NCBI GenBank assembly: GCA_937124965.1
Contig: CAKZLB010000076.1
Span: 1 to 64,000, forward strand
Source: an uncultured Bacteroidota bacterium
Lineage (GTDB): Bacteria > Bacteroidota > Bacteroidia > NS11-12g > UBA9320
DNA length: 64,000 nt
Direction of reading: 5' to 3'
This document shows, piece after piece, positions 1 to 64,000 of this stretch; the first letter of the stretch is position 1, and each line of letters begins with the position of its first letter. Below the pieces are notes generated by a model, which saw only the letters and a program-made list of their open reading frames with translations, was not told the DNA's origin and did not search any database. The position numbers were made by a program, and so were the translations under genes.

Positions 1-43
1 ATGCTACTCCTAGAGCTGCAACTGCAAATAATTTTCTTTTCAT
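1..43 (-). CDS. N-terminus of a probable secreted protein, cut by the window edge
   Basis: Reading leftward from an ATG at 43-41, the first 14 codons encode MKRKLFAVAALGVA, which has the basic start and hydrophobic core of a Sec signal peptide. The reading frame is open to the window edge, so the rest of the gene lies to the left. About 620 bases without a convincing gene precede it, so it probably has its own promoter. Nothing can be said about function. The call rests only on the signal-peptide look of 14 residues. Confidence 0.5.
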   Translation of the reverse strand, partial: MKRKLFAVAALGVA

Positions 44-321
44 TCGTAATAGTATTTTTTAGTAGAAGTCCGAATGAGTAATTCGTTATATCAAAGGAGA
101 AATAAATCATGCGAACTTGTGCTAGAGGAGTTCCAAACGATGTGCCAAAACGCGGCATGCCGCTACCAAAAATCGCTACAACGCAGTAATAGCAGTACTT
201 CTACCATAAAATCATTTCGTGCCAAAAAAGAGCAAACACTTCAAATATGTTTCATAATGGGAATCATTATTCATATTGAGACTGCTTGATGGATATTAGA
301 ATGGGTTTAGTTTAATAAGTC

Positions 322-339
322 GTCGGTGAGAACACCGAC
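322..339 (-). repeat. REP-like hairpin (GTCGGTG/CACCGAC stem)
   Basis: The sequence is GTCGGTG-AGAA-CACCGAC, a perfect 7-bp stem with a 4-nt loop. Read on the minus strand it is preceded by CCGCTCAA, a variant of the ACGCC lead seen at other copies. It belongs to the family found at 44220-45212 and around the transposase at 51540-52091. Confidence 0.8.
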
Positions 340-356
340 TTGAGCGGAGATAGTTC

Positions 357-374
357 GTTGGTGAAAACACCAAC
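357..374 (-). repeat. REP-like hairpin with compensated stem change
   Basis: The sequence is GTTGGTG-AAAA-CACCAAC. Compared with the family consensus both arms have changed at the same pair (C-G to T-A), so the 7-bp stem stays perfect. The minus-strand lead contains ACGC further upstream. The paired change supports the hairpin itself being the conserved property. Confidence 0.75.
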
Positions 375-422
375 TCGGGCCGCGTGGGTTTTGACTCGAC
401 AAGTCAATTACAATTTGCCTTT

Positions 423-440
423 GTCGGTGTTCTCACCAAC
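423..440 (+). repeat. REP-like hairpin, one arm mutated
   Basis: The sequence is GTCGGTG-TTCT-CACCAAC. The orientation is opposite to the two copies at 322 and 357, and one stem pair is mismatched. The upstream bases TGCCTTT resemble the usual lead. Confidence 0.65.
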
Positions 441-611
441 TCGAACGGGCGTTATGTCTTGATTTGATATGTTGTTCTAACCAAGGACGCCACGCCTAGT
501 GTAACACCATTTTGTGGATTAATCTTCAGTATGTTCAAACCTACCACTTAACCCAGAAATTAAACACCGCTCATTAGTGAATAAAAATATGTTAATCTCA
601 ACCATGTTTAC

Positions 612-642
612 AAAAAAAGAGCCTGGATAATATCCAAGCTCT
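612..642 (-). terminator. Rho-independent terminator of the M16 peptidase gene
   Basis: On the minus strand AAAGAGC...TGGATA pairs with TATCCA...GCTCTTT and is followed by a T run. It lies about 27 bases downstream of the stop codon of the leftward peptidase gene. Confidence 0.8.
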
Positions 643-668
643 TTGACTTTTATTCGTTATTGAGACTA

Positions 669-3497
669 TTATTCTGTTTCAATTACTTTTATCTTACCAT
701 ACCCAAGCTTCTCTAATCCTGGTTTAACCTTGTACGCATGTCCAACAACAATAAATATCATATGCTCAGGTTCGATATATTTAGAAGCTAATTGATTTAC
801 TTCATCCTTTGTTAATGCGTTAATAATTTTAATCTGCTCATCTTTATAACCAACAGGAAGATTGTTTTCTACAATATCAGCAAGGAAGCCTAATTTCTGA
901 CGAGGAGTTTCATAATTTAGTGCTTGACTTAACAAAATAGAACTCTTTGTAAATGCCAACTCTTCATCTGTAATTCCACCTGTCTTAAAGCCTTTTAGTT
1001 CTTTCATTACTTCCATAATTGAACTATCGGTCGCTTCTTTTTTGATGTTTCCACTAAAAGTGTAATTACCATAGTATCTATTTCCACCAAAATTGGCACG
1101 TGCACCGTAGGTGTATCCTTTATCTTCGCGAAGGTTAAGGTTTATACGACTACTAAATGCCGACCCAAGGGTAAAGTTCATAACATTAGATTTGAAATAA
1201 TCTCCATTATAATCATACTTCAATGAAGGATATCCTGCAATAATCAAAGACTGAGGAGCATATGGCTTATCAACTAAAATAATCGTCGTTTCTTCTGGCT
1301 TATTTGGTGCAGGCAATTCAGGAATTGTCACATTCTTATTTTTCCAATTCTTTAAGAAGTCTAACTTGCCTATTATCTCTTCTTGAGAAACTGGTCCTAA
1401 AATCGACAAGCTAGCAACGTTCGGAGAATAAAATCGTTCGTAAAAGCTTTTACAATCACCTACTGAAATTTTTGAAACGCTTTTAAAATCTCCAGATGAA
1501 GACTCGGAAAGAATGCTTTTTCCATAAATAGCTTTGTTAAAATTAATGGAAGCTAAATAATTTGGATTCGATTTTCTATTATTAATTGATTCCAATACTT
1601 GCTTTTTAATACGTTGGAAGTCTTTATCGTCCAATCGTGGGCTTTCCAAAGACTCTTTAAGAATTTTTAAAGTTGCGTCTAAGTTGTCCTTAAATGACTC
1701 TACGTAAATAGATGTAGTAGTTGTTCCGCTTCCATAAGAAATTGTACTTCCCAATAAATCGAGTGCTGCACTATACTCCTCTGATGTCATAGAAGCAGTT
1801 CCCTCATTCATCAACGCAGCAGTAAGAGATGCAGTTCCTGAATTTATTTTCTTATCGGCTTCCAACAAATGTCCTCCTTCAATTTGGAAGTACAGATATA
1901 CCTTTTTAAGGTCTGTCGCCTTTGAACCAATAATTTCTAAACCGTTATCAAATTTTTGACGGTAGTAATCTGGTACTTTAATTGACTTTACTGGGGCAGC
2001 TTTAGGCTGAACTGATCTGTCGAAATCATCTACTGGTGGATTGTATGTCAAACCATTATATTGAGCGTCAATCACTTTAGGTTGACCTGCATGTGGGTTT
2101 ACACTTTTAGATCCCTCATCATCTCCTTCTTTTGGAGCCTGACGAGAAACGGTTAAAATTACCGCTTTTTTGTTTAAGATATACCTTCTAAACACGCGCA
2201 TGATGTCCTCTTTAGTAACTTCATCATAACGTGCAATTTCATCATTTAAGTTGTACCCATTACCTTTCATCATATTCCATGTAGCTAAAAGAGTAGCCTT
2301 ACTTGAAACTGAATTAACTTGGTCAACGAGATATGTTCTGTAACTCATCTTCGTCGCTTTCAATTCTTCATCAGAAACGCCTTTTTCATTAAATTCTTTC
2401 AGCACCTCGTTGATCTTTTCTTCAACTTGGTTGAAATCCATTCCCATGTATCGAGCAATTACTCGGATACTAAAGAAACCCGCCAATTCTAATGCGTTGT
2501 TATTAGATCCAGCCTGAACAGCTTCTTCTGATTTTACAAATTTCTTGTACAACAACGAGTTGTTACTTCCTCCTAAAATTCTACCTAACAAGCTCAAAGC
2601 AGCTTCATCTTTGTGATATTCAGGTACCGTTGGAAAATTCATCACCGTCATAGGTAAATAAATATTATCCGTCATTGGTACATATTTATTTACTGGTAAA
2701 ATTGTCTGTGGTGCGCGTTGAGCTCTTACTTCTGGGCACTTATTAATCGTACCATAGTATTTGTCAACCCATTTTTTTACTTCCTCTGGATTCACATCAC
2801 CAGAAACCACTAATGTTGCGTTATTTGGACCATACCATCTTAAAAAGAAGTTTCTCAGGTCTTCAAATTTAGCGTCATCTAAATCATCCACGTATCCAAT
2901 TGGTGTCCATTCGTATGGGTGATTGGGATAAAGACTTTTGAACAACACCTCGTTCACCATACCATAAGGCTGGTTGTCGTAACGTTGTCTTTTTTCGTTC
3001 TTTACAGCGTCGCGTTGATTATTGAATTTTTCTTCAGTGAAACCATCTAAATGCGTTCCCATTCTGTCCGCTTCTAACCATAGAAGTGTTTCAGTTAGGT
3101 TACTTGGAGCCGTGTTGATATAAACAGTTTTGTCAAAAGATGTATATGCGTTATTTGTTCCCCCTGCTTCACTAATTATTTTAAAATGCTCTTCATCTTC
3201 AACATTCTTTGAGCCCTGGAACATCATATGCTCAAAAAAGTGAGCAAATCCACTGTTTCGTGCACTTTCACGAGCCGATCCCACATGATACGCTACCTGA
3301 ACGTGTACGATTGGATCACTATGATCTTCGTGAATAATAAGTGTTAAATCGTTTTTGGTATGCTTAAATTTTTGATACGGAATAATGTTTTCATCAACAT
3401 TACCTTTTACTTCTTCAACCAGCTCATACTGGCCAAAAGACGTATTTACAAAAAGCACCGCTAGAATTGACAGCGCTAGAACTTTGATCTTCTTCAT
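669..3497 (-). CDS. M16 family zinc metallopeptidase, two-domain, secreted
   Basis: The 942-residue protein begins with a signal peptide (about residues 1-22), so it acts in the periplasm or envelope. The inverted zinc-binding motif HFFEH is at residues 86-90, with the third ligand expected at E168 within NEKRQRYDNQPYG. This is an intact catalytic site of the pitrilysin/insulinase family. The second half (roughly residues 510-940) is the related M16 domain without a zinc motif, as usual in fused M16 peptidases. Such enzymes degrade peptides in a closed chamber formed by the two halves. The gene stands alone with its own terminator. The substrate cannot be predicted. Confidence 0.92.
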   Translation of the reverse strand: MKKIKVLALSILAVLFVNTSFGQYELVEEVKGNVDENIIPYQKFKHTKNDLTLIIHEDHSDPIVHVQVAYHVGSARESARNSGFAHFFEHMMFQGSKNVEDEEHFKIISEAGGTNNAYTSFDKTVYINTAPSNLTETLLWLEADRMGTHLDGFTEEKFNNQRDAVKNEKRQRYDNQPYGMVNEVLFKSLYPNHPYEWTPIGYVDDLDDAKFEDLRNFFLRWYGPNNATLVVSGDVNPEEVKKWVDKYYGTINKCPEVRAQRAPQTILPVNKYVPMTDNIYLPMTVMNFPTVPEYHKDEAALSLLGRILGGSNNSLLYKKFVKSEEAVQAGSNNNALELAGFFSIRVIARYMGMDFNQVEEKINEVLKEFNEKGVSDEELKATKMSYRTYLVDQVNSVSSKATLLATWNMMKGNGYNLNDEIARYDEVTKEDIMRVFRRYILNKKAVILTVSRQAPKEGDDEGSKSVNPHAGQPKVIDAQYNGLTYNPPVDDFDRSVQPKAAPVKSIKVPDYYRQKFDNGLEIIGSKATDLKKVYLYFQIEGGHLLEADKKINSGTASLTAALMNEGTASMTSEEYSAALDLLGSTISYGSGTTTTSIYVESFKDNLDATLKILKESLESPRLDDKDFQRIKKQVLESINNRKSNPNYLASINFNKAIYGKSILSESSSGDFKSVSKISVGDCKSFYERFYSPNVASLSILGPVSQEEIIGKLDFLKNWKNKNVTIPELPAPNKPEETTIILVDKPYAPQSLIIAGYPSLKYDYNGDYFKSNVMNFTLGSAFSSRINLNLREDKGYTYGARANFGGNRYYGNYTFSGNIKKEATDSSIMEVMKELKGFKTGGITDEELAFTKSSILLSQALNYETPRQKLGFLADIVENNLPVGYKDEQIKIINALTKDEVNQLASKYIEPEHMIFIVVGHAYKVKPGLEKLGYGKIKVIETE

Positions 3498-3586
3498 CTA
3501 CTATACTAATGTTTTGGCCAAAAATACGACAGCCAATTTTAGTATACCTATTGATTCGATAAAAAACCTATTTCTTCGTTGTAATC

Positions 3587-4864
3587 TTATTCGTAGGAAA
3601 TCCAGGCGGATGGAATTCCATGGCTTTTTGCATACCCTAATAACTTAACCGCTTCAGGTCTCAATTTCGTTGCATAAATACCAACTCGATAAAATCCATT
3701 AGGCTGTGGTAGTATTCGAACATTGTCATAGTCCTTTGAAATCAATTGAGCAGAATTCTCAGCTAAACTGCGATCTTTAGTAGAAATCGCAATGACGTAG
3801 AATGACAACTCTTCGCCAGATTGTTTATATGTCGGAGTTTGAGAATCAGCAGTATTGGCCATTCCTTCATCATTCACTTTGTCGTCTATTTCGGGAACAT
3901 CAGGAACATCAACATATTTCTTTTCATCAACCTCAGTTTTCTTTTTTACTATTGGATTTTCTTTAACTGGAACTGGTGTCTCTGTTAATGGCTCTGTCTT
4001 GCGATCATCTGTCATTACAATTGGTTCAGAATAAATCACTTCAATTACTTGATTTTGGGAAAGATTGTATACATCTGATTTTAAAACAAGTAACATCTGT
4101 TCCAAATCATCAATCAGTCGGTTTATAGAATCTTGATATTCTAGAGAAATGCTATTTTTTGCTGAACTTGGACAACCGTCTAACGAAGAATCTCCCGCAA
4201 CATCGGGGCATTTATCGTTTAGATCTGCAACACCGTCAAAGTCCGAATCCTTAAGTTCTTTTGGAAAGGATGGTTTTACCGTTGACTTACGACCAATTGC
4301 TTGACTAAACCCTAGCCTATATTGCATGTGGGTTTCATACTCTCCGTTTAACTGCTGATTTAGTGCTGTTGAAAGTACCACTTTTGATTTATCTCCAAGT
4401 CTAAAATTAACACCAACTCCATATTCGTTGCTCGTAACCATTGGTTTTAGCCCCATCTTCTTGTAAGCAGATAAATAATTAAAATTGTATCCAAACGATA
4501 AAAAGGGAGAAACAAAAGCATCGGTTGGCAGCCATTTGCCATTATTAAAGTTAAATAAAAAGTCAATATCCCAACCTAATAGATATGATTTCCGAATGAG
4601 CTTATTTTCTTTTGTTTGATTTAATAAAAACCCATTTGAAATACCACTTGACACAGACCAACTTCGACTCAAATATCTGTTGTAAGAAATACGCAAACTT
4701 TGAGAAAGCGACGAATCAAAACTTGTGATTTTATTATCTAATAAACGAACGTTGTAATCGTGAAAGTCCTGATTGATCCCAAATCCATTTTTGAATTCTG
4801 AGGTTTGGGTATATCCCAAACTAGGAGCCAAAATTATCAAAAATAGAATGTACAATCGGTTCAT
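3587..4864 (-). CDS. Envelope protein: beta-barrel-like N-terminus, TSP3 repeat, SPOR-like C-terminus
   Basis: A signal peptide ending near GYTQ is followed by about 170 residues of alternating aromatic strands typical of a small outer-membrane barrel. Near residues 206-232 there is a calcium-binding thrombospondin type 3 repeat (DSDFDGVADLNDKCPD). A proline- and lysine-rich linker follows, and the last 70 residues (YVIAISTKDRSLAENSA onward) resemble a SPOR peptidoglycan-binding domain. The usual OmpA domain found after TSP3 repeats is absent, and the SPOR-like domain would supply the wall contact instead. The barrel is inferred from strand pattern only. Confidence 0.65.
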   Translation of the reverse strand: MNRLYILFLIILAPSLGYTQTSEFKNGFGINQDFHDYNVRLLDNKITSFDSSLSQSLRISYNRYLSRSWSVSSGISNGFLLNQTKENKLIRKSYLLGWDIDFLFNFNNGKWLPTDAFVSPFLSFGYNFNYLSAYKKMGLKPMVTSNEYGVGVNFRLGDKSKVVLSTALNQQLNGEYETHMQYRLGFSQAIGRKSTVKPSFPKELKDSDFDGVADLNDKCPDVAGDSSLDGCPSSAKNSISLEYQDSINRLIDDLEQMLLVLKSDVYNLSQNQVIEVIYSEPIVMTDDRKTEPLTETPVPVKENPIVKKKTEVDEKKYVDVPDVPEIDDKVNDEGMANTADSQTPTYKQSGEELSFYVIAISTKDRSLAENSAQLISKDYDNVRILPQPNGFYRVGIYATKLRPEAVKLLGYAKSHGIPSAWISYE

Positions 4865-5032
4865 CAGAGTTGTGTATTTATTAAGTCTTTAACAAAGCTA
4901 TTTGATTCTCAATGTTTTACTAAAATACGATGGAAGCAGTTTCAAACAAACGTAATTCAAAGACTAAAATTATATACACTAAACCACAAGTTTGGTACCA
5001 CCCGGGCAAACGATAATTTTCTGGCTTCGTCG

Positions 5033-5458
5033 TTACCCCTCGAACCCGATTTTATTATGGCCACCATCACAATACGGTTTGTTTTGGCTGGCACCACATC
5101 TGCAGAATGCTGTAATGTTTTCTTTCATCTCGACTTCTCCATTGGAATTTGTAACCTCCACAGAACCATGGCAAAGCAGTGGTCCATTTGGTCGAACTTG
5201 AATTTTAGTATATTCTACAGGGTTCTTCGTAGCATTTTCAGATATGTTCTCTTCAAAACTTAGGGCACCAGATGGACATAGTTTTATTTGGGCACGCAAT
5301 TCGTCGGCATTGGCATTTTCTGGACTAAGCCAAGGTTTCTCATTCGGTTTGTAAACGTTTGGAAGTGCTTTTACACACTCACCCGCATGAATACACTTCG
5401 CAGGTTGCCAAACAATAGTAATGTCACCAGCATCATATCGTTTTGTAATATCTTTCAT
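5033..5458 (-). CDS. Fused Fer4_19 ferredoxin-like / CDGSH iron-sulfur protein
   Basis: The 141-residue protein joins two small Fe-S modules. Residues 5-70 match the mono-cluster Fer4_19 (YjdI-like) domain, with C22, C28 and C61 (KLCPSGAL). Residues 95-137 are a CDGSH-type domain with C119, C121, C130 and H134 in CRCGASQNKPYCDGGH, the usual 3Cys-1His set for a 2Fe-2S cluster. It is soluble, with no signal peptide. The likely role is electron transfer or Fe-S/redox sensing. It is the last gene of a leftward run, next to pirin, a protein also linked to redox state. Confidence 0.88.
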   Translation of the reverse strand: MKDITKRYDAGDITIVWQPAKCIHAGECVKALPNVYKPNEKPWLSPENANADELRAQIKLCPSGALSFEENISENATKNPVEYTKIQVRPNGPLLCHGSVEVTNSNGEVEMKENITAFCRCGASQNKPYCDGGHNKIGFEG

Positions 5459-5476
5459 AATTAGGGTAAAAATACA

Positions 5477-6367
5477 CTATTCAATGTAATAATCATCGGG
5501 TTCAAACTCCTCAATTAAGATCCCCATACGACCTAATTGAGAATCACGCATGGCCTCCATTATCTCGGTTTGATTGTTCATTACAAATGGCCCATAATGT
5601 TCGATTTTTTCACCAATTGGCTCACCACTAAAAATAATAAATCGGGTATCAAAAACAGCTTTAATAGTTACACTGTCTCCATCGTGATTCATGGTAACAA
5701 TCTGCTTATTAAATATCGTAGTACCATTTATTTCTAGCTCTCCATCTAATAAATAGATTACCGTATTATGCGACCTCGGAATAGTATACAACTGAGACCC
5801 GTTTCGATTTAATGAACAACGTAATAGAATTAGCGGGCTAATTGTTGGAGCAGGACCAACTTTGCCTCCATACGATCCGGCGACAACAACTATTTTTCCC
5901 GTCTCGGATTCAATCACTGGAGTTTCGTCAAATGAAATGGCCTTATATTGTGGGGTCGTCATCTTTAAACGGGCAGGAACATTGACCCAAAACTGAATTA
6001 TTTCGATTTCACCACCTTGACTGGCAAGTTCTTTCGTATGTCGTTCGCTATGTGTTACACCTCTCCCAGCAAACATCCACTGAGTTCCACCCTCTTCCAC
6101 TGTTTGTTTGTTTCCTAAAGAATCTCTGTGAACAACATTTCCTTTGTACACAAATGTAATTGGACAAAATCCACGATGCGGGTGTGGACCAATACCAACG
6201 TCATTTTCACGTTGTTTTGGCAACACAATGGAATGCATATGATGAATTAAAATAAAAGGATCGCAGTATTGAAGAGACGGTTGAGGTAATGGTTGGTTAA
6301 TTAAGTGTCCACCCATATCCACTTTAGATGAGGAATAAATCTGATTTATGCTCTTTTCAGAAGTCAT
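5477..6367 (-). CDS. Pirin family protein
   Basis: The protein contains the pirin metal-site block: HPHRGF, then HRDS, then QWMFAGRGVTHSE. This gives the expected His, His, His and Glu ligands of the N-terminal cupin. A C-terminal cupin half follows. Pirins bind iron and act as redox-sensitive regulators or quercetinase-like dioxygenases; which applies here is unknown. A longer frame starts at 6394, but ATG at 6367 (MTSEKSINQ) reduces overlap with the upstream SRPBCC gene to 11 bases and is preferred. Confidence 0.9.
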   Translation of the reverse strand: MTSEKSINQIYSSSKVDMGGHLINQPLPQPSLQYCDPFILIHHMHSIVLPKQRENDVGIGPHPHRGFCPITFVYKGNVVHRDSLGNKQTVEEGGTQWMFAGRGVTHSERHTKELASQGGEIEIIQFWVNVPARLKMTTPQYKAISFDETPVIESETGKIVVVAGSYGGKVGPAPTISPLILLRCSLNRNGSQLYTIPRSHNTVIYLLDGELEINGTTIFNKQIVTMNHDGDSVTIKAVFDTRFIIFSGEPIGEKIEHYGPFVMNNQTEIMEAMRDSQLGRMGILIEEFEPDDYYIE

Positions 6368-6866
6368 ACATTTCTGAAGTAATATGTAAACCAATCTCTG
6401 GTTCTGGTGGAGGGAATAATTGATTTAATATCTTTTCACGATGCTCAAATACTTGATGTAATCGTTTTTTTAGAAAGACTCTATTAGTTAACTCACCCCA
6501 AAAACCAAAAGGCATTTCGTAGTGAAGTTCATCACGCAAAAAAACAGAACCATTATATGTAATTACGGTGTGTTTATGTCTCCATTTTTTGAAAGGTCCT
6601 TTTATTTGCTCATCTACAAAGTAATCATTGTTTTTGACCTCCGTAAACTCTGCGACCCAACGAACCGAAATAAACGACAACGGCTTCATTATATAAGTAG
6701 CTTTCATTCCTTCGATTACTCGATCGTATGGATCTTTTGAAACAAGTTTTCCTCCCATACCATCGGGCGTTAGAAATTCTAAATTCGATGGATTACTGAT
6801 AAAATCCCACAACTGTTGGTGTGAAGTGTGGACTTGAACATCTCGTAGTATATTGTATTTTGCCAT
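6357..6866 (-). CDS. SRPBCC-family ligand-binding protein
   Basis: The 169-residue soluble protein looks like a START/Bet v1-type cyclase-like fold: a START-like opening (VQVHTSHQQLWDFISNPSNL), repeated strands with WR.. and VKNNDYF, and a C-terminal helix (FEHREKILNQLF). Similar bacterial proteins bind hydrophobic ligands and are often annotated as cell division inhibitor SulA-like or cyclase/dehydrase-like. It overlaps the start of the pirin gene, so the two are probably co-transcribed. No catalytic role can be assigned. Confidence 0.7.
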   Translation of the reverse strand: MAKYNILRDVQVHTSHQQLWDFISNPSNLEFLTPDGMGGKLVSKDPYDRVIEGMKATYIMKPLSFISVRWVAEFTEVKNNDYFVDEQIKGPFKKWRHKHTVITYNGSVFLRDELHYEMPFGFWGELTNRVFLKKRLHQVFEHREKILNQLFPPPEPEIGLHITSEMYDF

Positions 6867-6868
6867 AG

Positions 6869-7453
6869 TTAGTCGTTTATTATGTAGATAAAAACGGACT
6901 TGCCATCATCCAAGAAAGCAAAGTAATATTTGATTCGTTTTACAAGAAACAAACGACCGTTTTTCAATATTTCTTTCGTCTCAACGAAACCGTACTCTTC
7001 TTCCACATTTTTAGAAGTGCTAATTGCAAGAACGTAGGTTAAACGCTCATTTAACTTATCTGCAATTTTTAGTGAGTCCGATACTTGCGTGAATTTTTTA
7101 TTTTTAAGAACCTGAATTAAATCAGCACGCGATTTGGCTGAAAGCTCTACCAACGACACTGAACTATACCCTGCTCCTTCTTCATTGTCAATCCAAGTGT
7201 CCGCAAACTTGTAATCTCCGTCCGTAGGAAATTGGGTTCCTGTCGCAACTAAATAATGGCGCTCATAGAGACCATAAGGCTTATAAACCCCATTAACTAA
7301 TCCGACTGACAATAAAATAAAGCCAGAAATGACAAGAATAAGCGACCATTTTGGCTTATTATTTTTTCGAAGAAATCGTATTAAAGCAATCGACGAACCC
7401 AATAGAATAGCGAATCCAAGGATAAGCGGGAATACGTACATTAGTTTTTGCAT
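6869..7453 (-). CDS. Membrane protein of unknown function
   Basis: Two predicted membrane helices lie in the first 60 residues (MYVFPLILGFAILLGSSIAL and WSLILVISGFILLSVGLVNG). A soluble domain of about 130 residues rich in beta-like segments follows. No known family was recognised. The gene sits 2 bases upstream of the SRPBCC gene in the same direction, so it probably shares its transcript. Confidence 0.55.
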   Translation of the reverse strand: MQKLMYVFPLILGFAILLGSSIALIRFLRKNNKPKWSLILVISGFILLSVGLVNGVYKPYGLYERHYLVATGTQFPTDGDYKFADTWIDNEEGAGYSSVSLVELSAKSRADLIQVLKNKKFTQVSDSLKIADKLNERLTYVLAISTSKNVEEEYGFVETKEILKNGRLFLVKRIKYYFAFLDDGKSVFIYIIND

Positions 7454-7476
7454 AGTGGATTAACAGAGAAGCAAAG

Positions 7477-8109
7477 TTACACCGTTAATTTTTTCTTTAT
7501 TAAATGACTAATCTGTTCTGCTTTGTCAACAACCATAAAATGCCCGGCATTTTTTAAGATAATTGTCTTTGAATCTCTTTTAGGAGGCAATACTCGATCT
7601 GCTTGACCGCCAATTTTCAACACGTTCGTTGCAGGAGATTGGTTGTCCCACTTCATAATTTGTCTAACCGCCCATTTTGTAAATGGAACATCCACATCAT
7701 CCAGAATATAGCTAAGTAATTCAGTGTTTTTCGTTCCAAAAAACCACGCCGCTACCGGACGAGGAACCTCCATAAAGCCATTGGGTATAAGTCGAGTTGC
7801 ATTCAACGTGCCGACCATTCTAAACCACCACGGTAGACCTTTACGAGTTTCTGCAGATGACACTAAAATGGTGTGCGCTGGGTTTATAAACTTACACATT
7901 TCCGTCGCCAACATTCCGCCAAAACTAAGACCAACAAGGGCAAAGGGCTCTGAGGTATCGATTTGTTGAGAAAGGCGAAGTGCATACGAATTTAGTGATT
8001 CATCAGGTTGAGGATCGATCCAGCGAACATGAACAACTTCAAATGGGACGTCTAAAAACTGAAACGCTCGCTCGTCTGCTCCTAACCCACTGATTGCGTA
8101 AATTTTCAT
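7477..8109 (-). CDS. Alpha/beta hydrolase
   Basis: The start MKIYAISGLGADERAF matches the first strand and oxyanion region of small alpha/beta hydrolases. The nucleophile elbow is GLSFGG, with Ser as nucleophile. The catalytic His is probably in NAGHFMVV near the C-terminus, preceded by the acid in ADRVLP. ATG at 8109 is chosen because the six extra residues of the longer frame add nothing. The substrate is unknown. Confidence 0.8.
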   Translation of the reverse strand: MKIYAISGLGADERAFQFLDVPFEVVHVRWIDPQPDESLNSYALRLSQQIDTSEPFALVGLSFGGMLATEMCKFINPAHTILVSSAETRKGLPWWFRMVGTLNATRLIPNGFMEVPRPVAAWFFGTKNTELLSYILDDVDVPFTKWAVRQIMKWDNQSPATNVLKIGGQADRVLPPKRDSKTIILKNAGHFMVVDKAEQISHLIKKKLTV

Positions 8110-8151
8110 ACTTCGTTGAAGCTGCAAAGATGTATCGTTAATTTAGAATTG

Positions 8152-9558
8152 TCAATATTTTTGTTTTGCCGATAACCACTTTTGGTTTAATCGTTTGACT
8201 GGGAGATTAACGACTCTAAAAGTCACTGCCTTTCGACTATTTCTGAATCGTTCGCTAATTCTGTCATGACGGCTATAAGGAAGATCATACTTATTTATTG
8301 CATACTCATTCCGAGCATTATCAAGAGAAGTAAAGATTAAATCATAGGTTTGAATGAAGGCATTCAGAGAAACCGTATCACCGTAATTTAAATACAATGT
8401 GGATTGATTTGTATCAATCTTTTGATTAAGATATTTTATTAGCTCTGATTTCGAAAATTCCTGTTCATTAAGAGTCCATAATTGATCATTTGTTATGTGA
8501 AGTGTGTCTCTAACAAAACGCTCATCTTCTTTTCTAACGGGTAATAATTCCAAATTCGAATCAAAATAGTAATATGGATAATAGATGCGCAAAATTCTAG
8601 AAGGAGTCTTTGAAATATTGTCGGACCGGTTTACTGCAAATCCAATTTTATTTACTTCAGATTTTAAAACTTCCTCTACGACTTTATTAACTTCTGACAT
8701 TAAGACATTTTTGTCAACTGCTAAAATTGCAGTCAGATATTGTCTAGTATACTCATGGTGGGAGCTAGAATTTGTTTTCAAGAACGATTTCACTTCTTCC
8801 AGTGAAATTCGTGTGTTGAAGACACTGATTACAGTTGTATCAACTAATTCGTCCTTTTGAACATAAATCCTATAAGTCCAGCTTCTTTTTACAACTCTAT
8901 CATAATTTTTAGCAATTGGATAATTCAAATCATAGTTCAATTGCGGTGCTCGCTCTTTAATACGTTCATCCATTTTAGTTGTATTTATTGGACTCCATAA
9001 ACTTAGAATTATTGATGACACACCCACCAATACAAGCGATGCAAGCATTTTTCGCACACCCTTTTTACCTAACATTCGATTAATCCCAACCCAGCTGTTT
9101 AGAAAGACAACAAGGGATATTAGTACGACGATAAGAAACGTATGAGAGCCAAGGTTATTTATCAATTCAGGGCCCAAAGCGTAATACATAAACCCGATTG
9201 TGATTGCTACTTTGAACAAAAAAAACAGGGAATACCAAGTTAAGTTAGTTTGATTGTTTAATGAATAACGTAATAAGTAACGATGGTTTATTGTCTTACG
9301 ATTAATCTTGGACAGCAAAATTTGCATAAATACTGCATGACCGAAAATCATGGAATAAGCAGCGAAAACAAAGTTTCTTGAAAAACTATTACTTGAATCT
9401 AAAATCCAATAATCGAGCTGATGTATTAACGACGCTTGCCTAAAGGCCTCGAATACGACAAACAAAAAAGCATAAAGCGCAATCCCAAACCCTAACCCGA
9501 ACATCAAAGAAATGATTGTCCAACGGCGGTTCTGAAAAAGGTCAATTTTGATTCGCAT
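8152..9558 (-). CDS. Multi-pass membrane protein with large soluble C-terminal half, unknown function
   Basis: The 468-residue protein has about five hydrophobic helices in the first 190 residues, including FGLGFGIALYAFLFVVFEAF and FLIVVLISLVVFLNSW. A soluble charged region of about 270 residues follows, presumably on one side of the membrane. No known domain was recognised. It lies 5 bases downstream of the RDD gene in the same direction, suggesting co-expression. Confidence 0.5.
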   Translation of the reverse strand: MRIKIDLFQNRRWTIISLMFGLGFGIALYAFLFVVFEAFRQASLIHQLDYWILDSSNSFSRNFVFAAYSMIFGHAVFMQILLSKINRKTINHRYLLRYSLNNQTNLTWYSLFFLFKVAITIGFMYYALGPELINNLGSHTFLIVVLISLVVFLNSWVGINRMLGKKGVRKMLASLVLVGVSSIILSLWSPINTTKMDERIKERAPQLNYDLNYPIAKNYDRVVKRSWTYRIYVQKDELVDTTVISVFNTRISLEEVKSFLKTNSSSHHEYTRQYLTAILAVDKNVLMSEVNKVVEEVLKSEVNKIGFAVNRSDNISKTPSRILRIYYPYYYFDSNLELLPVRKEDERFVRDTLHITNDQLWTLNEQEFSKSELIKYLNQKIDTNQSTLYLNYGDTVSLNAFIQTYDLIFTSLDNARNEYAINKYDLPYSRHDRISERFRNSRKAVTFRVVNLPVKRLNQKWLSAKQKY

Positions 9559-9563
9559 GCGAT

Positions 9564-10010
9564 TTATGTTTCACTTTCTTTCGCATACACCACAACTGAC
9601 TTGGCGACCATATCATGTATAGCATGGCGTTTTTCTTTTTTAGAAACTACAAACAACGAAATACCACCAAGAACAAGTTTAACAAAATAACGAATTATTG
9701 CAGCAACAATGTTTATGTTTTTTGACACATCAACTTGACTTTTAACCCGCAAGCCCATTATTCTGTGACCAATGGTGCCACCCAATATTGAAACCATTAA
9801 CGGATCATACAATGCAAAAATTAAAACAATAGTTATACCTCGCGCAATTGGAATTTCTTCGCCAATGGATGTAAATATTTGAGACGCTATAACTGACAAG
9901 GCTACCAAAACAAAAGAATCTGTAACCGCTGCTCGAACCCTGTCTGATACTCCAGGTATTTGATCTAACTCATCATATTCCAGAGGCCGTTTCTTTTCGT
10001 TGGTTGTCAT
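9564..10010 (-). CDS. RDD family membrane protein
   Basis: The 148-residue protein has a charged N-terminus (PGVSDRVRAAVTDS), whose R and D match the RDD signature in the first helix, and three hydrophobic helices. GGTIGHRIMGLRVKS is the second typical RDD block. RDD proteins are small inner-membrane proteins; some have been linked to ion transport. It is the first gene of a two-gene run with the 468-residue membrane protein. Confidence 0.8.
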   Translation of the reverse strand: MTTNEKKRPLEYDELDQIPGVSDRVRAAVTDSFVLVALSVIASQIFTSIGEEIPIARGITIVLIFALYDPLMVSILGGTIGHRIMGLRVKSQVDVSKNINIVAAIIRYFVKLVLGGISLFVVSKKEKRHAIHDMVAKSVVVYAKESET

Positions 10011-10080
10011 TTGATTTTAGTTTTCCCAAATTTAAGGAATTTGAGACACTATAAACATTGGCCTCAGTTGAATACCTAGA

Positions 10081-10127
10081 AACCTGAGTTCGATTCTTCT
10101 TTATAGGTTTAGAATTTCATAAAAGTC
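10081..10127 (-). repeat. Solo end of a MITE-like repeat (copy of 40751-40797)
   Basis: These 47 bases, starting AACCTGAGTTCG, are identical to the reverse complement of 40751-40797. Weaker similarity continues for about 20 bases inward (AGCGGTTT here, GGCGGTTTT there). Only one end of the element is recognisable here. Confidence 0.75.
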
Positions 10128-10211
10128 CACAGACAAAGCGGTTTGAATAATGAATTTCTAGCCGAAATTCAACCATAAAAGGTGTTTTTACTAAAACACA
10201 AACTAGCACAT

Positions 10212-10238
10212 AAAAAAAGCCCAGATTCACATCTGGGC
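10212..10238 (-). terminator. Rho-independent terminator
   Basis: On the minus strand GCCCAGAT pairs with ATCTGGGC and is followed by seven T. It lies 35 bases past the stop of the leftward gene at 10273-10671. Confidence 0.85.
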
Positions 10239-10272
10239 GGACTACAACTATTATATTTATTATTATGATGAA

Positions 10273-10671
10273 CTAATTTGAAACCGTGTAGTACACGACT
10301 ATTTGTTGGTTAATACCATCAGAAGGTTGATTTATTTGCCGCTGTATGTTTGGAACTTTCAGCATCTGAACTTCCTGATTTTGTTCTATGGTTAATTGGA
10401 CTGTGTTTGTTTTTAGAAACGAACTTGTCGAAATCATGCTATCTTTATCCTTAACTACATCAATAGAAATACATTTAAAAGTCGCAAATTCCGGTTCACC
10501 AGTAAATGTTACTGCCAACTCCTGCGTTGTTTCCTTCAGTTCTACTTGGTTTATCTGAGGAAGTCGTATTTCAAGGCTATGGCTAGCCTGATTGCTTTGT
10601 GTATATCCATACCCTACTCTCATGACAAGCAGAATTATAGTATATAATATTGGTAGTAGATATCTTTGCAT
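10273..10671 (-). CDS. Small secreted protein of unknown function
   Basis: From ATG at 10671 the product has a signal peptide (MQRYLLPILYTIILLVMRVG, then YGYTQ) and about 110 mature residues with alternating polar and hydrophobic strands. It ends in IVVYYTVSN. Its form suggests a small periplasmic beta protein. No family was recognised. An upstream in-frame ATG at 10719 would add 16 residues that do not fit a signal peptide. It has its own terminator and no obvious operon partner. Confidence 0.55.
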   Translation of the reverse strand: MQRYLLPILYTIILLVMRVGYGYTQSNQASHSLEIRLPQINQVELKETTQELAVTFTGEPEFATFKCISIDVVKDKDSMISTSSFLKTNTVQLTIEQNQEVQMLKVPNIQRQINQPSDGINQQIVVYYTVSN

Positions 10672-10806
10672 TTTTTCTTGTAAACACAAAAAAGGTGTTT
10701 TCCCTTTTTGACAATACAAGTATCAGCAGAGTAATTGGTTGATATGGTGTTTTTACGTATATGTTAAAAAAATGTACGTATAAGTTTAAAAAGCTGACCT
10801 ACGCGA

Positions 10807-11550
10807 CTATTTCTTTGATTGCATGGGAGACTGTCCATAGTAACCCTTATACGAGCGCGTAAAATAACTTAAGCTATTAAATCCTGTCTGGAAGGCAATT
10901 TCACTAAGGCTAAAATTTGTATTTTTTATTAGTTGATGAGCTTGTTTCAAACGATATTCTCTTACAAACCGTGATACAGATTTATTCGTGTTTTTCTTAA
11001 TATTCTTTTGAAGAGAAGATGGACTCATATGCATTAATTCCGCTAATTGGTCTAATTGGAGGTTTGAATTATTTAATTGTTTACTGAGCACAACTTGAAG
11101 ATTTTTCATAAACGACACATCACGGGTTTGCGATATCGGTAGTGTGTTTGTAGTAAATATTTTTTTAACTAATTCCTTCCGCGATTCAATGACGTTCCTC
11201 ACTTTCAATAGTAGTTCATCCATTGAAAACGGTTTGGAAATATAATCTATCGCTCCAAGGGTAAGACCCTTAATACGATCGCTTTCAGAATTGTTACCAC
11301 TTAGAAATAAAAAAGGAATCGAACTCGTTTTATCTTCATTTCGTATTTTCTCAGCCATGTCTAACCCCGACATGCCTGGCATCATAACATCAGACAATAT
11401 CAAATCTGGCAATATTCGTTGTGCATTGTTAAACCCACTTAAGCCGTTAGTTGAAGTGTAAACTTCATAACCGTGCAGATTCAACACATCCTCTAAGGTT
11501 TCCAACAACGTCGAATCATCTTCAACAACGAGTATTTTTGATTTGATCAT
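10807..11550 (-). CDS. Response regulator with AraC-type DNA-binding domain
   Basis: Residues 1-120 are a CheY-like receiver. The phosphoacceptor Asp lies in DLILSDVMMPGMSG, acidic residues are in VVEDDST and the conserved Lys is in YISKPFS. Residues 145-247 form an AraC/XylS double helix-turn-helix, ending with the signature LSEIAFQTGFNSLSYFTRSY. It is a transcription factor controlled by phosphorylation. It is divergent from the single-domain receiver at 11603 with about 50 bases between, and the kinase at 11951-13558 is the obvious candidate partner. Confidence 0.93.
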   Translation of the reverse strand: MIKSKILVVEDDSTLLETLEDVLNLHGYEVYTSTNGLSGFNNAQRILPDLILSDVMMPGMSGLDMAEKIRNEDKTSSIPFLFLSGNNSESDRIKGLTLGAIDYISKPFSMDELLLKVRNVIESRKELVKKIFTTNTLPISQTRDVSFMKNLQVVLSKQLNNSNLQLDQLAELMHMSPSSLQKNIKKNTNKSVSRFVREYRLKQAHQLIKNTNFSLSEIAFQTGFNSLSYFTRSYKGYYGQSPMQSKK

Positions 11551-11602
11551 GACTTACTAATTTGCAAATACGTTAGATTTGTTTGGAAAACATACATCAG
11601 AA

Positions 11603-11956
11603 ATGGCACACAAACGTATTGTTCTAATTGACGACGAAAAAGCATTACGAGAAAGTATCGCGGATTTTTTACGTATAAAAGGAAATATTGTTTTCGAAGC
11701 TTCCAATGGTGCACAAGGGCTCAAAGTTATTGAACATAACAAACCCCAAGTTGTAATTTGCGACATACTTATGCCTGAAATGGACGGATTCGAGGTATTA
11801 CAAAACGCGTCGAAACTTATTGATCGCAGCAACATCACGTGGATTGTGCTTACTGCATTAAACGATGAGGACACGAAAGAAAAATGCTTATCTTTAGGAG
11901 CACAACACTTCATAACCAAACCTTTCCGCATTAACGATTTATTAGAAATTTTATAA
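11603..11956 (+). CDS. Single-domain response regulator (CheY-like receiver)
   Basis: About 117 residues: VLIDDEKALRES holds the acidic pair, VVICDILMPEMDG the phosphoacceptor Asp, TALND the Ser/Thr position and ITKPFR the conserved Lys. There is no output domain. ATG at 11603 (MAHKRIVLIDDE) is preferred to 11579, which adds eight residues upstream of the first strand. Its 3' end overlaps the end of the convergent kinase gene by 6 bases. It may act in a phosphorelay between the kinase and the AraC-type regulator (inference). Confidence 0.9.
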   Translation: MAHKRIVLIDDEKALRESIADFLRIKGNIVFEASNGAQGLKVIEHNKPQVVICDILMPEMDGFEVLQNASKLIDRSNITWIVLTALNDEDTKEKCLSLGAQHFITKPFRINDLLEIL

Positions 11957-13558
11957 ATCATTGGGAGTTTGGTCGTAGGTAAAACAGATTTTCACCTCGG
12001 TTCCTTCATTTAACTTCGAAGTTATGTCCAAATTGCCTTGATACTTTTGAACACATTCTCGAACAATTAACAGACCAAGTCCTGTACCAACGGCAGCCCC
12101 AACATTTGAAGCACGTTTAAACGGTTTAAGAATATCATTTAATTCTGCTTCGGGAATTCCTATACCATTGTCTTTAACAATTACACAAAACGCAGATTGC
12201 TCGAAAGAAACCTTGATAGTTATCTTTGAGTGTTCATCAGAGTACTTAATAGCATTCGACAATAAATTATCCATACAAATTTGGATATCTCTGGTTGATA
12301 ATGACACTTTACGTGGATCGCCAATAACTTCAACCTGTAGAGAAACGGTGTCAGACACTAACTTGCGTTGATCTTCAACAATTTTATGGATAATAGACAC
12401 GAGATCTAACATTTCCGAAGGCATTTCTTCAAAAGATTTTGCCAAGTCTCCATACAACATTACATGGTCCATCATGGTTTTCATTGACGCAACCTCTTTT
12501 TCTATTCTATAAACGGCTTTTGTTGCAGTATCTTTAAGTGCATTCGTCGTTTTAAGTTGACTAAGTGAATACGCAAAAAGTTCTGCATTGGTTTGAATAA
12601 TTGCCAATGGGGTTCGAAATTGATGAGACGCCATGGAAACAAACTGCGTTTTCATTTCGTTTAGTTGCTTCTGATTGTTAAGCTCTTCCACTAACTTATT
12701 ACGTTCTAACTTTTCATCAGAAATATCTCGAAGAATGACCAAAATGTTTTGGGTCATGAATTCCTTAAATCCATGAATTGCAAATTGACAATTGTTACCG
12801 TGCTTTGCATGCAATGTTCCTTCTCCAGCCCATTCGCGCTCATCTGACTTCAACCACTTGTAAAATGACTCACTTGAAGCATCAATAGAAATAAGTTCTT
12901 CCATATTAACGCCAATGACATTTCCATCAGATAGTCCCGTAGATAGAAAAAACGCTTCGTTAGCGTGTTCGACTGAACGGTTTTCATTTAGTCGAATCGT
13001 AATAAATGATTTATTAACAAACTGATACCAAGCGTACCACGTTGCATATCTGTCTTGAAGATCATAATTACTCAACATTACCGAACCTGTTTCTAGGTTA
13101 GGTTCTTTTAATTTTAATAAAAGTTCTAACTCGCGCTCACGTGTCACATCTCTTACCAAACCTATCAACACTTTATGATGTTTTTTGTCTTCTCTAAACG
13201 TTGTTTTACACTCGAAATACCGCACACCTCCCTCCCTTTTGACACGATATCTTATTACATTGTTTGACTGTTGATTGATTGTAGCCCGAAAAATTAAAAA
13301 AACGCGATGCTGGTCTTCCTTATGAATAAGGTGCATCCAATCTTCAACTGTCGAAACTGATCTAGTAGCACCGTGAAGTTTTGACAATTCATTACTCCAT
13401 AAAAACTGATTGTTAGTTAAGTTATACTTCCAAAACCCAACGCCTATAGCTTCATGTAAAAATTCGTATTGGTCGAATGCCGAAACTAAAATTTGTTGAC
13501 CGTATCCTTTTTTTTGGGGTTGTTTTAAGAACTGATTGATTTTTTTTAGAATTTTCAT
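11951..13558 (-). CDS. PAS/PAS sensor histidine kinase
   Basis: The 535-residue kinase shows no membrane helices. Two PAS-type sensing regions lie around residues 30-150 (with the PAC-like RYRVKREGGVRYFECK and GLVRDVTRE) and 165-285. A coiled segment leads to the HisKA H-box SHQFRTPL. The HATPase_c boxes are N (DNLLSNAIKYS), G1 (VKDNGIGIP) and G2 (GTGLGLLIV). It is therefore a complete soluble kinase sensing an internal signal. It is convergent with the receiver gene and near the AraC-type regulator. Confidence 0.93.
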   Translation of the reverse strand: MKILKKINQFLKQPQKKGYGQQILVSAFDQYEFLHEAIGVGFWKYNLTNNQFLWSNELSKLHGATRSVSTVEDWMHLIHKEDQHRVFLIFRATINQQSNNVIRYRVKREGGVRYFECKTTFREDKKHHKVLIGLVRDVTRERELELLLKLKEPNLETGSVMLSNYDLQDRYATWYAWYQFVNKSFITIRLNENRSVEHANEAFFLSTGLSDGNVIGVNMEELISIDASSESFYKWLKSDEREWAGEGTLHAKHGNNCQFAIHGFKEFMTQNILVILRDISDEKLERNKLVEELNNQKQLNEMKTQFVSMASHQFRTPLAIIQTNAELFAYSLSQLKTTNALKDTATKAVYRIEKEVASMKTMMDHVMLYGDLAKSFEEMPSEMLDLVSIIHKIVEDQRKLVSDTVSLQVEVIGDPRKVSLSTRDIQICMDNLLSNAIKYSDEHSKITIKVSFEQSAFCVIVKDNGIGIPEAELNDILKPFKRASNVGAAVGTGLGLLIVRECVQKYQGNLDITSKLNEGTEVKICFTYDQTPNDL

Positions 13559-13635
13559 TTCGATTTGGATTTCTGAAGTGCTCTTACTTCAGATATTGTG
13601 TATCAAATGTATTAATTGAACGAATGTCGTCTGGT

Positions 13636-14268
13636 TTAATTATCTAGGGTATTCACGATATTTTGGACTTCATCAATTTTAAACCGAATATTGCGCGCAA
13701 GTCGAATAAACTCTTGTTGATATTCATCCAAAAATCCTTCAGGATTGTGTGTTGCTATACTACAATATATCACCCGTTCCTTATGTTCGTCAATTTGGTA
13801 TTTACCTATTAAAATAACGTAACTACAAACTACTTTCTCCGCTTCATAAATTTGTTGTAGCAAGCTTGTTTGCATAGTATCTGTCCAAAACAATTCATAT
13901 TCAAACTCTTCAATTTTATTCAACATTGCCTCATAATGTTCATCACCAATAACATTTACATATCTACCTGTTGCACCTACACTTATCTGAGCTTTCTCCT
14001 CATTTGAGTGTTCATATATTGCTGAAATATTAGTACCTAGTTTTTCACTTCGTGTAGCACTTAATATTAAAAAGCGAGTGGCATTAGTTTGTTGAAACAT
14101 TTGATCAACCTGTTGTTCAATGTGCTGAAAGGTATTTAGAGTAACGAAGATACCTGCAGTTGGATCACCGACTTCTGCCTTAACTTGTTTTAACTTTAAG
14201 TGGTAATACAGCACTAGTGTTAGTAGAATTAAGATAACAATAGACAGAATGTAAGGAATCACAATCAT
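13636..14268 (-). CDS. Membrane-anchored protein of unknown function
   Basis: One N-terminal helix (IPYILSIVILILLTLVLYYH) anchors a soluble domain of about 185 residues. Its mixed alpha/beta pattern (FLILSATRSEKLGTNISAIY, later VVCSYVILIGKYQ) could suggest a GAF-like sensor, but no signature is firm. It is 77 bases upstream of the histidine kinase on the same strand and may be in the same transcript, giving a possible sensory or accessory role (inference). Confidence 0.5.
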   Translation of the reverse strand: MIVIPYILSIVILILLTLVLYYHLKLKQVKAEVGDPTAGIFVTLNTFQHIEQQVDQMFQQTNATRFLILSATRSEKLGTNISAIYEHSNEEKAQISVGATGRYVNVIGDEHYEAMLNKIEEFEYELFWTDTMQTSLLQQIYEAEKVVCSYVILIGKYQIDEHKERVIYCSIATHNPEGFLDEYQQEFIRLARNIRFKIDEVQNIVNTLDN

Positions 14269-14720
14269 TTTTTATCTGAAGTAATCGCAAAGGTCATAAA
14301 TTGTTGAACTGCACGCAATATCTAATAAGATACAAAAGTATGTTATTTTATTAGCCAGATATAACTAGTTAGTGCATTTAAGTAGAAATAGTCTAAAAAG
14401 CGTAGTTCTGAGGCAAAAATCACAATAAATTGTTAGAATTGATCAAAGTCAGAACAACATTCCCTGTTGAGAAAATCAGAAAGCCAGCAGTACTAAATAA
14501 TATTTTTCGTTACACCTAACTGTTTGACTATTAAACGCTAATACCAATCTCTAGATTATCGACATTCAATCTTTTGTGGTGTTGAATGTTAAGACTCTTA
14601 CTGAACCAATATACGTTTTAGGATAAAATGCTTTTAAAATTGTTGGAAAATCTCAATGTTTTTTTAAATATCAAAATATCCATCACCTATTACATGACAT
14701 TTTATTATTGAAGGAATTGA
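14269..14720. other. AT-rich intergenic stretch, nothing recognised
   Basis: The stretch is AT-rich, with no open frame of note, no tRNA and no hairpin of the REP-like family. It separates the signalling block from the restriction-modification genes and may mark the edge of the acquired module. Confidence 0.5.
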
Positions 14721-15800
14721 CTACTTTAAAAATCTAATTTGCAAATTTAGTTTAAATAGTAGCTCATCATTTTTAATATATATTTTTCCAAAATCATGTC
14801 GTGAGCTACTTGCAGTCTCTAGTTTGGTATTTAAAAGTAAATAATCCTCAAATTCATTTCGGTTATAAATATGGTAGCACAGTATTTCACCATCTTCTTT
14901 TACTATCAAATAGCCACCTGTTGTGTCTAAGTGGCCTGTCCATACTTTTGAAGGCATCATTCCTAAAGCAATGTCTGTTAAAAATCGTTTGATTTTATAA
15001 GAATAATATGGATGGTTAGACTCCGTATTAAACTTTAGAGGATTATCTCTGGCTGTCGAGTTGACTAAATCAATAGTTTTTGTGAAACTCGAATTATAGA
15101 AATTACAGACGATTTCTGCAATTAAATTTGGAAGATAAGAGTCAATTAAAACTAGGTTGTTTCCAAAGACGGTACTTTCTGTACTTACGAATTCCAAGCC
15201 ATCCGAACTTTTTTTGATTCGTTCAAGTCTGTCTTTTATCTTACTCCTCGAGCTAATGGCATTGATCTCCTCAATTTGATTATCAGTTAAGTTCGAGTTT
15301 TTAATTCTATATATAAAGTTAGTTGTTTTGCCTGCATTTAAGAGGGTGGAGGCCCCGCCTAGCTGAGATTTAATACTAAAACCTAACTGAGGATTTGTTC
15401 CTGTTCTTTGGTCATGTATTACAATTCTAATATCACTTTTAACGCTGGACTTAGCTTTTATAGAAACACAATTAAATGAATTGATAAAACTTTCAATCTC
15501 AGGTATGGTAAAGGTTGATGAAGTTGATTCCTTCAATTTTGCAAGCAGAATAGCAGCATTTACTTTAAATGCATTAAGTGGAATTCTAAACTCTTCTTCA
15601 CTTCCTTTTATCAGGACTATGTCTGTTTCATAGCTATACACATTGGTTCCATTAAATTCGTCCCTCAAGATATGAATAATAGGAAAAACTACACTTTCGA
15701 TTTTATTTAAATCTCTATCACCCGCAAATAGTTTTTTATCAGAGATGATTTTTAAGAGAGTATAAATTTCACTCCATTCTCCTTTATTACCTCTTAACAT
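14721..15800 (-). CDS. HpaII-like type II restriction endonuclease
   Basis: The 359-residue protein resembles the HpaII endonuclease family, judged by its start (NKGEWSEIYTLLKIISDKKL, then DLNKIESVVFPII), its length near 358, and the LGFSIKSQLGGASTLLNAG segment, which carries an acidic/Lys-containing core. HpaII cuts CCGG, but the site here is inferred only from family. The gene overlaps the upstream methyltransferase gene by 14 bases, the usual compact layout of a type II pair in which protection is made first. Confidence 0.75.
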   Translation of the reverse strand: MLRGNKGEWSEIYTLLKIISDKKLFAGDRDLNKIESVVFPIIHILRDEFNGTNVYSYETDIVLIKGSEEEFRIPLNAFKVNAAILLAKLKESTSSTFTIPEIESFINSFNCVSIKAKSSVKSDIRIVIHDQRTGTNPQLGFSIKSQLGGASTLLNAGKTTNFIYRIKNSNLTDNQIEEINAISSRSKIKDRLERIKKSSDGLEFVSTESTVFGNNLVLIDSYLPNLIAEIVCNFYNSSFTKTIDLVNSTARDNPLKFNTESNHPYYSYKIKRFLTDIALGMMPSKVWTGHLDTTGGYLIVKEDGEILCYHIYNRNEFEDYLLLNTKLETASSSRHDFGKIYIKNDELLFKLNLQIRFLK

Positions 15801-17064
15801 ATTTCAAAATTCGATTTACAATTTGATCAGCTGTCGCTTGAATAGCAGGCACCGCAACAGAATTACCAAATTGCCTATAAGCAGAGGCATCTGCAACTGG
15901 GATGACAAAACCATCTGGAAAACCTTGAAGTCTAGCCCATTCCCTCGGTGTCATTTTTCTAATACCTTGTCTATTAACTTCTCCTTTTATGTGTGTGATA
16001 GGAGTAAAATCTTCCAATCTATCATCATAAACTAAATTACGCTCCCTCCCCATACCGCCACAAACGACTGCATTTGCTATTCCGTCATCAGGTATGATTT
16101 CATAACCAAATCCGTTCCCTTTACTTTTGTGTCTTTCTTTATGTTTAATGAGAGTATTTAAATAAGTGTCTGATAAGTAGTATTTTACTGAAACTATTTT
16201 TTCTTCTTTAACATCCTCAAATTTTACTTTTTCTTTTGTCGATTCGGGATATACAAAACTTTGAACGCCTAAATCGTTTCGAAAACCGACGATAAAGATT
16301 CTTTCACGATTTTGAGGAACACCAAAATTCTTGGCATTCAAGATCTGTGGTTCTGGTACAAAATAACCAAGATCATTTCTAAGTACATTTAATATCGTGG
16401 CCAGCGTCTTGCCACCATTGTGATTTCTTAAACCTTTTACATTTTCCAGAAAAATTGCTTTTGGCTGTTTTCTTTTAATAATTTTTGCAACATCAAAAAA
16501 TAAAGTACCTCTAGTATCTTCAAATCCGCCTCTTTTTCCAGCAATTGAAAACGCCTGACAAGGAAATCCAGCGCACAGGACATCGAAATCATCTGGAATA
16601 AAACTTTTAGTTTCTTCTTTTGTTATGTCCCCGAATGGAACTTCTCCAAAATTTGCAGCATAGGTTTTCTTTGCTTGCTCGTCCCATTCGCTCGTAAAAA
16701 CACATTTACCACCAAGATTTTGCATTGCAAGACGAAATCCACCTATCCCTGCAAATAAATCAACAAATTTGAATTTTGGTTTTGTAGGTGGTAAAAATGG
16801 AACATCAACCTGAGCATCAAATAACATTAGTTGTAAGGCTTCTTCTGCTGCTCTAGGCGTAATACTGTCCTTGGGGTACTTGTACTCTAAGGCTCGCCGA
16901 ACATGATTAAGTGCCTCTTTTTTATAGAAACCTGAAACCCCATTTTTATAATTATGTAAGTAGTGAGTAAAGGCAGCATGACCATATTCAGATGCCTCAA
17001 CCATCCTAATTTTGAACACTTTTCCGTTTACTTCTTCTAATGTAATTTTTTCTTTTAACTCCAT
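15787..17064 (-). CDS. DNA (cytosine-5)-methyltransferase of a type II R-M pair
   Basis: The motifs are in order: I (FVDLFAGIGGFRLA), II (SEWDEQAKKTYAANFG), IV with the catalytic Cys (AGFPCQAFSIAGK), VI (FLENVKGL), VIII (NAKNFGVPQNRERIFIVG), a target-recognition region, then IX and X (MTPREWARLQGFPD, YRQFGNSVAVP). An extra N-terminal region of about 90 residues precedes motif I, ending in EEALQLMLFDA; such extensions can carry DNA or autoregulatory contacts. Paired with the HpaII-like nuclease it should modify the same site, presumably CCGG. No separate controller or vsr gene is seen. Confidence 0.95.
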   Translation of the reverse strand: MELKEKITLEEVNGKVFKIRMVEASEYGHAAFTHYLHNYKNGVSGFYKKEALNHVRRALEYKYPKDSITPRAAEEALQLMLFDAQVDVPFLPPTKPKFKFVDLFAGIGGFRLAMQNLGGKCVFTSEWDEQAKKTYAANFGEVPFGDITKEETKSFIPDDFDVLCAGFPCQAFSIAGKRGGFEDTRGTLFFDVAKIIKRKQPKAIFLENVKGLRNHNGGKTLATILNVLRNDLGYFVPEPQILNAKNFGVPQNRERIFIVGFRNDLGVQSFVYPESTKEKVKFEDVKEEKIVSVKYYLSDTYLNTLIKHKERHKSKGNGFGYEIIPDDGIANAVVCGGMGRERNLVYDDRLEDFTPITHIKGEVNRQGIRKMTPREWARLQGFPDGFVIPVADASAYRQFGNSVAVPAIQATADQIVNRILKYVKR

Positions 17065-17397
17065 TTATTGACTTAACATAAATCAGCATTGCAAGATACC
17101 ACATCACATATTTTTCATGTACTTTTAATCAGTTGAATTACTCACAATTATGCTTAGTTGGCACCCTTACTTATAAACAAGTTGAAGTTTTATGAGGATT
17201 TTTATTCAAAAAATATAACACCAACTGACAGGTAATTTGGTTAAATCTTTGGTCAATGATAAATTAATCAATCTGCAATCTCAACTTCAAACAGATATGG
17301 ATCCAAAGCTTATCTAAAAAAATGCATAAAAAAAACTCCATCGACTGATGAAGGTTTTCCGTCAGAGGACGGACAAGAAAGCACAACATAAAACTGC
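17065..17397. other. Intergenic stretch, nothing recognised
   Basis: About 330 AT-rich bases lie between the methyltransferase start and the tRNA terminator. No supported gene or repeat was seen. It must contain the promoter for the leftward restriction-modification pair, but no clear motif was found. Confidence 0.4.
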
Positions 17398-17440
17398 TCA
17401 AAAAAAAACTGTCTCAGAAATTAATCTAAGACAGTTTCAT
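17398..17440 (-). terminator. Terminator of tRNA-His
   Basis: On the minus strand AAACTGTCT pairs with AGACAGTTT around an AT-rich loop and is followed by a long T run. It starts about 10 bases past the tRNA 3' end. Confidence 0.85.
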
Positions 17441-17447
17441 AACTCTG

Positions 17448-17522
17448 GGTGGATGACCGGGCTCGAACCGGCGACCCTCGGTACCACAAACCGATGCTCT
17501 AACCAACTGAGCTACAACCACC
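17448..17522 (-). tRNA. tRNA-His (GUG anticodon)
   Basis: The minus strand folds as a cloverleaf: GTGGTTG acceptor arm, TAGCTC D-arm start, anticodon loop TTGTGGT with GTG, and T-arm GCCGG-TTCGAGC-CCGGT. An extra G at -1 (17522) can pair with C73 (17448), the identity element of tRNA-His. CCA is not encoded; the bases after C73 are CAG. One U-U mismatch is present at acceptor pair 5-68. Confidence 0.93.
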
Positions 17523-17708
17523 GTGTTTTTTTTAAAGGGATGCAAAAATATGTCTTTTTCGATTTTTACAATACTTTTTTCTTCGATTTTGGAAAATGAT
17601 ATGTGCCCACTAAACATGTCGCTCATACCCCGCATCTATCCACATATGTGCAGAACAAAATACCAAAACCCCTATTATCAAAGTTATTTTTGAAACAATC
17701 TTTTAAAC

Positions 17709-20700
17709 GTGTTTATGCATTTACCTCTTAAACGTCACTATTTTGCCTCCATCGTTCTAACGATGACGTTGTTTGTGCCCGCTATTGCTCAAAAAACACA
17801 GGTGTACGAACAACCAGAAGAAATGTATTACCACGCGGTAGAACTGTACAATAAAGAAATCTTTGGTCCAGCAGCTGAAGAGTTCGATCGCTATATTAAA
17901 CTCGATCCACAAAATGACTTACTCGTTTCTAAGGCTGAAATATACAGCCTGATGAGTCATATGCAGTTAGATCATCAAAACTACGATCGCAAACTTGATC
18001 GATACATTAAGAAAAATCCGCAAAATTCCCTTCACAACTTGGCTATGTTCGAAATGGGGAATTACTACTTCAATAACAGAAAGTTTAAAAAGTCTGCCAA
18101 GTACTACGAAGAACTAGATATCTCTAATCTTCCAAAAGAATACTGGGAGGAAGCAAACTTCAAAATGGGCTATGCCTTTTTCAAAACAAAAGATTACGAT
18201 AAGTCCAAAGCAAATTTCAATAAAATTCGAAACCAAAAAGGTGAGTATTATGTAGAGTCAAACTACTTCTATGGCTATATGTGTTATAAAGAGTTTGATT
18301 TTGAATGTGCACTAAAAAGTTTTCAGCGCATCCAAGATGCTGGACCAGCAATTATGCATCTATACATTGCTCAAATCTATTACGCGCAAAAGGGCTACAA
18401 ACCTTCGCTTGATTATTCAAAACAACACCGAAACGATAAATACAAAACGGAGTATGACCTATTGGAAGCTAAGTGTTACTTCCAACTTAAAGAGTATGAT
18501 AAAGCACGTCCGCTGTTTGCTCAGGTTGACATATTGTCGTTTTATCTAAGTGACGAAGACCGTTATATGATTGGGTTTACACAGTTTCTGAGCGACAATC
18601 ATGAAGCGGCTCAAGAGGCATTTGTGCAAATTTCTAGTTTAGAATCAAGCCTAGGTCAATTGGCAAACTACCAATTGGGTCAAAGTTTCCTAAAAACCAA
18701 TGATAAGCAAAAAGCATTCTTAGCACTTGGTGTAGCTAAACGAATGGATTACAATGCGGAAATTCAGGAACTGGCACATTACAACTATGCAAAGCTTGCA
18801 TACGAACAAGGATCTCACAACAATGCGATTCAAACTACTCAAGAGTTTATTAAAAAGTACCCAAATAGCAAATACAACGATGAGGCTAAGGGTATTTTGG
18901 CTGAAATGTTGGTCAACACTAAAAACTACGATCAAGCAATTCGTATTTTAGAAGAGATAAAATCGTTTAACGCGCAGAGTAAAGGGATTTATCAAAAAAT
19001 AACGTACAACCGTGCAGAGCAGTTGTTTACAGATAGAAACTATGATGAATCAAAAACCTATTTCGACAAGTCATTGCGGTTTACCAACGATGCGCTGCTT
19101 CAATCACAATCATACTATTGGTTGGGTGAGATTGCCTTTATTGAAAAACAATATGCAACAGCCCGAACCAACTACAGCCGTATGTTAAACATTTCAGAAT
19201 CTCGAAGAAGTGATTACTATAGCAAAGCTCTATATGGAATGGGCTACGCTCATTACATGGAAAAAGATGTAAATAAGGCTCTGAACTACTTTAACAAATA
19301 TCAGAAAACTGCTACTGATCGAGGATCAAATGTTTATAATGACAATTCTATACGTCTTGGTGATACGTACTTCCTCAAGAAAATGTACGACCAAGCGATT
19401 GCAGCGTATGCTTCTGTAGCTAATGGAAGATTCGAACAAAGTGATTACGCTCTTTTCCAATCAGGAATTATTTACGGATTACAGCGTAACCCAGAGAAAA
19501 AGGTTGAATATCTAAAACGAATTGAAACGAAGTTTCCAAAGTCAGTATTTGTTGATGATGCCTTATTTGAAATTGGAGATACCTATTTCAAGTATTTAAA
19601 TCGACCCGATTTAGCGATGACTATGTTTAATCGTGTGATTAACAATCATTCTGGTAGCATTTTTACACCTGCGAGTTATGTTAAAATAGGTAACATATAT
19701 GCAAACTCTGGTGATAACGACAAAGCGATTGAATACTTCAAAAAAGTAATTGAGCAATTTCCAAATACGAGCAGTGCCAAAGAAGCATATGCCCTTGGTG
19801 AATCGACATCAATTGCAGACGGAAGTTTAGATGAGTGGTTTGAGTATGTTGGAGGTCGACCAGACGGTAATGTACGTCTTACGTATCAGGATTCATTGTT
19901 ATATCAATCGTCTTTACAAAAATATAGGTTGGGCGATTGTGAAGCTTCCTCCAAAGGATTCAACTCGTATTTAAAACGATTTAGCAAGTCAGGTTACTTT
20001 ACCATTGAAGCACACTACTACCTGGCGGAATGTGCATACAAGAAAAATGATTACGACGCGGCTGCAGAACATTATAAATATGTTGCTGACCAAGCACTGA
20101 GTGAGTATTTAGAAGATGCAACCTATAAACTAGCAGAGCTTTATTACTGGCAAAACAAGTTTACTAATGCATTGCCGTATTTCAGTAAGTTAGAGCGAAT
20201 TGCGAGTTCAAAACTGCACTTCACTTCGGCGGTTGTTGGTCAAATGAGATGTAATTATACACTCGGAAACATCGATGCGGCAAAGAAAAATGCAACTGAC
20301 GTATTGCCAATCGAAAACATTGAGTCAGAATACTTGATTGAAGCGAATCTAGTATTAGGTAAAATTCAATTTGAAGCTGGAAACTACCTCACTTCTATGT
20401 TTCACTTGGATTATGTTGTTAACGAATCCACTACGGAAGAAGGTGCGGAAGCTCAGTATTACCGATGTAAAGTATTGTTTAATCAAGAGAAGTTAGACGA
20501 AAGTAGAAACCAAATATTTAGTATGAGTGAAGATTTTGCTTCGTACGAATACTGGGTAGTAAAAGCGTTTATTCTGTTGTCTGATATCTATGTTGCAGAA
20601 AAAGACTATTTCCAAGCTCGGGCAACACTGCAAGGTGTTCAAGAAGCTTACGACGGTGATCAGTCGATTCTGAACGAGATAGAAGCTAAGTTAAAAGCAT

Positions 20701-20780
20701 TAGACGCATTGGAAAACGGGTCATCTTCGGAAGATTTAGAAGATGAAGATTCTGATGAAGAAGGTGAAGAAGGAGAATAA
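17709..20780 (+). CDS. Large periplasmic TPR-repeat protein
   Basis: The 1023-residue protein has an N-terminal signal peptide (SIVLTMTLFVPAIAQ). Nearly the whole length is tetratricopeptide repeats, recognisable as A/F-rich helix pairs with the usual G/Y/A spacing (for example AHYNYAKLAYEQG and ALYGMGYAHYMEKDVNKALNYF). The last 25 residues are almost all Asp, Glu and Ser. Such proteins act as scaffolds in the envelope. It starts at ATG 17709 or 17715. The gene is convergent with ppx, with 18 bases between the stops. Confidence 0.85.
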   Translation: MFMHLPLKRHYFASIVLTMTLFVPAIAQKTQVYEQPEEMYYHAVELYNKEIFGPAAEEFDRYIKLDPQNDLLVSKAEIYSLMSHMQLDHQNYDRKLDRYIKKNPQNSLHNLAMFEMGNYYFNNRKFKKSAKYYEELDISNLPKEYWEEANFKMGYAFFKTKDYDKSKANFNKIRNQKGEYYVESNYFYGYMCYKEFDFECALKSFQRIQDAGPAIMHLYIAQIYYAQKGYKPSLDYSKQHRNDKYKTEYDLLEAKCYFQLKEYDKARPLFAQVDILSFYLSDEDRYMIGFTQFLSDNHEAAQEAFVQISSLESSLGQLANYQLGQSFLKTNDKQKAFLALGVAKRMDYNAEIQELAHYNYAKLAYEQGSHNNAIQTTQEFIKKYPNSKYNDEAKGILAEMLVNTKNYDQAIRILEEIKSFNAQSKGIYQKITYNRAEQLFTDRNYDESKTYFDKSLRFTNDALLQSQSYYWLGEIAFIEKQYATARTNYSRMLNISESRRSDYYSKALYGMGYAHYMEKDVNKALNYFNKYQKTATDRGSNVYNDNSIRLGDTYFLKKMYDQAIAAYASVANGRFEQSDYALFQSGIIYGLQRNPEKKVEYLKRIETKFPKSVFVDDALFEIGDTYFKYLNRPDLAMTMFNRVINNHSGSIFTPASYVKIGNIYANSGDNDKAIEYFKKVIEQFPNTSSAKEAYALGESTSIADGSLDEWFEYVGGRPDGNVRLTYQDSLLYQSSLQKYRLGDCEASSKGFNSYLKRFSKSGYFTIEAHYYLAECAYKKNDYDAAAEHYKYVADQALSEYLEDATYKLAELYYWQNKFTNALPYFSKLERIASSKLHFTSAVVGQMRCNYTLGNIDAAKKNATDVLPIENIESEYLIEANLVLGKIQFEAGNYLTSMFHLDYVVNESTTEEGAEAQYYRCKVLFNQEKLDESRNQIFSMSEDFASYEYWVVKAFILLSDIYVAEKDYFQARATLQGVQEAYDGDQSILNEIEAKLKALDALENGSSSEDLEDEDSDEEGEEGE

Positions 20781-20798
20781 GATTAATCTTCTCGACTT

Positions 20799-21695
20799 CT
20801 ACCCTTCTGTTTGTTTATAATCGCTATACAACGAACGCACTATACCATCCGATAATCCAATTTTAGGCACATAAATTTTCTTTGTTCCAGTGTGATTGAT
20901 AATGTTTTGAAATATCTCACAAGCAGGAATAATTACGTCGGCACGATCTGGATTTAAGTTGTATTGAACGATACGTTCTGTATACGACAACGGTTTAATC
21001 TCTTTGTAAAATTCTGCCAAGGCGCTTGCGGAAATGTGCATATCAGAATTACGTCGTCTTTTAAGCTTGAATATTTTGTTGATGTTACCACCAGAACCTA
21101 AAATAGGTATAGACGAGTCAATTAACTTGTTGGAATCTAGCCAGTCTTTTAATCGATCTAACTCAGAATCTTTAACTTCATTAATCATTGCTCGAATTGT
21201 TCCAATGTTAAAAGACTCACGAACTGATTTCTTTTTATTGTGATAGGTGATTTCAGTACTTCCACCACCAACGTCCACAAAAAGTATTTTGTTTCTAGTT
21301 TTAATAAATGCAGGTATTTCATCCCCTGAAATGACATTAGCCTCCTGCTCACCTGAGATAATGTCGATTTTTATACCGCATTTTTTTTGAATATGATCGA
21401 CGATTAACGGCCCGTTTACTGCATCACGCATCGCTGAAGTAGCAAATGCTTTGTAGGAAATGATTTGTTGTGCATCCATCAGATATTTAAATGAATGCAT
21501 TGTGTCGATCATTTGTTTCTCCTTTTCAATGCTAATTCGCTTGAGTTTGAAGGCATCTTCTCCTAAACGAAGAGGAACACGAAGAAGTAAACCTTTTCTA
21601 AAAAATGGTCCATCTGGAGTTTCGAAAACATACGCGAGTAAAAAACGGATTGCGTTTGAACCGATGTCGATAGAGGCAAATTTTAGAGGCTTCAA
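20799..21695 (-). CDS. ppx: Exopolyphosphatase / Ppx-GppA phosphatase
   Basis: The 298-residue protein has the ASKHA-type phosphate loop FASIDIGSNAIRFLLA and the second loop VDVGGGSTEITY, both diagnostic of Ppx/GppA. It is shorter than the E. coli enzyme, matching the single-module form lacking the HD-like C-terminal half. It cleaves terminal phosphate from polyphosphate or pppGpp. The start codon is TTG (21695), and it lies 4 bases after ppk1 in the same direction, so synthesis and breakdown of polyphosphate are encoded together. Confidence 0.92.
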   Translation of the reverse strand: MKPLKFASIDIGSNAIRFLLAYVFETPDGPFFRKGLLLRVPLRLGEDAFKLKRISIEKEKQMIDTMHSFKYLMDAQQIISYKAFATSAMRDAVNGPLIVDHIQKKCGIKIDIISGEQEANVISGDEIPAFIKTRNKILFVDVGGGSTEITYHNKKKSVRESFNIGTIRAMINEVKDSELDRLKDWLDSNKLIDSSIPILGSGGNINKIFKLKRRRNSDMHISASALAEFYKEIKPLSYTERIVQYNLNPDRADVIIPACEIFQNIINHTGTKKIYVPKIGLSDGIVRSLYSDYKQTEG

Positions 21696-21699
21696 TATG

Positions 21700-23733
21700 T
21701 TATTTGTTTTTTAAATAGTTATAAAAATCAACTTGCGAACGATGTTTTTTTCCTTCAATGCGAACGTATTCATTTTTCATGTTTTCATCAAATAATCGTC
21801 CTTTAACGTTATCGGACAATTGAATATTAATAAAATCAACTAGTTCAGCTTTTAAATCTTCGTCATAAATTGGGGTAGCAACTTCAATCCGACGATCTAA
21901 ATTTCGAGTCATCCAATCGGCAGATGAAATGTAAATTAAACGATTTGGTTCTTTACCAAAAATGAACACACGCGCGTGTTCTAAGTACTTATCTAGTATG
22001 CTAATTGCTCTGATATTTCCGTTTGCACGTGGCTCCTCAGGAACGATGGAGCAGATCCCCCGTATGATTAAGTCAATCTTCACTCCTTTTTCGGCCGCTT
22101 CATAAAGTTTCTCAATCATTTCCTCATCCATCAAACTGTTAGATTTCACTAATACATAGCCGTCTCCTCCTTCTTCTGCAATGGCAATTTGATCATCAAC
22201 CATACGAATAAGACTGTTTCTAGTATAACGCGGGCTCACTAACAGGTGGTTAAACTTCGTTGCAACATACGGTTTTTCAATAAATCGAAACACCTTCTCA
22301 ACTTCATCTGTTATCTCTGTTTTGGCAGTTAATAGGGAAATATCACTGTACACATTTGCAGTTCCTTCGTGAAAGTTACCAGTGCCAATGTGTGCAATAC
22401 TTTTACGTCCACCTTTTGCTTTGTATTCTATCAATATAAGCTTCGAGTGAATCTTCAATCCAGGTGACCCTAAAATCAAACGAACACCTTCGTCGGTCAA
22501 CGTTTTTGCCCATTGTAGGTTTGCTTCTTCATCAAAACGTGCTTGGAGTTCGATAATCACGGTGACAAGCTTACCATTTTTAACCGCGTTAATCAGGGCG
22601 TTAATAACCTTCGAGTCGGATGCCAGTCGATATATCGTAACCTTAATTGATTTGACCAATGGCGAAATTGCAGCTTCACGAAGCAAATCAATGATGTAGT
22701 CAAAATTCTGAAAAGGATAATGCAGCAACACGTCTTTCTTAGCAACTGCCTCAATTATGCTTTTTTGCCCTTCAAGATACTTATGGATCAATGGTTGATT
22801 CCGTTTATAGACTAAGCTTTCATCCCCGAAATTGGGGAATTTCATAAAATCTTTAAAGTTGTGATAACGTTCTCCAGGAATAATATTTTCTTCTGCAGCA
22901 AGATTCATTTTCTTCAACAAATATTGTACAGACGTTTCGGGCATTTCTCTATCATAAATGAAACGTAACGGCTCACCCTTCTTACGTTTTTCCAATCCCT
23001 TTTTTAACTTATCATAAAAACCAACAACAATATCATCATCCAAATCCAACTCTGCATCTCTTGTAATTTTAAACACATGCGATTCGAATTCAGATGTGTC
23101 AAATATTTTAAAAATACGTGGAAGGTTATGCCTAATAATATCGTCTAAATAAATGATGAACTTTTTTCCTTTTCGCTCTGGTAAAACTAAAAAGCGACTA
23201 AGTTGATCACTCGGGATTTCAATTAAACTGTATTGAAATGTTTTGGTTTGTGCGTCTTTAAAACCCACAAAAAGATAGTTTACATCATCGTCTAAATATG
23301 GAAACTTCTTAAGGTTTTTCAGCATAATGGGAACCAAAAGTGGTTCCACTTTATCCAAATAGTATTTCTCAACAAATGTTCTTTGAGTTTCACTAAGCTT
23401 TTTTTCATTCGTAATGAAAATACCTTGTTCTTCTAATTCTTTATTGATTTTGGAGTAAACCTTTGTAAACCGCTGTTGCTGGCGCATAACCGTTTCATGA
23501 ATATGATTCATGATACGCTGCGGTGATTCTGGTAAGACGACCTTTGTTTTACGCTGTAGTTTGATCAGTCTACGAATCGTAGCGACTCGTACTCTAAAAA
23601 ATTCATCTAAATTGTTGGAAAAAATACCAAGGAAACGCATCCGTTCAACCAACGGATTGATTGGGTCTTCAGCTTCTTGCAGTACTCTTTCGTTGAAAGA
23701 CAACCAACTTATCTCTCTGTTAATTGATTTCAT
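21700..23733 (-). CDS. ppk1: Polyphosphate kinase 1
   Basis: The 677-residue protein has the full Ppk1 layout. The N-terminal domain opens with NREISWLSFNERVLQEA. The C-terminal domains contain the autophosphorylated His in GLKIHSKLILIE, the GTGNFHEGTANVYSD block and the second His-region near RGICSIVPEEPRANG. SADWMTRNLDRRIEVATPI follows near the end. It makes polyphosphate from ATP at the membrane. It is the first gene of the ppk1-ppx pair. Confidence 0.96.
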   Translation of the reverse strand: MKSINREISWLSFNERVLQEAEDPINPLVERMRFLGIFSNNLDEFFRVRVATIRRLIKLQRKTKVVLPESPQRIMNHIHETVMRQQQRFTKVYSKINKELEEQGIFITNEKKLSETQRTFVEKYYLDKVEPLLVPIMLKNLKKFPYLDDDVNYLFVGFKDAQTKTFQYSLIEIPSDQLSRFLVLPERKGKKFIIYLDDIIRHNLPRIFKIFDTSEFESHVFKITRDAELDLDDDIVVGFYDKLKKGLEKRKKGEPLRFIYDREMPETSVQYLLKKMNLAAEENIIPGERYHNFKDFMKFPNFGDESLVYKRNQPLIHKYLEGQKSIIEAVAKKDVLLHYPFQNFDYIIDLLREAAISPLVKSIKVTIYRLASDSKVINALINAVKNGKLVTVIIELQARFDEEANLQWAKTLTDEGVRLILGSPGLKIHSKLILIEYKAKGGRKSIAHIGTGNFHEGTANVYSDISLLTAKTEITDEVEKVFRFIEKPYVATKFNHLLVSPRYTRNSLIRMVDDQIAIAEEGGDGYVLVKSNSLMDEEMIEKLYEAAEKGVKIDLIIRGICSIVPEEPRANGNIRAISILDKYLEHARVFIFGKEPNRLIYISSADWMTRNLDRRIEVATPIYDEDLKAELVDFINIQLSDNVKGRLFDENMKNEYVRIEGKKHRSQVDFYNYLKNK

Positions 23734-23747
23734 CGACCGAAAAAAAA

Positions 23748-24509
23748 TTAGTAATTAAGCAAATAGGATATTGATGCTCTAAAGACTCTAGCTTTTGATG
23801 AGCCTTTTATTATTCGACCAACATTATCTGTTATGACATCGCCGTTTCGATCAAAATCATACTCAACTGTTTGGCCTTGACCATATTTGATATTAAGCTC
23901 AACAGGGCTATATCCTCTCCAAAAATGAATTCCCAAACTCGCCACGGGTAATACAAAGCCTTTATTCAAGTCGTTTGCTTCAATATCAGATGGATTATCA
24001 AAACGCAACAAACCAATTTTATTAAATTCAAATCCAAGACCAAGTGAAATTCCATAGTCTTTTTCAGTTTCGTAAGTAGAACCAGAGCCAACATACAGTT
24101 TTGCATATAACGGAATCTGTATACTCCCAAATCCTTCTATTGATCCAACTGAGTGATTGGCAAGTGGCGGTTGAGTAACCTGTCCTAAACCGATAGAAAT
24201 TGGCGAAGCCAATGCAATTGCCGAATTTTCATCTAGTTGTTTAATGTTATAACGTGGCTCAATCCCAAAAGAAAAAATGTTATTTGTAAAGGATTGAAAC
24301 GGAATATTTTTGAATTCAGGTTGCTCCTGCCCATCTACTATAATGGTATTCCCTGTTGGTGCAAATTGCACTTTTAATGGAGTCCAAATAAAATCGAAGT
24401 ACGCTGTTGAATGAAACGAAATAAAAAAGTCATCGTTAAACTCCTCCTGAGCATACAACGAAGGGTTTAGACAAATTGAAAAGGCAAATAATACGATTAA
24501 TTTTTTCAT
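23748..24509 (-). CDS. Outer-membrane-type beta-barrel protein, unknown role
   Basis: A signal peptide (KKLIVLFAFSICLNPSLYAQ) precedes about 230 residues of alternating hydrophobic and polar strands separated by Gly/Asn/Asp turns. The C-terminal strand is FRASISYLLNY, ending in an aromatic residue as is common in barrel proteins. No family was recognised. It is upstream of ppk1 on the same strand with 14 bases between, so it may be co-expressed. Confidence 0.6.
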   Translation of the reverse strand: MKKLIVLFAFSICLNPSLYAQEEFNDDFFISFHSTAYFDFIWTPLKVQFAPTGNTIIVDGQEQPEFKNIPFQSFTNNIFSFGIEPRYNIKQLDENSAIALASPISIGLGQVTQPPLANHSVGSIEGFGSIQIPLYAKLYVGSGSTYETEKDYGISLGLGFEFNKIGLLRFDNPSDIEANDLNKGFVLPVASLGIHFWRGYSPVELNIKYGQGQTVEYDFDRNGDVITDNVGRIIKGSSKARVFRASISYLLNY

Positions 24510-24564
24510 ATAATTTTGTTACTACTTAGAACAACCACACATAATAAATGGTGTGTTAACACAG

Positions 24565-25806
24565 TCAAGTTTCTGTTTCTTTATTGATGGTCGAAGGTAC
24601 TGGAATAAATGCAAATACGAATATACAAAATAGTAAAATCCCTTGTTGTCGTTCAAGAAACGACTCTAACATTAAGCTGACAAAAAAGGCAACAAACACC
24701 GCCAATAGTATTGGGTTTCGTTTAATTGATACAAACCAAATAAGCAAAAATGCTAATAATAGCATCAGTCCCATTAAACCATGCGCCATGGTAATCTCTA
24801 AAAACTGATTATGAGGCCCGACTCTATTGTCTTTGTATAAAACCGTTTCGTCTTGTACATATTGTTTCTGAAGGTACCGATCTGTATTGGTTGCTCCCAC
24901 TCCTATCACGGCGTTATTTTGAATAACGTGTAAACTTGTTTTCCAAGCTTCCACACGCATTGCAAGCGATTTATAGTTAATTTCTTTTTGTGATTTAAGT
25001 GCATTAAAATCTTCTAAAGAATTCAAAACTTTGTTTCTAAACGAACTTGAAACTGTGTAACCTACAATTGGCAAACACAATAACACGATCAGTGAGATTA
25101 ACAACCGCTTATAACGCTTAGATTTCCATTCATTGGCAATGAGAAATACGACGATTGAAGCATATAAAGACACCAAACCCGTTCTTGAAACTAAAATGTG
25201 CATTAGTACAAATAATACTATTCCGATGCTGGCCCACCACGTTGCTTTTGTGCCATTTTTATAAAAGTACATTGACACCCAAATCGCGATTGTACAATAT
25301 ACACCAAAGTAGATGTGATGCATGTTGCTAAAAATTGGAACATGTTTACTTTGCAAGAGCAACTCATTGATTTCCTGATAATTAATAAAATAGTTTACGG
25401 CACTTACTACAGCAGTTAAAGCAGTAATAGTAACCAAAATCAACCAAGAGTTTTCATTCTTACACGATGTTTTTGGTAGCAGTATTGCATAAAGTGAAAC
25501 GATAAGAATTGGTATTTTGAGTGCTATTTCTGTTAACCAGTCAGTACTATTTTCTGTTCTAAAAAAGTCGAAGATTACAAAAAGTACCCAAACACAAAGT
25601 AGAATCAAGAGTCGTTTACTAGTTTTGGTAAAAATCGACTTGAAGATTGTTTTATTTTTTTTGAGTAATAAGATACTCCAGATCAGCATTAAACCCACAC
25701 TAACAGACAAAAGGGCTCTACTAAAAAAAACACTTGTAGCAAACAGTAGAAATGGGATAAATTCCCATCCATTAAAAAAGAAACTAGGCTCTTTTTTATC
25801 TTGCAA
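24565..25806 (-). CDS. O-antigen ligase/polymerase-like membrane protein
   Basis: The 413-residue protein has about ten hydrophobic helices and a periplasmic loop holding RVGPHNQFLEITMAHG. This is the H-N-x-x-L-E-x-x-x-x-x-G pattern typical of WaaL/Wzy-family (Wzy_C) proteins. They join or polymerise lipid-linked glycans in the inner membrane. The 3' end of the upstream LysM gene overlaps its start by 11 bases, suggesting one transcript. The substrate is unknown. A glycosyltransferase lies nearby at 28267 on the other strand. Confidence 0.8.
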   Translation of the reverse strand: MQDKKEPSFFFNGWEFIPFLLFATSVFFSRALLSVSVGLMLIWSILLLKKNKTIFKSIFTKTSKRLLILLCVWVLFVIFDFFRTENSTDWLTEIALKIPILIVSLYAILLPKTSCKNENSWLILVTITALTAVVSAVNYFINYQEINELLLQSKHVPIFSNMHHIYFGVYCTIAIWVSMYFYKNGTKATWWASIGIVLFVLMHILVSRTGLVSLYASIVVFLIANEWKSKRYKRLLISLIVLLCLPIVGYTVSSSFRNKVLNSLEDFNALKSQKEINYKSLAMRVEAWKTSLHVIQNNAVIGVGATNTDRYLQKQYVQDETVLYKDNRVGPHNQFLEITMAHGLMGLMLLLAFLLIWFVSIKRNPILLAVFVAFFVSLMLESFLERQQGILLFCIFVFAFIPVPSTINKETET

Positions 25807-26761
25807 AACTCACCATTACAGCAGCATTCGATTTCATAGAAAGCGCATTTAAGGCCGATTGACTCAATTGAATAATATTTCCTTTTGATTCGTCAATAGT
25901 ATGATTGTCCACTACAGTTACAAATACTGCCTTTCCGTTCTCAGGGTTCGTAATCATTACAATGCTTCCAACAGAAGCAGAATGATGTGAGCAAACACGC
26001 TTATCAGTAGTTTCGCTATTCTCGGCCATGACTTCGACATATCCCTTTTCTGATACTTTTTGCTTATCTGCATTTGGCAAGGTCTCAACTGAAACCTCAT
26101 ATTTGTCTTTCTTTACGGTTTCTACTTCTCCAACAGGTTGTTCATTCGGTGAAGCACCATTTACAGTTTTTAGTTTAATGAGCTTTGCTTCAGCATCGTT
26201 TAGTTTCTGCTTTGCTTCAGTCATTTTTTCATCTTGGGCTTTTTTATCCTCTTTTGTCGCTGGAACCATTATTTTTTGGTCAAGCGAAAGCTCATCAGTT
26301 GTTAAGCCATTGAGATTTTTTAAAACACTGACTTTGGTATTATAGAGGACAGATATAGAATAGAGAGTTTCTCCACTTTTTACAATGTGGTATTTTGCAA
26401 ATGTTGTTTTTTTACTTGAAGCTTTTCCTCCTTTTTTCGAGGCTTCCGCTTTGTCCTCCGAAAAATAATCTTTTACCGCTTTTTCTTCCATAGCAGCGTC
26501 TTTACCCGTCGGAATCATAAGTATTTGGTCTACCACTAGAGCCTCATCTGACCCAGGATTTGCTTTAATTATATCATCTAAAGTAACATTGTACCTACGA
26601 CTAATTGAGAAAAGCCCTTGAGCCTTTTCCACTTTATGAAGAATAAAAATCTTTCCATTTTTCACCTTGGTACCAATCGAATCGGTTGGATTCGACAATG
26701 CTGTCAAACAACTCACTGTCATTAGAATCATGACCCCTACCATCTGCTTTACTCGTCTCAT
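25796..26761 (-). CDS. LysM domain protein with RlpA-like C-terminus
   Basis: From ATG 26761 (MRRVKQMVGVMILMTVSCLT) the protein has a signal peptide and two LysM wall-binding domains: HKVEKAQGLFSISRRYNVTL with IIKANPG, and YHIVKSGETLYSISVLYNTK with LKNLNGL. A Lys/Glu-rich coiled linker follows, then a double-psi beta-barrel like RlpA (GSIVMITNPENGKAVFVTVV). RlpA barrels cut or bind peptidoglycan. The frame is open upstream to 26923, but that would run over the start of the divergent gene at 26889, so the shorter start is chosen. Confidence 0.85.
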   Translation of the reverse strand: MRRVKQMVGVMILMTVSCLTALSNPTDSIGTKVKNGKIFILHKVEKAQGLFSISRRYNVTLDDIIKANPGSDEALVVDQILMIPTGKDAAMEEKAVKDYFSEDKAEASKKGGKASSKKTTFAKYHIVKSGETLYSISVLYNTKVSVLKNLNGLTTDELSLDQKIMVPATKEDKKAQDEKMTEAKQKLNDAEAKLIKLKTVNGASPNEQPVGEVETVKKDKYEVSVETLPNADKQKVSEKGYVEVMAENSETTDKRVCSHHSASVGSIVMITNPENGKAVFVTVVDNHTIDESKGNIIQLSQSALNALSMKSNAAVMVSFAR

Positions 26762-26888
26762 TTTACTTGTTATTAATCTAGCCCAAAACTGACAACTACT
26801 ATTCCACACAAATTTATTGCCTTGATTCCTATTTTTTGAGGTAATTTGCACACAGTCTATCCAGTTAATCGCACTTATTGTTGTATAA

Positions 26889-28259
26889 ATGAAACACTTT
26901 TTAACGCTATTATTCATTAGCATGTCTTTCTTGGGTTTTAGTCAGGATTCTGAACAAACCGTAACCTATGTCAAATTACATGAAGATATCGCGCCTTCTG
27001 CAACTCGATTAATCACAAAAACGCTACAAGCTGCATCTGAAAACAACAGCGAGTTAGTAATTATCGACATGGATACGTATGGTGGATTGTTGCTCGACGC
27101 GGACAGTATTCGTATTCAATTGTTAAATAGTGAAATTCCGGTGTATGTTTTCATCAACAAAAATGCAGGTTCTGCCGGTGCATTAATTTCAATAGCCTGC
27201 GATAAAATCTTCATGGCTCCTGGAGCTACCATAGGATCAGCCACCGTGGTCGGCGAATCCGGAGAAGTTCTTCCAGACAAGTACCAGTCGTATATGCGAT
27301 CGATAATGCGTTCAACGGCCGAAAGTCATGGCTCGGATACAACAATCTCAAACGGTGATACACTGATACAGTTTAAGCGAAACCCACAGATAGCCGAAGC
27401 TATGGTCGATGAGCGTGTTGAAATAGAAGGTCTCATATCAAACGATCGAGTACTTGCATTTACTACCTCTGAAGCAATAACCAATGGATATTGTGAAGGC
27501 GAGGTTAGTAGTTTACAAGAAATATTATCATTGGAAAACAAAAGTGCCGCAACCTTAGTGGAAGTCACGAAATCAGGATTGGATAAAGTAATTGGCTTTC
27601 TTGCTAAACCGGCACTTCAAGGTGTTTTGTTGATGTTTATTTTCTGGGGCATTTTCTTTGAACTTCGCAGTCCAGGAATTGGGTTTGCCTTGGCAGTTGC
27701 TCTAATCGCAGCATTGTTATACTTCGCACCTTTGTATTTAGATGGACTTGCTCAAAATTGGGAAATTTTATTGTTTGTGGTAGGAATCGTTCTAATTGGA
27801 CTAGAAATATTTGTAATACCAGGTTTTGGAGTCGCAGGTATTACAGGGATTTTGTGTACCGTTGGTGGACTGTTATTAAGTATGATACGGAATGTAAACT
27901 TCGACTTCTCTCAGTCGACTGAAGTTGAGTTGGGGAATGCACTTACAATTATTTTGATTGCGCTTGTTGGCTTTATTATCGGCGCAATCTTGTTTGGGCG
28001 AGGAATGACAAACAGTCCATTGTTTAGAAAGCTCATTTTAACTGAGACATTAGAAGGAGCAAAAGCAGGTCATTCGTTAATGGAACCGGCCGTTAGTTTA
28101 TTGGGGCATCAAGGACTTGCACATACGGATATTAGACCATTTGGAAAAGCATTAATCAACGGTGAAATAATGGATGTAAAGTCTATGAGTTCTTTTATTG
28201 ACAAAGGCTCTTCAATAAAAGTAATTGGTCGAGAACTAGGATATTGGATCGTCGAGTAA
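26889..28259 (+). CDS. NfeD-family membrane serine protease (ClpP-like/NfeD)
   Basis: The 456-residue protein has a signal peptide and then a ClpP-like domain in which NKNAGSAGALISIACDKIFM includes the candidate catalytic Ser. The catalytic Lys expected in this family is probably in the following DKYQSYMRS segment. From about residue 230 there are four to five membrane helices, and a C-terminal NfeD OB-like domain (FGKALINGEIMDVKSMS). Such long-form NfeD proteins degrade membrane proteins and often work beside stomatin-like partners, but none is adjacent here. It is 7 bases before the glycosyltransferase gene. Confidence 0.9.
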   Translation: MKHFLTLLFISMSFLGFSQDSEQTVTYVKLHEDIAPSATRLITKTLQAASENNSELVIIDMDTYGGLLLDADSIRIQLLNSEIPVYVFINKNAGSAGALISIACDKIFMAPGATIGSATVVGESGEVLPDKYQSYMRSIMRSTAESHGSDTTISNGDTLIQFKRNPQIAEAMVDERVEIEGLISNDRVLAFTTSEAITNGYCEGEVSSLQEILSLENKSAATLVEVTKSGLDKVIGFLAKPALQGVLLMFIFWGIFFELRSPGIGFALAVALIAALLYFAPLYLDGLAQNWEILLFVVGIVLIGLEIFVIPGFGVAGITGILCTVGGLLLSMIRNVNFDFSQSTEVELGNALTIILIALVGFIIGAILFGRGMTNSPLFRKLILTETLEGAKAGHSLMEPAVSLLGHQGLAHTDIRPFGKALINGEIMDVKSMSSFIDKGSSIKVIGRELGYWIVE

Positions 28260-28266
28260 TCATACA

Positions 28267-29244
28267 ATGAAGGTGTTAATCATACGATTTAGTTCTATTG
28301 GAGATATCATTCTAACGACTCCAATTGCTCGGGCAATTAACGAGCAAATACCAAACAGTGAAGTACATTTTTTAACAAAAAAACACTTTACCGGTTTGCT
28401 TCAAAATAATCCAAATATCAGTAAAATATGGGGGTTTGATAAAAACGCCAAAGGATTGTTAAAATCACTGAAAGCTGAAAAGTACGACCATATCGTAGAC
28501 CTTCATAACAATCTACGGACAAAGCGTTTTAGTCTTTTGTTAAGGGTTCCAACAAAGCGCTTGAATAAACTGAATTGGCAGAAATGGGTAATGGTTCGAT
28601 TAAAAAAAAACCTGTTACCCGACAAACACATTGTAGATAGAAATTTTGATGTGGTTGCAGGGTTGAATGTTACAAATGACAATAAAGGGTTGAACTATTT
28701 TATTGATGAAACGTGTCAGATACCTGATAGCATTCGAGTCCCAAATCGATACGTTTGTTATGCTATTGGTGGTCAACATGCAACGAAGAAAATGCCTCAC
28801 AGCAAAATGATTGAGTTTTGCGATAAATCAGAGATTACCGTTGTTTTAATTGGTGGTAAGGAAGATGAAGAAATGGGTCGAAAACTAGAATCTTCTTGCA
28901 GGAACGTTATTTCGCTTTGCGGAAAATTAAGTATCGACCAGAGTGCTCTAATAATGAAAAATGCCCTTTGGGTTGTTACGCACGACACTGGAATGATGCA
29001 CATTGCAGCGGCTTTAAAGAAAAAAATTATATCAATTTGGGGTAATACGATTCCAGAATTTGGTATGTATCCATACCTTCCAGACGATGAATCCAAATCG
29101 TTCGAAGTTTCTGATTTGCACTGCAGGCCTTGTTCAAAAATAGGCTATGAAAAATGTCCTGTAGACAACTTCAACTGCATGAATCAACAAGATATTGATG
29201 GAATGTTACGCGTTATTGCGGAAAGCGCTTCAATAAGCGATTAA
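28267..29244 (+). CDS. Glycosyltransferase family 9 (heptosyltransferase-like)
   Basis: The start is typical of ADP-heptose:LPS transferases: MKVLIIRFSSIGDIILTTP. The C-terminal donor-binding block is THDTGMMHIAAALKKKIISIWGNT. It is soluble or membrane-peripheral and acts at the inner face of the inner membrane in lipopolysaccharide core building. The 3' end overlaps the convergent lycopene cyclase gene by 32 bases. Confidence 0.92.
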   Translation: MKVLIIRFSSIGDIILTTPIARAINEQIPNSEVHFLTKKHFTGLLQNNPNISKIWGFDKNAKGLLKSLKAEKYDHIVDLHNNLRTKRFSLLLRVPTKRLNKLNWQKWVMVRLKKNLLPDKHIVDRNFDVVAGLNVTNDNKGLNYFIDETCQIPDSIRVPNRYVCYAIGGQHATKKMPHSKMIEFCDKSEITVVLIGGKEDEEMGRKLESSCRNVISLCGKLSIDQSALIMKNALWVVTHDTGMMHIAAALKKKIISIWGNTIPEFGMYPYLPDDESKSFEVSDLHCRPCSKIGYEKCPVDNFNCMNQQDIDGMLRVIAESASISD

Positions 29245-30370
29245 TTAATGCCTTTGTAAAAACTCCTTTTGGCATTTTCGAAATTGTCTTCATGTTTTTT
29301 ATAAACGATGACTCCTCGTCTAAGAACATAAATATATCAGTAACCTTCGAGGTCTTGAACATACTAGAAAACAGCCAAGAACCAAGATGATTTGTTTTAC
29401 TAAGAATGTCGATTAATAGCAAATCATAAAACCAAAATTGGGTCTTTTTTTGACTAACAAGATTCTGAGGGTTTGATTTCATTTGTTCAATTAAAATCTT
29501 AGTGCGTTTAATCGAATTCATAAACGTATAACCTGTGCTTGCTTTGGTCCATCCACCAGCCATACCAATGTGATGAATATGTCTCGAGTTTGCATTCCAA
29601 AATGGATAGCACGTCATTGGAATACAGCCTTGTTCGATTTCTGTTATTTCATAATCAGTAATACCTAACTTACTTAAGTAATCAATAATACCTTGTTCGT
29701 ACTCTTTCGATTCTAACAGATCCTTCGAAAAAAGTGTGTATTCAAATAAAGCCTCATTTGGAGAAGTTGGAAGCACATACATAAATCGCGTATTCTCCTT
29801 TTGGGGAATGGTAAAATCCATAAAAGTAGCAACTTCAGGATTAAATGCTGGTGTTTTCGTTTTTACGAACCAACCAATAAAATGCTGATTGATTAACGGG
29901 TACTTTTTACTGGATTTGTATTCATTCGAAAATAGAATACTATTAAACACTTGAGGAGTTTTAAAGCTTGTTTGAGTTGTCTTCACAACTGCACAATCGG
30001 AAGACTCCTCAACATTAATAACAAGTTCGTGTAGCCAATCAACATTGCTGTTTTTCTGAATTATTGACTTTGCAAAGTGATAAAAGTCTAGCCCCTTAAT
30101 CATCTTGTACGTGTACGGATCAATTGAAGTTTTCAAGTCTAAGTCATGACCTGCAAATCGTATCACATCCCATGAAGAATGTACAATTTCATCTAAAAAA
30201 CCAGTTCCTTCTTCCCAATAACACCAAGTTCGATCATTTGTGGTTTTATCTGAAGCATCAATTATTAAAACCCGCTTAGTTTTGAGAACATCATCGCACG
30301 ACATACGATACGCTAGAAGCAATCCAGCAGCACCAGCACCAGTGATTATTATGTCGTAGTTGTTATTCAA
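29213..30370 (-). CDS. crtY: Lycopene beta-cyclase
   Basis: The 385-residue flavoprotein begins with the dinucleotide-binding motif IIITGAGAAGLLLAYRM. The cyclase-family signatures are NDRTWCYWEEG and later GMAGGWTKASTGYTF. Lycopene cyclases close the end rings of lycopene to give beta-carotene, the precursor of the zeaxanthin-type pigments of many Bacteroidota. The start codon is TTG at 30370. No other carotenoid gene is in the window, so the rest of the pathway must lie elsewhere. Confidence 0.9.
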   Translation of the reverse strand: MNNNYDIIITGAGAAGLLLAYRMSCDDVLKTKRVLIIDASDKTTNDRTWCYWEEGTGFLDEIVHSSWDVIRFAGHDLDLKTSIDPYTYKMIKGLDFYHFAKSIIQKNSNVDWLHELVINVEESSDCAVVKTTQTSFKTPQVFNSILFSNEYKSSKKYPLINQHFIGWFVKTKTPAFNPEVATFMDFTIPQKENTRFMYVLPTSPNEALFEYTLFSKDLLESKEYEQGIIDYLSKLGITDYEITEIEQGCIPMTCYPFWNANSRHIHHIGMAGGWTKASTGYTFMNSIKRTKILIEQMKSNPQNLVSQKKTQFWFYDLLLIDILSKTNHLGSWLFSSMFKTSKVTDIFMFLDEESSFIKNMKTISKMPKGVFTKALINRLLKRFPQ

Positions 30371-30519
30371 CCGTATAATTTGAACTTACAACAAATCTAA
30401 GGTCTAATTGATTTCGGAAACATTGAAAAGTGATTTAAGTACACCTTTCGCTTGTTAGTCGAAATGTGTTGCTAAAAATCCTGAACTCTTTCAACGAATA
30501 TGCAGAATTGACTATTCAC

Positions 30520-31065
30520 TCATTCAATAAACAATGATGGAATCGAGTCTGTTGTTTTGTCAATTACAAAAGCCTTTAAATACTTTGAAAGCCTATTCGA
30601 AATCAAATGTAAAATACCTATTTGGTTGGATGAAAGTAAAGCCAAACTTGATCCATCTTCAAAAACAATATTCATTGCAAAATTTGGAGAGCTTATCCAT
30701 GAAGGTATCCATTTGTTTAACTTTAACGAGCGTAAGGAAATTTTGCGTGCTAAAATCTCCAAATGATCTATTTGATTCATCTTACGCCATTTGCCAAATT
30801 GAAAATTTCCTAATCGTAAGCCACATCGGTAGGTTTGGTTATTAAGGTTGATTTCAACCCCAACCTTACCAAAAACAATTATTAATTGAGGCACGTATAA
30901 TGCGAATAGAAACGGGTTAACCGATTCCAACAAAGAACAGGTAATCATAGTAATAGCTAAGATTGCAAGCAATTTAAACCAGCCTGAGAAATAGCTTTTC
31001 AAACTTGCCCGATAGACATTATTTTTAATGTAACTTTTAATAAATGAATCGTGTGAAGTAGACAT
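30520..31065 (-). CDS. Small membrane protein of unknown function
   Basis: From ATG 31065 (MSTSHDSFIKSYIKNN) the protein is about 181 residues. It has two close hydrophobic helices (LLAILAITMITCSL and FALYVPQLIIVFGKVGVEI) followed by a soluble domain with several basic strands. An open frame extends up to 31155 but adds residues without a clear role. No family was recognised. Confidence 0.5.
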   Translation of the reverse strand: MSTSHDSFIKSYIKNNVYRASLKSYFSGWFKLLAILAITMITCSLLESVNPFLFALYVPQLIIVFGKVGVEINLNNQTYRCGLRLGNFQFGKWRKMNQIDHLEILARKISLRSLKLNKWIPSWISSPNFAMNIVFEDGSSLALLSSNQIGILHLISNRLSKYLKAFVIDKTTDSIPSLFIE

Positions 31066-31327
31066 AATTAGATGATTTATTGTGTTATTTAACATGAAGA
31101 TACTAAAAAACGAGCTTTCTTTTCTTTTAGAATTCTTGATAAAATAGCACCTCATATACTAGAATTATTACCTTTGGTCATCGTTGATGAAAACAAACCA
31201 AAATTCAATTTCCACCTTAAAAAACTCCATTTTTGTTTTATAAAAAGTATTGGCGTAGTAATAACGAGAGGTGTAATTTGTTTTTGTATTCACTTCCATT
31301 ATTCAAGAAAAAGCGTATCAATTTACT

Positions 31328-31813
31328 ATGAGCTCACCGATATCTTCCAATCAATCAGACATCGATAATTTTCATTGGGTACATGAGTCTCTTTATCGTT
31401 CTGGACAACCGAATAAAAGAGATTTTGAACAGTTAGAAAGCCTTGGTTTTAAGTCTATTATTAATTTGAGAAAAAATCATTCAGATGTTGACAAAGCAGC
31501 TACAACTAACTTGACAGTCTTAGAGATACCAATCAACACTTGGAAAATGGATGTCGATGATATCAAATCAGGTTTGAAAGCCATTCAAAACGCAGAGAAG
31601 CCTGTTTTACTTCACTGTTGGCACGGTGCAGATCGAACAGGAACTATTGTCGCTTCATACCGAATGATTTATCAAAACTGGACAAAAGAAGCGGCTATTG
31701 AAGAGTTTAAACACAAGAACTATGGTTTTCATGATAGGTGGTTCCCAAACTTGATAAAACTTTTGGAGAGTCTTAATATTTCACAATTAAAACAAGAGTT
31801 GCTTGTAGATTAA
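31328..31813 (+). CDS. Dual-specificity/tyrosine phosphatase family protein
   Basis: The 161-residue soluble protein has the catalytic P-loop HCWHGADRTG (Cys nucleophile, Arg) and an upstream region SLYRSGQPNKRDFEQL with GFKSIINLRK. This is typical of the bacterial DSP-like or beta-lactamase-hydrolase-like phosphatases. It removes phosphate from proteins or small molecules; the target is unknown. It is 66 bases upstream of egtB on the same strand and may be read with it. Confidence 0.88.
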   Translation: MSSPISSNQSDIDNFHWVHESLYRSGQPNKRDFEQLESLGFKSIINLRKNHSDVDKAATTNLTVLEIPINTWKMDVDDIKSGLKAIQNAEKPVLLHCWHGADRTGTIVASYRMIYQNWTKEAAIEEFKHKNYGFHDRWFPNLIKLLESLNISQLKQELLVD

Positions 31814-31879
31814 TAGGCTGTCAAAAATTTGTCAGCTCATCAAGAACACTTCCGACTTATACACTGTTAGACATACCAT

Positions 31880-33031
31880 ATGCAGCAACTTTATCAGCGA
31901 TATAAAACAACACGGCAACGAACAATGGATATTTGCAAACCATTGAAAACAGAGGATTACATCCCACAACCCGTTGTGTTTGCAAGCCCGGCCAAATGGC
32001 AAATAGCACATACTACTTGGTTTTTTGAGGAAATGATTCTTAAGAAATATGCCAAAGGGTATCGAGAGTTTCATTCAGACTTTAGTTTCCTTTTTAACAG
32101 TTACTACCAATCTGTTGGTGATCGCACACTGCGGGCAGAACGTGGCAACATGACCCGCCCCTTGCTTGAAGAAGTGCTCAACTATAGAGCATACGTCGAC
32201 GAGCATATGCATTCGTTTATTCAAGACATTCCACTACAAGAAACCATTGATTTAGTGGAACTCGGCATCCAACATGAGCAACAACATCAAGAGCTGATGC
32301 TTACAGATATCAAATATTTGTTTGGACATAACCCACTTTTCCCTGTGTATAGCCCGACCAAAGATTTGAGCAACTTTCGAAATAAACATAGTGGTTGGTT
32401 AACAATACCTGAAGGAATTTACAGTATCGGTTATAACGGTGAAGCGTTTTGTTTTGATAATGAAACAGCCTTTCACAATGTCTTTTTACAGACGTACAAG
32501 GTTTCCAAAAGTTTGGTAACAAATGGCGAATATCTTGAGTTTATGGAAGACGGAGGATACCAATCTTTTCAGCATTGGTTAGACGACGGTTGGAGTTGGT
32601 TAAAAACAAACAATATTGAATCGCCGCTATATTGGCATAAAATTAACGGAGAATGGTTCCAATACACCTTGGCTGGTTTAAAGCCATTAAAGCATGATAG
32701 TATTTTAACGCATATCTCGTTTTACGAAGCTAATGCCTTTGCTGCATGGAAAGGCTTGCGTCTACCAACTGAATTCGAATGGGAAATCGCTTCAGATCAG
32801 TTTGAGTGGGGAAAGCGCTGGGAATGGACAAATAGCGCATATTTACCGTATCCAGGTTTTAAAGCTGCTCCAGGCGCAGTAGGTGAATACAACGGCAAGT
32901 TTATGATAAATCAAATGGTGCTTCGTGGTGGTTCGGCAGCTACGTCAGAAGGTCATAGTCGAAAGACTTATCGCAATTTTTTCCACCCTCATTTTCAATG
33001 GCAATTTTCAGGAATACGATTAGCTAAATAA
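31880..33031 (+). CDS. egtB: Ergothioneine biosynthesis sulfoxide synthase EgtB-like
   Basis: The N-terminal DinB-like domain (residues 1-150) has the iron-binding pattern HEQQHQE together with an upstream His (WQIAHTTWFFEE). The C-terminal formylglycine-generating-enzyme-like domain ends with LRLPTEFEWE, LRGGSAATS and FSGIRLAK. EgtB uses iron and oxygen to join the trimethylhistidine made by EgtD to a thiol donor. The next gene is egtD with a one-base overlap (stop/start TAATG). No egtA or egtC is visible, so the thiol donor is uncertain (cysteine or gamma-glutamylcysteine). Confidence 0.92.
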   Translation: MQQLYQRYKTTRQRTMDICKPLKTEDYIPQPVVFASPAKWQIAHTTWFFEEMILKKYAKGYREFHSDFSFLFNSYYQSVGDRTLRAERGNMTRPLLEEVLNYRAYVDEHMHSFIQDIPLQETIDLVELGIQHEQQHQELMLTDIKYLFGHNPLFPVYSPTKDLSNFRNKHSGWLTIPEGIYSIGYNGEAFCFDNETAFHNVFLQTYKVSKSLVTNGEYLEFMEDGGYQSFQHWLDDGWSWLKTNNIESPLYWHKINGEWFQYTLAGLKPLKHDSILTHISFYEANAFAAWKGLRLPTEFEWEIASDQFEWGKRWEWTNSAYLPYPGFKAAPGAVGEYNGKFMINQMVLRGGSAATSEGHSRKTYRNFFHPHFQWQFSGIRLAK

Positions 33032-33987
33032 TGTTAGAACAATTTAAAGCCGATGTTGACGAAGGCTTGAGCAGTCAACCAAAATTTCTTTCCTCAAAGT
33101 ATTTTTATGATAAGTTAGGTGATGACCTGTTTGTTCAAATAATGAACTTGCCCGAATACTACCTAACTCGAGCTGAAATGGATATCTTCCAAAATCAAAC
33201 AGACGCTTTGATTGAAGCTATTCACGTTAAAACTGATACCAACTTTGAACTCATTGAGTTAGGTGCAGGAGATGGTACTAAAACCAAAAAACTACTCTCA
33301 AGGCTTCTTGAAAAAGGTTACGCATTTGAATACTTTCCGATTGACATATCACAAAATGCACTCAATCAATTGGAAGATTCATTGAAACGAGAAATGCCAC
33401 AATTAAACGTTAATCCGCAACAAGGAGATTACTTCAATGTACTGAGTTCATTAAAGCCAAATCAGAAACCTAAAGTTATATTGTTTTTGGGTTCGAATAT
33501 TGGAAATATGATTGATGAGCGTGCGTCGGCATTTATCTACCAGCTTGGTGAAAATGTGCATACAGGCGACAAACTAGTTTTAGGCGTTGATTTGATAAAA
33601 TCAGAAGAAATTGTTTTGCCTGCTTACAATGATGCTTCAGGTGTTACTAGAGCCTTCAATCTAAATATTTTGAAACGAATAAATGACCAATTAGGTGCAA
33701 ATTTTATTCTAGAGCAATTTGATCATGCACCAGAATATTCAGAAGAAACAGGTATTGCTAAAAGCTATATTATGAGTTTGGCAGATCAAGTCGTGCACAT
33801 TGAATCGTTAGACACATCGTATGATTTCAAAGCTGGAGAAAAAATACAAACAGAAATATCCAGAAAATATAATGACGACATCTTAGCAAATATTTTAAAA
33901 CTTACTGATTTCAAAATCATAGAAAAACTAAGTGATCGAAATGGCTACTTTGCCGATTATATAATTGAAAAACAATTCAGTGAATAA
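33031..33987 (+). CDS. egtD: L-histidine N-alpha-methyltransferase EgtD-like
   Basis: The 318-residue protein has the methyltransferase domain seen in EgtD: the start LSSKYFYDKLGDDLF, the SAM motif ELGAGDGTKTKKLL, and FLGSNIGNM. It trimethylates histidine to hercynine, the first step of ergothioneine synthesis. It overlaps egtB by one base and the following racemase-like gene by 8-23 bases, so the three form a tight operon. Confidence 0.94.
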   Translation: MLEQFKADVDEGLSSQPKFLSSKYFYDKLGDDLFVQIMNLPEYYLTRAEMDIFQNQTDALIEAIHVKTDTNFELIELGAGDGTKTKKLLSRLLEKGYAFEYFPIDISQNALNQLEDSLKREMPQLNVNPQQGDYFNVLSSLKPNQKPKVILFLGSNIGNMIDERASAFIYQLGENVHTGDKLVLGVDLIKSEEIVLPAYNDASGVTRAFNLNILKRINDQLGANFILEQFDHAPEYSEETGIAKSYIMSLADQVVHIESLDTSYDFKAGEKIQTEISRKYNDDILANILKLTDFKIIEKLSDRNGYFADYIIEKQFSE

Positions 33988-34648
33988 TCGCTCAAAACAC
34001 CTGGGGATTTTAGGATTAGGAAGCAGCAGTACGTTGTACTACATAAATCAGCTTAACAAAAAGTTCAACGACAAATTTGGAGGCTATAGCACTGCTCCTT
34101 TTTTAATGTTGAATATCAACTTTGACACAATCAATCCATACTTACCCGAAGGTTTTGAGATTTTGGAGCCAATCGTCCTCAACTCCGTCAAAACCCTGGA
34201 AAGAATGGGCTGTCATACCATTTTAATTCCTAACATTACGATACATCGAACCTTGGATAGACTCGAAATAAACGCTTTAAACGTGCTTCATCCAATCGAA
34301 TTAACAGCTAATCATTTAAAAGCAAGTGGTATCGAAGAAGTAGTTTTATTGGGTTCGATTTATACCATGCAATCGAAGTACTTCGAACAATTAGGTGTGA
34401 ATATTATTCGCCCTTCAACAACAGAGATGCAAACCATTGATAACATTCGAAAAGATGTTTACCAAGGTAATATTTCCAAGAAAAATCAATGTCAATTTCA
34501 AGAAGTTATTGGAAGGTATGAACAAGAAGCACCTATCGTTTTGGCCTGTTCAGAATTATCAATGATTGCTGAATCCTGTTTAAACAAGAACACTGTCGAT
34601 ATGGTTGATTTGCAGGTTGAAGCGGCTTTGAAATTTTTGGAAGAATGA
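33980..34648 (+). CDS. Aspartate/glutamate racemase family protein, first Cys missing
   Basis: The fold is that of PLP-independent Asp/Glu racemases: start KHLGILGLGSSSTLYYINQL, then VLLGSIYTMQSKYFEQLG, and the second catalytic Cys region LACSELSMI. The first Cys, expected in a PCNTAH-like motif, is replaced by IPNITIH, so the classic two-base mechanism is not possible. It may be a decarboxylase- or isomerase-like relative, or an inactive form. GTG at 33980 is preferred to TTG at 33965; both overlap egtD. Tight linkage suggests a role linked to ergothioneine, for which no function is known to me. Confidence 0.75.
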   Translation: MNNRSKHLGILGLGSSSTLYYINQLNKKFNDKFGGYSTAPFLMLNINFDTINPYLPEGFEILEPIVLNSVKTLERMGCHTILIPNITIHRTLDRLEINALNVLHPIELTANHLKASGIEEVVLLGSIYTMQSKYFEQLGVNIIRPSTTEMQTIDNIRKDVYQGNISKKNQCQFQEVIGRYEQEAPIVLACSELSMIAESCLNKNTVDMVDLQVEAALKFLEE

Positions 34649-34949
34649 GGGAAGCGATAATCTATTAGAACATGTCGTTTTCAGTTCGTGGGATTCTTCG
34701 CTCAGGTACTTTTGCTATCTCTCCTGATTGTTAAAAACGCTCTGAATGACGTCAAGGTAATAAATGTTAGACTGAAACGCCCTTTAAATACAGAATTTGA
34801 TATTATCACGACCGTGATTATCCTGCTCATTATAACCCCATAATAATCGTCATCAAAATAAATCATTCTGTTTATACAATTTTTCACTAAAAATCCATTT
34901 CAGGGACCTAAAACTATTCACTAAAAACTATTATCTATTCACTATGAAC
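34649..34949. other. Intergenic stretch, nothing recognised
   Basis: About 300 AT-rich bases separate the racemase-like gene from the convergent repeat-protein gene. A 61-codon open frame at 34702-34887 on the minus strand has no supporting features. Confidence 0.4.
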
Positions 34950-37574
34950 CTATCCTCCTTTGCCTTCATATTCTTGCATTTCTTCCATGTATTCGGGTTG
35001 ATCCATGTCCATTTCTTCATTTAATTCAAAATCTTCATGTGTGTATTCGTAATAGATTCTGCCATTTCGCACGTTGATCGTTTGAAGAATTTCACCATTG
35101 TGGTCGTATCGAACAAAATCGTAGTTGCCTTTATCATCAATGATTTTATATATCATTCGATCTGGATAACCGACTTCAGTGTTTGATAAGATATCGCTTG
35201 AATAATCAGCTGAAAGTGCTGTTTTTACATTGCCTTCTTTATCATAAAAAAGCGTGTACTCCAACTCATTGTAATGTGATGCTGTTGAGTACATCTCTTC
35301 AACAATTTTAGTACCGTCCATAGTATCGGAGAAATAAAGCCACTTTCCTCGTCTTACGTTACCTCGATCAATTTTCCCATACCAAACTCCTTTGCCATAT
35401 TCATAATTCAATAAAATCATTTCATCTCGATACCATGGTCGTTTATTAGAATCTTCGTGTTTAACGGTGTACGAAATGATATTCCCACTTTCATTGTAAG
35501 AATACGTCGCACTGTCTTTTCCTTTCTCATCAAAAAATTTGTAGGTGTCCGGAAAGTAATCGTCCCTCGTATTAGTTTGATAATATTGAATTTTGTGCGT
35601 AATTGGATGATATGAGCTCTTTGACGTAAGTCTGAAACTCTCCTCACCGTCTCTATGAACATGTGAGTAATTATAAACGGTGTCGATATAAAAGTGCTGA
35701 CTGTAACACCTATCTAACAAAGCTTTTGAGATAAAATGGCCATGCTTTGTGCGTGAGGTGGATTGGTACTTAATAATGGAATCCTGATCCGACAGTGGTT
35801 TTCCATCAAAACGTTTGATGACTTCTATTTTAGACTTGTTTATTCTAATTCCTTCTCCAGTTATCCGTGACCTCGCAAAAAAGTTTGTGGTATCGCCTGA
35901 TTGATTTCTAGTTAACGTAATAAAGCTGTCTGGTGTTTCTGTAGTGTCCCATGACCAATTGTAATTTGGGTTTGTAACTAGTCGGCGACGTCTTCCATCT
36001 TTGATAGGTTCATAATAATCTGTCAAATTACCTTTGAGGTCATAACCACGCAGGTAAACAAGTTTCCCATTCTTATAAATCTCTTTTTTAGCTAATTGTC
36101 CATTTTTCTCATGATAGTAAAGCCACTCCCCTACTTTATTTTCTTCATCAAAATAAACACCTTTAGAATTAATCACTCCATTCTTGTAATATTCTATCAT
36201 TGTATCTGGCTTATTTTGAGGAAACAATTTTCCTGAAGCGCCATATTTTTTCGAAACTATTTTAGCAACTTTCCCGTTGGTGTAATATCCTGTGGTTGAA
36301 ACTATTTTATCGGTTTTTTTATCCTTTTTTAGTACACGTTCAATATTTCCATTGGGATAGTAAAACGTATAAACCTTCTTTTTTTCATTATTCGTCTGTC
36401 TTAACTGACCATTAAAGTAAAAGGCGTCTTTTTGAATAAACTTACCATTATGAATTACTTCTTTAGATGCAACTGTTCCATGTAAGGAGTCGTAAAACTC
36501 CACAAACTCCTCACGCTCATTATGATTATCAATACGCGTATATTTACGATAACTTCTAGGCGTGTAGCGTACCTCATAATGCAAATTACCTCTTTTATAT
36601 ATTATCGAATCTTCTCTCCCGTTTCTGATATAACCACGCATTGGTTTAACCCATAGCCCATCATACAACTCAGTTCCATGGGTGATTGTATGTCTGGTTT
36701 CACGTTGTTCGCCGTTAATCCATGCATAAAATTTCTCTTCTTTAATTGAGACATTTTTTTTATCTGTATATCTTTTTTCAGTATGCAGCAAATGACCAAA
36801 ACTATCGTATTCTTGAACTTCTAAGGCAATCGGACCAGTGAATTCGTGAATGGAGTCGAATAGTTCATAAGACTTTAGATTACCATTTGGCCAGAACTTT
36901 TTTGAAACTCCAAGTTGTATTCCGTTTTTATAGTTCAAAGAGTCCTTTAAAATTCCTGTTAAATAATAATTCAATTGTATCCCATGCTGCCTACCAAGTG
37001 AATCATAAAACCGTTTGGTTCTAATTTTTCCCGTTAATGTGTCACTAATTATGTAGGCTCCAACTTTACGAAAAGAGCATCCGTATGGACTTTTCCCAAA
37101 CCCTTTTTCTTTATAGGTTGTTCTGCGATCTCTAATTGTGTAATCATAGTTCCTTTCTCCAAAACAAACTTGTTTACCACGTTTATATTCATAATAGATT
37201 TTAGAAGAGCGTTTATATGGTTTTCTCCAACTCACACCGTGCTGCGAATCAAATAAATAAGGAGTAAAACCTGTCGTATCACCGTTCTCGGAATATTGGT
37301 AAACATGATATACACTATCATTTAAATAGAGGTATTCTGTCTGAAGTGGGCCAATTATTCCATTATTGTAGTGATAGCCCTTTCGATTGACTAATTGATC
37401 ATTTCGAAAGGTTTTTTCTGTATAAAATCTTCGGCCGTAAATTGCCCAATGCGCATCACCATTTTTGTCAATGGTTAACAGCATTGTGTTTGATAATGGA
37501 TTTGATTGAGTCAGCCCTATAGTTTTACCAAAAATAAAAAGAGTTACGATGAGTAGAAGACGTTTATAATCCAT
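34950..37574 (-). CDS. Secreted YwqK/MORN-like repeat protein
   Basis: From ATG 37574 (MDYKRLLLIVTLFIFGKTIG) the protein has a signal peptide and about 850 mature residues. These consist of many tandem G-x-x-x-x-YY-x-NG-type units (for example VYTFYYPNGNIERVLKK and DTMIEYYKNGVINSKG), as in YwqK/MORN_2 repeat proteins. Each unit is about 22-25 residues and beta-rich. The tail is acidic (EMDMDQPEYMEEMQEYE). The frame is open to 37706 but that part is not signal-like. Its function is unknown. It is divergent from the WG-repeat gene with a shared 110-base promoter region. Confidence 0.75.
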   Translation of the reverse strand: MDYKRLLLIVTLFIFGKTIGLTQSNPLSNTMLLTIDKNGDAHWAIYGRRFYTEKTFRNDQLVNRKGYHYNNGIIGPLQTEYLYLNDSVYHVYQYSENGDTTGFTPYLFDSQHGVSWRKPYKRSSKIYYEYKRGKQVCFGERNYDYTIRDRRTTYKEKGFGKSPYGCSFRKVGAYIISDTLTGKIRTKRFYDSLGRQHGIQLNYYLTGILKDSLNYKNGIQLGVSKKFWPNGNLKSYELFDSIHEFTGPIALEVQEYDSFGHLLHTEKRYTDKKNVSIKEEKFYAWINGEQRETRHTITHGTELYDGLWVKPMRGYIRNGREDSIIYKRGNLHYEVRYTPRSYRKYTRIDNHNEREEFVEFYDSLHGTVASKEVIHNGKFIQKDAFYFNGQLRQTNNEKKKVYTFYYPNGNIERVLKKDKKTDKIVSTTGYYTNGKVAKIVSKKYGASGKLFPQNKPDTMIEYYKNGVINSKGVYFDEENKVGEWLYYHEKNGQLAKKEIYKNGKLVYLRGYDLKGNLTDYYEPIKDGRRRRLVTNPNYNWSWDTTETPDSFITLTRNQSGDTTNFFARSRITGEGIRINKSKIEVIKRFDGKPLSDQDSIIKYQSTSRTKHGHFISKALLDRCYSQHFYIDTVYNYSHVHRDGEESFRLTSKSSYHPITHKIQYYQTNTRDDYFPDTYKFFDEKGKDSATYSYNESGNIISYTVKHEDSNKRPWYRDEMILLNYEYGKGVWYGKIDRGNVRRGKWLYFSDTMDGTKIVEEMYSTASHYNELEYTLFYDKEGNVKTALSADYSSDILSNTEVGYPDRMIYKIIDDKGNYDFVRYDHNGEILQTINVRNGRIYYEYTHEDFELNEEMDMDQPEYMEEMQEYEGKGG

Positions 37575-37686
37575 TTGCTGTTTATCGATTACAAGTCTAT
37601 TTAAAAAGAAACAAACATCAGCCCGATCCGAAATAATTTTACCTCTTTGAAACTTCGTTATCTTGCACAAAATTGGTAAGCATAGT

Positions 37687-39276
37687 TTGAAGAAACTCTT
37701 TTTCATAGTAATTACACTGTTAGAATCACTCTTGAGTTTAGCTCAAAATGATACGATCGACCAATATTATCAGATTAATTTTAACCTTGATATTGAACGG
37801 TTTGAACGCGAACACGACCCATTGAATGGTAAAACGGTCAAAATGATACCGTTCCGTTCGTCTGAGCTCTTTGGGTTTGCAAAAAATGGAAATCCGAAAA
37901 AAATAATCATACCTCCTCAATTTGAGCAAGTATATGGCGTGTATGGTGACAACGCTATTGTCAAAGACACAAATGCTGGTTATGGTCTAATCAATAGAAA
38001 AGGGGCTTACTTAGTTCCTCCATATTTTTCTAATTTATATCCAGAAGGTAAAGTATACCATGGTCTTTACTATGGATCTGCCGATAGCATTTATGAACTT
38101 CCTGAAAATGATAATTCTTGCTGGGTTAATTATTATTTTGACGTAGAGGGCGAATTGTTGTTTACTGAAAAAGCCCATGATTTTAGAGGTTTCACCGCAG
38201 GTGATAGCTTAGCCTGGTTTAGATTTGGAAGGTTTTTTCACATTCGCAGTAACACTGGTCGTTTGGTCAAATCTTTTCAAATAGATTCATTATGTCAGTT
38301 TGTTGGGATAAGCAACAACACATTAGTGTATTTGTGCGACAACGACACTGAGTATGGCTCGTCGTATATTGGTTATGATGTTTTAGGTAATAAACAGTTT
38401 CAATTTGATATAGGTGGCTGGGGACTTGATGGCGTATTTAAATTGTCTGACAACTTTTACGGATTGCAAGGAGGAAATGGTGACTATTATTTCTGCGATT
38501 CTACAGGTGAGATAAAACCATATGGATCCTATACCTACAGTGTTGGAATGTTTTATGGTGATGCTCGTTATTTCGATCAGAATCATTTTGTATTAACCGA
38601 TGAGGAAACGCGCAAACGTGGAATTGTAAATCGAAATGGAAAGGTCGTGGCTCCTTTTGTCTATTCAGAATTATGGCCTCTGCAAAATGGTTTAAGTTTT
38701 GGTGTACTAAATGAACGGCAAATGGTAAATGGAGTCTTGTCTTCTTCAGGCGATGATTATCGATTGATATTCGTTGACACATTTGGTAACGAGACGGTAC
38801 CTAAACTTCCTCCACCCGATGAAAAGCACTACCAAATGTTAAATAAAACCATTGGGTTTTATGACAATGCCTTTTTAACAAAAATATACCGAAAGTTAGA
38901 GCGTATAGATTCCAACGGTGCAATTCAAAACTATTACCATCCCGATTCAACAGCATTTGCATATTACTCCATAAACGGAGAAGAAATCGTTCAACTTAGT
39001 TCTGATATTGAATTTGCAGGAGTTTTTACAGAAGGTTTGGCACCAGCCGCCACCACTGAATATAAACTAGGGTTTGTAAACAAAAAGGGAAATTGGGTGG
39101 TTCCTCCTATTTATGAATTACAAGCTGCTGGAGCGTATCCATTTCCATACTTGGTAGTGCCTGAATTTATCGGCGGCTTTGCCTATATCAAAGCTTTTAA
39201 GGGATACGTAGATAAAAAAGGTAGGCCTTATTTTGATGGAAAACGTATGCAGGATCGGTATGACTTCAGTCATTAG
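37687..39276 (+). CDS. Secreted WG-repeat protein
   Basis: A signal peptide (KKLFFIVITLLESLLSLAQ) is followed by WG-type repeats: YGLINRKGAYLVPPYFSNLYP, RGIVNRNGKVVAPFVYSEL and LGFVNKKGNWVVPPIYELQ are clear copies. WG repeats form beta-propeller-like or solenoid surfaces; their role is not established. TTG at 37687 is chosen because the signal peptide starts there, although the frame is open from TTG 37663. It is divergent from the YwqK/MORN-like gene, so both repeat proteins may be co-regulated. Confidence 0.75.
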   Translation: MKKLFFIVITLLESLLSLAQNDTIDQYYQINFNLDIERFEREHDPLNGKTVKMIPFRSSELFGFAKNGNPKKIIIPPQFEQVYGVYGDNAIVKDTNAGYGLINRKGAYLVPPYFSNLYPEGKVYHGLYYGSADSIYELPENDNSCWVNYYFDVEGELLFTEKAHDFRGFTAGDSLAWFRFGRFFHIRSNTGRLVKSFQIDSLCQFVGISNNTLVYLCDNDTEYGSSYIGYDVLGNKQFQFDIGGWGLDGVFKLSDNFYGLQGGNGDYYFCDSTGEIKPYGSYTYSVGMFYGDARYFDQNHFVLTDEETRKRGIVNRNGKVVAPFVYSELWPLQNGLSFGVLNERQMVNGVLSSSGDDYRLIFVDTFGNETVPKLPPPDEKHYQMLNKTIGFYDNAFLTKIYRKLERIDSNGAIQNYYHPDSTAFAYYSINGEEIVQLSSDIEFAGVFTEGLAPAATTEYKLGFVNKKGNWVVPPIYELQAAGAYPFPYLVVPEFIGGFAYIKAFKGYVDKKGRPYFDGKRMQDRYDFSH

Positions 39277-39308
39277 AGCAATCAAGACAACTTCAAACGA
39301 AATTTATA

Positions 39309-39668
39309 ATGTCAATAGTAAATATCAACGAAAAACTGAAAAAAATTTCAGATCACTGGAATCCACGAATTGTTGGAGAGTTAAACGATCAGCATGTAAA
39401 GCTAGCAAAGCTAAAGGGCGAGTTTGTATGGCACAAACACGATAACGAAGATGAATTGTTTTTGGTAATAAAAGGAAGTTTGGATATTCACTATAGAGAT
39501 AGAATTGAAACCATTTCCGAAGGAGAGTTTACCATCATACCAAGAGGAGTTGAGCATAAACCTTTCGCTAATGAAGAAGTATCCGTTTTATTATTTGAAC
39601 CAGCCACAACGATTAACACAGGTGATTCAGAGGGTGATTTAACACGTGATACGTTGGAGTGGATATGA
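39309..39668 (+). CDS. Cupin domain protein
   Basis: The 119-residue protein is a single cupin barrel. Motif 1 is VWHKHDNEDELFLVIKG (two His and a Glu as metal ligands), and motif 2 is IIPRGVEHKPFANE with the fourth His. It is small and soluble. The exact reaction is not predictable. It follows the WG-repeat gene by 32 bases on the same strand. Confidence 0.88.
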   Translation: MSIVNINEKLKKISDHWNPRIVGELNDQHVKLAKLKGEFVWHKHDNEDELFLVIKGSLDIHYRDRIETISEGEFTIIPRGVEHKPFANEEVSVLLFEPATTINTGDSEGDLTRDTLEWI

Positions 39669-39675
39669 GATTACA

Positions 39676-40179
39676 TTACTGAAAAAGTTGGTTGATAGTA
39701 TTCATTGGAAGAAATCGTTTACCACTATCAGGTAATTTGATAAAACCATATTTATTATAAAATTGATCCGCCTGATTGTCAATTGGGTCGACAACCACTG
39801 CAAAAGATCCCAGACTTTTTGAAATCTGGTGACACCTTCTTAATGCATCAATTAACAATAACTTTCCAATTCCTTGTTTTTGAAAACTGATATCAACCGC
39901 TAATCGCCCAAGAAGAATCGTTGGAATTGACGAATACGCTTTTGGCAATTTCTGTTTAATTTTGGATGGAATCCAGTCCTGTGGAACACTATTACTTGCT
40001 AGAGTGTAAAAACCCTTTATTGTGTTCGTGTCCTCATGAATAAGCACAAAACACGCAGAAAGTTTACGCTTTATATCTTGGTTAGCTTGTTTTTGCAAAT
40101 AGGTATCGAGTTGTACATTGCCCGAATAAAAATCCTTTTTTCTATGAATTGTTTTTAAAGTTTGCGTTAACTCATTCAT
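39676..40179 (-). CDS. GNAT acetyltransferase, TacT-type toxin
   Basis: The 167-residue GNAT protein contains the acetyl-CoA loop QKQGIGKLLLIDAL and FYNKYGFIKLP at the C-terminus. This matches toxins of the TacAT class, which acetylate aminoacyl-tRNA and stop translation. It overlaps the upstream DUF1778-type antitoxin gene by 8 bases, the usual order of antitoxin first. The toxic role is inferred from the pairing and the family. Confidence 0.87.
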   Translation of the reverse strand: MNELTQTLKTIHRKKDFYSGNVQLDTYLQKQANQDIKRKLSACFVLIHEDTNTIKGFYTLASNSVPQDWIPSKIKQKLPKAYSSIPTILLGRLAVDISFQKQGIGKLLLIDALRRCHQISKSLGSFAVVVDPIDNQADQFYNKYGFIKLPDSGKRFLPMNTINQLFQ

Positions 40180-40465
40180 TATTAATTAGGGTCTTATACT
40201 CAGTCGCAGCATCAATTAGATCCTTGTTGGGTTTAGGAGAATGTGTAATAGCATTAAAAAAGATTTCACTATCTTTTTTGGTTGCAATAAATTGCTCCCT
40301 TTCCATAATTATCTGTTTTGCTTTTTCTTGAACTGTTAACACAACAAAATCTGTTAAACTTCTATATCCACCTATTCGAGCAGCTTTTTCAAAAAACAGT
40401 TTTTGTTCTTTTGAAATACGCGTATCAAATCTTGCTTTCTCGTTACTAGGCTTTTTAGTTTCCAT
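40172..40465 (-). CDS. DUF1778-type (TacA-like) antitoxin
   Basis: From ATG 40465 (METKKPSNEKARFDTRIS) the product is about 97 residues. It has an N-terminal ribbon-helix-helix DNA-binding region (RFDTRISKEQKLFFEKAARIGGYRSLTDFV). The C-terminal tail contains the FFNAI motif that binds the GNAT toxin in DUF1778 antitoxins. It should repress its own promoter, which lies just upstream, where the MITE-like element begins 77 bases away. An in-frame ATG at 40516 would add a Cys-rich stretch without family support. Confidence 0.87.
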   Translation of the reverse strand: METKKPSNEKARFDTRISKEQKLFFEKAARIGGYRSLTDFVVLTVQEKAKQIIMEREQFIATKKDSEIFFNAITHSPKPNKDLIDAATEYKTLINNE

Positions 40466-40541
40466 GTCTCCAAATGTACGGCAAAAAAACGTACAAATAC
40501 AACATTGCGTTTTCAATTTTCATTCCCTTATCGAACATATG

Positions 40542-40797
40542 AACCTGAGTTGGATTATTATTTATGGTTTAGAACGCTAGGAAATAGTGATTGTCGACTA
40601 AAATTTATGCAGTAATAGCGGGCTATTTCAAATAATTTTTAGGAAGAAAAGCACTTTTTCCTAGTGAAATAAGTATGTGTTGTTCCATAAAACCCAATAT
40701 ACTTCGTTGGATTTAGCCCGCTAAATCTTCACAAAACCGCCTTGTTTATTGACTTTTATGAAATTCTAAACCTATAAAGAAGAATCGAACTCAGGTT
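40542..40797. mobile_element. MITE-like element with terminal and nested inverted repeats
   Basis: The ends are AACCTGAGTTGGATTATTAT on the left and, inverted on the right, AACCTGAGTTCGATTCTTCT. The terminal inverted repeats are about 35 bases with a few differences. Both ends are flanked by ATG, a possible 3-base target duplication. Inside lie TAGCGGGCTA (40616-40625) and its complement TAGCCCGCTA (40714-40723), and a central hairpin near 40641-40662. No gene is inside. The right end is repeated exactly at 10081-10127. Confidence 0.75.
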
Positions 40798-40938
40798 ATG
40801 AATAAATCTAAGGCCGTTTTTATTGTAAACAATAAAGTTCATTACATAAAAATTAAATCGCCGTAAACTAATCACCTAACGCAATAATAAAGGCAATTTA
40901 CACGCATTGACTCATTGTATCATTAAGGCATTACGTCA

Positions 40939-41562
40939 TTAAATAAAGCCACCAACTGCTTCCGGTCGCCTCTCTTTAAATGTTTGATTTACGATAACAT
41001 GTAGTAGTACATCAGCAAGTGTCTTTAGCCCAATGAATAGCAAAAACACACCTTCAATATCGTTTCCTCTGCTAAATCCAAATAAGATTAACAAATGCAT
41101 TGGCACAATTCTTAAATACGGTTGAAACATTATTAGCAAAGGCACCCTCATTCCTTCTTTATCACGCTTAACGTCTGAAACTGTTGACAAAATAGTATTA
41201 CCCAAAAGAGCTAATACAAACCATCGTAGTAACCCAAAATCGATGTCACCAGAAAGCTTGCTCAAAATACTTATTAGAAAAACAACATAGACAACATGAA
41301 AAAAACCGTAGTGAAACATAAAAAAGAATGCTAGCTTATATCCTAAACGTTTACCTGTAGTTGGGTTCTTTCTATGCCCCAATATCAGCATTCGAACAAA
41401 ATACTGAACGCCTATAAAAACGGATTGAATGAAATACATCAAGACAATCAAGGAAGCAGATGTTTCTCCGATAAAATACGTATACAGTAAGACTAAGTTA
41501 AAGGCTAGAATTAACCAAAACTCTTTGTCAGAAAATACATTACGGAACGGACTGGTTTTCAT
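40939..41562 (-). CDS. DUF6498-like membrane protein
   Basis: From ATG 41562 (MKTSPFRNVFSDKEFW) the product is about 207 residues with six hydrophobic helices. It has the loop FFFMFHYGFFHVVYVVFL with conserved His, as in DUF6498 proteins. Function is unknown. The gene is divergent from htpG with about 105 bases between. Confidence 0.7.
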   Translation of the reverse strand: MKTSPFRNVFSDKEFWLILAFNLVLLYTYFIGETSASLIVLMYFIQSVFIGVQYFVRMLILGHRKNPTTGKRLGYKLAFFFMFHYGFFHVVYVVFLISILSKLSGDIDFGLLRWFVLALLGNTILSTVSDVKRDKEGMRVPLLIMFQPYLRIVPMHLLILFGFSRGNDIEGVFLLFIGLKTLADVLLHVIVNQTFKERRPEAVGGFI

Positions 41563-41667
41563 ATTGACACAATTATACTGACGAATTGACACAGTTTATG
41601 AGTTCAATATCACTTTTTGCAAATTGGTAAACAATTTGATTAGAGTGTAAAAACAAAATATACTTAA

Positions 41668-43476
41668 ATGCAAAAAGGAAAGGTTTCAGTAAATACGGAA
41701 AATATTTTCCCAATCATTAAGAAGTTTCTTTACACCGATCACGAAATTTTCTTACGAGAGTTAATATCAAATGCCGTTGACGCATCAAACAAATTAAAAG
41801 TGCTTGCAGCCAAAGGTGAGAAAACTGGTCAGCTTGAGGACTTGAAAATCACCGTTAGTTTAGACGACAAGAAAAAAACGTTAACCATAAGCGACCAAGG
41901 AATTGGTATGACAGCCGAGGAGATTGACAAATACATCAATCAAATCGCTTTTAGTGGCGCTGAAGAGTTTGTCGAAAAATTCAAAGACGACAAGGAGTCT
42001 GCAAACATTATCGGTCATTTTGGTTTAGGGTTTTACTCGTCATTTATGGTGGCAGAAAAAGTAGAAATCATTTCAAAAAGCTATAAAGAAGATACGGAAT
42101 CTGCTCATTGGGAATGTGAAGGTTCTACTGATTTTAAGATTAAAAAAGGAAAACGCAAAAAGCGTGGTACAGACATCGTATTGCACATCAACGAAGAGTC
42201 TTCTGAGTTTTTAGAATCTGGCAAGATTCAAGGATTACTCTCGAAATACTGTAAGTTCTTACCAATCGAAATAGAATTTGATGGCAAGGTAATCAACAAC
42301 ACAGAACCACTATGGAAAAAGAATCCTGCTGATTTAAAAGACGAAGATTATCTCGCTTTCTACAAAGAGTTATATCCAATGGCGGAAGATCCATTGTTTT
42401 GGATTCACATGAATGTAGATTATCCATTCAACTTAACTGGAGTTCTTTACTTCCCAAAAATCAAAAAAGACATTGACCCGAATCGAAATAAAATTCAATT
42501 GTATTCGAATCAAGTATTCGTTACCGACAATGTTGAAGACATCGTTCCTGAATATTTGATGTTGATGCATGGTGTGATAGACAGTCCTGACATTCCATTA
42601 AACGTTTCAAGAAGTGCTTTACAAGCGGATGGTAATGTGAAGAAAATCACTGGTCATATCAGCAAAAAAGTAGCAGATAAGTTGAATGAATTATACAAAA
42701 AAGATGCTGCAGACTTTGAAACTAAATGGAGTTCAATTAATCTGTTTGTAAAATATGGAATGATCAGCGATGAGAAATTCTATGACAGAACGAAAAAGAT
42801 TTGTTTGATGAAAGACGTAGATGGAAAGCACACCATCCTCGAAAACTACATCGAAGATATAAAGGCAAATCAAACGGACAAAGATGGCAACACTGTCGCA
42901 TTGTACGCGTCAAACTTAGATGAGCAATACTCCTATGTTCAACAGGCTCAGGACAAAGGCTATAACGTTCTTTTGTTGGATGAATTAATTGACAATCATT
43001 TTGTTTCAAACATTGAGCAAAAACTTGATAAAGTTCAATTAAAGCGTGTTGATGCGGATACCGTAGATAAGCTAATTGACAAAGACGAAAAGTCTGAATC
43101 TGTTTTAAGTGAAGATGAAGTAACCTCGTTGAAAGAAGTATTTGAGACTACAGTTGATGCTGAAAAATTTACAATCAATCCGGTTGTATTGTCTCCAAAT
43201 GATAACTTTATAACGATTACACGATCCGAGTGGGAACGTCGTATGAGTGAAATGGGTAGCATGGGCGGAATGGCAATGTTTGGATCAATGCCTGAAAAAT
43301 ACACCATAAGTGTAAACTCAAATCACACATTGGCTAAAAAAGTCCTAGAAACTAAGGATGATGACGCTAAAAAAGCGTTGTTGAACAATGCTCTTGACCT
43401 TGCAAAATTGGCTAAAAATTTACTTAAGGGTAAAGAACTTAGTGAGTTCATAAAGCGTCAAGAAGCTGGATTATAG
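41668..43476 (+). CDS. htpG: Molecular chaperone HtpG (Hsp90)
   Basis: The 602-residue protein begins with VNTENIFPIIKKFLYTDHEIFLRELISNA and has the GHKL ATPase motifs: the ISDQGIGMT loop, HFGLGFYSSFMVAEK and the GTDIVLHI block. Middle-domain NVSRSALQADGNVKKI follows. It is slightly shorter than the E. coli protein, as usual in this phylum. It folds client proteins in the cytoplasm with ATP. It is a single gene with a clear terminator. Confidence 0.97.
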   Translation: MQKGKVSVNTENIFPIIKKFLYTDHEIFLRELISNAVDASNKLKVLAAKGEKTGQLEDLKITVSLDDKKKTLTISDQGIGMTAEEIDKYINQIAFSGAEEFVEKFKDDKESANIIGHFGLGFYSSFMVAEKVEIISKSYKEDTESAHWECEGSTDFKIKKGKRKKRGTDIVLHINEESSEFLESGKIQGLLSKYCKFLPIEIEFDGKVINNTEPLWKKNPADLKDEDYLAFYKELYPMAEDPLFWIHMNVDYPFNLTGVLYFPKIKKDIDPNRNKIQLYSNQVFVTDNVEDIVPEYLMLMHGVIDSPDIPLNVSRSALQADGNVKKITGHISKKVADKLNELYKKDAADFETKWSSINLFVKYGMISDEKFYDRTKKICLMKDVDGKHTILENYIEDIKANQTDKDGNTVALYASNLDEQYSYVQQAQDKGYNVLLLDELIDNHFVSNIEQKLDKVQLKRVDADTVDKLIDKDEKSESVLSEDEVTSLKEVFETTVDAEKFTINPVVLSPNDNFITITRSEWERRMSEMGSMGGMAMFGSMPEKYTISVNSNHTLAKKVLETKDDDAKKALLNNALDLAKLAKNLLKGKELSEFIKRQEAGL

Positions 43477-43498
43477 TTTCAGCTTAAAATATTTATTG

Positions 43499-43531
43499 AA
43501 AGGTCTTGCTAAAAAGTAAGACCTTTTTGTT
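43499..43531 (+). terminator. Terminator of htpG
   Basis: AAAGGTCTT pairs with AAGACCTTT across a short AT-rich loop and is followed by TTGTTTT. It lies about 20 bases past the htpG stop. Confidence 0.8.
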
Positions 43532-43622
43532 TTGGTATATTTGAGATTAAATCTATTTATGCATTAGCAGCTAATGGGGCAGTACCGAAAAATAGACTGA
43601 TAACTAAGCAAATAAACAAACA

Positions 43623-44162
43623 TTGAAAATAGCATATATTGTTTCTTTATTTTTGATTGTTGCCAGCACATCGTGCAGTACTAAAGGATCTTTTGATAAT
43701 ATTGATGATCATTGGTCAATTGAAAATGGGTTTTACAATAATGTAAATCTAAATAATGTGCGTGAAGATGACAATACCTTGGTATTCATGTCTGATATGT
43801 ACTTTTATAAAAATAAAATGTTTTTGCACCAAACTGATAATCATAGGATAGTAGTTAATTACGAATTGATAGAACAGGTGAACGAGTTTATGTATAAAGT
43901 ACGAATAACTTGTAAGAACGATAGTGTTGATGAAGTTGGATTTGCAATATGGGACAATTTATCGAATGGTATAGATAGAAATGGATGTGAGGAAATGATG
44001 TTTAGAAGTCCAAACTTGAATTTATATCTGTGGCGACGATGTATCGGTAATAAATCACTTCTTAGTGTCATTGACAATGGTAGAGATATCGATAGCAATC
44101 TGCTTATAGATAAAATCGAGCAGTTTAATAGTTATGGTGTTGGGCAAAAAACCGACAGATAA
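43623..44162 (+). CDS. Putative lipoprotein of unknown function
   Basis: A TTG-started protein of 179 residues with a lipoprotein signal (IAYIVSLFLIVASTSC, Cys at about residue 19). The mature part has no recognised domain; it is rich in Asn, Asp and Tyr with several Cys (RRCIGN, CKNDSV, NGCEE). It is directly upstream of the REP-like array. Low family support, but the lipobox and length make it a plausible gene. Confidence 0.5.
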   Translation: MKIAYIVSLFLIVASTSCSTKGSFDNIDDHWSIENGFYNNVNLNNVREDDNTLVFMSDMYFYKNKMFLHQTDNHRIVVNYELIEQVNEFMYKVRITCKNDSVDEVGFAIWDNLSNGIDRNGCEEMMFRSPNLNLYLWRRCIGNKSLLSVIDNGRDIDSNLLIDKIEQFNSYGVGQKTDR

Positions 44163-44219
44163 TACACCAACCACAACGTCATAGTTCACTTCAACCAATA
44201 ATTTCCTCGCACGCCCATA

Positions 44220-45212
44220 GTCGGTGTTTTCACCGACGTACGAGGCTCAAATTAGATGTTCAATTTTTAATCGTTCTATTAATTTCCTAGGATTGAATGG
44301 GGTACATTGCCTCCAGTTTAAAGTCGTCGGTGAAAACACCGACTGAGGCGTGGGTAGATTCCGTGAAGAGTTCGTAATTAAGCTCATTTTGCTTTCGCCT
44401 CAATGTTTTTTATTTGAAGCGGTGTGACTAAAGACAGTGTTACGCTTAATACACTATTTGAAGTTTAGATTGATTCGTACGTTTGTATACAACCACTTAG
44501 TTTTTAAAAACGACAACCGCAAACGTCATAATTCACGACAATGAATAAACTCCTCGCACGCCCATAGTCGGTGTTTTCACCGACGTACGAGGCTCAAAAC
44601 AAATGTTCAATTTTTAATTGTTCTATTATTTCAAAGTCGTCGGTGAAAACACCGACTGCGGCGCAGGTTGATTCGGTGAAGAGTTCGTAATTAAGCTCAT
44701 TTTGCTTTCGCCTCAATGTTTTTTATTTGAAGTGGTGTGACTAAAGACAGTGTTACGCTTAATACACTATTTGAAGTTTAGATTGATTCGTACGTTTGTA
44801 TACAACCACTTAGTTTTTAAAAACGACAACCGCAAACGTCATAATTCACGACAATGAATAAACTCCTCGCACGCCCATAGTCGGTGTTTTCACCGACGTA
44901 CGAGGCTCAAAACAAATGTTCAATTTTTAATTGTTCTATTATTTCAAAGTCGTCGGTGAAAACACCGACTGCGGCGCAGGTTGATTCGGTGAAGAGTTCG
45001 TAATTAAGCTCATTTTGCTTTCGCCTTACTGTTTAGTGCATGATGTCTTGCGACTAAAGGCTGTATAACGCTCAAATCGCCCCAGTTGCATTTTGAAATT
45101 GATTGTACACAAGTGTCGAAGTGCACCGTTTTTTAATACAACAAACACAACCACCATTATTCACAACAATGAATAAACTGCTCGCACACGCTCAGTCGGT
45201 GTTTTCACCGAC
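44220..45212. repeat. REP-like hairpin array in alternating orientations
   Basis: Seven perfect 18-nt hairpins lie in alternating order. Forward copies (GTCGGTG-TTTT-CACCGAC) are at 44220-44237, 44567-44584, 44880-44897 and 45195-45212. Reverse copies (GTCGGTG-AAAA-CACCGAC) are at 44326-44343, 44639-44656 and 44952-44969. Forward copies are preceded by ACGCCCATA or ACGCTCA, and reverse copies are followed by GGCG-containing sequence, so both have an ACGCC-like lead 5' of the stem on one strand. The alternation resembles BIME/REPIN clusters. Confidence 0.88.
44318..45027. repeat. Tandem 313-bp repeat, about 2.3 copies
   Basis: The three reverse hairpins are exactly 313 bases apart. Copies 1 and 2 differ by only a few bases across about 220 bases after the hairpin (for example AGCGG versus AGTGG). 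Copies 2 and 3 are identical from about 44505 to the point near 45027 where copy 3 runs into diverged sequence (TCGCCTCAATG versus TCGCCTTACTG). This looks like a recent tandem duplication. Confidence 0.88.
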
Positions 45213-45319
45213 GTAACATGCAAAGGAAGCCACCTACTGTAAGTCATTCTGAAGCGGTGCGACCATATACATTAGTGCATGTAATATTTTATTGAAGCCT
45301 TATAGTTTTAGTACCTTTG

Positions 45320-45640
45320 ATGTTAATGATAAAACAGCTCTTTCATATTTCAATAATTTCTATTCTAGTCATTGTGATTTTTGCTTTCAATCAACCTAAC
45401 GAATCGAAAATAGAAATGCTTCAGGCAAAGAATATTACATATGTCCAATATAGTTTTGGCTGTCCAACGTTGAAAGATACTTACAAAATCTATGGGTTTA
45501 AAATTACCTGTGCGGGATGTTCTGTTTCAAAAAGAGCTATAAAGAAAAACAAAAGAGCAATACGAAAAATTGACTCCATTTACGGGAAAGGTTGGTTTGA
45601 TGCAAATTATGAGTCTTTCATTATTCCATTTGACAAATGA
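45320..45640 (+). CDS. Small secreted or membrane-anchored protein, unknown function
   Basis: About 106 residues from ATG 45320, or fewer from ATG 45326. One hydrophobic N-terminal segment (FHISIISILVIVIFAFN) precedes a small soluble domain with three Cys (FGCPTL, ITCAGCSV). No family was recognised. It overlaps the Crp-family gene by 4 bases (ATGA), which supports it being real and co-transcribed with that regulator. Confidence 0.55.
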   Translation: MLMIKQLFHISIISILVIVIFAFNQPNESKIEMLQAKNITYVQYSFGCPTLKDTYKIYGFKITCAGCSVSKRAIKKNKRAIRKIDSIYGKGWFDANYESFIIPFDK

Positions 45641-46218
45641 GAAGTAACACTTCAATACAGCAATACATCCAAACCTACTTCGGCATAACAAACGATGACG
45701 TCGAAAAAGTTGTAGCATTATTTGAAGAAACTACCTTAAACAAAGGCGAGTATTTTGTTAAAGCAGGGCATTATTGCGACAAATTAAGTTTTATAAATGA
45801 AGGCTTAATTCGAGTGTGGCTGCCATCTGAGTCAAAAGAAATTACTCAATGGATTTCGACATCAGGGTACTTTGTTACCGATTTGTCGAGTATGGTTTTT
45901 AACACACCTGCACGATGGAATTTACAAGCATTGACCGATTGTAAACTATTTACAATTACAAAAGAGCTCTATGACAGCATGAATCAGGTAGTGAATAATT
46001 GGGACGAATTAGAAAAACTCTTTATTGCAAAATGCTTTTTAACGTTAGAAGACCGTGTATTCAGTCATATTTCTATGTCGGCTGATGAGCGATATAATCA
46101 ATTATTTGAATCAAATCCTGCGATCTTCAACCAAGTACCACTTCAATACCTAGCGTCAATGTTAGGTATGTCGGCTGAAACCTTCAGTCGCATTCGTTCA
46201 AAAAAAATACAATCGTAA
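45637..46218 (+). CDS. Crp/Fnr-family transcriptional regulator
   Basis: The 193-residue protein has an N-terminal cyclic-nucleotide-binding-like domain (LNKGEYFVKAGHYCDKLSFI, then NEGLIRVW) and a C-terminal winged helix (VPLQYLASMLGMSAETFSRI with RSKK). The canonical cAMP-contact residues are not clear, as in many Bacteroidota members, so the ligand is unknown. It probably controls the following SRPBCC gene or itself (inference). Confidence 0.88.
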   Translation: MRSNTSIQQYIQTYFGITNDDVEKVVALFEETTLNKGEYFVKAGHYCDKLSFINEGLIRVWLPSESKEITQWISTSGYFVTDLSSMVFNTPARWNLQALTDCKLFTITKELYDSMNQVVNNWDELEKLFIAKCFLTLEDRVFSHISMSADERYNQLFESNPAIFNQVPLQYLASMLGMSAETFSRIRSKKIQS

Positions 46219-46295
46219 GCTGTCAGTAAACTTCTTGACAAATGTCAAGAGGAACAGTAACAGTTGACTGGAACTTTGTACTCATATTAAACAAT

Positions 46296-46775
46296 ATGAA
46301 AACAATTACAGTAATCGCATTTACACTTTTAACACTAAACACAATGGCAGCAAAAAAAGAAATCTCGACTCAAATTATCATTAACGCATCACCTGAAAAA
46401 GTCTGGACCGTTTTAACCGATTTTGACACATATAGTGATTGGAATCCTTTTATCAAATCAATTAAGGGAAACGTTAATGTTGGTAACAAAATAAACATAC
46501 TCATAGACGGGATGAAGTTCAAACCAGAAGTTTTGGTGTACGAGTCTAATCAAGAGTTTAAATGGATTGGAAATTTATTGGTTAAAGGTTTGTTTGATGG
46601 TGAACATCGTTTTCAACTAATCGATAATGGAGATGGCACAACAACGTTTATTCAATCAGAAAAATTTAATGGAATACTCGTAAATATGTTGAGTAAAAAA
46701 CTTGACAATGAAACTATACCTGGCTTCGAGGCGATGAATTTAGCCCTTAAGAATCGTGTTGAAAGTCTCAATTAG
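46296..46775 (+). CDS. SRPBCC-family protein with signal peptide
   Basis: From ATG 46296 (MKTITVIAFTLLTLNTMAAKK) the protein has a possible signal peptide. It then has a typical SRPBCC domain: INASPEKVWTVLTDFDTYSDWNPFIKS, the EFKWIGNL and GDGTTTFIQSEKF strands and a C-terminal helix. It binds an unknown hydrophobic ligand. It follows the Crp-family gene by about 80 bases. The frame is open to 46242 but the shorter start fits the signal. Confidence 0.8.
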   Translation: MKTITVIAFTLLTLNTMAAKKEISTQIIINASPEKVWTVLTDFDTYSDWNPFIKSIKGNVNVGNKINILIDGMKFKPEVLVYESNQEFKWIGNLLVKGLFDGEHRFQLIDNGDGTTTFIQSEKFNGILVNMLSKKLDNETIPGFEAMNLALKNRVESLN

Positions 46776-46908
46776 AATTCGCTTCAGATCAAGTGGTTTG
46801 TGAGAAGCAGTTTTACCAAAAGTAATTCAATCATCAAAACATCAGGGTACTGGCTTTTGTTGTACCAAATGGCATGAAACATTGAACGCAAAGCGTATCT
46901 TTGAAATC

Positions 46909-49338
46909 ATGAAGTTTTTTCACGTTTTAATCGGGATCCTATTGTTTAATTTAGCAGAAGGTCAAGAGCAAATTGACTACCAGAAACCACCACAATCTAT
47001 TCTTGAATTAGTTGACATTGAACCTGCACCGGCTGCAGTATTTGACACGAAAAAAGAAAACATGATTCTTTTACATCGTGACTCTTACAAGTCGATTGCA
47101 GAATTATCGCAAGAAGAATTACGTTTAGCCGGATTACGAATTGACCCAGCTACAAACATCGGTAGTAGAACCTCATTTTATCATACAGTCAAACTAAAGA
47201 AGTTAACAGATCCAAATGCGAAAGCTCAAACGTCGCAAGGACTGCCTACCAACCCAAGATTAAGCAACTTCGTTTGGTCGCCAGATGAAAAGTATTTAGC
47301 ATTTACCAATACCACACAAACAGGTAACGAATTGTGGATATTAGAGATTAAAAATAACAAAGCAAAAAAACTGTCAGAACCGATATTAAATGCTAACACA
47401 TATGACGTAATCAATTGGTTTAGAGATAGTAAGTCGGTTATTGTAAAAGCAATTCCTTCAAGTCGAAAAGCACTAATCAATACAGATGTGGCTATTCCAA
47501 CAGGACCGATTGTTTCAAATAGTGATGGAAAAAAAGCACAAAATAGAACGTATCAAGATTTGTTGAAAAACAAAAACGATGAGTTCAATTTTGAACAATT
47601 AGCAACTTCAGAACTTTTAAAAATTGATTTAAATGGAAAGGCTCAAAAATGGCTAGAAACTAACATGTTTATGGATGTTAGTTTTTCACCTGATGGGAAA
47701 TATGTCATGGTTTCAACAATTGAAAAACCATTCTCTTACCTGGTTACCTATAATCGCTTTCCATCAAGAACGAATATCTATTCAGACAACGCTGAATTAA
47801 TTCAAACAGTGTCTGTTGTTCCACTTATTGAAGACCTGCCAAAAGGATTTATGGCTACTCGAAAAGGTAAGCGCGCGTTTTCTTGGAGATCAGACAAACC
47901 TGCAACACTAGTATATGCCGAAGCTTTAGATGGAGGAGATCCTGCCAAGGAAGTTGAATTTAGAGACGAAGTATTTATGGTAAACGCACCGTTTGACGGT
48001 GAAGGAAAATCATTATGTAAAACTATTAATAGATACAGTGGTATACGCTGGGGAAACGACAAATTTGCCATTTTAACGGATTATTGGTGGAACACTAGGA
48101 ACACTAAAACGTACTTAATTAATCCTTCCTCCAACAACAAAAAACAAACGATTCTTTTTGACCGAAATTATCAAGATCGATACAATGATCCAGGGTCGTT
48201 TTCTATGCATAAAGGAGAATATGGTCGAAGTGTATTAACCATTGATGAAAACAACAATGCTTTTTTAATTAGTCCCGGTTATACAAAAAGTGGCCAGTTT
48301 CCATTTCTTGATCAATTTAACTTAAAAACGTACAGCATCGAACGGTTGTTTCAATCGAAGCTCACAAACAAACTAGAAAATGTATATTCCTATGATCTGG
48401 AGCGAAATGAGTTGCTTGTTCGAATAGAGTCTCAAAATGAATATCCGAATTATTACCTCAGACCTGTAAATGATACCAAGGCTCTAAAGCAACTTACATA
48501 CTTTACAAATCCCTTTAAAAGTATTGAATCAGTCGACAAGCAAGTCATAACCTATAAACGTGAAGATGGTCTTGAATTGACTGGAACATTGTATTTACCA
48601 TTAGGGTATGACAAGGTTAAAAAAGAAAAAGTTCCATTAATCATTTGGGCATATCCAAGAGAATTTAAAGACAAAAACAGTGCTTCTCAATCCACTCAAA
48701 ATTCGAATAAATTCACCTATCCATATTACGGTTCAATGATATATTGGGTAACACAGGGGTATGCAGTTCTAGATGATGCGTCATTTCCTATTGTTGGTGA
48801 AGGTGATGCAGAACCCAATGACGATTTCAGGAAACAACTAGTAGCCAATGCAAAAGCTGCAATTGATGCCGTTGATTCTTTAGGGTACATCGACAGAAAT
48901 CGAGTTGCTTGTGGTGGTCATAGTTACGGAGCATTTATGGTCGCAAACCTATTATCGCATTCAGATTTATTTGCGGCAGGTATCGCGCGAAGTGGCGCGT
49001 ATAACAGAACTCTCACTCCATTTGGTTTCCAGAGTGAAGAACGCTCATATTGGGATGCTCCAGACGTATACAATACCATGTCACCATTTATGCATGCAGA
49101 CAAAATGAAAACACCACTTCTTTTGGTTCATGGTGAAGCTGATAACAACTCAGGAACATATCCTTTACAAAGTGAGCGGTACTTCAATGCCTTAAAAGGA
49201 CTTGGTGCTCCCGTTCGTTTGGTAATTTTACCGAAAGAAAGTCATGGGTATGCGGCCAAAGAAAGCATTATGCATTTATTATGGGAGCAACACCAATGGT
49301 TAGAAGAACATGTTAAAAACAGAGTTCTCGAGAAATAA
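46909..49338 (+). CDS. Secreted S9 family peptidase (glutamyl endopeptidase-like)
   Basis: From ATG 46909 the protein has a signal peptide (MKFFHVLIGILLFNLAEGQ), a beta-propeller N-terminal part, and a C-terminal alpha/beta hydrolase. The nucleophile elbow is GGHSYGAFM, with LLLVHGEADNNSGTYP near the acid and LPKESHGYAAKES for the His. The order and the HGEADNN block fit the S9D glutamyl-endopeptidase group of prolyl oligopeptidases. It is exported and cuts peptides in the periplasm or outside. TTG 46882 is an alternative start that weakens the signal. Confidence 0.92.
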   Translation: MKFFHVLIGILLFNLAEGQEQIDYQKPPQSILELVDIEPAPAAVFDTKKENMILLHRDSYKSIAELSQEELRLAGLRIDPATNIGSRTSFYHTVKLKKLTDPNAKAQTSQGLPTNPRLSNFVWSPDEKYLAFTNTTQTGNELWILEIKNNKAKKLSEPILNANTYDVINWFRDSKSVIVKAIPSSRKALINTDVAIPTGPIVSNSDGKKAQNRTYQDLLKNKNDEFNFEQLATSELLKIDLNGKAQKWLETNMFMDVSFSPDGKYVMVSTIEKPFSYLVTYNRFPSRTNIYSDNAELIQTVSVVPLIEDLPKGFMATRKGKRAFSWRSDKPATLVYAEALDGGDPAKEVEFRDEVFMVNAPFDGEGKSLCKTINRYSGIRWGNDKFAILTDYWWNTRNTKTYLINPSSNNKKQTILFDRNYQDRYNDPGSFSMHKGEYGRSVLTIDENNNAFLISPGYTKSGQFPFLDQFNLKTYSIERLFQSKLTNKLENVYSYDLERNELLVRIESQNEYPNYYLRPVNDTKALKQLTYFTNPFKSIESVDKQVITYKREDGLELTGTLYLPLGYDKVKKEKVPLIIWAYPREFKDKNSASQSTQNSNKFTYPYYGSMIYWVTQGYAVLDDASFPIVGEGDAEPNDDFRKQLVANAKAAIDAVDSLGYIDRNRVACGGHSYGAFMVANLLSHSDLFAAGIARSGAYNRTLTPFGFQSEERSYWDAPDVYNTMSPFMHADKMKTPLLLVHGEADNNSGTYPLQSERYFNALKGLGAPVRLVILPKESHGYAAKESIMHLLWEQHQWLEEHVKNRVLEK

Positions 49339-49400
49339 TAAAATCACTTTACCAGTCATCGTATTACATTTACAACAAGCAAGCCCACGTATAAAAAATC

Positions 49401-49814
49401 ATGGACAGAAATAAATCGTTAGAGGAATTAGAAAACGTTTTTTGGGAGAAACAAGACCAATATTTTTCCAAAACCCTCAAAGACATTCATTATTTCAGAA
49501 GAATTCCGATTAAAAAGCTCACCATTTTACAAACAGTGGCTTTATTAAAACAAGACATCGGTTCGGAAATTTTACTGCCAATTGTTTTCGAGCGCATGGA
49601 GGCCGACTTATACGAAGAAGACCCTGCAGATGGAAGCACGTTTTTATCGCACATCGACACGTTTCACAACGATATGTTCCAGAGGAGTTCAGATATGTGG
49701 AAACCAATGATGGCATTACTTAGAACAAAACGCGAAGAGGTAGAGCAATTTATTGGGTGGAAACGATACGAGGATTTAATAAATAAAATGATGGGACGCG
49801 AAATCAAACCATAG
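49401..49814 (+). CDS. CdiI-family contact-dependent inhibition immunity-like protein
   Basis: The 137-residue soluble protein starts NKSLEELENVFWEK and continues with HYFRRIPIKKLTILQTVALLKQ and IGSEILLPIVFERMEADLYEEDP. This matches the pattern of the CdiI_4-type immunity family (KSLEELEN..W, lR..Pi..Lt, llpl.le.l). Such proteins neutralise a delivered toxin domain. No toxin or secretion gene is adjacent. It lies between a peptidase and the thioredoxin pair, so it is an orphan. Confidence 0.65.
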   Translation: MDRNKSLEELENVFWEKQDQYFSKTLKDIHYFRRIPIKKLTILQTVALLKQDIGSEILLPIVFERMEADLYEEDPADGSTFLSHIDTFHNDMFQRSSDMWKPMMALLRTKREEVEQFIGWKRYEDLINKMMGREIKP

Positions 49815-49895
49815 AGTTTCGCTTCAGTCTGCAAACTTCATCATCAATCGAAAGTAAACCTGAACAAAAAGAAACCGCTAATGTTAACTAATTAT

Positions 49896-50387
49896 ATGAA
49901 ACCACTATTGCTTGCATTATTTGCATTCTCAATAATTTCGTGTTCTAAACAGGAATCAAAACCAATTCTAAAAGCAGTTAACTACGATGAGTTAAAACCT
50001 GTTTTTACATCAAATAACGACACATTATATGTTATTAATTTTTGGGCAACATGGTGCAAACCCTGTATGGAAGAACTTCCTCATTTTTTGGAAGTTGATC
50101 AGAACTATAGAAACTCTAGTAAGTATAAAATGATTTTGGTTTCACTTGACAAACGTGATAACATTGATGTTGGAGTAAAAAAGACTATAGCCACGTTGGG
50201 TATTAAACCAGATGTATATGTTTTGGACGATGTTAAAAACATGAACTACTGGATTAACGATGTGAATCCGGAATGGAGTGGATCATTACCAGCTACCGTA
50301 GCGTATAAAAACGGTAAGCAAGTTTCTTATCATGAAGGAAAATTATCGAAAGAAGAATTAGAACAATTGATTAACAAATATTTATGA
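49896..50387 (+). CDS. TlpA-like thioredoxin lipoprotein
   Basis: From ATG 49896 the protein has a lipoprotein signal ending ISCSKQ. A thioredoxin fold follows with the WATWCKPCMEELP active site (CxxC) and the cis-Pro region SLPATVAYKNGKQV. It is periplasmic, anchored to a membrane, and reduces disulfides or helps cytochrome maturation. It overlaps the next gene by 4 bases (ATGA). Confidence 0.9.
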   Translation: MKPLLLALFAFSIISCSKQESKPILKAVNYDELKPVFTSNNDTLYVINFWATWCKPCMEELPHFLEVDQNYRNSSKYKMILVSLDKRDNIDVGVKKTIATLGIKPDVYVLDDVKNMNYWINDVNPEWSGSLPATVAYKNGKQVSYHEGKLSKEELEQLINKYL

Positions 50388-51115
50388 AAAACACACTAGT
50401 TATTTTAAGCTCAATTTTGTTACTGGCCTCATGTGGTCAAAAGCAATCCGATGCACCAGAACAAGTTGAAGAAACAAAGGACACTGTAGTTACTGAGACC
50501 AAAGAAATGGGAATCATGCCTAAAGGGTATGGAATCTTGGATGAAGCAACTGATTTCAAACTACCTTCAACAAATGGGACTATGGTTTCTTTATCCGACT
50601 ATCCCGATGCCAAAGGTTTTATCGTAACGTTTACGTGTAATCATTGTCCGTATGCAGTCGCGTACGAACAACGAATAATGGATTTAGATAAAAAATATGC
50701 ACCACTGGGTTATCCGGTAATTGCAATTAGTCCAAATGACCCGGAGCTTGTACCTGAAGATAATATGGAAAACATGAAAAAACTAGCAGAAGAAAAAGGC
50801 TATACATTCCCTTATTTATTGGATGAAGGACAAGCAATTTATCCTCAGTATGGAGCGACAAAAACACCACATATGTTTGTGTTAAACAAAGAAGATGGTA
50901 AAAATATTGTTAGATATATTGGCGCGATTGACAACAATTATGAAAACGCTGACGACGTGACTGAACGATACGTTGAAGACGCCGTAGATGCATTGTTGGC
51001 TGGTAATGAAATCGCTATGACTAGTACCAAAGCAATTGGTTGTAGCATAAAAGATAAGCGCAAGCCAAGAGGTAAAAAAGGCAAGAAAAAGCATCACGAG
51101 AAAAAAGAATCTTAA
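50384..51115 (+). CDS. Peroxiredoxin-like thioredoxin-fold lipoprotein with basic tail
   Basis: A lipobox (LLLASCGQ) leads into an AhpC/TSA-Redoxin-type domain: DFKLPSTNGTMVSLSDY, then FTCNHCPYAVAYEQR with a CxxC-like pair, and GATKTPHMFVLNKE. The C-terminus is unusually basic (KPRGKKGKKKHHEKK). It works in the envelope with the TlpA-like partner encoded directly upstream. Peroxidase activity is not certain because the family also includes simple thiol-disulfide carriers. Confidence 0.87.
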   Translation: MKNTLVILSSILLLASCGQKQSDAPEQVEETKDTVVTETKEMGIMPKGYGILDEATDFKLPSTNGTMVSLSDYPDAKGFIVTFTCNHCPYAVAYEQRIMDLDKKYAPLGYPVIAISPNDPELVPEDNMENMKKLAEEKGYTFPYLLDEGQAIYPQYGATKTPHMFVLNKEDGKNIVRYIGAIDNNYENADDVTERYVEDAVDALLAGNEIAMTSTKAIGCSIKDKRKPRGKKGKKKHHEKKES

Positions 51116-51136
51116 GTTTTAACGACATTCTTAATG

Positions 51137-51180
51137 AAGCCATTGAACGATAGTATTTGCTAAGTTCAATGGCTTTTTTG
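51137..51180 (+). terminator. Terminator of the thioredoxin pair
   Basis: AAGCCATTGAAC pairs exactly with GTTCAATGGCTT and is followed by a T run. It lies about 20 bases after the stop of the redoxin gene. Confidence 0.88.
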
Positions 51181-51225
51181 TTGAGCATTTTTTTAGGACC
51201 AATCACAACTAGAATATAAGCGCTT

Positions 51226-51280
51226 TAATTGTCGGTGAAAACACTGGCGTGGTTGATTTAAGACTCTTTCATCTTACTTG
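51226..51280. repeat. Left direct repeat around the RAYT, with a decayed hairpin
   Basis: Apart from a 6-base gap these 55 bases equal 52166-52226. The hairpin GTCGGTG-AAAA-CACCGAC has lost CCGACA, apparently by slippage between two CAC triplets, leaving GTCGGTGAAAACACTGGCG. Confidence 0.8.
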
Positions 51281-51353
51281 TCGGTTAAATAAATCGACAA
51301 CGATGAGTTTGATTTATGACTATTTCATTGAAGTTGCTGAGATAAAAAAAACG

Positions 51354-51407
51354 CTTAGATTACCCCTCCTTACGTAAGAGAATTTAATCGTCAATGAAAT
51401 CACCGAT
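51354..51407. repeat. Left copy of the RAYT-flanking module with decayed hairpin
   Basis: TTAGATTACCCCTCCTTACG matches the right-flank copy starting near 52123. It is followed by GTCAATG-AAAT-CACCGAT, a mutated hairpin, and TTTGGCGTAAG, the usual GGCGT tail. Confidence 0.65.
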
Positions 51408-51518
51408 TTTGGCGTAAGAAAAGCATCCAATGTAAGGTAATCTGCCTTTCCCTTCTGCAGACCAAGCACACAAAAATCCAACTCAATTCCAACAAAACTA
51501 TTTCTCAAGACGCCCAAA

Positions 51519-51536
51519 GTCGGTGTTTTCACCGAC
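51519..51536 (+). repeat. Perfect REP-like hairpin next to the RAYT stop codon
   Basis: GTCGGTG-TTTT-CACCGAC, preceded by ACGCCCAAA. It ends 3 bases before the stop codon of the leftward transposase gene. Confidence 0.9.
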
Positions 51537-51539
51537 ACT

Positions 51540-52091
51540 TTAGTCATGATAAAAATTTGTCACAAAATCCCATTCGTATTTCCCGTCATAATAATTCGAA
51601 GCCGAGGAAAACTTGTAATCTTGTGGACATAATGCTAAGTGCCAATGCCTTTGTAATGGATTGTTGTGAATGTAAACCATTTTCTGTTCAAACACTGAAA
51701 CAGAATACAGATTAATGGATAGTGAACGTTTCTGCCAAAACTGGTATTGTCGATCATTTAAACTACTTATAAAGGTATGGAGTCTATTATCATTCCGTTC
51801 CAATAAATAAAACTTAAAACATTGTGCTGTATATTTTAAGAAATCTCGTTGAACATTCTTCAACTTATGGGCATGTAACATTTCCCAAATAATGTGTAAA
51901 TGATTTGGCATAATTACAAATGCAAATACTCTTACCCGTTTATTAGAAACCAAAAACCTAAGGCTGTCAATAACAATCATTTTTAAATCGTCTGATTTCA
52001 ATAAATGCTTCCATTTCACAATGGTTGCAGTCGTAAAATAACAAGAGTCGGAATTAACTAAACTCAACATCTTGACAAATTTGAGACTCAA
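51540..52091 (-). CDS. REP-associated tyrosine transposase (RAYT, Y1/IS200-like)
   Basis: The 183-residue protein carries the HUH metal-binding motif VIMPNHLHIIWEM, a preceding KRVRVFAFVI strand, the YIHNNPLQ motif and the SSASNYYDG tail, all typical of RAYTs and IS200/Y1 transposases. A first-domain YFTTATIVKW block also fits. The start is TTG 52091 or ATG 52070 (eighth codon). The gene lies inside a cluster of the same hairpin family that occurs elsewhere in the window. RAYTs cut and join single-stranded REP hairpins; here the pairing is inferred from proximity. Confidence 0.92.
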   Translation of the reverse strand: MSLKFVKMLSLVNSDSCYFTTATIVKWKHLLKSDDLKMIVIDSLRFLVSNKRVRVFAFVIMPNHLHIIWEMLHAHKLKNVQRDFLKYTAQCFKFYLLERNDNRLHTFISSLNDRQYQFWQKRSLSINLYSVSVFEQKMVYIHNNPLQRHWHLALCPQDYKFSSASNYYDGKYEWDFVTNFYHD

Positions 52092-52122
52092 TTATAAAAT
52101 CTTTAAATCTATTCTTTGGACT

Positions 52123-52226
52123 ATTAGATTAGTCCTCCTTACGTAAACGAATTTCGATTTTCGCCTAATTGTCGGTGAAAACACCGACACTGGCGTGGTT
52201 GATTTAAGACTCTTTCATCTTACTTG
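52123..52226. repeat. Right direct repeat around the RAYT, with an intact hairpin
   Basis: TTAGATTAGTCCTCCTTACG (52124 on) matches the left copy near 51355. The intact hairpin GTCGGTG-AAAA-CACCGAC is at 52171-52188, followed by ACTGGCGTGG. Bases 52166-52226 match 51226-51280 apart from six bases. Confidence 0.82.
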
Positions 52227-52237
52227 GTCGCCCAAAG

Positions 52238-52289
52238 TCGGTATTGTCGTCGATGCTTCATGTGCTTTGTTTGTCGTTAAAACACCGAC
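52238..52289. repeat. Two further degraded REP-like hairpins
   Basis: 52238-52255 reads GTCGGTATTGTCGTCGAT, with a CGCCCAAA lead. 52273-52289 reads GTCGTTAAAACACCGAC and is followed by ACCTGCGTGG. Both keep the family order of lead, stem and loop but with mismatches. Confidence 0.6.
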
Positions 52290-52334
52290 ACCTGCGTGGG
52301 GGTAGAACATTGGCACTGGCGTGCGGAAACAGAA

Positions 52335-52913
52335 TTATATTGTGTTATATGTAAAATAGGTAACATCATTGAATACAAACAAGTAAATATGTTCCCTGCC
52401 AGTTTCGACAAATTCATATACCACAGCATCATTTCTTTTACTACATCGTTTCCACCAAATCGGACAGCTTACTAAATTGTTCATGTTAATGGAACTAGTA
52501 GCCAATGACAAACCGTTTTTTTGAACAATAGCATTAACAACTTCTTCATTGTTTTCGAAACTGATATACACTGCACATCCATCGAAAAATGAAATTCTGG
52601 ACGCTTCTAAGACAGTTACCTTCCGGTTTTCAACACTTGTAAGGGTGTAGCTTTCAAAAAGTTTGTTTTTGGAGTAACGCCAGGTATCGAATGATAACAA
52701 AGCTACGATGGATAGTACTCCAACTATTGAGAATTGCTTAATTGTCCATTTATTTCGAAATAAATACACCACCACTTGTATTGGCAATAAAAACATCATC
52801 AAATCAATTGGCACAGGTGATAGTCTATCAGAACCAAGAAAATAAATAAGTATCCTTGAACTAACTATCAAAGCCGCAACATAAAGCAGCTGCACAAGAC
52901 AACCTTTTTTCAT
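52335..52913 (-). CDS. Membrane protein of unknown function
   Basis: 192 residues with about three hydrophobic helices in the first 85 residues (LVQLLYVAALIVSSRILIYF, IDLMMFLLPIQVVVYLF and FSIVGVLSIVALLSF). A soluble beta-like domain of about 100 residues follows. No family was recognised. It is 79 bases downstream of the GIDE-like gene on the same strand. Confidence 0.5.
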   Translation of the reverse strand: MKKGCLVQLLYVAALIVSSRILIYFLGSDRLSPVPIDLMMFLLPIQVVVYLFRNKWTIKQFSIVGVLSIVALLSFDTWRYSKNKLFESYTLTSVENRKVTVLEASRISFFDGCAVYISFENNEEVVNAIVQKNGLSLATSSINMNNLVSCPIWWKRCSKRNDAVVYEFVETGREHIYLFVFNDVTYFTYNTI

Positions 52914-52992
52914 TAATAAAGGAATTGAGCTAAAATTTCTCCTAAAACGTTGCCTAGTTGATCGATTTGATCTTTTATAAAATCCCTTTGAT

Positions 52993-53718
52993 TCATTTTT
53001 TCAAGTATCTATGCTCATGCCTATTTGATTTTCTCCGTACATTGTGATTTTTAGTTGCTTGTTTAATGCTCACTACCACATCGTCGGTCAAATAAACTTT
53101 ATCATCTACTGGTGCAGAAATTTCAAGCACTTTACCATAACTTACAGGCAATCCTAACTCCGACGCTTCTTTCCAATTCCCTTCGCCAAAGATCGCTACT
53201 TCTTCATTCTCTTCCAAAATGCCTTCGTTATATCGTAATGTCCGGTTCATCCCGAAAAAACCTTCACTTTGTGCATTATGCCTATTTAAGAATTTTTCTA
53301 AATGCTTTTCAGCATCATTTCCAAACCCAGAGCTGTAGTTTTTATCTTTAACCAAATAACATATTAACGATTTATGATTTATGAAAGCGTAGTGTTCGTC
53401 TTGTTTAATCAAGTAAGAAACATGTTTCCTTTCAGAAATGATTGTATCCCAATACGAGTTTTTACCATTAGACTTTTTATGCTCAACCTCTACATCATAA
53501 AAGGCACATTTCCTGTTCGAAAAAGGAGCCGTCAAGGGTTTGTCAACAAAACGTACATTACCGATAACCTTGCCAAATTCGCCATTCTTAAAACTTGAAA
53601 TCTTTTTTAATTCAGCCTTTTTTAATTTTTTACGAATAACTATCTTATCAGAAGAAAAATATGAGTAAAGTATAACGCCAAGACCAAATCCAATAACTAA
53701 AACAATAATGACAGTCAT
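52993..53718 (-). CDS. Membrane-anchored protein with GIDE/E3 ligase-like domain
   Basis: 241 residues: one N-terminal helix (VIIVLVIGFGLGVILYSYF) and a soluble region with ELKKISSFKNGEFGKVIGNV and PLTAPFSNRKCAFYDVEVEH. This is the pattern of the GIDE domain (the part of the mitochondrial MUL1 ligase outside its RING finger). There is no RING finger. Bacterial relatives are membrane proteins of unknown function. The match is by pattern, so moderate confidence. Confidence 0.6.
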   Translation of the reverse strand: MTVIIVLVIGFGLGVILYSYFSSDKIVIRKKLKKAELKKISSFKNGEFGKVIGNVRFVDKPLTAPFSNRKCAFYDVEVEHKKSNGKNSYWDTIISERKHVSYLIKQDEHYAFINHKSLICYLVKDKNYSSGFGNDAEKHLEKFLNRHNAQSEGFFGMNRTLRYNEGILEENEEVAIFGEGNWKEASELGLPVSYGKVLEISAPVDDKVYLTDDVVVSIKQATKNHNVRRKSNRHEHRYLKK

Positions 53719-53898
53719 AAACGGCTACTTTTGGTCAAATGTAATAAAACGTTTAGGCAAATATTAAAACTTAAATTCAGATGGTTTCACTACTTTCCAG
53801 TATCTCTTAGAATATTAGAATGTCTAGTACAAATGATTACTTTCGAGCTTATATTTACTAAATAACAAGGCAAAGTCTAAAAATATTTTTTATACTTA

Positions 53899-54900
53899 AT
53901 GACAAAATTTAAACAGGTTTTTGGAGTTCTATTTGGTTGTTTCGTATTTGCCAATGGGTACTCAGTTAATTCGACAGTTGATTACTCAAAAGAACAAAAT
54001 TGGGCAGTAACTCCAAATGCATACCCGAGTAGTTTAATGGCTCTGATAAAGGATTCAATAGTTCCTAACACAGATGTTTTTTATGTTTATCCTACATTAT
54101 ACACACAGAAGAGTGATACGGGTTGGAACATTGCTATTGACAACAAAACACAACAGAAAAAAGTGCTAAATTCTGCAGTAAAATACCAAGCCTCAGCATG
54201 GGCAAATGCAGGTAAACTTTATGTTCCTTATTACCGACAAGCACACATACGGTCATACTCAAATTTGAAAGGTAAAGGAAGAGATGCACTTATGGTTGCT
54301 TATTCTGATGTTAAGGCAGCATTTGAATATTACCTCAAAAACTATAACAAGGGTCGAGGAATAATTCTCGCTGGACATAGTCAAGGCAGCACTCACCTTA
54401 CTCTTTTAATAAAGGATTTTTTCGACGGGAAACCTTTACAAGACCAACTCATTGCTGCGTATCTTCCAGGTGTAGGTGTTAAAACAAATGAATTTAACTC
54501 AATCGAGCTTTTAACACACCAAGATTCCATTGGAGGTTTTGTTACATGGAACACGTTTAAACGTAAATACAAAACACCATTTTATAGGAAATGGTATTCA
54601 GGGAAAGCGGCAATTAATCCAGTTACGTGGGATACTCTTAAAACGGCAAATAAGAAACTTCATAAAGGCTTTTTGTACACCAATGATAAAACATATCGAA
54701 ATAGTTTTACTACGCACTTAATCAGTGGCGGCGTCTGGATATCAACTCCACGATTTCCGCATCGATACTTGGCATTTACGATGAAAAATTATCACATTGG
54801 TGATGTAAATCTATTTTGGGAAGATATTAGAATCAATGCTAGAAATAGGGCAAAAAAGTATCAAACGTTCATCAAGGCACTTTCGAAACCTGAAAATTAA
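53899..54900 (+). CDS. DUF3089-type alpha/beta hydrolase, secreted
   Basis: 333 residues with an N-terminal signal (FKQVFGVLFGCFVFANGYS). DUF3089 features are DVFYVYPTLYTQ, the nucleophile elbow AGHSQGSTHLTLL, AAYLPG and TWNTFKRKYKTPF. It is a serine hydrolase of unknown substrate acting outside the cytoplasm. The stop codon shares its bases with that of the convergent T9SS cargo gene (TTAA). Confidence 0.87.
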   Translation: MTKFKQVFGVLFGCFVFANGYSVNSTVDYSKEQNWAVTPNAYPSSLMALIKDSIVPNTDVFYVYPTLYTQKSDTGWNIAIDNKTQQKKVLNSAVKYQASAWANAGKLYVPYYRQAHIRSYSNLKGKGRDALMVAYSDVKAAFEYYLKNYNKGRGIILAGHSQGSTHLTLLIKDFFDGKPLQDQLIAAYLPGVGVKTNEFNSIELLTHQDSIGGFVTWNTFKRKYKTPFYRKWYSGKAAINPVTWDTLKTANKKLHKGFLYTNDKTYRNSFTTHLISGGVWISTPRFPHRYLAFTMKNYHIGDVNLFWEDIRINARNRAKKYQTFIKALSKPEN

Positions 54901-57032
54901 TATTTTACAAAAGGAATATTGCTTCTCAAACCATCATATTCAATCAATAACACATACGCTCCACTTGAAATGCTCAGATTGAGATTTATCTCTTGAATAT
55001 TCTGGTATTCTTTCTTCACAACAAACTGACCGATTTCGTCAACCAAGGTGAGTTGAACATTTTCATACTGCATACCCATGTCAATTGTCAAAGCTCCAGA
55101 AGTTGGGTTAGGATATACTTTGATAGTTGGGCGATTTGGATTAGTCACAAGGGTATCATAACTCGACACCGCATAACACTCGGATGTTGACTCACAACCA
55201 GCCTGCGAAATTGTCACAGCATATCTTCCATTATTTTGTGCGACAAAAGACTGATTCGTTGCACCTTTAATTGGTTCAGATGTCTCGCAGTCAATCCACT
55301 GATATTCAGCATCGTCATTGTTTGACGTTAATAGCGAATCTGAGACACGGATAGATGTGTCAAGATCTATTACAGTAAGATTAAAAACCACTGTTGAGTC
55401 GCAGTTATATGGGCCAACGTTGGTAAATACTTCGATAGCACCTTGAACTGGAAACGTGTACTCTGTTCCGTTGAGTGTTATAGTGTCACCTTTGCAAATC
55501 GTTGCATCAAACTTACTCTCCTTTTCCTCTAACACAGTGAGACGAGTTTCAATGACACTATCACAACAAGAAACAGTGATTGTATCGTAAAAAACTCCGC
55601 TTGTATCAATCCACTCACCTTTTATCATAATTCGATCTCCGGAGCAGATGCTGACTTCTTTAATTGTGTTTGGTTTATCACAAGTTGATTCTACAAGTTT
55701 TAAACCCGTCAATACAATTCCGTTGCTCCCATTTGTAGCATTGTTGCTCGCACCAATAGTACAATTACTTTGGGCGGAACTTAGGATAACGCCCGAAGAA
55801 CCTCCTTGATTTGAAACGTTTACTGAAGTAGGTTGTAGAGCTTTTGAAAACCAAACCACTCCTCCTGCACCACCGCCTCCTGGGCCATTGCAATTGACGG
55901 TCGATAAATTTTCTACATATCCACCATCACCTCCTTTAGCAGTAATGTTTAACTGACCGATGAAAGAATTCACTTGTAACAATGCCGTTCCAGCAGCTCC
56001 ACCACCACCAGCACCATCTAATGAAGTATCCGAAACAATATCACCACTGACATTAATTGTATTATTATTTGATACAAGTGAATCTGCAACTAGAAAAACG
56101 ATTCCGCCGCCATTACCACCTGAAGTAGCTGCGTTCGCATTATCTTCATGACCAGCTCCTCCTCCACCTCCCATGAAAACGCGATTATCGATGGTTGAGT
56201 AATTGTTTTGCTTTCCACCAATGCCTGGAGCAGTTGCTCCGCATTTGAACGCAGATGATCGTATTCGTTGACCACCAAAACCTCCTGCAGTTGCATTAGC
56301 TCCTCCTCCTCCACCACTATTGTGATCATTGCCACCACCGCCGCCATTTGCCTGAGGTCCACGTCCACCTGTCTTTCCGGTGATATATTTTGCAATACCC
56401 TCGCCTTTCATCGCACCCTCTCCAGAATTTATGTCGTAATAGTACTCATCAACAAAAAAGAACCATACACATGGATATGAAGATGTTGTGGTTTGTCCAC
56501 CGCGAAAACCTATACCTTGCAGATTTATATCATCCTGTAGTGCCAATTTTCCAGAACACTTTAATGCCAACACTCCTCCTGTTTTTCCATCCCAAGGCTT
56601 TGCTTGTAATGGAGCAGTAACAACAGCGTCAGTGTAACTAGGAACTTGAACTAACTGCACGTTACCATCAATCGAATAGGACCTAGAAATGGCAGTGACG
56701 ATAATTTGAGAGTCATTTAGAATATTACAAACTGAGGTAAACTCATAGTTCCCTGCATTCTTCATCGCTGTAATATCTCCAAAGCTAGACGTATTCGTTT
56801 CGTCAATAATTGCCCCTTGCATTTGAATTATAAGAACCTCATCTGAAACAGTTAAGTTTCTTGTAGTTTCCATAGTTATCGTGTCTCCTGATATCATTGA
56901 CACTCGTTCATAGGAATTTACAACCCCAGAAATCATAGTTGTTTGCGCCAAACCGACAGAATAGCTAAGCATGGTTATGAATATGACAGAGAAATACCTC
57001 AAGATGATATCATTCAAATAATAGACTTTCAA
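54897..57032 (-). CDS. Large T9SS-secreted glycine-rich protein
   Basis: 711 residues with a signal peptide (ILRYFSVIFITMLSYSVGLAQ). A long middle segment (about 210-370) is packed with GGG motifs (GGGGGNDHNSGGGGGANAT and similar). Cys-bearing beta domains follow (CDSVIETRLTV, CDSTVVFNLTV). The C-terminal T9SS type A sorting domain starts VYPNPTSGALTIDM. It is exported through the type IX system, probably to the surface. It starts with TTG at 57032 (or TTG 57017). Function unknown; the Gly-rich part suggests a flexible surface or adhesin-like role. Confidence 0.85.
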   Translation of the reverse strand: MKVYYLNDIILRYFSVIFITMLSYSVGLAQTTMISGVVNSYERVSMISGDTITMETTRNLTVSDEVLIIQMQGAIIDETNTSSFGDITAMKNAGNYEFTSVCNILNDSQIIVTAISRSYSIDGNVQLVQVPSYTDAVVTAPLQAKPWDGKTGGVLALKCSGKLALQDDINLQGIGFRGGQTTTSSYPCVWFFFVDEYYYDINSGEGAMKGEGIAKYITGKTGGRGPQANGGGGGNDHNSGGGGGANATAGGFGGQRIRSSAFKCGATAPGIGGKQNNYSTIDNRVFMGGGGGAGHEDNANAATSGGNGGGIVFLVADSLVSNNNTINVSGDIVSDTSLDGAGGGGAAGTALLQVNSFIGQLNITAKGGDGGYVENLSTVNCNGPGGGGAGGVVWFSKALQPTSVNVSNQGGSSGVILSSAQSNCTIGASNNATNGSNGIVLTGLKLVESTCDKPNTIKEVSICSGDRIMIKGEWIDTSGVFYDTITVSCCDSVIETRLTVLEEKESKFDATICKGDTITLNGTEYTFPVQGAIEVFTNVGPYNCDSTVVFNLTVIDLDTSIRVSDSLLTSNNDDAEYQWIDCETSEPIKGATNQSFVAQNNGRYAVTISQAGCESTSECYAVSSYDTLVTNPNRPTIKVYPNPTSGALTIDMGMQYENVQLTLVDEIGQFVVKKEYQNIQEINLNLSISSGAYVLLIEYDGLRSNIPFVKY

Positions 57033-57227
57033 ATCTAAGTATTTATAAATGGTCTTGAAACCTTAGAAGATTGATAGATTAGGTTCTGTGCGATGAGTTT
57101 TAAATTGTATTGATGATAAACTTTTCACCCTTATAGTAAATATGACTTTAAGTTGATTACATTTGTTTAACATGACAGTGATATTCAATTTATAAGTCAT
57201 TGTCTTTAATGATATAATTTAATAAAT

Positions 57228-58025
57228 ATGAAAAAAGTAGTACTCCTTTTAATCTCAGTAAGTTGCTTAACCTTGAGTTATGGACAAAATGTACCTATTG
57301 ATTTTGAAGCTGGTGGACATGGAGCTGATTGGAATTGGAAAATGTTTGAAAATGACAGTGATCCTGCAATTGAAATCGTTGATAATCCAGACAAAACAGG
57401 TTACAACACATCATCAAAATGTGTAAAATTTACAGCACTAAAAGCTGGAAAACCATACGCAGGATGTGAGTCCTTGCATGGAGCAGGTATTGGCACTTGG
57501 ACCATTGACGCAACGAACTCTACAATCCGAATTTCTGTATGGAAATCAACAATTAGCGACGTAGGAATCAAATTAGTACGAGCTGACAATTGGTCACTCG
57601 GAGAAATTAAAATACCAAACACGAAGGTTAACGAATGGGAACAACTCACTTTTGACTTTTCTGCTCATATCGGAAACACGTATGATCAAATCGTAATCTT
57701 TCCAGACTTTTCAGAAAGGTCGGAAGATCAAGTAATCTATTTTGACAATATTTACGGAGACGTAGCAACAAACAGTTCTGTTGAAACAGTTAAGACTAAT
57801 TTCATTACTGTAAGCTCGAAAACGGCTACGGATGAAGTAATTGTACGAGCTAACAATCAAATTGACAATGTGAACATTTACACTTTAAACGGTGTACTTG
57901 TAAAAACACAAGGTAACGTTGATTCAACTGAATCTACTATAAACGTGAGCGAATTAAGTGCAGGGATGTACATCCTTAAAGCGACTGTTGACGGACAAGT
58001 AGTTACAGAAAAGTTCCTCAAATAG
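57228..58025 (+). CDS. Small T9SS-secreted protein with carbohydrate-binding-like domain
   Basis: 265 residues: a signal peptide (KKVVLLLISVSCLTLSYGQ), then a beta-sandwich-like domain (VPIDFEAGGHGADWNW, CVKFTALKAGKPYAGCES, VIYFDNIYGD) as in carbohydrate-binding proteins of this phylum. The C-terminal T9SS-type domain has NVNIYTLNGVLVKTQG and ends in EKFLK. It is likely surface exposed or released. Exact ligand unknown. Confidence 0.8.
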   Translation: MKKVVLLLISVSCLTLSYGQNVPIDFEAGGHGADWNWKMFENDSDPAIEIVDNPDKTGYNTSSKCVKFTALKAGKPYAGCESLHGAGIGTWTIDATNSTIRISVWKSTISDVGIKLVRADNWSLGEIKIPNTKVNEWEQLTFDFSAHIGNTYDQIVIFPDFSERSEDQVIYFDNIYGDVATNSSVETVKTNFITVSSKTATDEVIVRANNQIDNVNIYTLNGVLVKTQGNVDSTESTINVSELSAGMYILKATVDGQVVTEKFLK

Positions 58026-58047
58026 AACCAATTATTACACAAATAGA

Positions 58048-58085
58048 AAAGCAGCTTAGAACACCTCTAAGCTGCTTTTTTTTTC
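58048..58085 (+). terminator. Terminator of the T9SS cargo gene
   Basis: AAGCAGCTTAGA pairs with TCTAAGCTGCTT and is followed by nine T. It lies about 25 bases after the stop. Confidence 0.9.
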
Positions 58086-58105
58086 AACCTACTAGCCATG
58101 GCGTT

Positions 58106-58690
58106 TCAACGTTTCACAGCAACCTTATCACCAATGTTTCGCTTGAGAAAGTCCAACACTTTCGCTGGTTGAGCAATTAAGAAATATCCATACTCGACCG
58201 TGTCTCCATTTGTATGAAAGATTAATTCTGAGTCTGAAACCTCAACTTTATCAATCTGGTCATAAACAAGCTTTTTATCACGTCCATATCTTTTGTAAAT
58301 CAGATGATCTTGGAATAAAAGTAATTCATAATCATGATAAACGGTCAAACTAATTACCACGTGTAAAACACCTAAATAGCCCAATGTCCCTAATCCAAAA
58401 TAAGATATACTGTAACTTGATGGATTAAAACCCATTGTAAAAAACACTACCCCCAAAACCGCACTTAAAACGTTAAATAAACTATTGAAACGGTTATTTT
58501 TCTTCAACTTAATGGCTTTCATACTTCTTGAAAGTGATCTGAATTTCAAGTGGTCGTACATAAAAAAGGCGGATAATAAAAATGTCCCTATCGGAAGCAT
58601 TACACCAGTGTTAAAGAGTTTAAACACTCCATATGTCACCAAGTAAATACCAATCACCAACACTTGTTTTACAATAATTTTCATCGGCAC
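58106..58690 (-). CDS. Membrane protein with bacterial PH-like C-terminal region
   Basis: 194 residues: two helix pairs in the first 115 residues (VLVIGIYLVTYGVFKLF, IGTFLLSAFFMY, FNVLSAVLGVVFFTMGF, GTLGYLGVLHVVISLTVY). The soluble end has ELLLFQDHLIYKRYGRDKKL and YDQIDKVEVSDSELIFHTNG, patterned like bacterial PH domains. Function unknown. It lies 24 bases downstream of the oxidoreductase gene on the same strand. Confidence 0.55.
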   Translation of the reverse strand: MPMKIIVKQVLVIGIYLVTYGVFKLFNTGVMLPIGTFLLSAFFMYDHLKFRSLSRSMKAIKLKKNNRFNSLFNVLSAVLGVVFFTMGFNPSSYSISYFGLGTLGYLGVLHVVISLTVYHDYELLLFQDHLIYKRYGRDKKLVYDQIDKVEVSDSELIFHTNGDTVEYGYFLIAQPAKVLDFLKRNIGDKVAVKR

Positions 58691-58714
58691 GGTTTCGCTT
58701 TAACTCGGTTTATG

Positions 58715-59704
58715 TTAAAATGTTTTCAATTTTTTATAACTAGACTTAATATGCACAATCACACTTCCTGTCTTCTTGCCTTGCATGACGTATTCATAAG
58801 CTTTAGCAATGTCATTTATGTTATATTTTCGGTCAATTACAGGTTTCAACTTCTTTGTTGCTAATTGGTTTTGGATGAAAGGCAACGTTTGTTTAATGGG
58901 AAAAGGAACCGGAAAAACAACTTTCTTTTTCCCTGTTATCGCACTTCGAATAGCAAAAAACACATTTTGTGCAAATGGACCTAATTCAGAAGAAATATAG
59001 ACACCATTTTCGGTTAACAACGATTTACATTTCCCAAATGTACTTTTTCCAACGGCATCAAAAATGTAATCATAGGTTGCAGGTAGTTTAGTAAAGTCGT
59101 CTTTAGTGTAATCAATAACCTTATCAGCACCGAGAGACTTTATTAAATCGATGTTTGGGGTGTTAGCCGTTGCGGTAATGTGAACATCAAACTGTCTGAC
59201 AAACTGCATTAGCGTGGATCCAATTCCACCTGTTGCCCCATTGATAAACACTTTTTGTCCTGATCGAATTTCAACTTTATGAATAAACGAATAAGCATAA
59301 TGTCCGCCTTCAACGCTTGCTGCCGCATTTTTATAATCAACACCATCAGGAATTGTAAGCATATTTCCATCATGTTTCAAAACCATATACTCTGCTTGTG
59401 ACTCTAGGCCCGTATCAAAAAAGCCAAACACTTTGTCACCCCTTTTGAAATGCATTACCCCTTTTCCAACTTCGACAATATCACCGGCAAAGTCAGTCCC
59501 TAAAATAGGTTTTTGTGGTTTTAAAAATCCAAGAACAAAACGCATGATAAACGGCTTAGCAGTAAGATTGGCGCAATCTGTTCGATTGACGGTGGTTGCT
59601 TTGACCTTAATTAACACCTCAGCATTGGCTGGAACTGGTCTTGCGACCTCTTCAACTGTTATGACCGAAGGTGAACCATACTTTTTGCGAATCGCTGCTT
59701 TCAT
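58715..59704 (-). CDS. Zinc-free MDR-type NAD(P)H quinone oxidoreductase-like
   Basis: 329 residues of the medium-chain dehydrogenase/reductase family. The N-terminal GroES-like fold includes ILGTDFAGDIVEVGKG, and the Rossmann motif is INGATGGIGSTLMQFVRQF. The zinc-binding pattern of alcohol dehydrogenases is not visible, so a quinone oxidoreductase-like role with NADPH is more likely. Soluble. Reaction inferred from family only. Confidence 0.88.
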   Translation of the reverse strand: MKAAIRKKYGSPSVITVEEVARPVPANAEVLIKVKATTVNRTDCANLTAKPFIMRFVLGFLKPQKPILGTDFAGDIVEVGKGVMHFKRGDKVFGFFDTGLESQAEYMVLKHDGNMLTIPDGVDYKNAAASVEGGHYAYSFIHKVEIRSGQKVFINGATGGIGSTLMQFVRQFDVHITATANTPNIDLIKSLGADKVIDYTKDDFTKLPATYDYIFDAVGKSTFGKCKSLLTENGVYISSELGPFAQNVFFAIRSAITGKKKVVFPVPFPIKQTLPFIQNQLATKKLKPVIDRKYNINDIAKAYEYVMQGKKTGSVIVHIKSSYKKLKTF

Positions 59705-59758
59705 AAGGATATTACCAAGCAGTACAATAACAATTATAATTTGAGTAGTTCACAACAA

Positions 59759-60352
59759 TCATTTTCGTTCTTCCAGAAGATCTTTAGCTGCGGCAACAGC
59801 ATTAGGATTTAGAGTATAGTTTTCCGCAATTTTAAGTAATTCCTCATTCGTCTTTTTTGAAAAGTTTTCTTTGAATGCGTTTCTTTGCTTTTTCTCGTAG
59901 GTTAATTTGTTCTCTTTACCTCTAACCATACGTAACACCCATTTAATGAACTTGGAAAAATATCCTCTATTCATAAGAATATGAATTACCAACAAAAGTA
60001 AAAATACAACATCAAAATGTACCTGAAGCTCTGCAATTCCAAAAGATACATCTGTGCGCACTGGAAGGCAGTTTGCTAAACGAAGTGTGCCTAAGATCAA
60101 AAGTATAAAAGTAGCCTTTTGTCCATAGTCAAATCTTATAAATGCTAAGACTGTTGCTAAAACCAGAAGAGAATAACCTAGTCCATATGAAATAATCGTC
60201 TGTGCTTCGGTAAAATATACACCAAAAAATAGTTGAATTACAGCCCCAATCCAGAGAAGGATCAGCACAACCCAGTTTTTTAGTGTTGGGTTAGGTTTTT
60301 TGGGCGAGAATTCTATAACTTCATCATCAAGCAATTGGTCTGATTCTTTCAT
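59759..60352 (-). CDS. Membrane protein of unknown function
   Basis: 197 residues with three to four hydrophobic helices (WVVLILLWIGAVIQLFFGVY, IISYGLGYSLLVLATVLAF, VVFLLLLVIHILMNRGYF). The basic C-terminal part (KENKLTYEKKQRNAFKENF) ends in a short coil with AAAKDLLEER. No family recognised. Confidence 0.5.
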   Translation of the reverse strand: MKESDQLLDDEVIEFSPKKPNPTLKNWVVLILLWIGAVIQLFFGVYFTEAQTIISYGLGYSLLVLATVLAFIRFDYGQKATFILLILGTLRLANCLPVRTDVSFGIAELQVHFDVVFLLLLVIHILMNRGYFSKFIKWVLRMVRGKENKLTYEKKQRNAFKENFSKKTNEELLKIAENYTLNPNAVAAAKDLLEERK

Positions 60353-60410
60353 TTTTTTCGATTATTATTCGAAAAAACATCAATTGAATTAAAAAGAGCT
60401 CAAAAACTAT

Positions 60411-62027
60411 TTATTTCTGTATCACCACTTTTTGGGTTGCTTTTTCAGATGGAGTTTCAATACTAATTAGATAAGTTCCTCCGTTTTCAAATCCTTTCAG
60501 TGCACTTGTGAAAACATTAACACCCACATGTAAATTGGTTAGTACTTTTTCTTCTAGCTTTTGACCATTTTGGTTATAAACGGTAATCACAGTTTCTTCA
60601 ATGTCACGTAGGTTAAAGCGAATCGACAAATGCCCATTGCTTGGGTTTGGATAAACTTGCATTTTTAAACTACCTATACTTTGTTCGTTGAGTTGATCTA
60701 TGTTTGAAGATCCATTTTTAACAATGTATACCTTAAAAACCTGGTTGCTGGCCGAACTTTGAGTTCCGTTATTCGTGAAAAAGATATTGGCTTCTGTACT
60801 ACTGATTCCACCATAAATATAGCCCACCAATGTACTATCCGATGTAAAATCGTCAAAGTTAAAAACTCCATTATTATAGGAAGGAACTTTCTCATTTGGA
60901 ATAAATTCAGCGCTTGCGCCCATCAACGATGGCATTTCAATAGGTAATTTATATTCGGCCATGCTTCCATTCGACGTTCGAGTAACTCGAGCAATAGTTT
61001 TTACAAAAGGAACGTCGTTATCTTGAATTAAGGTTCCAGCGCTGTCATAATATTGCGCAATTCCACCGAAGAATATGTTATGCATTTCGTTATCATTCGT
61101 AGCATAAATAGGAACTACGGCCCCATGATAATGATTATAATACTGCTGAAAGTTTTTGTCAACGGCATAACTTGAACTATCCACAGTAACGGAACTTAAA
61201 AACGGTAAATCTAGTGTTGGTTGAAACACTCCTGAAAATATTGTAATTCCCTCTTCCCCATTTGGTAAAATTTGTGGTACAGCATTATAATCACGTCGGT
61301 GCAAATTTGCTGCGTCAATCATTGGTGTGAGATGTGTAACTTTTATCGTGGTTCCATCATCAATAAGTGTAAACTTACGTATTGCTTCGGTATACTCTTG
61401 TGTATAACTTCCACCACCCATTGGGTTGTAATCCCCGTCAAACTTATTGCCACAGAGTAGGTAATATGTGTTGTTTATTTTTTTAAGATGGCCACCGGTA
61501 ACCGCAAATTCATTATCCGTTATTTGTCTAAAGTGATTAACAATCGACTTAGAATTAATAACTGCATCTATGACAGAAGGAACATCTACTGCTGTTAATT
61601 GATTAAATGTCATTCTCCTATTCGTTGCAGCATTAAACCCATACCCTCCAATTATATATAGATAATCTCCGTCCTGGTGAAACTCCATATTTGTCGAGCT
61701 CATTTGTTCTTGAAGGGCTGTCGACAATGAAGTGATTGACATCGTCCAACGTTTTTTAGCAATGGGATCGACGACTATCAGTTGATTATTATTTCCAGCA
61801 ACATCAAAAGCTGCCCATGGTTGACGTCGGTGAAGGCCATCTAAGCGGCCACCAATAATTAACCATTTACCATCGTGCTGTCCGAATGCATAGGCTTGAA
61901 GTCCACCTAAGTCAGTTACCGACATAGGTTCCATATGAACGGTAAAAGGAGCGACTTGCGAGTAGCTTAAAAGACTTAATAATAATAGGGAAACTGCTGC
62001 AGTTAATTTTGCTGTAATATTTAACAT
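60411..62027 (-). CDS. T9SS-secreted beta-propeller-like protein
   Basis: 538 residues with a signal peptide (AKLTAAVSLLLLSLLSYSQ). The body is rich in repeated G-G-x-aromatic strands (LIIGGRLDGLHRRQPW, LYIIGGYGFNAATNRRM, FAVTGGHLKKINNTYYL), like Kelch propeller blades. The C-terminal T9SS type A domain begins VYPNPSNGHLSIRF and ends QKVVIQK. It is exported to or past the surface. No catalytic signature seen. Confidence 0.85.
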   Translation of the reverse strand: MLNITAKLTAAVSLLLLSLLSYSQVAPFTVHMEPMSVTDLGGLQAYAFGQHDGKWLIIGGRLDGLHRRQPWAAFDVAGNNNQLIVVDPIAKKRWTMSITSLSTALQEQMSSTNMEFHQDGDYLYIIGGYGFNAATNRRMTFNQLTAVDVPSVIDAVINSKSIVNHFRQITDNEFAVTGGHLKKINNTYYLLCGNKFDGDYNPMGGGSYTQEYTEAIRKFTLIDDGTTIKVTHLTPMIDAANLHRRDYNAVPQILPNGEEGITIFSGVFQPTLDLPFLSSVTVDSSSYAVDKNFQQYYNHYHGAVVPIYATNDNEMHNIFFGGIAQYYDSAGTLIQDNDVPFVKTIARVTRTSNGSMAEYKLPIEMPSLMGASAEFIPNEKVPSYNNGVFNFDDFTSDSTLVGYIYGGISSTEANIFFTNNGTQSSASNQVFKVYIVKNGSSNIDQLNEQSIGSLKMQVYPNPSNGHLSIRFNLRDIEETVITVYNQNGQKLEEKVLTNLHVGVNVFTSALKGFENGGTYLISIETPSEKATQKVVIQK

Positions 62028-62125
62028 GTTGATATTTATTTAAAATAATATAGAATACAAAAATAATAGACCAAAAAGTAAATGCCACTGATATCTATCG
62101 TGTGCAATAATGACAAATGATAGGA

Positions 62126-62542
62126 TTACGTGTTCTGGTGACTCCCTTTTGCAACCTTCACTTCAACGCTAATTAAAACAACTACCAACAGAATTTCAAC
62201 AAGAAGATATGCCCAACCTAACACGGTGATTTGTCGGTAATGAAAAATGGCAGCAAATAATGATATCAAGCAATATAGACTATTCAATAAGGCAATGTGT
62301 TTTAATGACTTTCTGAAATCAATATTTTTCGTTACGTAACAAAATCCATCAAATAACGCAAACACTAAAGGAAAAATAGCTAAGAAATAAAGAGTGGTTT
62401 TCGGGATTCCAAATACGTTCACATATGCGGGTAATACTGCACTTAAAAAGAAGCCAGACACCAAAGCACCAGCACCATCGATGAGGTGTAGGTTACGCGG
62501 TGAGATTACAAATTTGTTTAGTAACTCACCCAGTACTTTCAT
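62126..62542 (-). CDS. Small four-helix membrane protein
   Basis: 138 residues with four hydrophobic helices (VSGFFLSAVLPAYVNVF, LYFLAIFPLVFALFDGF, IALLNSLYCLISLFAAIF and AYLLVEILLVVVLISVEV). It is a compact inner-membrane protein of unknown function. It lies 53 bases downstream of katG on the same strand and could be read with it. Confidence 0.5.
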   Translation of the reverse strand: MKVLGELLNKFVISPRNLHLIDGAGALVSGFFLSAVLPAYVNVFGIPKTTLYFLAIFPLVFALFDGFCYVTKNIDFRKSLKHIALLNSLYCLISLFAAIFHYRQITVLGWAYLLVEILLVVVLISVEVKVAKGSHQNT

Positions 62543-62595
62543 AATGATTAAAAAGCTTAATCAACCTTAAACCTTTAGATAATTTCCATTTTGCA

Positions 62596-64000
<1,405 letters not shown>

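Follow-up and report, generated by a model that had tools for sequence, protein, structure and literature searches.

The RAYT gene and its flanking repeats

The window analysed here is a stretch of 64,000 nucleotides from a genome of 4.09 Mb in 79 contigs, which to judge from its relatives belongs to the Bacteroidota. On its reverse strand lies an open reading frame which, judged from its sequence and predicted fold, is a REP-associated tyrosine transposase (RAYT) with the HUH motif and the tyrosine intact. The gene sits inside one inverted pair of REPs (51519 and 52171), the tags of which point outward. The features are as follows.

51540 to 52091, reverse strand: RAYT gene (Y1 HUH transposase), 183 aa from TTG at 52091; identified by the open reading frame, the family model NF047646 and the structure 4er8
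51511 to 51536, reverse strand: intact REP 3' of the RAYT gene; CGCC tag at 51511-51514, hairpin at 51519-51536; tag points away from the gene
52171 to 52198, forward strand: intact REP 5' of the RAYT gene; hairpin at 52171-52188, then ACTGGCGTGG; tag points away from the gene
51231 to 51256, forward strand: decayed REP, 6 nt of the right arm missing
51390 to 51414, forward strand: decayed REP with 3 differences; TTTGGCG tag
52273 to 52298, forward strand: decayed REP with one arm damaged; CTGCGTGG tag
44210 to 45212, no strand assigned: seven perfect REPs in a cluster (44220, 44326, 44567, 44639, 44880, 44952 and 45195), alternating in orientation
322 to 440, no strand assigned: three REPs in one intergenic stretch (322, 357 and 423)

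The initial annotation had placed the gene between hairpin copies, and the positions it gave were reproduced: the perfect hairpin at 51519-51536 ends 3 nt ahead of the RAYT stop codon, which starts at 51540, and 79 nt separate the TTG start at 52091 from the intact hairpin further upstream, at 52171-52188. The length of the homologues favours the ATG at 52070 over this TTG as the start. While these two copies are intact, the copy at 51231 is decayed and lacks 6 nt relative to its sister copy at 52171. A 40-nt direct repeat (51241-51280 and 52187-52226, 100% identical) also flanks the RAYT gene, and its first copy adjoins the decayed REP at 51231. In the cluster at 44210-45212, three pairs with outward tags are spaced 88, 54 and 54 nt. 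The stretch 44317-45075 consists of 313-bp tandem units (98% identical over 300 nt) with two REPs per unit, that is, REP DNA amplified in tandem. Near the start of the window, REP 357 carries a compensated T:A pair, and REP 423 has its tag on the side opposite to the rule described below. A tRNA scan of 43000-53500 gave no tRNA.

The window protein contains the motifs NH[LIV]H (as MPNHLHII), WQ, YIH[QN]NP (as YIHNNP) and SS. The first and third of these had led to its initial assignment as a Y1-type RAYT, which was borne out by the family and structure comparisons. The protein matched NF047646, the model for REP-associated tyrosine transposases, with 74 bits against a cut-off of 80; when eight relatives were scored singly, four were above this cut-off and four below. 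An alignment of the window protein with the proteins of 59 of the 80 homologous loci described below (60 rows) was then used. All 60 members matched NF047646 at E <= 0.001, and H64 and H66 of the HUH motif and Y140 are invariant in all 60, which gives a Y1 arrangement with a single catalytic tyrosine. The best family match was the REP-associated model, and the IS200 model matched just 6 of the 60.

The structure model of the window protein had a mean pLDDT of 93.4. Its nearest solved structure was 4er8, in which E. coli TnpA-REP is bound to a REP hairpin. This structure had a Foldseek E of 1.2e-7 and a Z of 14.4 (136 residues, rmsd 2.7), the next one reaching a Z of 12.0. A profile of the 60 aligned homologues also found 4er8 in the PDB (E 6.3e-6). 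A phmmer search of the PDB with the single window protein gave no match. In a Pfam scan of the same protein, three matches were found, all under their cut-offs; Y1_Tnp had an E of 0.037, and the best of the three, P34-Arc, is surely spurious.

The genome of the window holds one close RAYT copy. The sole other match at E <= 0.001 is a paralogue of 34% identity on another contig (G000:C36:330428-331012; L037, L058), adjoining a long hairpin with a stem that contains GTAG...CTAC. The core of that hairpin occurs twice in the genome, both times beside the paralogous gene. The paralogue is not supported as the owner of the REPs of the window type, because its own hairpin differs from them and occurs only these two times.

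The repeat in the genome of the window

The hairpin GTCGGTGN4CACCGAC, with up to 2 mismatches, was found at 13 places in the window, where shuffled sequences gave an expectation of 0.01. In the whole genome the perfect form occurs 20 times, with 10 of these copies beyond the window, and when a compensated C:G to T:A pair at position 3 was allowed (GTYGGTG-N4-CACCRAC), 28 hairpins were found, 12 in the window and 16 outside; the reversed control gave 0 in both searches. Counts no higher than chance outside the window had been named initially as evidence against the annotation; the 28 hairpins against 0 in the control, 16 of them outside the window, show instead that the hairpin is enriched genome-wide. 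With up to 3 mismatches, 104 places were found in the genome against 68 in the control. The excess of hairpins therefore resides in the near-perfect copies, and REP counts were restricted to perfect or compensated hairpins, the 3-mismatch counts being noisy.

The 28 hairpins are spread over 7 contigs. None of them lies within an open reading frame of at least 100 codons, although such reading frames make up 89% of the window. The hairpin is a REP by the general criteria: it is extragenic, dispersed, palindromic and multicopy. Many contig ends have a REP cluster no more than about 1 kb away (C5, C22, C39, C42, C59, C67, C73 and C76, the last being the contig of the window). The true number of REPs may therefore exceed 28, and the assembly probably breaks at REP clusters. 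At G000:C67:211152-212111 (L051), altered REPs (GTTGGTGAAAGCGCCAAC and relatives) follow one another with a period of ~165 bp.

The typical element, oriented by its purine-rich loop, reads C-GTYGGTG-ARAA-CACCRAC-TNN-RGCG. The GCG tag starts 3-7 nt past the stem in 26 of the 28 copies, and a single copy has GCG on the other side. In the two exceptions to the rule, C67:235054 and C76:423, a tag of similar sequence lies opposite to the usual side. Thus the bare 18-nt hairpin of the initial annotation does recur as a family, but the repeating unit is the hairpin together with a one-sided tag. In 24 of the 28 copies, a C and a T form a C/T mismatch directly outside the 7-bp stem. At the next three positions outward, no pair is formed in 17 copies, one in 10 and two in 1. 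Among neighbouring REPs within 1 kb, 4 of 17 pairs are outward, 7 inward and 6 in the same direction; the outward doublet is therefore not a general rule in this genome.

One reading of these data is that the gene belongs to an ordinary IS200/IS605-type insertion sequence, with its two hairpins as the element ends and the other hairpins as leftover ends. The Y1 fold is the same, and the gene has hairpins on both sides. This reading nevertheless appears very unlikely, as one close gene copy (plus the 34% paralogue) stands against 28 hairpins, and the genome does not hold several near-identical whole units. The hairpin copies are both single and clustered, with differing flanks, and the family matches described above point to the REP-associated model rather than to IS200.

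We consider it highly probable that the locus is instead a REPtron, in which inverted copies of a REP enclose the single-copy RAYT gene to which that REP belongs; the RAYT would read, cut and spread it. The family, the predicted fold, the catalytic residues, the tagged REP, the outward flanking copies, the dispersal and the association between RAYT and REP can be read from the sequence. Points against the REPtron reading are the family score of 74 below the cut-off of 80, the outward orientation of only 4 of 17 neighbouring pairs and the 2 of 28 tags on the wrong side, and further ones are the homologous loci without near hairpins, the genomes in which RAYT and hairpins do not coincide and the lack of a visible fixed cleavage site in the flanks, all described below.

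Hairpins and tags beside homologous genes

A comparative set was made of the best 80 of at least 433 relatives, obtained from a scan of named genomes. By their titles, 79 of these best 80 loci are from Bacteroidota and one is from Ignavibacteriae. Perfect hairpins in the best 80 of at least 433 loci are 13-fold denser within 400 nt of the gene than beyond 1200 nt (3.38/kb vs 0.26/kb). Eight of the 80 loci lacked a qualifying hairpin in the 400-nt zone around the gene. The sample of near hairpins comprised 211, of which 8 were dropped for half-purine loops, leaving 203, and one more was dropped for short flanks, leaving 202.

In this sample from the best 80 of at least 433 loci, GGC on the strand with the purine loop begins at a distance of exactly 10 nt from the end of the loop in 102 of the 202 near hairpins, compared with 3 of 202 on the other side. 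Among the far hairpins of the same loci the numbers are 9 of 84 and 2 of 84. Counted by locus, GGC favours the purine-loop strand side in 49 of the 72 loci with near hairpins and the other side in none; for GG alone, 58 loci are for and 1 against, with 13 ties. The opposite strand accordingly reads 5'-NGCC at the foot of the hairpin (96/203 vs 5/203 on the other strand). Among the hairpins with GGC near the expected place in these best 80 loci (n = 112), the stem measures 9-11 bp in 96 and the loop 4 nt in 85.

Within the best 80 of at least 433 loci, the tagged hairpin closest to the gene on a given side was outward-facing in 74 of 80 cases, and the same 5-bp apical stem is found inverted on both sides of the gene in 40 of the 80 loci. 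Hairpins tagged with GGC are present on both sides in just 31 of the 80.

The genome of the window has a stem of 7 bp, followed by about 3 unpaired nucleotides and the tag, and the others have 10 bp followed by the tag. The two layouts therefore give one common distance from loop to tag. The short-stem layout was also found in L114 (GGC after 3 nt), in L128 (after 4 nt) and in copies in the genome G474. In L114, from Pedobacter nanyangensis, an array of REPs with 7-bp stems lies downstream of the RAYT (4521-5723), with copies in the same direction often ~300 bp apart.

The lead of the hairpin had been described at the outset as different from GTAG, and the counts agree. Within 2 nt 5' of the foot, GT[AG]G was found in 1 of 203 hairpins on the NGCC strand and in 5 of 203 on the other, and CGTC was found at the foot in 2 of 203 on either strand, again in the best 80 of at least 433 loci. 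We also considered the possibility that these repeats belong to the published GTAG or CGTC tagged superfamilies and that their tag has been misread, since CGTC repeats are reported from Bacteroidetes (PMC3733652). The same paper states that CGTC repeats do not flank transposase genes. As GT[AG]G and CGTC are this rare beside 96 of 203 for NGCC, a misread tag is already contradicted by the tag counts, and we regard it as extremely improbable.

Stem type, RAYT type and co-occurrence

The relationship between stem and RAYT was analyzed in 20 genomes picked by the hairpin beside the RAYT, 10 of the GTTGGTG type and 10 of the GTTCGTG type. Hairpins of GTTGGTG were found in all 10 genomes of their own type (3-22 copies) and in 2 of the 10 of the other type (4 and 3 copies). 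Those of GTTCGTG were found in 9 of 10 genomes of their own type (1-13 copies) and in none of the other. The reversed controls were all 0 for both stem types. In G122, G124, G125 and G126, the GTTCGTG copies are single or within ~1 kb and are apparently merely the gene-side copies, so that the spread in these four genomes is modest.

A RAYT tree was built from 71 proteins, 10 of the 81 (80 loci and the window) having been dropped for internal stops or short length; 58 of the 71 rows had a stem label and 13 had none. The stem label changes 22 times on this tree, compared with 36.5 times in shuffles, and none of 200 shuffles was as low. For the TTCGTG label there are 3 changes compared with 13.4 after shuffling. 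Four rare labels are unclustered (CAGGTG, 4 vs 3.9; TCTGTG, 3 vs 3.0; CCTGTG, 2 vs 2.0; and the window's own label TCGGTG, 2 vs 2.0). Overall the stem tracks the RAYT tree, and the stem and the RAYT type change together.

Co-occurrence was then examined among relatives. With the window's own genome counted, two or more hairpins were found in 20 of 35 genomes of the class with a close RAYT and in 8 of 361 without (396 genomes; Fisher p 3e-18), where the line for a close RAYT (at least 170 bits) and the two-hairpin line were both set after the scores were known. The result is opposite to an equal frequency of the hairpin with and without the RAYT, which had been named initially as evidence against the association. 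Among 58 relatives the numbers were 7 of 11 and 2 of 47 (Fisher p 3e-5). For one or more hairpins in the 396 genomes, they were 21 of 35 and 28 of 361 (p 8e-13). The reversed control was present in 20 of the 396 genomes, twice in one of them, and single hairpins are therefore near chance level.

There are exceptions on both sides. Fewer than two hairpins of the searched pattern were found in 15 of the 35 genomes with a close RAYT; these genomes may carry other stem types, and one of them, G014, carries the TTCGTG type. In G038, 7 hairpins were present, none of them found beside its RAYT. In the other direction, 8 genomes without a close RAYT hold 2 to 26 hairpins, the largest numbers being 26 in G378, 11 in G305 and 8 in G252, and 4 of these 8 have more distant RAYTs. 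In the hairpin stretches of G252 and G146 the tags are present, with no RAYT within the stretches inspected. The genome G019 has six hairpins together with RAYT remnants that contain stops. Loss of the RAYT after the spread of the REPs would explain hairpin genomes without a close RAYT. In G378, G305 and G252, in which no close RAYT was detected, the REPs may be orphans, the gene may fall in an assembly gap or another mobiliser may be present.

The eight genomes with two or more hairpins (up to 26) and no close RAYT would also be expected if the hairpins were independent elements, such as terminators, protein-binding sites or RNA elements, among which the RAYT merely happens to lie. According to PMC6006769, Proteobacterial REPs have side roles of this kind. 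The 13-fold density by the gene, the outward tags and the dependence of stem type on RAYT type speak against this interpretation, which we consider very improbable. As terminators in particular, the hairpins are not supported: in the scoring of 43900-52400 no perfect copy scored, and the sole match was the decayed copy at 51230. The REPtron, with REPs that belong to the RAYT, is the preferred reading in what follows.

Tag recognition and a possible mechanism

According to PMC6006769, W94, Q95, E100, H101 and R104 of E. coli TnpA-REP take part in the contact with GTAG, and the GTAG-contact region is not conserved in RAYT subclass 2.6. We paired positions with E. coli TnpA-REP by profile alignment to 4er8. 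The counterpart of W94 is retained in 59 of the 60 aligned members. In place of E100, 49 of the 60 have S or A; H101 is replaced by I or V in 52 of them, and R104 by Y, F or W in 42.

According to PMC8266576, the Proteobacterial enzymes bind one strand of the single-stranded REP, with the tag as a guide, cut through a tyrosine and promote the dispersal of REPs. By analogy, we infer that the RAYT of the window cleaves its REP and that the REPs are mobile. The RAYT would bind, in single-stranded DNA, the REP strand on which 5'-NGCC precedes the hairpin and the loop is rich in pyrimidines. It would read the loop-side stem and the tag at a fixed 10 nt from the loop, and the cut would be made through Tyr140. 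The REPs would then spread, singly or paired, to new intergenic sites. In such a mechanism, NGCC would take over the guide role that GT[AG]G has in Proteobacterial REPs.

For one of these Proteobacterial enzymes, the guide was shown to select the cut dinucleotide (PMC8266576). If the guide logic proposed in that paper for a group 3 RAYT holds here, NGCC would select a GG or GC cut instead of CT, which is given as a prediction only. A fixed cleavage dinucleotide was sought in the hairpin flanks with a position table, and none was visible.

We think it rather more probable than its opposite that NGCC marks a third tagged REP superfamily, one of the Bacteroidota with its own RAYT clade, in which an altered recognition region would read the tag at a distance of 10 nt from the loop. 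As part of this interpretation, and with the same moderate confidence, the genome of the window would have lost the outer three stem pairs and kept the tag spacing.

Comparison with known systems

The initial annotation had called the system a possibly poorly described Bacteroidota version of REP/RAYT. This is a fair description, but the kind is known: PMC6006769 (2018) reports a Bacteroidetes RAYT subclass 2.6 with manually found flanking structures that lack GT[AG]G and are termed 'atypical'. Subclass 2.6 (RAYT group 5) resembles the present clade in its occurrence in Bacteroidetes, its length of ~180 aa, its NH[LIV]H, WQ, YIH[QN]NP and SS motifs, its flanking hairpins, which lack GT[AG]G and occur repeatedly in the genome, and its lack of conservation in the GTAG-contact region. 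It differs in that the structures are termed atypical and weak and that no tag is given for them, whereas most tagged stems of the present clade are 9-11 bp and carry the NGCC tag at a fixed spacing. Further marks of subclass 2.6 are an insertion between helix C and strand 4 and its placement in the RAYT tree. The clade is likely identical with subclass 2.6, as compared by description.

The E. coli RAYT (TnpA-REP) and its GTAG REPs (groups 2 and 3; PMC8266576; 4er8) share with the present system the Y1 HUH fold, inverted flanking REPs and dispersed extragenic hairpins with a one-sided tag. They differ in having GT[AG]G where NGCC is found here, and the counterparts of E100, H101 and R104 are replaced here. 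In the genomes counted here the REP copy numbers are tens or fewer, which is a further difference from the E. coli system. The CGTC-tagged REPs are likewise short tagged palindromes, some of them in Bacteroidetes, but their tag is another one (2/203 here) and, according to PMC3733652, they are without an associated transposase. The IS200/IS605 elements (IS608 and ISDra2) have the same Y1 HUH fold and subterminal hairpins, whereas here one close gene copy accompanies 28 hairpins.

No report of the NGCC tag, of the spacing rule or of stem co-evolution for Bacteroidetes RAYTs was found in searches of the open-access literature in PMC, many subscription papers lying outside these searches. By this comparison, this is a real RAYT/REP system, in which the tag variant is new and sharply definable and the kind is already in print (PMC6006769). 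The NGCC rule provides a means to search for REPs in a phylum where searches based on GT[AG]G would miss them. While the biochemically studied RAYT/REP pairs use GTAG in the literature covered by this comparison, many Bacteroidota RAYTs have another tag in common, which keeps a constant distance from the loop. This natural series of RAYT/REP pairs makes the question of the guide tag, both the choice of the cut site and the residues that read it, directly testable.
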